Shown in pieces: positions 1 through 20,258 of a stretch of DNA of 20,258 nucleotides (positions within the stretch are counted from its first letter, which is position 1; the number at the start of each line of letters is the position of its first letter). A program made the position numbers and the translations under genes. This DNA is from a virus, in IMG/VR virus record IMGVR_UViG_3300027896_000283, positions 1 to 20,258 of that record. One strand, written 5' to 3'. The notes beneath the pieces were generated by a model, which saw only the letters and a program-made list of their open reading frames with translations, made no database searches and was not told the DNA's origin.

Positions 1-1151
1 TACAGAGAATTGATATCGGTCGAACAGATCCAATCATATCTACCCGGTATCGGTTCTTTTACGTATGCCCCCGTAAACCCAACATCCTTATCATCATCGT
101 CATCACCAAATACGAAATCATCTTGATCGTTATCATATGATTTATTGGGAGCAACCAAATGATTTCGCTTAAGATATGTCAGAATTGCACCTTCCAAAAA
201 TTTACTGCTCGTTCTATATTCTTCGTATCCTACATGGCAAACGTGGCAAATTGCCATAGCCAAATCAATATATTGCAATTTAGAGTCTAGTTGTACGACC
301 AATCGAACATCATGAATGTTATATTCAACAAATTTTTTAATATCTACCCGTTTTAAATCATCGAGTGATCCATCATATTGAATCTTACCGATCTTTAATT
401 CTTCCAATCCTACGGTGTCTAGTCTATAATTTGGTAATTTTTTAGTATTGTACCATTTGTACATCTGATAGTAGTCTAGGCAATTTACTCCAGCGATTGT
501 AAGTTGTTCTTTTCGTTCGTTGAAATATACAATTCCGATTGGCGACAATCGTTCTGCTTCATTTTCACTCAGTATACGAGAAATACGAGTAAATAAATAC
601 GGCATATCAAATTGATTGGTGTTCCATCCACTAACGATGGTTGGGGTTATTTCTTCCCACTTGGATAAAAACGAATTTAATAGAGACTCTTCGTCTTTAC
701 ATGAAAAAATAGAAATATCAAACTCTTTTGAATTTTCAACTTCAGATGCTTCGTCCAGAATCCAACATATATAATGTTTATTTATTGAATCATATAATGC
801 AATTGATGTAATTGGCTGATTCGCAGTCTTCATGTCGGGATATCCACCAACAGTATTGACTTCGATGTCTAGAACAATTATTCGATGATGTTTACTCGAT
901 TCGTCAGAATCTCCATATACATCGATTAATACTTGAGTATCAAGTGGAATATCAGACGATAATAAACTCGTATCATATGGATTAAATTTAGTAACTTTTT
1001 CCAATGATTCTCCGTAAATGCTACTATATTTTCCTCCTATTTTTTTCCTGTAGGCATATGGAACGATCTTAATGCGATTATATCCGGTTTGATCGTCCCA
1101 AATATGTGCAATTCCGTCTTTTTTGTTGGTGTAAATAGCCTGATATGCCAT
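1..1151 (-). CDS. 43: Family B DNA polymerase, T4 gp43-like (5' part only)
   Basis: This is the replicative DNA polymerase with proofreading exonuclease; only the first 383 codons are in the window and the gene runs off the left edge. Reading from the ATG at 1151, the frame is open throughout. Exo I is DIE (residues 95-97), Exo II is GWNTNQFDMPYL (175-186, key residues N177 and D182), and Exo III is YNIHD (277-281). The start of polymerase motif A, STDINSL (377-383), lies exactly at the window edge, where YPS is expected next. The order and spacing match T4 gp43. An acidic run (about 340-356) sits between the exonuclease and palm parts. The leader is A/T-rich with no Shine-Dalgarno. The gene follows the glycosyltransferase-like gene with a 17-bp gap. 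The exonuclease residues all look intact. The palm, fingers and thumb, and any intein there, cannot be seen. Confidence 0.93.
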   Translation of the reverse strand, partial: MAYQAIYTNKKDGIAHIWDDQTGYNRIKIVPYAYRKKIGGKYSSIYGESLEKVTKFNPYDTSLLSSDIPLDTQVLIDVYGDSDESSKHHRIIVLDIEVNTVGGYPDMKTANQPITSIALYDSINKHYICWILDEASEVENSKEFDISIFSCKDEESLLNSFLSKWEEITPTIVSGWNTNQFDMPYLFTRISRILSENEAERLSPIGIVYFNERKEQLTIAGVNCLDYYQMYKWYNTKKLPNYRLDTVGLEELKIGKIQYDGSLDDLKRVDIKKFVEYNIHDVRLVVQLDSKLQYIDLAMAICHVCHVGYEEYRTSSKFLEGAILTYLKRNHLVAPNKSYDNDQDDFVFGDDDDDKDVGFTGAYVKEPIPGRYDWICSTDINSL

Positions 1152-1168
1152 AAGTAATTTATTACGAA

Positions 1169-2548
1169 TTAATGTTTTTCGTTACTAACAGGTTCTTCGT
1201 TGTATTCATATCTATCAGTAGTAAAAACGATTCCCGGATCAGATCTTAATCGATTTCTATATGTGCTAAATGCGATCCTAACTCCCCATCCCATATAGTC
1301 AAGAATTTCTCGTTTTGATACGCTGACGTTTTGTTGTATAAATTTAACAATTTTATTATAACTCTCGGTATCTGATCGTAGTTGTGGCAAATTGTCAATT
1401 GTAGATTGGATCATTACGTTGAACGGCTTAATCGTAAATTTCCACTTAGATTCTTCAAATCTTTCGAGTGCCATTTTTGACCAATTATTTCTCTTTTCGT
1501 CAGTATTATCGGTTATAAATGATTTAATCTTTTCACGGAAATCTTCATCCGTAAAATAATAAATGCCAGCGTCGCTTGCTAGTTCGTGATATGAATCGTC
1601 GTTTGAAAATAAATATGGAACGCCAACACTCATTCCATCGGTTGCTGAAATACTCCAACCAGAATATTTTTGTTCTCCACACACACCAATATAACACGAT
1701 GATAGATTACTTAAATATTCTTTTCTGTTCTCGTTATTACCTACAATGATATACTCTCTATCTGCTTTTTCTGCTAATGGTACCCACACTTTAAACATAT
1801 CTCCCAACTCAGAGAAAATTATATCCATCTGATCTAAAAACCATGGATAGTTTTTATATTCGTGAGGTCGATGGTTGAATACTATCGTTTTGGTATCACG
1901 GGTTCTTTTTTCGTACTCCGGAATTTCCCACCCCAAATATTGTGGAACTAATTTTTCTGATAATTTTTTTGTTACGGTCGAATTAAAATGTTTTTCCGCA
2001 TTTTTAAGAACTAAATTTTTTTGTGCAATTGTATTGATTCCACATGCATTCATTTCCAATATACCAAGAAAATTATGATCGATTAATGTCATTGGATATT
2101 CCGTTATTTCTGGGAATTCTGTCCAATGTGTATATCCAATAAATTCCGGACGTATATTTGTAGTATTAAACAATAAATTTTTAAGTTGTAGTGTATGCTC
2201 CGGCAAATGACTATAAACAATATCAAAATCTCGATTTCTCCAATCTATAGCCGCCAAAAATTCAGACGAATCTAAATGGCAGCGCATTTGATTTGGATAT
2301 GTCGGCAATGAATATAAAATTTGATCTATATTATTTTTATTGGAAAAAATATCCAATTTTTCTGGTAACAGAATAGTCCAATGGATATCAGATCTAATAG
2401 ATTCAAGGTTTGAAATGATATTATTAATTACAACAATTCCACTATCTTGTGATAGATTTTTTGACCATGTAATATTTGGATATACCAAAATCTTATATGG
2501 ATATTTTTTCGTTGAATCCGATTCATCTGAAAAATTGAACACGTTCAT
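1169..2548 (-). CDS. GT-B-type glycosyltransferase-like protein with C-terminal winged helix
   Basis: A 459-residue protein that resembles a GT-B fold glycosyltransferase. The N-terminal half (about 17-210) has alternating strands and helices. The second half opens with TIVFNHRPHEYKNY (221-234), a typical start of the nucleotide-sugar domain, and contains GWSISATDGMSVGVPYLF (297-314) followed by SYHEL (319-323), like the donor-binding loop and acidic residue of GT4-type enzymes. Residues about 395-450 look like an added winged helix-turn-helix (SKREILDYMGWG, then RNRLRSDPGI). A DNA-binding tail on a transferase, next to DNA polymerase, suggests a substrate of modified DNA bases, as with the T4 glucosyltransferases. 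That is inference, and no base hydroxymethylase is visible here. It could instead modify a surface or host polymer. The start is the ATG at 2548; a TTGACC box lies at 2581-2586. Confidence 0.62.
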   Translation of the reverse strand: MNVFNFSDESDSTKKYPYKILVYPNITWSKNLSQDSGIVVINNIISNLESIRSDIHWTILLPEKLDIFSNKNNIDQILYSLPTYPNQMRCHLDSSEFLAAIDWRNRDFDIVYSHLPEHTLQLKNLLFNTTNIRPEFIGYTHWTEFPEITEYPMTLIDHNFLGILEMNACGINTIAQKNLVLKNAEKHFNSTVTKKLSEKLVPQYLGWEIPEYEKRTRDTKTIVFNHRPHEYKNYPWFLDQMDIIFSELGDMFKVWVPLAEKADREYIIVGNNENRKEYLSNLSSCYIGVCGEQKYSGWSISATDGMSVGVPYLFSNDDSYHELASDAGIYYFTDEDFREKIKSFITDNTDEKRNNWSKMALERFEESKWKFTIKPFNVMIQSTIDNLPQLRSDTESYNKIVKFIQQNVSVSKREILDYMGWGVRIAFSTYRNRLRSDPGIVFTTDRYEYNEEPVSNEKH

Positions 2549-2594
2549 ATTTCACATATGATGTTGGAAAAGTTCCAACCGGTCAACTTAATAA

Positions 2595-3041
2595 TCAAAC
2601 CAAAACAATTTTGTCGAATCCCTCTTGTTCAGTTGGGATTTCTAAACGACTATGTTGCCGGTCAATTATATTTGTCGGAACAATTCTATCACGATGTCCA
2701 TTTTGTTTTTTATCCAATTCAATGGACGTTTTTACAAAATATGCTCGAATTTCGGCTCCGTTCTTTTTTCCTATTTCGATCCATTTTTTCCGTGACCATT
2801 TGTCGATATTTGTGGCATCAATTACAACATTTTTATTTTACATCAACAAAATGTCGGCTCGGCGAAATGCCAACGAAAATACCTGATTATTTTAGGATTG
2901 ATCCTCAACGTTTCCGGTTAATTCTAGTCGAATCGCGTCAGGCTCAATGATGGTGGAATTCAACGTAGTTTTCAATCCATTTGCATATGTACTTTTTCCG
3001 GATCCGCTAATTCCAACCATTAACGACAAAATTGGTTTCAT
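2595..3041 (-). pseudogene. Polynucleotide-kinase-like P-loop kinase, interrupted by two in-frame TAA codons
   Basis: Read from the ATG at 3041 to the TGA at 2595-2597, one frame encodes a recognisable small kinase of the T4 polynucleotide kinase / AAA_33 type. It has Walker A GISGSGKS (residues 10-17), EPDAIRLEL (about 34-42), VVIDATN, and a C-terminal HRDRIVP with EGFDKIVLV. Codon 50 (2892-2894) and codon 68 (2838-2840) are TAA. The frame does not shift, and the residues between and after the stops still match the family. Single substitutions from CAA, AAA or GAA would explain each. Neighbouring genes use TAA as a true stop, so a changed code is unlikely. The gene may be recently broken, read through, or affected by sequencing error. 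It has only the kinase part; the T4 phosphatase half is absent. A TTGACA box lies upstream at 3071-3076. Confidence 0.72.
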
Positions 3042-3059
3042 GTCGTCAAGTAAATCAAA

Positions 3060-3076
3060 AAATAATAAAATGTCAA
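3060..3076 (-). promoter_or_regulatory. Possible promoter element upstream of the kinase-like gene (17-nt repeat)
   Basis: On the minus strand this reads TTGACATTTTATTATTT. The same 17 bases occur exactly upstream of the rIIB homologue at 6675-6691. TTGACA matches a -35 box, but a clear -10 box is missing here; TTTACT, 16 bases after TTGACA, is the best candidate. The box begins 35 bases before the ATG at 3041. Confidence 0.3.
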
Positions 3077-3133
3077 TGTTATTGTACGAACTACCTATCA
3101 GCTAAAGACTAAGGGAATTCTTTTCATCAGTTA

Positions 3134-4342
3134 TTAACGACCGACATCATTAAAATATTCATTTTTTGCCGTAGCATAATCCATATCTAATACTTTATTA
3201 TAATATAAAATATCAGGTTTTAGTCTATTTTCAGAATGCAATTTAGTGTATCGTTTAATTGCCTTTTCTCTCCACCAATTGATCATACCATCAGTGTCCG
3301 ATTCAAACCGTTTTAATAAATTCCAATTCGGAACATCTTCCGTTTTTTTACACAAAAAATCCTTTGTTTGTTCATAAAATGGAGCATAATATACTCCACG
3401 TTCAAATCCGTGATGATATTTTGTTGCTGAAATTTTAAGTTCACGGAAAATTATTTCCAAAATTCTCTGTTTAATTCCTGTCACCGGTCCCTTCGACGAA
3501 TCCAATTTTACTATTTTCTTTGTATATTCTTCAGAATTATTATCTTTAATGTATTTGTGCCACAAATCATAAAATTTATCGTCCGGCTTCAATGATATCT
3601 TTCCCATACTTGTCCCACATCCTTGCCAATACGGAATTCCACAATACATTGAATTTGGGCCATATAAACTAGTCGTTGTCATACCTACTAATTTTTTTCC
3701 AACTACGGTTTCCCATGTATCACGTACATGTTTGGATAATATCAATGAAGCAACCAGTTTGCCGCCGAGAAAATTATAACCAAATGGTTGAGTTCCCATA
3801 ATGCAACTACCAATTGCGGAATGGATTAACATTTTTTCCTCACATCTATTCTTAGCAGACCACCCAATGAAGTTATCTCGACACGTTAATGCCATAACAT
3901 CATTACTCAACGATGCTGCTCCTAAATATTTTCCAGTTGTATCATCGATGATCAAAAATCGTAAAAATCTTCCGGGAGTTTGATCATATGCCATCGAATG
4001 ACAAAATATTCTAAGCATCAACCAATCGGACATATGTTCCGAATTTTCCGGATCAACATAAAAAATTCTCGGCGTCAAATCTCGAATTTGTTGAATTGTT
4101 TGCACTGTATCATCGATATCAATCGGTCTCCATATTTTTGCGCGAACTTCCGCTGATTTTGATCCGATGTCATCTCGTTGGTACTCTTTTATCTCTACCC
4201 ACTTCTTCCAAAAAGTGCTCTCTTCTACACTCATATTTTTAAGTTCGTCCATATGGGAGATGAACTTGCCCTTTTCTGTAGCAAAATCGAATGTGGGGAT
4301 CTCACCAACTTCCAGAAATGCGTCAATTGTAAAATTACTCAT
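3134..4342 (-). CDS. DUF4338 (DruA-like) protein
   Basis: A 402-residue protein that I match to the DUF4338 family, seen in many phages and in DruA of the Druantia defence system. The biochemical activity of the family is unknown to me. The visible signature is the block RFLRFLIID (125-133), FIGWS (158-162), PFGYNFLGGKLVA (186-198), TTSLYGPNSMYCG (223-235) and YWQGCGTSMGK (238-248). The C-terminal 120 residues are charged and more variable. No signal peptide or membrane segment is seen. The ATG at 4342 overlaps the stop of the preceding small gene by four bases (ATGA), so the two are probably co-translated. The family match comes from remembered motif patterns and has not been tested by a profile search. 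Confidence 0.6.
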   Translation of the reverse strand: MSNFTIDAFLEVGEIPTFDFATEKGKFISHMDELKNMSVEESTFWKKWVEIKEYQRDDIGSKSAEVRAKIWRPIDIDDTVQTIQQIRDLTPRIFYVDPENSEHMSDWLMLRIFCHSMAYDQTPGRFLRFLIIDDTTGKYLGAASLSNDVMALTCRDNFIGWSAKNRCEEKMLIHSAIGSCIMGTQPFGYNFLGGKLVASLILSKHVRDTWETVVGKKLVGMTTTSLYGPNSMYCGIPYWQGCGTSMGKISLKPDDKFYDLWHKYIKDNNSEEYTKKIVKLDSSKGPVTGIKQRILEIIFRELKISATKYHHGFERGVYYAPFYEQTKDFLCKKTEDVPNWNLLKRFESDTDGMINWWREKAIKRYTKLHSENRLKPDILYYNKVLDMDYATAKNEYFNDVGR

Positions 4343-4551
4343 TTGTCATCATCCGTGACATCATTAAATTCTTCATCGTAATCTTCTGGCCATCCTCGAA
4401 ATAATATTGTTATCGCATACATGAAATGTTCAGTGAATCCGGTAATAATCAAACTGGTTAGCTGCGTTAGTAATCCGGCAGATAGAATGACAAATAGAAA
4501 TTGCCAAAATGTTGACCAACCAAGTATCATTTTTGATAAAAATTCAAACAT
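4339..4551 (-). CDS. Small membrane protein, unknown
   Basis: A 70-residue protein with a hydrophobic stretch (about FWQFLFVILSAGLLTQL) and a second, weaker hydrophobic part (LIITGFTEHFMYAITILF), then an acidic tail ending DDDK. It has one or two membrane segments. I chose the ATG at 4551 because it follows an A/T-rich leader like its neighbours and lies after the upstream stop. The frame is open further up to a TTG at 4620, but that start would overlap the upstream gene by 38 bases. Its stop overlaps the next start as ATGA. The function is not recognised. Confidence 0.6.
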   Translation of the reverse strand: MFEFLSKMILGWSTFWQFLFVILSAGLLTQLTSLIITGFTEHFMYAITILFRGWPEDYDEEFNDVTDDDK

Positions 4552-4582
4552 ATTAATATTATTACGCAAAAAGTTATCAATG

Positions 4583-4906
4583 TCAATTTTTTTTACCAAC
4601 GGATTCTTCTTTTTTTTCAATCACTCTATTTTTTGCAGTTTTTTCCGATTCGGTTGTATTATCGGGTTTATATCGACGTTTCATTTTCCAACCAATACTC
4701 GTGTCCGGCTCATAGTAAAAAATAGTAGTAGATGTTGGTAAATTTACTATTGTCGCTGATACCAAATTTTTTGATCCATAAGCTACCGCCGTACTTAGAT
4801 CGGAATCAAATAAAACATATGTAGACGGATCTATTTTGAAGTGATAAAAAAGTTTCTCGGAGTTATCTGGTTTTTTTGGAAATGGTGGTGGTCTCGCCAT
4901 CCACAT
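4583..4906 (-). CDS. Small basic-tailed protein, unknown
   Basis: A 107-residue protein beginning MWMARPPPFPKKPDN. The C-terminal third is rich in lysine, arginine and glutamate (from WKMKRRYKPDN to ESVGKKN). No family is recognised. I place the start at the ATG at 4906 (a second ATG is at 4900). An upstream in-frame TTG at 4945 lies inside a terminator hairpin and is not credible. The hairpin ends only nine bases before the ATG. Confidence 0.55.
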   Translation of the reverse strand: MWMARPPPFPKKPDNSEKLFYHFKIDPSTYVLFDSDLSTAVAYGSKNLVSATIVNLPTSTTIFYYEPDTSIGWKMKRRYKPDNTTESEKTAKNRVIEKKEESVGKKN

Positions 4907-4915
4907 AAATAGAAA

Positions 4916-4943
4916 GACGCCAGCGGAATAAACCGCTGGCGTC
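4916..4943 (-). terminator. Hairpin terminator after the winged-helix-like gene
   Basis: A perfect 11-bp inverted repeat, GACGCCAGCGG / CCGCTGGCGTC, has a 6-base loop. On the minus strand it is followed by a T-rich run (TTTCTATTT). It lies 21 bases past the stop of the gene at 4965 and nine bases before the next ATG. The position fits a Rho-independent terminator; effects on translation of the next gene are also possible. Confidence 0.72.
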
Positions 4944-4964
4944 AAAAATCAGACCGACTATTAA

Positions 4965-5339
4965 TTATGCCAGTACGCGGTTAGATACCTCAACTGAAGT
5001 TGCTATCGTTTGATGTGTATCCGGAACGGAATTTGATGCTTTAACATTGATAATTGGAATCATTGCCGGATCGTCCGTCAATGGTAATACTCCAGAGGCT
5101 GTAGCGGCGTCAAGTAGTTTCTTTGTTGGATTTGCCTTCGCAAATACCAATTTTGGCCTACCGATTGCTGGTTTGATTTTGCCGATTGTAGTAATGATTC
5201 CCATATCCAACGCTCGATTAATTCGAAATCGCAATGTAATTTCTTTCATGTGCGAATGATTAGATAAAACTTCGGCGATGGTAAAATGTGCTTCTGGCCA
5301 AATTACCGGATTATTATTTTTATATGTTGACATAAGCAT
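4965..5339 (-). CDS. Small winged-helix-like protein
   Basis: A 124-residue protein. Residues about 17-72 look like a winged helix-turn-helix: HFTIAEVLSNHSHMKEITLR gives the first helices, then FRINRALDMGII as a likely recognition helix, and a basic turn KIKPAIGRPKLVFAK as the wing. This suggests DNA binding and a regulatory role, but no family name can be given. The C-terminal part is neutral and ends VEVSNRVLA. The start is either the ATG at 5339 or the in-frame ATG two codons later. The gene follows the rIIB homologue by 14 bases and is followed by the hairpin at 4916-4943, so it probably ends that transcript. Confidence 0.58.
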   Translation of the reverse strand: MLMSTYKNNNPVIWPEAHFTIAEVLSNHSHMKEITLRFRINRALDMGIITTIGKIKPAIGRPKLVFAKANPTKKLLDAATASGVLPLTDDPAMIPIINVKASNSVPDTHQTIATSVEVSNRVLA

Positions 5340-5353
5340 TGTTAGTTTGTTGT

Positions 5354-6640
5354 TTAATTTGATGATGAGAGGTTCTCGTAATATCCAGACCGATATCCTT
5401 CGTCGAAAAAGACACTATCGTCCGCATCTAGACTAAATTCAAAGACGTTATCCATTTCCGCGTCATATCGCCCAACTGAATATCCACTGGAGAATTCTGC
5501 GTCGGAATACTCCGGATTATTTTCACATGTACAATTTTCACAATCACACGTATTATGCTCCGAATCGAGGTGTTCAGTTTCTAACCGATTTGGTCTATTT
5601 GTGTATGCATCATTGTAACCAATTCGGTATGAATTGTTGCGGGAATAATCTCGGGACCAACCATAATTTTCTCCTCGATCTACGTCGTCGAGTCCAGCAG
5701 CGAATCCTTCTTTGTATGATTCGGGACTAAATGTAGACGAAGCAACAATGTTTTCGTCATAGTTATGAGTAGATTCGTCATCTACATAGTCATCGACGTC
5801 GTCATACATATCTTCAATATCAGAATCGTCTTGATTGTCTGGGGGAAATTCTGACCCATCCGATTTGTATACAATTTTTTCAAGTTCTTTAACTACATCT
5901 TTAATTTCATCAATTACTTGATATTCACACACTCGCATTTTTGGAAATTTTTCATATTTTGGTACAGATACTACATTTGCAGGATTTACCTTAACGATTA
6001 ACAGTCTATTTCCGCTTGGATCTACCGGAGCACCCAATACAAAATGTCCATATTTTGTAACATATTCAAGTGCACCAACATGCAATCCGTGGGAACAATC
6101 TTGATTGTATTCATCATCTACACAGTTTCGTGGCATCTTTGGAGATTCGCCCGGTTTGTTGCTGATGGTCCCGGAATAGATATCCTTGTAGTCATTACGA
6201 ACAGCCTTGTAAGCCAAAAAACACCCATCGTCTGTAATTGGTAGTCCACTATTCTCCAGAAAAGTATATAATTCTTCGACTGCTCGCTTGGATGGATTAT
6301 TTAGAAGATTTTCCAAAAACTTTACCATATGATCAAATTTAAATCCTTCCGACATCATTTTGATGATTCGGGTTGTTAACGTACTATTGAGTGGAATATT
6401 TTCATATGTTATAATACCATTATCAATTTTAACCTTTCCACTATTTTTTGATGTATATGATTCAATTGATTTTGAAATGTTAATGAGTTTATCGATCAGC
6501 TCGAATTGTCCAGTTTTCAGTGCGTCTACAACTTTTGAATAGTTGGGATGATCTATTGCGATTGTGGCACTTTCACGATTTAGATACATCGTGATAGAAC
6601 CGTTAGTTTTGATTACGTATGGAATGTATGTGTTACTCAT
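5354..6640 (-). CDS. rIIB: rIIB-like protein with extended acidic, repeat-bearing tail
   Basis: Homologue of T4 rIIB, the partner of rIIA in excluding or overcoming prophage-encoded exclusion; its molecular action is not settled. The core matches the rIIB C-terminal domain: FLENLLNNPSKRAVEELYTF (108-127), LPITDDGCFLAYKAVRNDY (133-151), CSHGLHVGALEYV (182-194) and NPANVVSVP (219-227). At 428 residues it is well above the roughly 310 of T4 rIIB. The extra length is an acidic tail from about 263, with four copies of a GY/GF motif near 308-320, 337-348, 382-398 and 411-423, and a small cysteine cluster CDCENCTC (365-372). The T4 N-terminal helix-turn-helix is not evident. The gene directly follows rIIA, as in T4, and has a possible promoter in the gap. 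Confidence 0.85.
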   Translation of the reverse strand: MSNTYIPYVIKTNGSITMYLNRESATIAIDHPNYSKVVDALKTGQFELIDKLINISKSIESYTSKNSGKVKIDNGIITYENIPLNSTLTTRIIKMMSEGFKFDHMVKFLENLLNNPSKRAVEELYTFLENSGLPITDDGCFLAYKAVRNDYKDIYSGTISNKPGESPKMPRNCVDDEYNQDCSHGLHVGALEYVTKYGHFVLGAPVDPSGNRLLIVKVNPANVVSVPKYEKFPKMRVCEYQVIDEIKDVVKELEKIVYKSDGSEFPPDNQDDSDIEDMYDDVDDYVDDESTHNYDENIVASSTFSPESYKEGFAAGLDDVDRGENYGWSRDYSRNNSYRIGYNDAYTNRPNRLETEHLDSEHNTCDCENCTCENNPEYSDAEFSSGYSVGRYDAEMDNVFEFSLDADDSVFFDEGYRSGYYENLSSSN

Positions 6641-6664
6641 GGTATTTTTGATTACGGGTTAGAT

Positions 6665-6691
6665 CTTATAGTTGAAATAATAAAATGTCAA
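6665..6691 (-). promoter_or_regulatory. Possible sigma70-type promoter for rIIB
   Basis: On the minus strand, TTGACA (6686-6691) is followed after 15 bases by TATAAG (6665-6670). The TTGACA starts immediately after the rIIA stop codon. The 15-base spacer is shorter than the usual 16-18. The first 17 bases are identical to those at 3060-3076. Confidence 0.45.
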
Positions 6692-8905
6692 TTAAATTTT
6701 TGAAGTTTCGTCGATAAAATTTATCAGTGACGGAAGTGTTGTTTCGTTGTTTAGAGAATGTAGGCTAATCATGGAAAAAATTCCCATGTATTTATTCTTC
6801 AATAAGTTATCGATAAACTCCAAAGTGTATTCTTCAGTCGATTGTGATTTGGCGAAAATTGAAAATGTGGAGATTACCACTCGGTCCGTTGTGGAGATTT
6901 CACTTCCATGACCATACAGTTTCTTTGTTATAAAATTAAATACATCACATGTCGATTTATTATTTATTTTATTTATTATTCGAAGCTTACTAAGAATTAC
7001 ACCTGCATCTCTGGCGATAATATCGAGGGATACTCGATATTGTTCAGCAGCGAGTAATTTTTCTAGACGTGAAATTTCCGTTTTTTTAATGGATTCCGAT
7101 AAAATATCAAATACGTTGATCCACGTACCATCCTTCAAGATTTTTTTGATAGATTTATTTATTCCAAAAATAATTTTTACAGATTTTGGTATAAGATTCA
7201 AATCAATCGCTTTACTCAAAAGACGATTACATACATATAGATCAAGTAGTTTTGATTCTGTAAATTCTCCAATATATGATTCACCGTTCCATAATGGAAT
7301 ATAATATTGTACATCATTTGTATTGGCATTATATTCACATCGACGAAATTTCACGGAATAACCTTCGGAAATATCACTGGTGGCGATTCCAAGAATTTGA
7401 TTTTTATCTATAGTTGGTAGTGTGTTACTATTGTGCCGAATGATCTTTGGATTAGGTAGACTTTCAATTCGAATATAATTCTCCTTTGGTATGCCCAAAT
7501 ATTCCTGATGTTTCCACATAACAGAAAAATCAATTGAAGTATCTACAATGAACATGAAATCATAGCTCAATTCGTTCGGATAAGTTTCGGTCAAATATTT
7601 TTTAATTCGTGCCTTTTTCATCGACACTTGATCCGAATATAATATAATTGTTCTTTGTGTGGATGAAGCAAAATAATGATTTCGATTTGTTGATTTAAAC
7701 CGAGATTTTATTGTATTGTAATTCACATTTTCAATTATATATTCCGAAATTGTATCATCTTTAATTACTTCAACCGCGCGATTGTGTATATCAGGTACAT
7801 ACGCGACGTAATTTTCAATGGATTCGTTTTCAAATTTAATTTTAATATGCCCAACAATTCGATGTATTTCGTCGAACAATATGTCAGAATTATATGAATG
7901 GTACATTTTCATACCTTCCCACCGAGTTTTCGGTTTGAACGTATTAATCATCATTTCCTCCAATTCCCTTTTTGCTATTACCGCTTTGCGTATAATTGCT
8001 GCACGCGTACGATCTGTCGAATCATATTGAAGCTGTTCTTTATTTGGAGCAACATCTAGATCCCCAATTTCAAAATGAAAATCAAATACACCATTGGAAA
8101 GAAGTTTTCTGGCAATCGAAAGTTCGTCATTAGAAATTCCCTTACATGATGTCCAACCATAAACAATCTCGGATATTGGATATGAATAATTTCCCATAGA
8201 CGCGTAACTAACCAATTGTCTATACGTAGAGGTAGCTTTTCTTATTGCCCAACCAGTTCCAGAGTGTGAATGTTCAATTTCTGGAAATTTTATATCATGA
8301 ATTCCTACCAATTTTGGTCGATGGTGAAAAGGCAAGTATGCTGTCCGAATTTTATTAATGAAATTTGGAATATCTTCCGATTTTACTGCAAATTTAATCT
8401 GAAGACCATTATGTTCATTTGATGGATCGGTTGCAAGTTGTACGATGCTCGGTCCTCCATCGGAATCGACGAAGCAATCGTATGTATATTTCATACCATT
8501 AAACCACGACGTAACGGTAAAGTTTTCAGTATAATTGAACGGTGTTTTTGATCCCAATCCCATACACCCATCCGATTCGTTGTCTCCGGTCTTTGTCGAT
8601 TCGAAATAGGTGGTATAAATAACGTCAATATCTTTGGGTGATAACCCGGTACCAAAATCACGAATGGAAAACCAAGGCTCCAAATTGTTTGGCACGTGAA
8701 CCTCAAATTGTAGATTAGTTGTTCCAGCTTTAACATGTGCATCCCAAGCGTTGGCACCAAGTTCACGTGGAATTGCTTGAATTGGATCAGAATAGAATCC
8801 AGACAAAACTTGGAACGCCCTCGCGGACGACTTAATCTTGAATCGAGTTGGAGAGTATCCAGTATTAGTCTCGACGGTGGAAGATTTGATATCGGTGACA
8901 ATCAT
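6692..8905 (-). CDS. rIIA: rIIA-like GHKL ATPase
   Basis: Homologue of T4 rIIA, a GHKL-fold protein (Hsp90/gyrase B/MutL type) acting with rIIB at the membrane or nucleoid in phage exclusion. It has 737 residues, close to the 725 of T4. The ATP-binding motifs are clear: the N box ELGANAWDAH (48-57, with E48, N52 and D55), the G1 box DFGTGLS (83-89), and the G2 lid GCMGLGSKTPFNY (113-125). The rest has a transducer-like region (KEQLQYD, in the 290s) and a long C-terminal part with no recognised motif. No internal break is seen. The start is the ATG at 8905. The leader contains TTTACT and long T runs but no Shine-Dalgarno. It lies directly upstream of rIIB. Confidence 0.9.
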   Translation of the reverse strand: MIVTDIKSSTVETNTGYSPTRFKIKSSARAFQVLSGFYSDPIQAIPRELGANAWDAHVKAGTTNLQFEVHVPNNLEPWFSIRDFGTGLSPKDIDVIYTTYFESTKTGDNESDGCMGLGSKTPFNYTENFTVTSWFNGMKYTYDCFVDSDGGPSIVQLATDPSNEHNGLQIKFAVKSEDIPNFINKIRTAYLPFHHRPKLVGIHDIKFPEIEHSHSGTGWAIRKATSTYRQLVSYASMGNYSYPISEIVYGWTSCKGISNDELSIARKLLSNGVFDFHFEIGDLDVAPNKEQLQYDSTDRTRAAIIRKAVIAKRELEEMMINTFKPKTRWEGMKMYHSYNSDILFDEIHRIVGHIKIKFENESIENYVAYVPDIHNRAVEVIKDDTISEYIIENVNYNTIKSRFKSTNRNHYFASSTQRTIILYSDQVSMKKARIKKYLTETYPNELSYDFMFIVDTSIDFSVMWKHQEYLGIPKENYIRIESLPNPKIIRHNSNTLPTIDKNQILGIATSDISEGYSVKFRRCEYNANTNDVQYYIPLWNGESYIGEFTESKLLDLYVCNRLLSKAIDLNLIPKSVKIIFGINKSIKKILKDGTWINVFDILSESIKKTEISRLEKLLAAEQYRVSLDIIARDAGVILSKLRIINKINNKSTCDVFNFITKKLYGHGSEISTTDRVVISTFSIFAKSQSTEEYTLEFIDNLLKNKYMGIFSMISLHSLNNETTLPSLINFIDETSKI

Positions 8906-9027
8906 GGTGGTTTTTGATTAAGACACCAGACTATCAAAAAAATAAAAAAAGTAAAGAACTTTTTCTATTATTGGAAAAAAATTTACACGTTAATACTTAA
9001 CTAAATGAATATTAACCAGTTAGAAAA

Positions 9028-9792
9028 CTATTTTTTAATACACCACATGTCCTGCGCCAAATTCGGATTTGTTATGTAAGCGAATGGTATTGTGAAGTAT
9101 CCATCAATTCCCCAATTTGGTCCCCAACTATTCCTAACCAAAAATGTTTTCGTTTCCATGTCATATCCGACAGCCAAAACCGCATGCCCCCCTTGGCAAA
9201 TTTCAGCAGAAGTTGGAAGATTCAAAATTCCGGTTTGAGCAACAGTCGGTCCCTCAAATTCAGAAAAAACGGAAAATCCAAATACAAATGGATATCCATC
9301 GGCTAAACAATGAATCATATCTTCAAATGAATTAATTCGTTGATATTCAGTTACTAGATGATTTTTTGCTGAATCGTAACATTCTATCAATGGTTTGTCA
9401 TTACATTTTTCTATTGAATATGGCCAAATTGATTCCCCACATGATCCAGACGAAACCAAAATTTTGATGGTATTTCGAATTGTTGCTCCACAATCTTGAC
9501 CCAAATTTCCCTCAAGTTCGCGAGTATTATAATAAACGAACAATCGACTCAAATCTTCAAATGAAGAACTGTTTCCCGCTTTTATTTCCAAATATTCGAG
9601 TGCACCAACGGATGCATTTGCAGTACAACTTCCGATTGAATATTGATTTTCTATCCGAGAGCACCACGGACGAAGATCGACCTTTTTTGGTAAATCGGAA
9701 AAATCCGGAGGAGATCCCAGTTTAAATATTTTATCTCGGTGATCTGTTAGATCGGGTTTCCATCCATATTTTGGTTTCGATGTACGTTTCAT
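9028..9792 (-). CDS. Papain-like C1 family cysteine peptidase
   Basis: A 254-residue cysteine peptidase of family C1. The active site is complete: Q50 (oxyanion hole) in ENQYSIGSCTANA, the nucleophile C56, H203 in GGHAVLAVGY, and N221 in VRNSWGPNWG. The entry sequence WKPDLTDHRD then VDLRP is that of bacterial and viral C1 enzymes with the GSCTANA signature. There is no signal peptide, and the stretch before the catalytic domain is only about 35 residues, so there is no long inhibitory propeptide. The protein probably acts inside the infected cell or in the virion. Possible roles are processing of phage proteins or cleavage of a host target, but context does not decide. A terminator precedes it. 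TATAAT-like boxes lie in the A/T-rich leader. Confidence 0.88.
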   Translation of the reverse strand: MKRTSKPKYGWKPDLTDHRDKIFKLGSPPDFSDLPKKVDLRPWCSRIENQYSIGSCTANASVGALEYLEIKAGNSSSFEDLSRLFVYYNTRELEGNLGQDCGATIRNTIKILVSSGSCGESIWPYSIEKCNDKPLIECYDSAKNHLVTEYQRINSFEDMIHCLADGYPFVFGFSVFSEFEGPTVAQTGILNLPTSAEICQGGHAVLAVGYDMETKTFLVRNSWGPNWGIDGYFTIPFAYITNPNLAQDMWCIKK

Positions 9793-9825
9793 GAATTATA
9801 AATAGTACTCTAAATTATAATAAAC

Positions 9826-9858
9826 AAAAAAATCGACTATCATATTGATAGTCGATTT
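9826..9858 (-). terminator. Strong Rho-independent terminator
   Basis: A perfect 13-bp inverted repeat, AAATCGACTATCA / TGATAGTCGATTT, has a 3-base loop (TAT). On the minus strand it runs into seven T residues. It lies 24 bases after the stop of the small gene at 9882 and upstream of the C1 peptidase. Confidence 0.85.
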
Positions 9859-9881
9859 CGGAGTACAAATTGGATCAAGTT

Positions 9882-10019
9882 TCAGAAAAAAATTACACCG
9901 ATGATAATTCCAATTAATATTGATATTGAACTGTACATTTTATTTTCCAATATGAATTTACCAAATTTGATGAGATATGGTTCGGAAAATATCCAAAATG
10001 ATAATAGTTTTTCTTTCAT
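9882..10019 (-). CDS. Very small membrane-anchored protein, unknown
   Basis: A 45-residue open frame from the ATG at 10019 to the TGA at 9882-9884. The N-terminal half is mixed (MKEKLLSFWIFSEPY). The C-terminal end is a clear single membrane segment (SSISILIGIIIGVIFF). It fits tightly between the stop of the gene at 10034 and the terminator at 9826-9858, which supports it as a real gene. The function is unknown; small tail-anchored phage proteins often affect lysis or host membranes, but nothing here shows that. Confidence 0.55.
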   Translation of the reverse strand: MKEKLLSFWIFSEPYLIKFGKFILENKMYSSISILIGIIIGVIFF

Positions 10020-10033
10020 GATTTTTAATTTTA

Positions 10034-10252
10034 TTAACGCTTTTCTCTCTCATATCCATAATATTTTTTATCGTCGCCGGAATCAATGTCCGATAAAATT
10101 TCTCGGATATCATCTGTGGATGCAATTAACTTTCCAGTTTTATCATACAACAAATTTGTAATTCCTTCATACAATTTAACATACAAAGGGGAAGGAGAAA
10201 AATTTTCCGTTACTACTTCGTGGATAATTTGTTTTAATTGGGATTTTTTCAT
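10034..10252 (-). CDS. Small protein with N-terminal LKQIIxE motif, unknown
   Basis: A 72-residue protein starting MKKSQLKQIIHEVVTE. This short amphipathic N-terminal motif recurs in small proteins of large myoviruses and resembles T4 head-targeting peptides cut by the prohead protease after a glutamate. The rest is charged and unremarkable, with a basic end. Its ATG overlaps the stop of the upstream gene by four bases (ATGA), which indicates coupling. The function is unknown. Confidence 0.6.
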   Translation of the reverse strand: MKKSQLKQIIHEVVTENFSPSPLYVKLYEGITNLLYDKTGKLIASTDDIREILSDIDSGDDKKYYGYEREKR

Positions 10253-11007
10253 TTTTTCTTTTCTTTGATCGATGGAGTTTTTTTATCTTTTATCGTCAAT
10301 TTATCCGAACTTTCCATATCTTTATTAGCTTTCAAAAATGCAGACGCGGGTTCGGCTTTTTCCTGTTTTCCCTTTAAAACTTTATCTATAATTTTTTCGA
10401 TTTTATCGACCAATTCTCCACCAAGCTCTGGACTGTCTTCAAGTGTGTCAGTGTCCAATTCTTCTTCCGCGTCTTTTGTTGCTTTATCTGCCACATCCAA
10501 TTGTGTAATTTCATCAGAGTCTTCCATCTCATCCGACTCTTTTTTCTCAGTTTCTTTTTTAGTATCCTTTTTCTTATCGTCATTTTTTGTTATTGGAGCT
10601 TTTCCTTTCGTGAAGGCTTTGTCCACATAACTCGTTTTTGAATCTAGATCTTCTCCCAAATTATCTTCGATGAACTTTAAAACATCATCGGTCGATAAAT
10701 TTTTACCAACAAATCTATCGGATTTATGAAAAACTGAAACTATATCAAACAATTCACCGGAATCCGTTTTCCGTGTGATTTCTACCTGAAATTTCATCCC
10801 GTCACACCCATCATCAAATGAAATTTTTCCATTCAATGGATTTTCGGATACTTCACACGTGTCCCCTTGCAATTTTCGAACCAATTTATCAAGTTCACGT
10901 ACAAACTTGGTATTAGTTGATACTTTACCAACTCCGTAATCGGCCTTGGTTATTTCGGTTAAGATTAATTTTTTAATTATTGATTTTAGACGATTTCGGT
11001 TGGTCAT
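10249..11007 (-). CDS. Lys/Glu-rich low-complexity protein, unknown
   Basis: A 252-residue protein. Residues 1-20 (NRLKSIIKKLILTEI) carry the same short amphipathic N-terminal motif as the next gene. Residues about 30-125 look like a small folded domain (KFVRELDKLVRKLQG, then a strand-rich segment MKFQVEITRKTD and a helix DDVLKFIEDNLGEDL). From about 138 on it is highly charged low-complexity sequence (KKKDTKKETEKKE, then EELDTDTLEDSPE) with one helix (ELVDKIEKIIDKVLKG), ending in lysines. It could be a scaffold-like or internal head protein by composition, but that is speculation. A TTGACC box lies at 11046-11051. Confidence 0.65.
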   Translation of the reverse strand: MTNRNRLKSIIKKLILTEITKADYGVGKVSTNTKFVRELDKLVRKLQGDTCEVSENPLNGKISFDDGCDGMKFQVEITRKTDSGELFDIVSVFHKSDRFVGKNLSTDDVLKFIEDNLGEDLDSKTSYVDKAFTKGKAPITKNDDKKKDTKKETEKKESDEMEDSDEITQLDVADKATKDAEEELDTDTLEDSPELGGELVDKIEKIIDKVLKGKQEKAEPASAFLKANKDMESSDKLTIKDKKTPSIKEKKK

Positions 11008-11056
11008 ATCGTATAAATATCACAAAAAGACAAAAAAGATTAACCGGTCAAAATAA

Positions 11057-11082
11057 AACCCGGCGATTAACATCGCCGGGTT
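11057..11082 (-). terminator. Terminator after the ribonucleotide reductase gene
   Basis: A perfect 11-bp inverted repeat, AACCCGGCGAT / ATCGCCGGGTT, has a 4-base loop. On the minus strand it is followed by TTATTTTG. It starts eight bases beyond the reductase stop codon, in the classic position. Confidence 0.8.
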
Positions 11083-11090
11083 GATAACCA

Positions 11091-13199
11091 TCACAGTTGT
11101 TTTATTTCACATGCTCCACCCGTACATACAAATTCCTGTTGTAATTTTGTGGTATCATCATCCTCAGTAAAATTACCATAATTTGTTTTCTTCCAATTTG
11201 CCTTCAATTGATCAAACCGTACTTGATCTTCTTCTGTAACGACTTCTTCCATTGGTGCTTGTTTATATTGCTTATCTCCCGTTGTTGATAACAGCGACAC
11301 CGCTGCAAAATTTTGTCTATTATCATACAGATATTTTACTACAGATTTCCATTCATCCGGTCCAACCAACACGGTACAAGAAACGTTATGAACTAATTTA
11401 CTGTTCGGATTTAATGTTCCCGGAACTACCCAATTTGCTTGTGTAGATTTAATCAGGTCTAAATGCTTGATTGCCGTCAAATCAGATTTAACCATCGCAG
11501 TTTGTCCAACCTCGATTGGAAATGAAACAACGTCATCGGTTTTTGTCGCGCTCCATACACTTTGTTCACACGCATGTGGATTATTTTTCTTGAAGAATTT
11601 ATATACCGGATCCATCTTGTTACATTGAATGCGACGAATATATTTTCTCGCATGATGTGCGTGGATCCCAGATGAAGTTCCCAATACTATACTAGCAGAT
11701 CCCTCTGGCTTAATTAATGTGGTTCGAGCCGCTGAATTAATTCCGAGCTTGTTTGCCCAAATTGCATTGGTTTCTTTAACTAAATTTGCAGCTTTGGTTT
11801 GTATTTCTGGATTGAATATAATATCTGGATTTTCCATCATTCCGGTGATTGAAACGCCAAGTAACGCTTCACGTTCGGTCAATTCTTTTGACGCATTTGA
11901 TAGATATGGAAAATGTGTGTATGTAGCTTGAAGTGTTCCGATGATTGCGGCTGATTTGACTGCATCCATCATATTAGATTCCGTTTTTATTTTTGCTCCA
12001 TTGGTAGTAGTCAAATTACACACTTGAACTCCCAAACGTCCATCGTCAGTAATTGGCTCAAACGCTACTTCAAAACATGGATTAAAAAGTATGTCGGGAG
12101 TTGAACTATCAGCAAATACAAATCCCGGTTCACCAAACTGTTGAGTAAGATTTACTATATTTTCAAATTGTTCCAAACTTACTTTATCTCGAAAAAGTAT
12201 TGTACTATTATTACTTCGTGCCCGTTGTGGCTCAATATAATACCAACTAATTTTCTTATTTTTTACGATTTGTTCATAATCATTTTCAAATACTTCAACA
12301 TCATACGTTTTACGATTCACGATTACTTTTCCGTGATATATTCCAGTATCATCGTCCTTAACGAATCGTTTTGATTTTTGAACATCAAAAAACGTTTTCG
12401 CGTTCATCATGTCCGAGTCATTAATATCAAAAATAACTGCACACGCTGATCTACGTATTCCGCCGGATAAAACTGCATCGGCACAGTGCATTAAAATATC
12501 ATACGCATTAATCGTTTTCAGTCTTGGCTGCTCTTTTTCTTCGATTATATAATCCAACAATTCTTTTATTTTGATATGCGCAGACTTTAGTCCCTTATAT
12601 CCCGGAGCCTTCCCACCTCCAGTTTTTAATGGAGTACCTTCAGCTCTGATACGTGAATAGTCAAATACAATTTTTCTACCAGTAAATGGAGTATTTCTAA
12701 AATACGTCATTAACAATGCTTCAACCGAGTCAGACCATCCTTCTATATTATCTTGAATTGTGTATGTTAAGACGCATCCGGTTTTATCTTTTGTGTTTAC
12801 TAGATCCGGAAGATGACCTAGAAATTTTTCAGATAAACCAAATCCCATACCACAACCGGCGAGTAACATATAAAATGATTCAGCAAATGACCGAATCGAT
12901 GCGATATGAGAAACTGAACAATTGAACATTCTGGCATTATGTACTTCAATTGCTTTTCCACCGAATTGAAGGGAACGCATTGACGGTGCTACTCGTTTTT
13001 CTTTAACTAGATTAAATGCCCATTTAATTTCCGCAATATCTTCACCGGATAATCCGGAGAATTTTTTTAGATGCATTTTTTCTAATCGATTGACCGTCTC
13101 TTCCCATAATTCACGTCTTCCACGTTTTTCGTCATACTTTGCATATTTTGCTGCAAACGTAAAGTTTCCCATCTCTTCCAAAAAATTTATACTATTCAT
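11091..13199 (-). CDS. nrdJ: Class II (adenosylcobalamin-dependent) ribonucleotide reductase
   Basis: Reduces ribonucleotides to deoxyribonucleotides for phage DNA synthesis, using adenosylcobalamin to make the thiyl radical. At 702 residues it resembles the monomeric Lactobacillus-type enzyme. The active site shows the radical cysteine C375 and E377 in FNPCFEV, and the redox pair C94 (MFNCSVSHIA) and C394 (VQVCNLTTTNG). The mobile C-terminal pair is C692 and C697 in VCTGGACEIKQL. Other conserved blocks are APSMRSLQFGG (71-81), GCGMGFGLS (115-123) and SGGIRRSACA (245-254). No radical-subunit gene or glycyl-radical activase is seen nearby, as expected for class II. The host must supply or import B12. 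The gene sits between the helicase and a terminator. No intein is visible. Confidence 0.88.
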   Translation of the reverse strand: MNSINFLEEMGNFTFAAKYAKYDEKRGRRELWEETVNRLEKMHLKKFSGLSGEDIAEIKWAFNLVKEKRVAPSMRSLQFGGKAIEVHNARMFNCSVSHIASIRSFAESFYMLLAGCGMGFGLSEKFLGHLPDLVNTKDKTGCVLTYTIQDNIEGWSDSVEALLMTYFRNTPFTGRKIVFDYSRIRAEGTPLKTGGGKAPGYKGLKSAHIKIKELLDYIIEEKEQPRLKTINAYDILMHCADAVLSGGIRRSACAVIFDINDSDMMNAKTFFDVQKSKRFVKDDDTGIYHGKVIVNRKTYDVEVFENDYEQIVKNKKISWYYIEPQRARSNNSTILFRDKVSLEQFENIVNLTQQFGEPGFVFADSSTPDILFNPCFEVAFEPITDDGRLGVQVCNLTTTNGAKIKTESNMMDAVKSAAIIGTLQATYTHFPYLSNASKELTEREALLGVSITGMMENPDIIFNPEIQTKAANLVKETNAIWANKLGINSAARTTLIKPEGSASIVLGTSSGIHAHHARKYIRRIQCNKMDPVYKFFKKNNPHACEQSVWSATKTDDVVSFPIEVGQTAMVKSDLTAIKHLDLIKSTQANWVVPGTLNPNSKLVHNVSCTVLVGPDEWKSVVKYLYDNRQNFAAVSLLSTTGDKQYKQAPMEEVVTEEDQVRFDQLKANWKKTNYGNFTEDDDTTKLQQEFVCTGGACEIKQL

Positions 13200-13266
13200 A
13201 ATTTATTGCGAAACTGTAATTATCCAATTATTGTTGGACTGATAAGTAGGGATGTGAATTGAAAAA

Positions 13267-15276
13267 TTATCCGTTTAGATCGGTGCCTATGTCATCACTC
13301 CGGAAACTGTTCCATTTTTTCTTTAGTTGAGATTTAGTATCATTTTCTTCGTCTTGCATCGTAGCTTTAATTTCAGCGGATTCTTTTGCCTTATCATCAT
13401 ATACTCGAATGTCTCCATTGCCAGCATTCATTTTAGCATATAAAGTAATTCCGTCCGGACCAAATCTATTTTTTATGACGTGAAATCTCGCAGTATTATT
13501 TGCCTTGTCATTTATCTTACGTGACATAGATAAGATAAAATCCGCCGTCATTATTTTCCGAAAAGAATCTGCTATATGTGTAGCGGTTACAATATCTTCT
13601 TCACTACCGCTTCTTGATACTTGTGATGCGGACCAAACGGGAAGTTTTAATTCTCCAGCCGCTCCACGTAATTCCTCATAAATATTTCCCATCGTGGAGT
13701 AACTATTGGCGTTTTTGTCTGACTCGGATGCTCGTAAAATATCAGCATAATCCACAATCATCAGATCAATTTTAATACCTTCAATTGTTTGGATTCGTTC
13801 AATGTGATTTTTTAATGATTGTGCACTAACAGTTTTAAGTGGGAAGTATTTAACAATCAACCTTCCTTTGAGATCTTTAATCTTATTTTTTACAATGTCG
13901 GCATTGTTACGAATATTCTGAAAATCTATGTGTGTAAAACAACAATCGTACCGTAACCCAACATAATTCTCATTCAACTCCAAAGTAAAATGTACTACAT
14001 TTTTTCCTTGTCGTATAGCTTCAGTTCCTATCTTTGCCAATACCCACGAATTATGAGATAAAATTCCATTTGAATAATAACAGTGAACATCTTCAACTGA
14101 AATATCATATAAAATTTGGGTGGTACCAAACGATTTGCGTTCCAATGTAGTCGTTCCGGTTTTTATTTCAACTAAATCATATGCGGTTATATCTTTTACT
14201 TTTTTCCAATTACCATCAACTTTTAATAAATGATGTTCCGATGTTTCTATAATAGATCCATCGTTAAAACTTGATATTACAGATTGTTGTTTTTCCGTGT
14301 GAAATGCAGTTACGATTTGCTTGAATCCGACCGGAGTATCTACATATAATGGAAATTGAACACTATATGTAGCATTTTCCTCACGTGCGATCTTAAGTAC
14401 ATCAAATAAATGTACCATAGTTACGACTTCAACTGAAATCTTTTTCTTGACTCCACGTTGTACATCGGACTTTAATTCCGATTTAAGTTTTTCAATCTCG
14501 AACAAAATATTATCTATTTGCCAACCAAATAGAAGTTTTCCACCGAAGTCAATCGTATCAAACGGCTTAAACCATATAACATATTCATTTCCAGAATTAC
14601 CGACGGTAGAAATTCCCGTTTCATAATATTGAATGGTTATTTCCGTATTTGGTCCAACACACTTGCCTGCTCCGGGAGGAGCGACGAATATTCCTAATTC
14701 TCCCGGCCCTAATCCACCGTCCATAAGTTTATCAATACATTCCCAGTTGGTTGGTACGGTTGCTCTACACATTTGACTCATACGAGCGTCGATTTCAACA
14801 TTATAATTGTGTCCCAGATTTCTTTCTGCTCCAGCTTTCATCGCATTATCGACCAATGTTTTGATGTGGTCATATTGCCCGGATTGCAAATGATCCACCG
14901 ACTCTAAAATTGCACTTTTCAATTTTTGATTTTTACAAAACTCCAAAAATTGTTCACGGACAAACACCAAATCCTTTTCGGTGAGTTTCATGTACACGCT
15001 CTTTAAATTCTCGATCACCGAAGATTTTAACGCGTCATTTGTTATAATATCAATTCTAATTTTGAACACACTTAAAGTTGGAAGTTCCTTATATTGGATA
15101 AAATAATCAATTGTTTCTTTTAAAATCCATTGATGTGCGTCAATTTCAAATGCTTTGATATCAATGATGTCAATAACTCGTTCGAGAAAATGTCGATCAC
15201 TTAATATCCCAGCAATAATTTTAGTTTGAAAGTCTAGACCAAACTTCCGTAGATTGTCTATAATAACAGGAGTCAT
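13267..15276 (-). CDS. 41: DnaB/gp41-like replicative helicase, intein-containing precursor
   Basis: A hexameric 5'-3' replicative helicase made as a 669-residue precursor with an in-frame intein at residues 206-409; after splicing it would be 465 residues, close to T4 gp41 (475). The N-terminal domain is helical (1-165). The RecA-like domain has Walker A APPGAGK (199-205) joined after splicing to SWVLAK (410-415), then HFTLEL (429-434, E433), Walker B IDLMIVDY (503-510, D509), the sensor SASQVSR (549-555, Q552), and a likely arginine finger in IKNRFGP (601-607). The start is the ATG at 15276, with no Shine-Dalgarno. It follows the exonuclease gene. A possible TTGACA promoter sits directly after that gene's stop codon. 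Confidence 0.9.
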   Translation of the reverse strand: MTPVIIDNLRKFGLDFQTKIIAGILSDRHFLERVIDIIDIKAFEIDAHQWILKETIDYFIQYKELPTLSVFKIRIDIITNDALKSSVIENLKSVYMKLTEKDLVFVREQFLEFCKNQKLKSAILESVDHLQSGQYDHIKTLVDNAMKAGAERNLGHNYNVEIDARMSQMCRATVPTNWECIDKLMDGGLGPGELGIFVAPPGAGKCVGPNTEITIQYYETGISTVGNSGNEYVIWFKPFDTIDFGGKLLFGWQIDNILFEIEKLKSELKSDVQRGVKKKISVEVVTMVHLFDVLKIAREENATYSVQFPLYVDTPVGFKQIVTAFHTEKQQSVISSFNDGSIIETSEHHLLKVDGNWKKVKDITAYDLVEIKTGTTTLERKSFGTTQILYDISVEDVHCYYSNGILSHNSWVLAKIGTEAIRQGKNVVHFTLELNENYVGLRYDCCFTHIDFQNIRNNADIVKNKIKDLKGRLIVKYFPLKTVSAQSLKNHIERIQTIEGIKIDLMIVDYADILRASESDKNANSYSTMGNIYEELRGAAGELKLPVWSASQVSRSGSEEDIVTATHIADSFRKIMTADFILSMSRKINDKANNTARFHVIKNRFGPDGITLYAKMNAGNGDIRVYDDKAKESAEIKATMQDEENDTKSQLKKKWNSFRSDDIGTDLNG
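14050..14661 (-). other. Intein in the helicase Walker A motif (204 residues)
   Basis: Residues 206-409 of the helicase precursor form a protein-splicing element between GAGK and S of the P-loop. It begins with the nucleophile C206 (CVGPNTEITI). It has the block B motif TSEH (345-348) in SIIETSEHHLLK, block F YDISVEDVHCYYSNG (390-404), and ends HN (408-409) followed by S410. No LAGLIDADG or HNH endonuclease motif is visible. The extra 65 or so residues relative to the two RecA inteins may be a linker or an endonuclease remnant. Confidence 0.9.
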
Positions 15277-15289
15277 ATGTTGATAATAC

Positions 15290-15316
15290 GATATACACCG
15301 CCACCGTAACTGTCAA
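15290..15316 (-). promoter_or_regulatory. Possible promoter for the helicase gene
   Basis: On the minus strand TTGACA (15311-15316) is followed after 15 bases by TATATC (15290-15295). The spacing is the same as at the rIIB site. The box starts immediately after the TGA of the exonuclease gene and 40 bases before the helicase ATG. Confidence 0.4.
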
Positions 15317-16390
15317 TCAAGATTTGAAAATTGTTAATGGTTGAAATACTTCTTGTAACCAAACATTATAATTTGAAATCGATTGATGCATACCATACCG
15401 AGTTAGTAATTGAAGAAACTCAAATTTATTAAGCGAATATTTTTTAGATACGGCATCTATAATATTTGCTTGTAATGATCCAGCAAAATCCGGTTCAGCC
15501 AATTGCATCAGTTTATGGTTTAATTCCAATTTATCCGTTCCTTCCGATACTTTAGCATATATTTTTGATTCATTTATTTTATCGGTTGCATACAACAATA
15601 ACTTTTCAACGCTTGTTTTTTCTGAATCTAGTAACATCGGAAATCTTTTAATTGTAGTTTTCAACCCAATACCATCGATTCCGTCGATATTATCGGAAGT
15701 ATCTCCTTCCAAAATTCTATAATAAATAAAATTATGGGGATGAATTTGATATTCATTTACAATATCTTGAACGCCGTAAACTTTTTTCTTTATTGGACTA
15801 AATACATTGATTCGATCACTGACCAATTGATAAAAGTCCTTGTCAGAACTCATTATGGTTATTTTTTCTTCCGGTTTTGTAAATACATGATTTGCCAGAT
15901 ATGCTATTACGTCGTCCGCCTCAATGTAATCAATTGCAATCACTGATACCGGTAGAGTAGTTAAGTATTCAGCTAACACTGACATCTGGTTTGATAGTGC
16001 CTTAGCTTCACCACCATCATCAACCATTCCTTCATATGTACGATTTAATCTTTTCGGTGATTTACGTCCCGCTTTATATTCGGGATAAATTTTCTTACGT
16101 CGGAGACTTCCACCCTTTCCGTCAAATACGACAATTACACGTGTAGGAGATAGAAGCTTGATAGAATAACCAATACTAGATAAAAATCCAGACACTCCAC
16201 CAACATGGTCACCATTATCATTCAGTGTCGGCACAACACAAAAATTCCTACAGAAATTATTTGTTCCATCAATTATAAGAACGTCGGAATTTTGTGTTCG
16301 TTGCTTGAACATCACTTTACCCAAATTGTCCCGATGTTCTTTCTTTATATTATCAAAAAGAGAAAAGAGTTTTGCTTTATCAATAGACAT
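15317..16390 (-). CDS. rnh: 5'-3' exonuclease, T4 RNase H / FEN-like
   Basis: A flap endonuclease/5'-3' exonuclease that removes RNA primers from lagging-strand fragments. It has 357 residues, slightly longer than T4 RNase H (305). The metal-binding acids are in place: D41 (IIDGTN), D90 (VVFDGKGG), E157, D159 and D160 (YIEADDV), D183 and D185 (SSDKDF), and D230 and D233 (EGDTSDN). The helix-hairpin-helix part follows (DGIDGIGLKTTIK, 236-248). The basic gateway segment LRRKKIYPEYKAGR (96-109) fits DNA threading. The start is the ATG at 16390. It lies between uvsX and the helicase, its functional partners at the fork. Confidence 0.88.
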   Translation of the reverse strand: MSIDKAKLFSLFDNIKKEHRDNLGKVMFKQRTQNSDVLIIDGTNNFCRNFCVVPTLNDNGDHVGGVSGFLSSIGYSIKLLSPTRVIVVFDGKGGSLRRKKIYPEYKAGRKSPKRLNRTYEGMVDDGGEAKALSNQMSVLAEYLTTLPVSVIAIDYIEADDVIAYLANHVFTKPEEKITIMSSDKDFYQLVSDRINVFSPIKKKVYGVQDIVNEYQIHPHNFIYYRILEGDTSDNIDGIDGIGLKTTIKRFPMLLDSEKTSVEKLLLYATDKINESKIYAKVSEGTDKLELNHKLMQLAEPDFAGSLQANIIDAVSKKYSLNKFEFLQLLTRYGMHQSISNYNVWLQEVFQPLTIFKS

Positions 16391-16425
16391 GAATTAGTTG
16401 GTTAAGTTTGATCTTTTATATGAGC

Positions 16426-16455
16426 GGCACCGAAGAATATTCCATCTTCGGCGCC
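16426..16455 (-). terminator. Hairpin between uvsX and the exonuclease gene
   Basis: An inverted repeat GGCACCGAAG / CTTCGGCGCC (10 bp, one G-U pair in the minus-strand RNA) has a 10-base loop. It starts seven bases after the uvsX stop. It lacks a good T run on the minus strand (it is followed by GCTCATATAAAAG), so its strength as a terminator is uncertain. Confidence 0.5.
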
Positions 16456-16461
16456 AATAGT

Positions 16462-18501
16462 TTAATCCTCCATTCCAGCACCGTCAGTATCAATATCAAT
16501 ATCATCTGACAGGGTTGAATCTGCCGATCTATATTTCATAATACATACGTCACACAATTTATTATATAGGAATTCTCTAACTTCCGACCGATTGTTCAAT
16601 AACGACGGAAAGTCTTTTTTCTCAAATCTTATGACTTCCGGTTCCTTACCATCTACCTCCAATATGAATTGAAGTGACTTTGCTTTTTTGTTGGCCTCCT
16701 TCTCATCTTCTATTTCTTTCTTCGTCTTCTTTTTTCCACCATCAACCTTTTCAGCTTTAGCATTTACTATGATGTCATGTTCCATCAAGTTTTCCAACCA
16801 ATTTCCATAGTTATCAATACCACGATCAAAAAAGATATTGAATGACGCCGATCTCATTGGTGGTCCCATTCTATTTTTGATGACGGTTGCCTTGGTTTTA
16901 ATTCCAATGACATCGTCGTCACCAATTTTTATTTTTCCTTCACCTTTGAGTCTAAGTCTAACGGATGCGTGGAATGCGAGTGCCTTTCCTCCTGAAGTTG
17001 TATTGTGATTATTTCTACCATTCGCTAAATAAGTCCCACCGTCAACTTCGATGTCTACAACTTTCATCGGGGAATTTACTAAGACAAATTCCGGATGATT
17101 TTTCAATGATATTTCCAGACCATTTTCCATAATACGATGTTCCGATGTTCCCAATAACTTTCCATCGGTATAATGAGAATCGACGGATGGTTTAACTACG
17201 AATGACAAGATGGATTTGTATCCCGTTGCTGTTAATACTTCGATTCCCTCACCCGAAAGATCCCACGCATTTGGTGTGGAGAAATCATTATTATACACAA
17301 ATCTTTGGGAGAAATCTTCCATCGTAATTTCTTCTTCTACGGGAAGTAGGATGTTTTCCGTTGGATTCTCAACATATCGAATTGTTATTTTTGTCGTAAA
17401 CGGATCTACGCAGAATTTATCACCATATCCAACAAAACCAATTTTTTCACGCAATTGATTAGTAAATACCAAACAAATTCGTTGTCGTGCAATCATCTCG
17501 GTTATTTTACGCATCGCCTTACTGATTGCTATGGCTTTGCCGGTAGCATATCCATCTACACCATGATCCGATGCCATTTCCTTGGTTGTTGAAGCTGCTG
17601 CGACGGAATCGACCAATATGGTTACTAACCGATTGTTACTCGCCTTTCTGACTTTTACTATAATGGATTCAATGTTATCAAAAATTTCTTCAATCGTATT
17701 TACGTTAACGTAAACCATCTTTTTGATATCCACGCCAATAGATGCGAGAAAATCCGGAGATACCGATGTTTCAGTGTCAATGAAAACGGCAACGCCACCT
17801 TTCTTTTGAGTTTCCGCTAATAAGTGTGCTCCCATCAAACTCTTACCGCTATTGTGATTCAATATTCCATTCCCATAATAACATTCTTCCGGATGTTCCA
17901 CTGAGATATCGACGATTGGAAATTCACCGATGTAATCTACTCGATCAACCAACTCAAATTTAGTCTTCTCCGTCATTATCTTTGTAACTCCCGGCGTCAG
18001 TTCTGAACACTTGATCCAACCAGAATTTGCATAGAATAAATGCTTCGCCGAGCACTTGATATTTTCGCCCGAGGACAGAACCACATAGTAGGTTTTTAGA
18101 ATTCCCTTTTCTATGTAGTTTGTTATTTTGGTGTATCCGCCTCCAACTGATAACACTCTTACGTCGGTCTTCTGTTCTAACAGTGTCTTGACGACCTTGA
18201 TGTCTATCTCTTTCTGTTGTACGTCAATAATTACTTTTATTTTTGTATCTTCTGTAACACATGCTTCTAAGCCAGTAATCTCTGAAATTCTGCCACTGGG
18301 GATTCCTCCATTCGGTCTATTTGAAATAGCCAAATCCAACATACTGTTTCCAGTTGAAATCCAATCGGTTATTTGCGATGGATCTTCTTCGTCCGTTAAA
18401 AAGAAAGCAATCTTACCTTTGTCTTTACTTTCCTTATTTAGTGCTTCCACCAATGAATCTGCCAATTCATCCTTGATATCGTCTGTCGTTTTTTTTGCCA
18501 T
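16462..18501 (-). CDS. uvsX: UvsX/RecA-family recombinase precursor with two inteins
   Basis: Strand-exchange recombinase filament protein, made as a 679-residue precursor with inteins at 81-217 and 364-500; the spliced protein would be 405 residues. The joined Walker A reads ITGLEA then SGKSLMG. The E of DTETS (242-246) fits the catalytic glutamate, VTILVDSVAA (293-302) is Walker B, and TNQLREKIGFVGYGDKF then TTSGGKALAFHASVRLRL is loop 2 and the following strand. The loop 2 region is closer to bacterial RecA (TTGG-NALKF-ASVR type) than to T4 UvsX. A lysine-rich insert lies at about 585-612, and the C-terminus is acidic (DDIDIDTDGAGMED). The gene lies between gp32 and the exonuclease gene. 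The leader has no Shine-Dalgarno. Confidence 0.9.
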   Translation of the reverse strand: MAKKTTDDIKDELADSLVEALNKESKDKGKIAFFLTDEEDPSQITDWISTGNSMLDLAISNRPNGGIPSGRISEITGLEACVTEDTKIKVIIDVQQKEIDIKVVKTLLEQKTDVRVLSVGGGYTKITNYIEKGILKTYYVVLSSGENIKCSAKHLFYANSGWIKCSELTPGVTKIMTEKTKFELVDRVDYIGEFPIVDISVEHPEECYYGNGILNHNSGKSLMGAHLLAETQKKGGVAVFIDTETSVSPDFLASIGVDIKKMVYVNVNTIEEIFDNIESIIVKVRKASNNRLVTILVDSVAAASTTKEMASDHGVDGYATGKAIAISKAMRKITEMIARQRICLVFTNQLREKIGFVGYGDKFCVDPFTTKITIRYVENPTENILLPVEEEITMEDFSQRFVYNNDFSTPNAWDLSGEGIEVLTATGYKSILSFVVKPSVDSHYTDGKLLGTSEHRIMENGLEISLKNHPEFVLVNSPMKVVDIEVDGGTYLANGRNNHNTTSGGKALAFHASVRLRLKGEGKIKIGDDDVIGIKTKATVIKNRMGPPMRSASFNIFFDRGIDNYGNWLENLMEHDIIVNAKAEKVDGGKKKTKKEIEDEKEANKKAKSLQFILEVDGKEPEVIRFEKKDFPSLLNNRSEVREFLYNKLCDVCIMKYRSADSTLSDDIDIDTDGAGMED
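17002..17412 (-). other. Mini-intein 2 in UvsX/RecA loop 2 (137 residues)
   Basis: Residues 364-500 of the precursor, inserted between GDKF and TTSGG. It starts at C364 (CVDPFTTKITI), has block B TSEH (452-455) in LLGTSEHRIMENG, block F VVDIEVDGGTYLANG (481-495), and ends HN (499-500) with T501 as the +1 residue. No endonuclease domain. The insertion lies in the DNA-binding loop 2. Confidence 0.88.
17851..18261 (-). other. Mini-intein 1 in the UvsX/RecA Walker A motif (137 residues)
   Basis: Residues 81-217 of the precursor, inserted between GLEA and SGKS. It starts at C81 (CVTEDTKIKV). Block B is IKCSAKHLFYANSGW (148-162), with S151 in the usual threonine position before H154. Block F is IVDISVEHPEECYYGNG (196-212), and it ends HN (216-217) with S218 as the +1 residue. 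No endonuclease domain. Confidence 0.88.
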
Positions 18502-18522
18502 AAATTAAATTGTTAAATTAAA

Positions 18523-18556
18523 AAACCGGCAAAGGTTAATAAACCTTGGCCGGTTT
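18523..18556 (-). terminator. Terminator between the gp32-like gene and uvsX
   Basis: An inverted repeat of 15 bp with one mismatch, AAACCGGCAAAGGTT / AACCTTGGCCGGTTT, has a 4-base loop. On the minus strand it is followed by TTTAATTT. It lies 23 bases after the gp32-like stop and 21 bases before the uvsX ATG. Confidence 0.75.
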
Positions 18557-18579
18557 GTCAATCAAATCTCTAAATAGAA

Positions 18580-19455
18580 TTACGGTTGATTGAATATATC
18601 GTCAAACTCGTCCCCGATTGACTTAGTTGATGGTACATTTTTTGATGCTTCAATAGTCGCTGAACTCGTACGAGGTTCATCTGAGTGATCAGTTTTAGCC
18701 GATGCCGCTCTAGCTTTAGCCGCGGTAATCGGTGAAACTTGAGTATTCTGTACTTCTTCATCCGTTTCAGGTGGAACCGATTCAAGATTTTCTTGTGGTT
18801 GATTCATATGTTCATCCATCGCTTTAACTAATTCATCATATGTCGGTTCAGGATACACTGTCAATAAATCTATCATGTTTTTGATAGATTCTTTAACTGC
18901 GGTATTTGTTGATTCGAATGCTTTACTTTTTACTGGACGTGGACGGATACTCATGTCACCGTATTGCTTCCCACATTCTTGTGGGGATTTGTAATCAACA
19001 ATAATGTCGTTACCAGTTGATAAATCTGTAATATCGCCATAATCGGTATCTGAAATAATTCCAAGAATTTCTTCGTATGCTTGCTTGCCCATTCCCCAGA
19101 ATTTGACGCCTTCACTCTCAGATCCACGAACAAGAATCGGAACGTAGGTTCGTAGTTTTGGTTCAATTTTGCGAGCATACAACCAATCTTCTTTTTCTCC
19201 AGTTTTCTTTAGTTTATTTGCCATCTCAACCATCGGGTCTGGACGACCAAAGGTTGATGGTGATAAATATGTTTTATTGTTAATCCCATAATGAAAATAC
19301 AATTCGATAAATGGATTCTCCGTATTATGTTTGTATGGAAGAATACGAATCGTGGTCTTACCCTTCGGTTTCCACATATGTTTGGAAGCAGCATTACCCT
19401 TTGTCTTCAAAGAATCCAGACGATTCTTAATTTTATTTAGATCTAGTGCACACAT
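18580..19455 (-). CDS. 32: gp32-like single-stranded DNA-binding protein
   Basis: Coats single-stranded DNA and recruits the replication and recombination proteins. It has 291 residues (T4 gp32 has 301). The N-terminal basic arm (LNKIKNRLDSLKTKG, 6-20) fits the cooperativity B-domain. The OB-fold core includes TTIRILPYK (34-42), FIELYFHYGINNKTYLSP (49-66), GMGKQAYEEILGIISD (121-136) and TGNDIIVDY (147-155). The C-terminus is a flexible linker ending in the acidic tip SIGDEFDDIFNQP, the usual protein-contact tail. The T4 zinc site is missing: only C2 and C161 are cysteines. The start is the ATG at 19455, behind a structured, A/T-rich leader. uvsX follows after a terminator. Confidence 0.85.
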   Translation of the reverse strand: MCALDLNKIKNRLDSLKTKGNAASKHMWKPKGKTTIRILPYKHNTENPFIELYFHYGINNKTYLSPSTFGRPDPMVEMANKLKKTGEKEDWLYARKIEPKLRTYVPILVRGSESEGVKFWGMGKQAYEEILGIISDTDYGDITDLSTGNDIIVDYKSPQECGKQYGDMSIRPRPVKSKAFESTNTAVKESIKNMIDLLTVYPEPTYDELVKAMDEHMNQPQENLESVPPETDEEVQNTQVSPITAAKARAASAKTDHSDEPRTSSATIEASKNVPSTKSIGDEFDDIFNQP

Positions 19456-19513
19456 AATTATTTATTTAGTTATTAGTTATTTGGTAAGTTAGTACTCGAT
19501 GAAATCGATTACT
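19456..19513 (-). promoter_or_regulatory. Likely autoregulatory leader of the gp32-like gene
   Basis: On the minus strand a hairpin (AGTAATCGAT / ATCGAGTACT, 10 bp with one mismatch, 3-base loop, 19491-19513) is followed by a 35-base tract with almost no G (19456-19490) made of AATAACTAATAACTAAATAA-like repeats, then the ATG. T4 gene 32 mRNA has the same arrangement: a 5' folded element, then an unstructured A/U repeat tract where gp32 binds and blocks its own translation. The function here is inferred by analogy. The rest of the gap up to 19657 shows only a weak 5-bp hairpin (19610-19624) and a TTGACT box (19544-19549). Confidence 0.45.
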
Positions 19514-19657
19514 TGGTTGAAGTATGGATAGCATCCGAATATAGTCAATAATATTTTGAGAATATTCAAAATCGGTTCAAATTTCAGCCGCCAATAAATA
19601 TCAATAATGCCAATGAATAATTGGTATTTTATTCCGAAATTTGTATTTGTTTTTAGA

Positions 19658-19999
19658 TCAAATTGGATTTATATCAATCACGTCAATATCGAGATCGTTT
19701 AGTAATTTTTCCCGAATTCTGACGGGGATTCTCTCTTGATCCGAACCATTTAAATCAATAAATTGATTTTTGCCAACCGCCAAATTGAAATATTCAAGTT
19801 CAGCCTCAGAAATTGGATAATGCGTCTTTTTAACTTTGGTTTTGTCCGGAGAAAGAACTGTGATTCTCCATGGTAATTCGTTAGCTGCGTGGCTTCCAGC
19901 TTTCGTATTTTTTGTTACGCTGAAAATGTATTTCTTTTCACAGTAAACAGCATAATCTTTCCTGAATACTTCAAGCAATAAATTTTTCAACAAAATCAT
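19658..19999 (-). CDS. Small protein, unknown
   Basis: A 113-residue protein starting MILLKNLLLEVFRKDYAVYC. The rest looks like a small alpha/beta protein (KYIFSVTKNTKAG, WRITVLSPDKTKVKKTHYPI, then the helix ISEAELEYFNLAVG) ending in an acidic IDVIDINPI. No family is recognised. The short LKNLLLE start recalls the N-terminal motifs of the genes at 10034 and 10249. It is the first gene of the leftward set, next to the repeat region, and precedes gp32 by about 200 bases. Confidence 0.65.
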   Translation of the reverse strand: MILLKNLLLEVFRKDYAVYCEKKYIFSVTKNTKAGSHAANELPWRITVLSPDKTKVKKTHYPISEAELEYFNLAVGKNQFIDLNGSDQERIPVRIREKLLNDLDIDVIDINPI

Positions 20000-20058
20000 A
20001 GTTCTTAATAAATATAGAAAAGAAAAAAATTTAAATTCAAATTTTTAGTATTTTTATC

Positions 20059-20086
20059 TTGACTGCCTTTATTATAACTATATAAT
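20059..20086 (+). promoter_or_regulatory. Possible rightward sigma70-type promoter
   Basis: TTGACT (20059-20064), a 16-base spacer and TATAAT (20081-20086) on the plus strand would transcribe to the right, through the tandem repeat and out of the window. This would diverge from all genes seen here. The region is so A/T-rich that TATAAT alone means little. Confidence 0.35.
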
Positions 20087-20120
20087 AGCATTATATAAGA
20101 AATGCAATCATACATTATTA

Positions 20121-20258
20121 TAATAAAGCTATATAATAAAGCTATATAATAAAGCTATATAATAAAGCTATATAATAAAGCTATATAATAAAGCTATATA
20201 ATAAAGCTATATAATAAAGCTATATAATAAAGCTATATAATAAAGCTATATAATAAAG
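20121..20258. repeat. Perfect 13-bp tandem repeat array
   Basis: The unit TAATAAAGCTATA is repeated 10.6 times without a single change and runs off the right edge. Each unit has a TATA step and an AGCT centre. The sequence just before it (20071-20120) is A/T-rich and shares TATAATA and TTATTATA pieces, but is not periodic. No gene lies from 20000 to the end. It could be an origin-like iteron array, a protein-binding array, a slippage product or an assembly end effect. Confidence 0.95.

What the first reader, a model, noticed from the sequence alone, without database searches (positions are those of the whole stretch)
17002..17412. Second 137-residue mini-intein in the same recombinase, at DNA-binding loop 2
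One recombinase gene carries two inteins, and the second blocks loop 2, the DNA-contact loop. So both ATP binding and DNA binding depend on splicing. Both inteins are exactly 137 residues by my count but differ in sequence, so this does not look like a recent duplication. Two endonuclease-free inteins in one small gene is unusual and raises the question of how they persist.
Basis: partly seen in the sequence, partly recalled or inferred. Interest (0 to 1): 0.65.

Follow-up and report, generated by a model that had tools for sequence, protein, structure and literature searches.

The report
Re-fused split intein in phage recombinase
A self-removing protein insert sits in the DNA-binding loop of a phage recombinase; its closest relatives are encoded in two pieces with a DNA-cutting gene between them, so this one looks like a two-piece insert that lost the cutter and was rejoined into one piece.

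Summary
Window 17002-17412 (-) encodes a 137-residue class 1 mini-intein (Cys1, T89-x-x-H92, Asp120, His136-Asn137, +1 Thr) in loop 2 of a UvsX whose Walker A motif carries a second, unrelated 137-residue intein. AlphaFold gives a confident HINT fold (pLDDT 95; Z 15.7 to PI-PfuI, 14.8 to VidaL).

The window intein's sister (L193, 100/97 support) is split 15+122=137, so the window copy matches an end-to-end fusion at the split point with the HEG gone. The gp41 intein in the same phage shows the same thing. HEGs are site-specific clades that track their inteins, some relatives are still split with a truncated or deleted HEG, and a single origin of the contiguous forms is rejected (p=2e-5). I read this as recurrent reversal of gene fracture: split+HEG, then split without HEG, then fused mini-intein.

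The equal 137 lengths are coincidence. Two HEG-free inteins, or P-loop plus DNA-loop inteins, have precedents. Splicing is untested.

The parts
16462..18501 (-). uvsX gene carrying two contiguous mini-inteins (679-aa precursor, 405-aa spliced UvsX)
17002..17412 (-). intein 2 (137 aa), inserted in loop 2: ...GYGDKF | C...HN | TTSGG...
17368..17412 (-). part of intein 2 that aligns with the separate 15-aa Int-N fragment of split relatives (CVDPFTTKITIRYVE)
   Evidence: L193 Int-N is CVDPVTTKIKIRYKK-stop
17002..17367 (-). part of intein 2 that aligns with the separate 122-aa Int-C ORF of split relatives (L193 MNTEQNNQYIEEE...)
17851..18261 (-). intein 1 (137 aa), inserted in Walker A: GLEA | C...HN | SGKS
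14050..14661 (-). intein 3 (204 aa), contiguous, in Walker A of gp41 helicase (GAGK | C...HN | SW); relatives are nearly all split with an HEG in the gap
14458..14661 (-). part of intein 3 matching the separate Int-N of split gp41 relatives (mostly 57-74 aa there)
14050..14457 (-). part of intein 3 matching the separate Int-C ORF of split gp41 relatives
13267..15276 (-). gp41-like DnaB-family helicase gene holding intein 3

Best explanation
Window 17002-17412 is a class 1 (Cys1 / HN-Thr) mini-intein inserted in DNA-binding loop 2 of UvsX. It splices in cis and must be removed for loop 2 to be rebuilt. It descends from an atypically split intein of the 'fractured gene' kind, in which uvsX was broken into uvsX-N plus a 15-aa Int-N, an EDxHD/Vsr-like homing endonuclease gene, and a separate Int-C plus uvsX-C ORF. 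In this phage lineage the endonuclease gene was deleted and the two ORFs were joined in frame at or next to the old split point (15 + 122 = 137 residues), turning trans-splicing back into cis-splicing. The gp41 intein of the same phage went through the same change. Shown: anatomy, conserved residues, predicted fold, split relatives with HEGs, sister relation to a split form, HEG-loss intermediates. Inferred: that it splices, that the order was split to fused, and that it persists because only a precise excision from the conserved loop would leave a working UvsX.
For:: class 1 intein residues at both ends; H92, D120, H136, N137 invariant across 23 members. AF2 pLDDT 95, pTM 0.87; VIA Z 15.7 (PI-PfuI), 14.8 over 117 residues (VidaL); Foldseek top hits are the naturally S1-split PolB16 intein; split kin with Int-N of the type CVDPFTTKVKIRYKV-stop, a roughly 0.9-1.1 kb HEG spacer, then a separate Int-C ORF; window intein 2 is sister to split L193 (100/97), and the window gp41 intein lies inside a split clade (97/99); uvsX-site HEGs and gp41-site HEGs are each one clade (100/100). 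HEG and intein distances agree (Mantel r 0.57 and 0.81, p=0.0002), so HEG and split intein descend together; one clade of contiguous loop-2 inteins rejected (p-AU 2.4e-5); intermediates L003 (HEG C-terminal remnant), L207 (109-nt spacer), L211 (539-nt), L221 (53-nt), L231 (41-nt; about 867 nt lost relative to L007 at a shared GCATA). HEG family by match to I-Bth0305I structure 3r3p and a weak Vsr match; codon-position differences 37/24/82 against L193, so the intein is under purifying selection.
Against: The direction split-to-fused rests on tree nesting and HEG congruence; deep branches of the loop-2 tree are weakly supported. For gp41, a tree with the window outside its 7 closest split kin is not rejected (p-AU 0.097). 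No loop-2 locus pair shows the fusion step itself at near-identity. Nothing tests splicing. The window and L002 are identical over the overlap and may be the same population, so the fused form at these coordinates rests on one phage (plus 6 other contiguous lineages in the tree).
Confidence: 0.83

Rival explanations
1. The contiguous form is ancestral: the window keeps an old mini-intein, and EDxHD endonuclease genes later invaded such inteins and split them (the published direction).
For: This is how split inteins are said to arise (PMC11766414, citing Dassa 2009). Seven contiguous loop-2 members exist and the deep tree is weak.
Against: Contiguous forms are scattered (p-AU 2.4e-5 against one clade). 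HEGs at each site are one clade that tracks the inteins, so repeated separate invasion at the same point is unlikely. HEG-loss intermediates exist. The window intein is sister to a split form. A first, older contiguous-to-split event is not excluded and is probably true.
Confidence: 0.12
2. The insert is not functional: a non-splicing domain or decayed intein tolerated in the loop, with precursor UvsX active or replaced by another recombinase.
For: No splicing data; profile libraries do not recognise it.
Against: All catalytic positions are intact, the fold is confident and third-position substitutions dominate. The loop and Walker A are both broken unless splicing occurs.
Confidence: 0.04
3. 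Assembly artefact: a chimera joined two halves of a split gene.
For: The window is a metagenomic contig; relatives are split at this very point.
Against: A second contig (IMGVR 3300003852_000094) is identical over the region. The join is in frame with several unique junction residues, and the same phage shows it at a second gene. Six further contiguous lineages have different junctions.
Confidence: 0.02

Closest known systems
'Fractured gene' split inteins with a Vsr-like/EDxHD homing endonuclease (Dassa et al. 2009; cited in PMC11766414, PMC13014065; original not readable here)
   Same: Sister sequences have exactly this layout: N-half, endonuclease gene, C-half, in a T4-type replication gene
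   Different: The window copy is one ORF without the endonuclease gene
Atypically split S1 inteins: VidaL (16-aa Int-N) and PolB16 OarG (15-aa Int-N) (PMC13014065, PMC10189870)
   Same: Relatives split after beta strand 2 with 15-aa Int-N; model superposes on VidaL (Z 14.8) and PolB16 (Z 12.2)
   Different: Window copy contiguous; Cys1/Thr+1 instead of Ser/Ser of PolB16; only about 15-18% identity
Two inteins in M. smegmatis DnaB, one in the P-loop, one in the DNA-binding loop (PMC6195587)
   Same: Same functional pair of sites in one RecA-fold ATPase
   Different: There one intein keeps an endonuclease and one is class 3; here both are HEN-free and the protein is a phage recombinase
Two mini-inteins in P. 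abyssi Cdc21 (PMC6801210)
   Same: Two endonuclease-free inteins in one gene, one in the P-loop
   Different: No split or HEG-linked relatives at the site are described in the passages read

Membership tests
Class 1 intein (HINT) | Cys/Ser at position 1 | tested here: met
   Cys364 of the precursor; Cys in all kin with N-half known
Class 1 intein (HINT) | Block B TxxH | tested here: met
   T89-S-E-H92; H92 invariant in 23 rows, T sometimes S
Class 1 intein (HINT) | Penultimate His, terminal Asn, +1 Cys/Ser/Thr | tested here: met
   H136-N137 then Thr
Class 1 intein (HINT) | HINT fold | tested here: met
   model pLDDT 95; Z 15.7 to 1dq3, 14.8 to 6vgv
Class 1 intein (HINT) | Protein splicing activity | not testable with these tools
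   needs expression
Mini-intein | No endonuclease domain | tested here: met
   137 aa, whole length aligned to HINT domains
Fractured-gene split intein | Two halves on separate ORFs | tested here: not met
   single 679-aa ORF; met in sister L193 and others
Fractured-gene split intein | EDxHD/Vsr-like HEG between halves | tested here: not met
   absent in the window; present in L193 (3r3p E=6.7e-4, DUF559) and others
S1 atypical split intein (as ancestor) | Split directly after beta 2, Int-N about 15 aa | tested here: met
   kin Int-N mostly 15-20 aa (28 in L207); window junction at residue 15/16, between strands 8-14 and 24-30 of the model
UvsX/RecA recombinase (host protein) | RecA core with Walker A and loop 2 | tested here: met
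   PF00154, phrog_97; joined extein 405 aa

The most novel reading that the evidence does not exclude
Gene fracture by split inteins is reversible and cyclic in phages: split+HEG inteins in uvsX and gp41 repeatedly lose the HEG and re-fuse at the old split point into ordinary-looking mini-inteins, so some natural mini-inteins are former split inteins.
Probability: 0.72. Interest if true: 0.66.

Novelty: new variant of a known kind. Interest (0 to 1): 0.58.

Why it matters
Reviews describe split inteins as the product of endonuclease invasion into contiguous inteins, and mini-inteins as the product of endonuclease-domain loss (PMC11766414, PMC8966425). This family suggests a further route, from split back to contiguous, with each intermediate still present in sequenced relatives, so the intein life cycle can be tested on natural sequences. 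It also supplies natural 15-aa Int-N fragments with matched natural fused versions, which would let one compare cis and trans splicing of related inteins.

Tried and rejected
Pfam, NCBIfam and PHROGs scans do not recognise intein 2; phmmer against PDB gave only chance GroES matches. No match in 50,697 phage isolate records for the window intein or three relatives' sequences from this site; none in bacterial and archaeal genomes. The idea that the equal 137 lengths mean a shared origin was rejected: intein 1 aligns with gp41 inteins, and intein 2's length is the sum of 15 and 122. The first AF2 run with 8 rows was poor (pLDDT 71); adding contiguous and split kin fixed it. Dassa 2009 is not in the library, so whether it already lists a loop-2 UvsX intein is not known here; from memory a 'VidaL UvsX-2' split intein has been named, not verified.

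Full report
Observation. The ORF at 16462-18501 (-) encodes a 679-aa UvsX. It carries two 137-residue inserts, 81-217 in Walker A and 364-500 in loop 2; removing both leaves a 405-aa UvsX with intact motifs. Insert 2 (17002-17412) begins with Cys, has T89-S-E-H92 and ends H136-N137 before Thr. Across 23 relatives H92, D120, H136 and N137 are invariant. AlphaFold with these relatives gives pLDDT 95 and pTM 0.87. The model aligns over its whole length to inteins: PI-PfuI Z 15.7, VidaL 14.8, Mtu RecA 13.4, gp41-1 12.7, PolB16 12.2; Foldseek ranks PolB16 first. It is a class 1 mini-intein by every test available. Splicing itself is not tested.

Site occupancy. Eighty UvsX loci found through the extein between the two sites all have an uninterrupted loop 2, and none has a Walker A insert. 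The nearest exteins (L008-L014, 75-79%) are empty at both sites. Intein 1 has no relative apart from the same phage's second contig and is distantly related to gp41 helicase inteins.

The key finding. Relatives of intein 2 are mostly split. In L003, L004, L006, L193, L197, L203-L205, L210, L212, L216, L218 and others, uvsX-N ends with a short Int-N such as CVDPFTTKVKIRYKV-stop. A gene of about 280-370 codons follows, then a separate ORF starting M..YIEEE (or similar) and running through ...LNHN|TTSGG into the C-extein. The middle gene matches the EDxHD homing endonuclease I-Bth0305I in L193 (3r3p, E=6.7e-4), and Vsr weakly in L004 (E=4e-4, below cut-off) (family described in PMC3943268). This is the 'fractured gene' layout, with the S1 atypical split site known from VidaL and PolB16 (PMC13014065, PMC10189870). 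The window's sister, L193 (66% identity, support 100/97), is split as 15 + 122 = 137 residues. The window intein is 137 residues and aligns end to end with the two halves laid together, the Int-C start Met replaced by Asn.

Second case in the same phage. The gp41 helicase intein (14050-14661, 204 aa) is contiguous, while 22 of the 24 rows in its tree are split with the same kind of layout. The window lies inside a clade with seven split forms (97/99). L011 (empty) and L168 (split intein plus HEG) have identical gp41 exteins over the compared region, as expected from recent homing.

Direction. (a) HEGs at the uvsX site form one clade and those at gp41 another, both 100/100. (b) Distances among HEGs agree with distances among their inteins (Mantel r 0.57 and 0.81, p=0.0002), so HEG and split intein descend together. 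(c) Contiguous loop-2 inteins are scattered; holding them as one clade is rejected (p-AU 2.4e-5), and their junctions differ in length and sequence (132-151 aa in total; L201 has a Met where the split relatives' Int-C starts). (d) Intermediates exist: L003 gp41 keeps only an 80-residue HEG remnant; L231 has lost about 867 nt relative to L007 at a 5-nt repeat (GCATA) and is still split; L221, L207 and L211 are similar. Together these favour split+HEG, then HEG loss, then in-frame fusion. An older contiguous-to-split event is not excluded. For gp41 a tree with the window outside its close split kin is not rejected (p 0.097).

Mechanism. Precursor UvsX has an interrupted P-loop and an interrupted loop 2; each intein is expected to excise by the class 1 pathway and ligate its exteins (inference from the residues). 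UvsX itself is needed for phage homing in T4 (PMC2988022), so such inteins sit in a protein that drives their own spread. The HEG-free copy probably persists because only a precise deletion from a conserved loop leaves a working UvsX (the argument made for phage introns and inteins in PMC2988022). Purifying selection on the intein fits this.

Comparison. What seems new is the repeated passage from split back to contiguous; the current account is the opposite direction (PMC11766414). I could not read Dassa 2009 and do not claim priority.

Noticed in passing
L201:1055-4089 and L219:1821-4957: A second intein site in loop 2 only seven residues upstream: uvsX-N ends LG|CVNPETT..., a zinc-finger-bearing putative HEG follows, then the C-half ends SHN|TSFGDPY| directly before a contiguous member of the window's intein family. 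A 7-residue extein lies between two inteins, and UvsX is made from two ORFs with two splicing events.
   Followed up: partly
L011:7759-9066 and L168:2209-5095: Identical gp41 exteins over the compared region, one empty and one with the split intein plus HEG: a natural homing pair.
   Followed up: partly
L102:8417-10795: Ribonucleotide reductase interrupted after TSNLC by an intein N-half, followed by a gene resembling a GIY-YIG endonuclease (YIIYMHTIFEKSYIGYTSKS): a further candidate fractured gene with a different endonuclease type.
   Followed up: no
L006:4908-5948: A second EDxHD-like endonuclease gene (GTYWHLDP) free-standing after uvsX, not inside an intein.
   Followed up: no
window 17851-18261: Intein 1 in UvsX Walker A has no relative elsewhere in viral contigs and is distantly similar to gp41 P-loop inteins (HHalign 97%), which hints at movement between P-loop genes.
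   Followed up: partly
window 14050-14661 and split gp41 kin: The gp41 intein N-half carries an extra roughly 50-residue segment (EYVIWFKPFD...FGWQIDNILFEIEKLK) not seen in ordinary mini-inteins; it could be a fragment-association element kept after fusion.
   Followed up: no
window 9028-9792: Papain-like cysteine protease-type ORF (CTANA...GGHAVLAVGYD...RNSWG) in a phage replication region.
   Followed up: no
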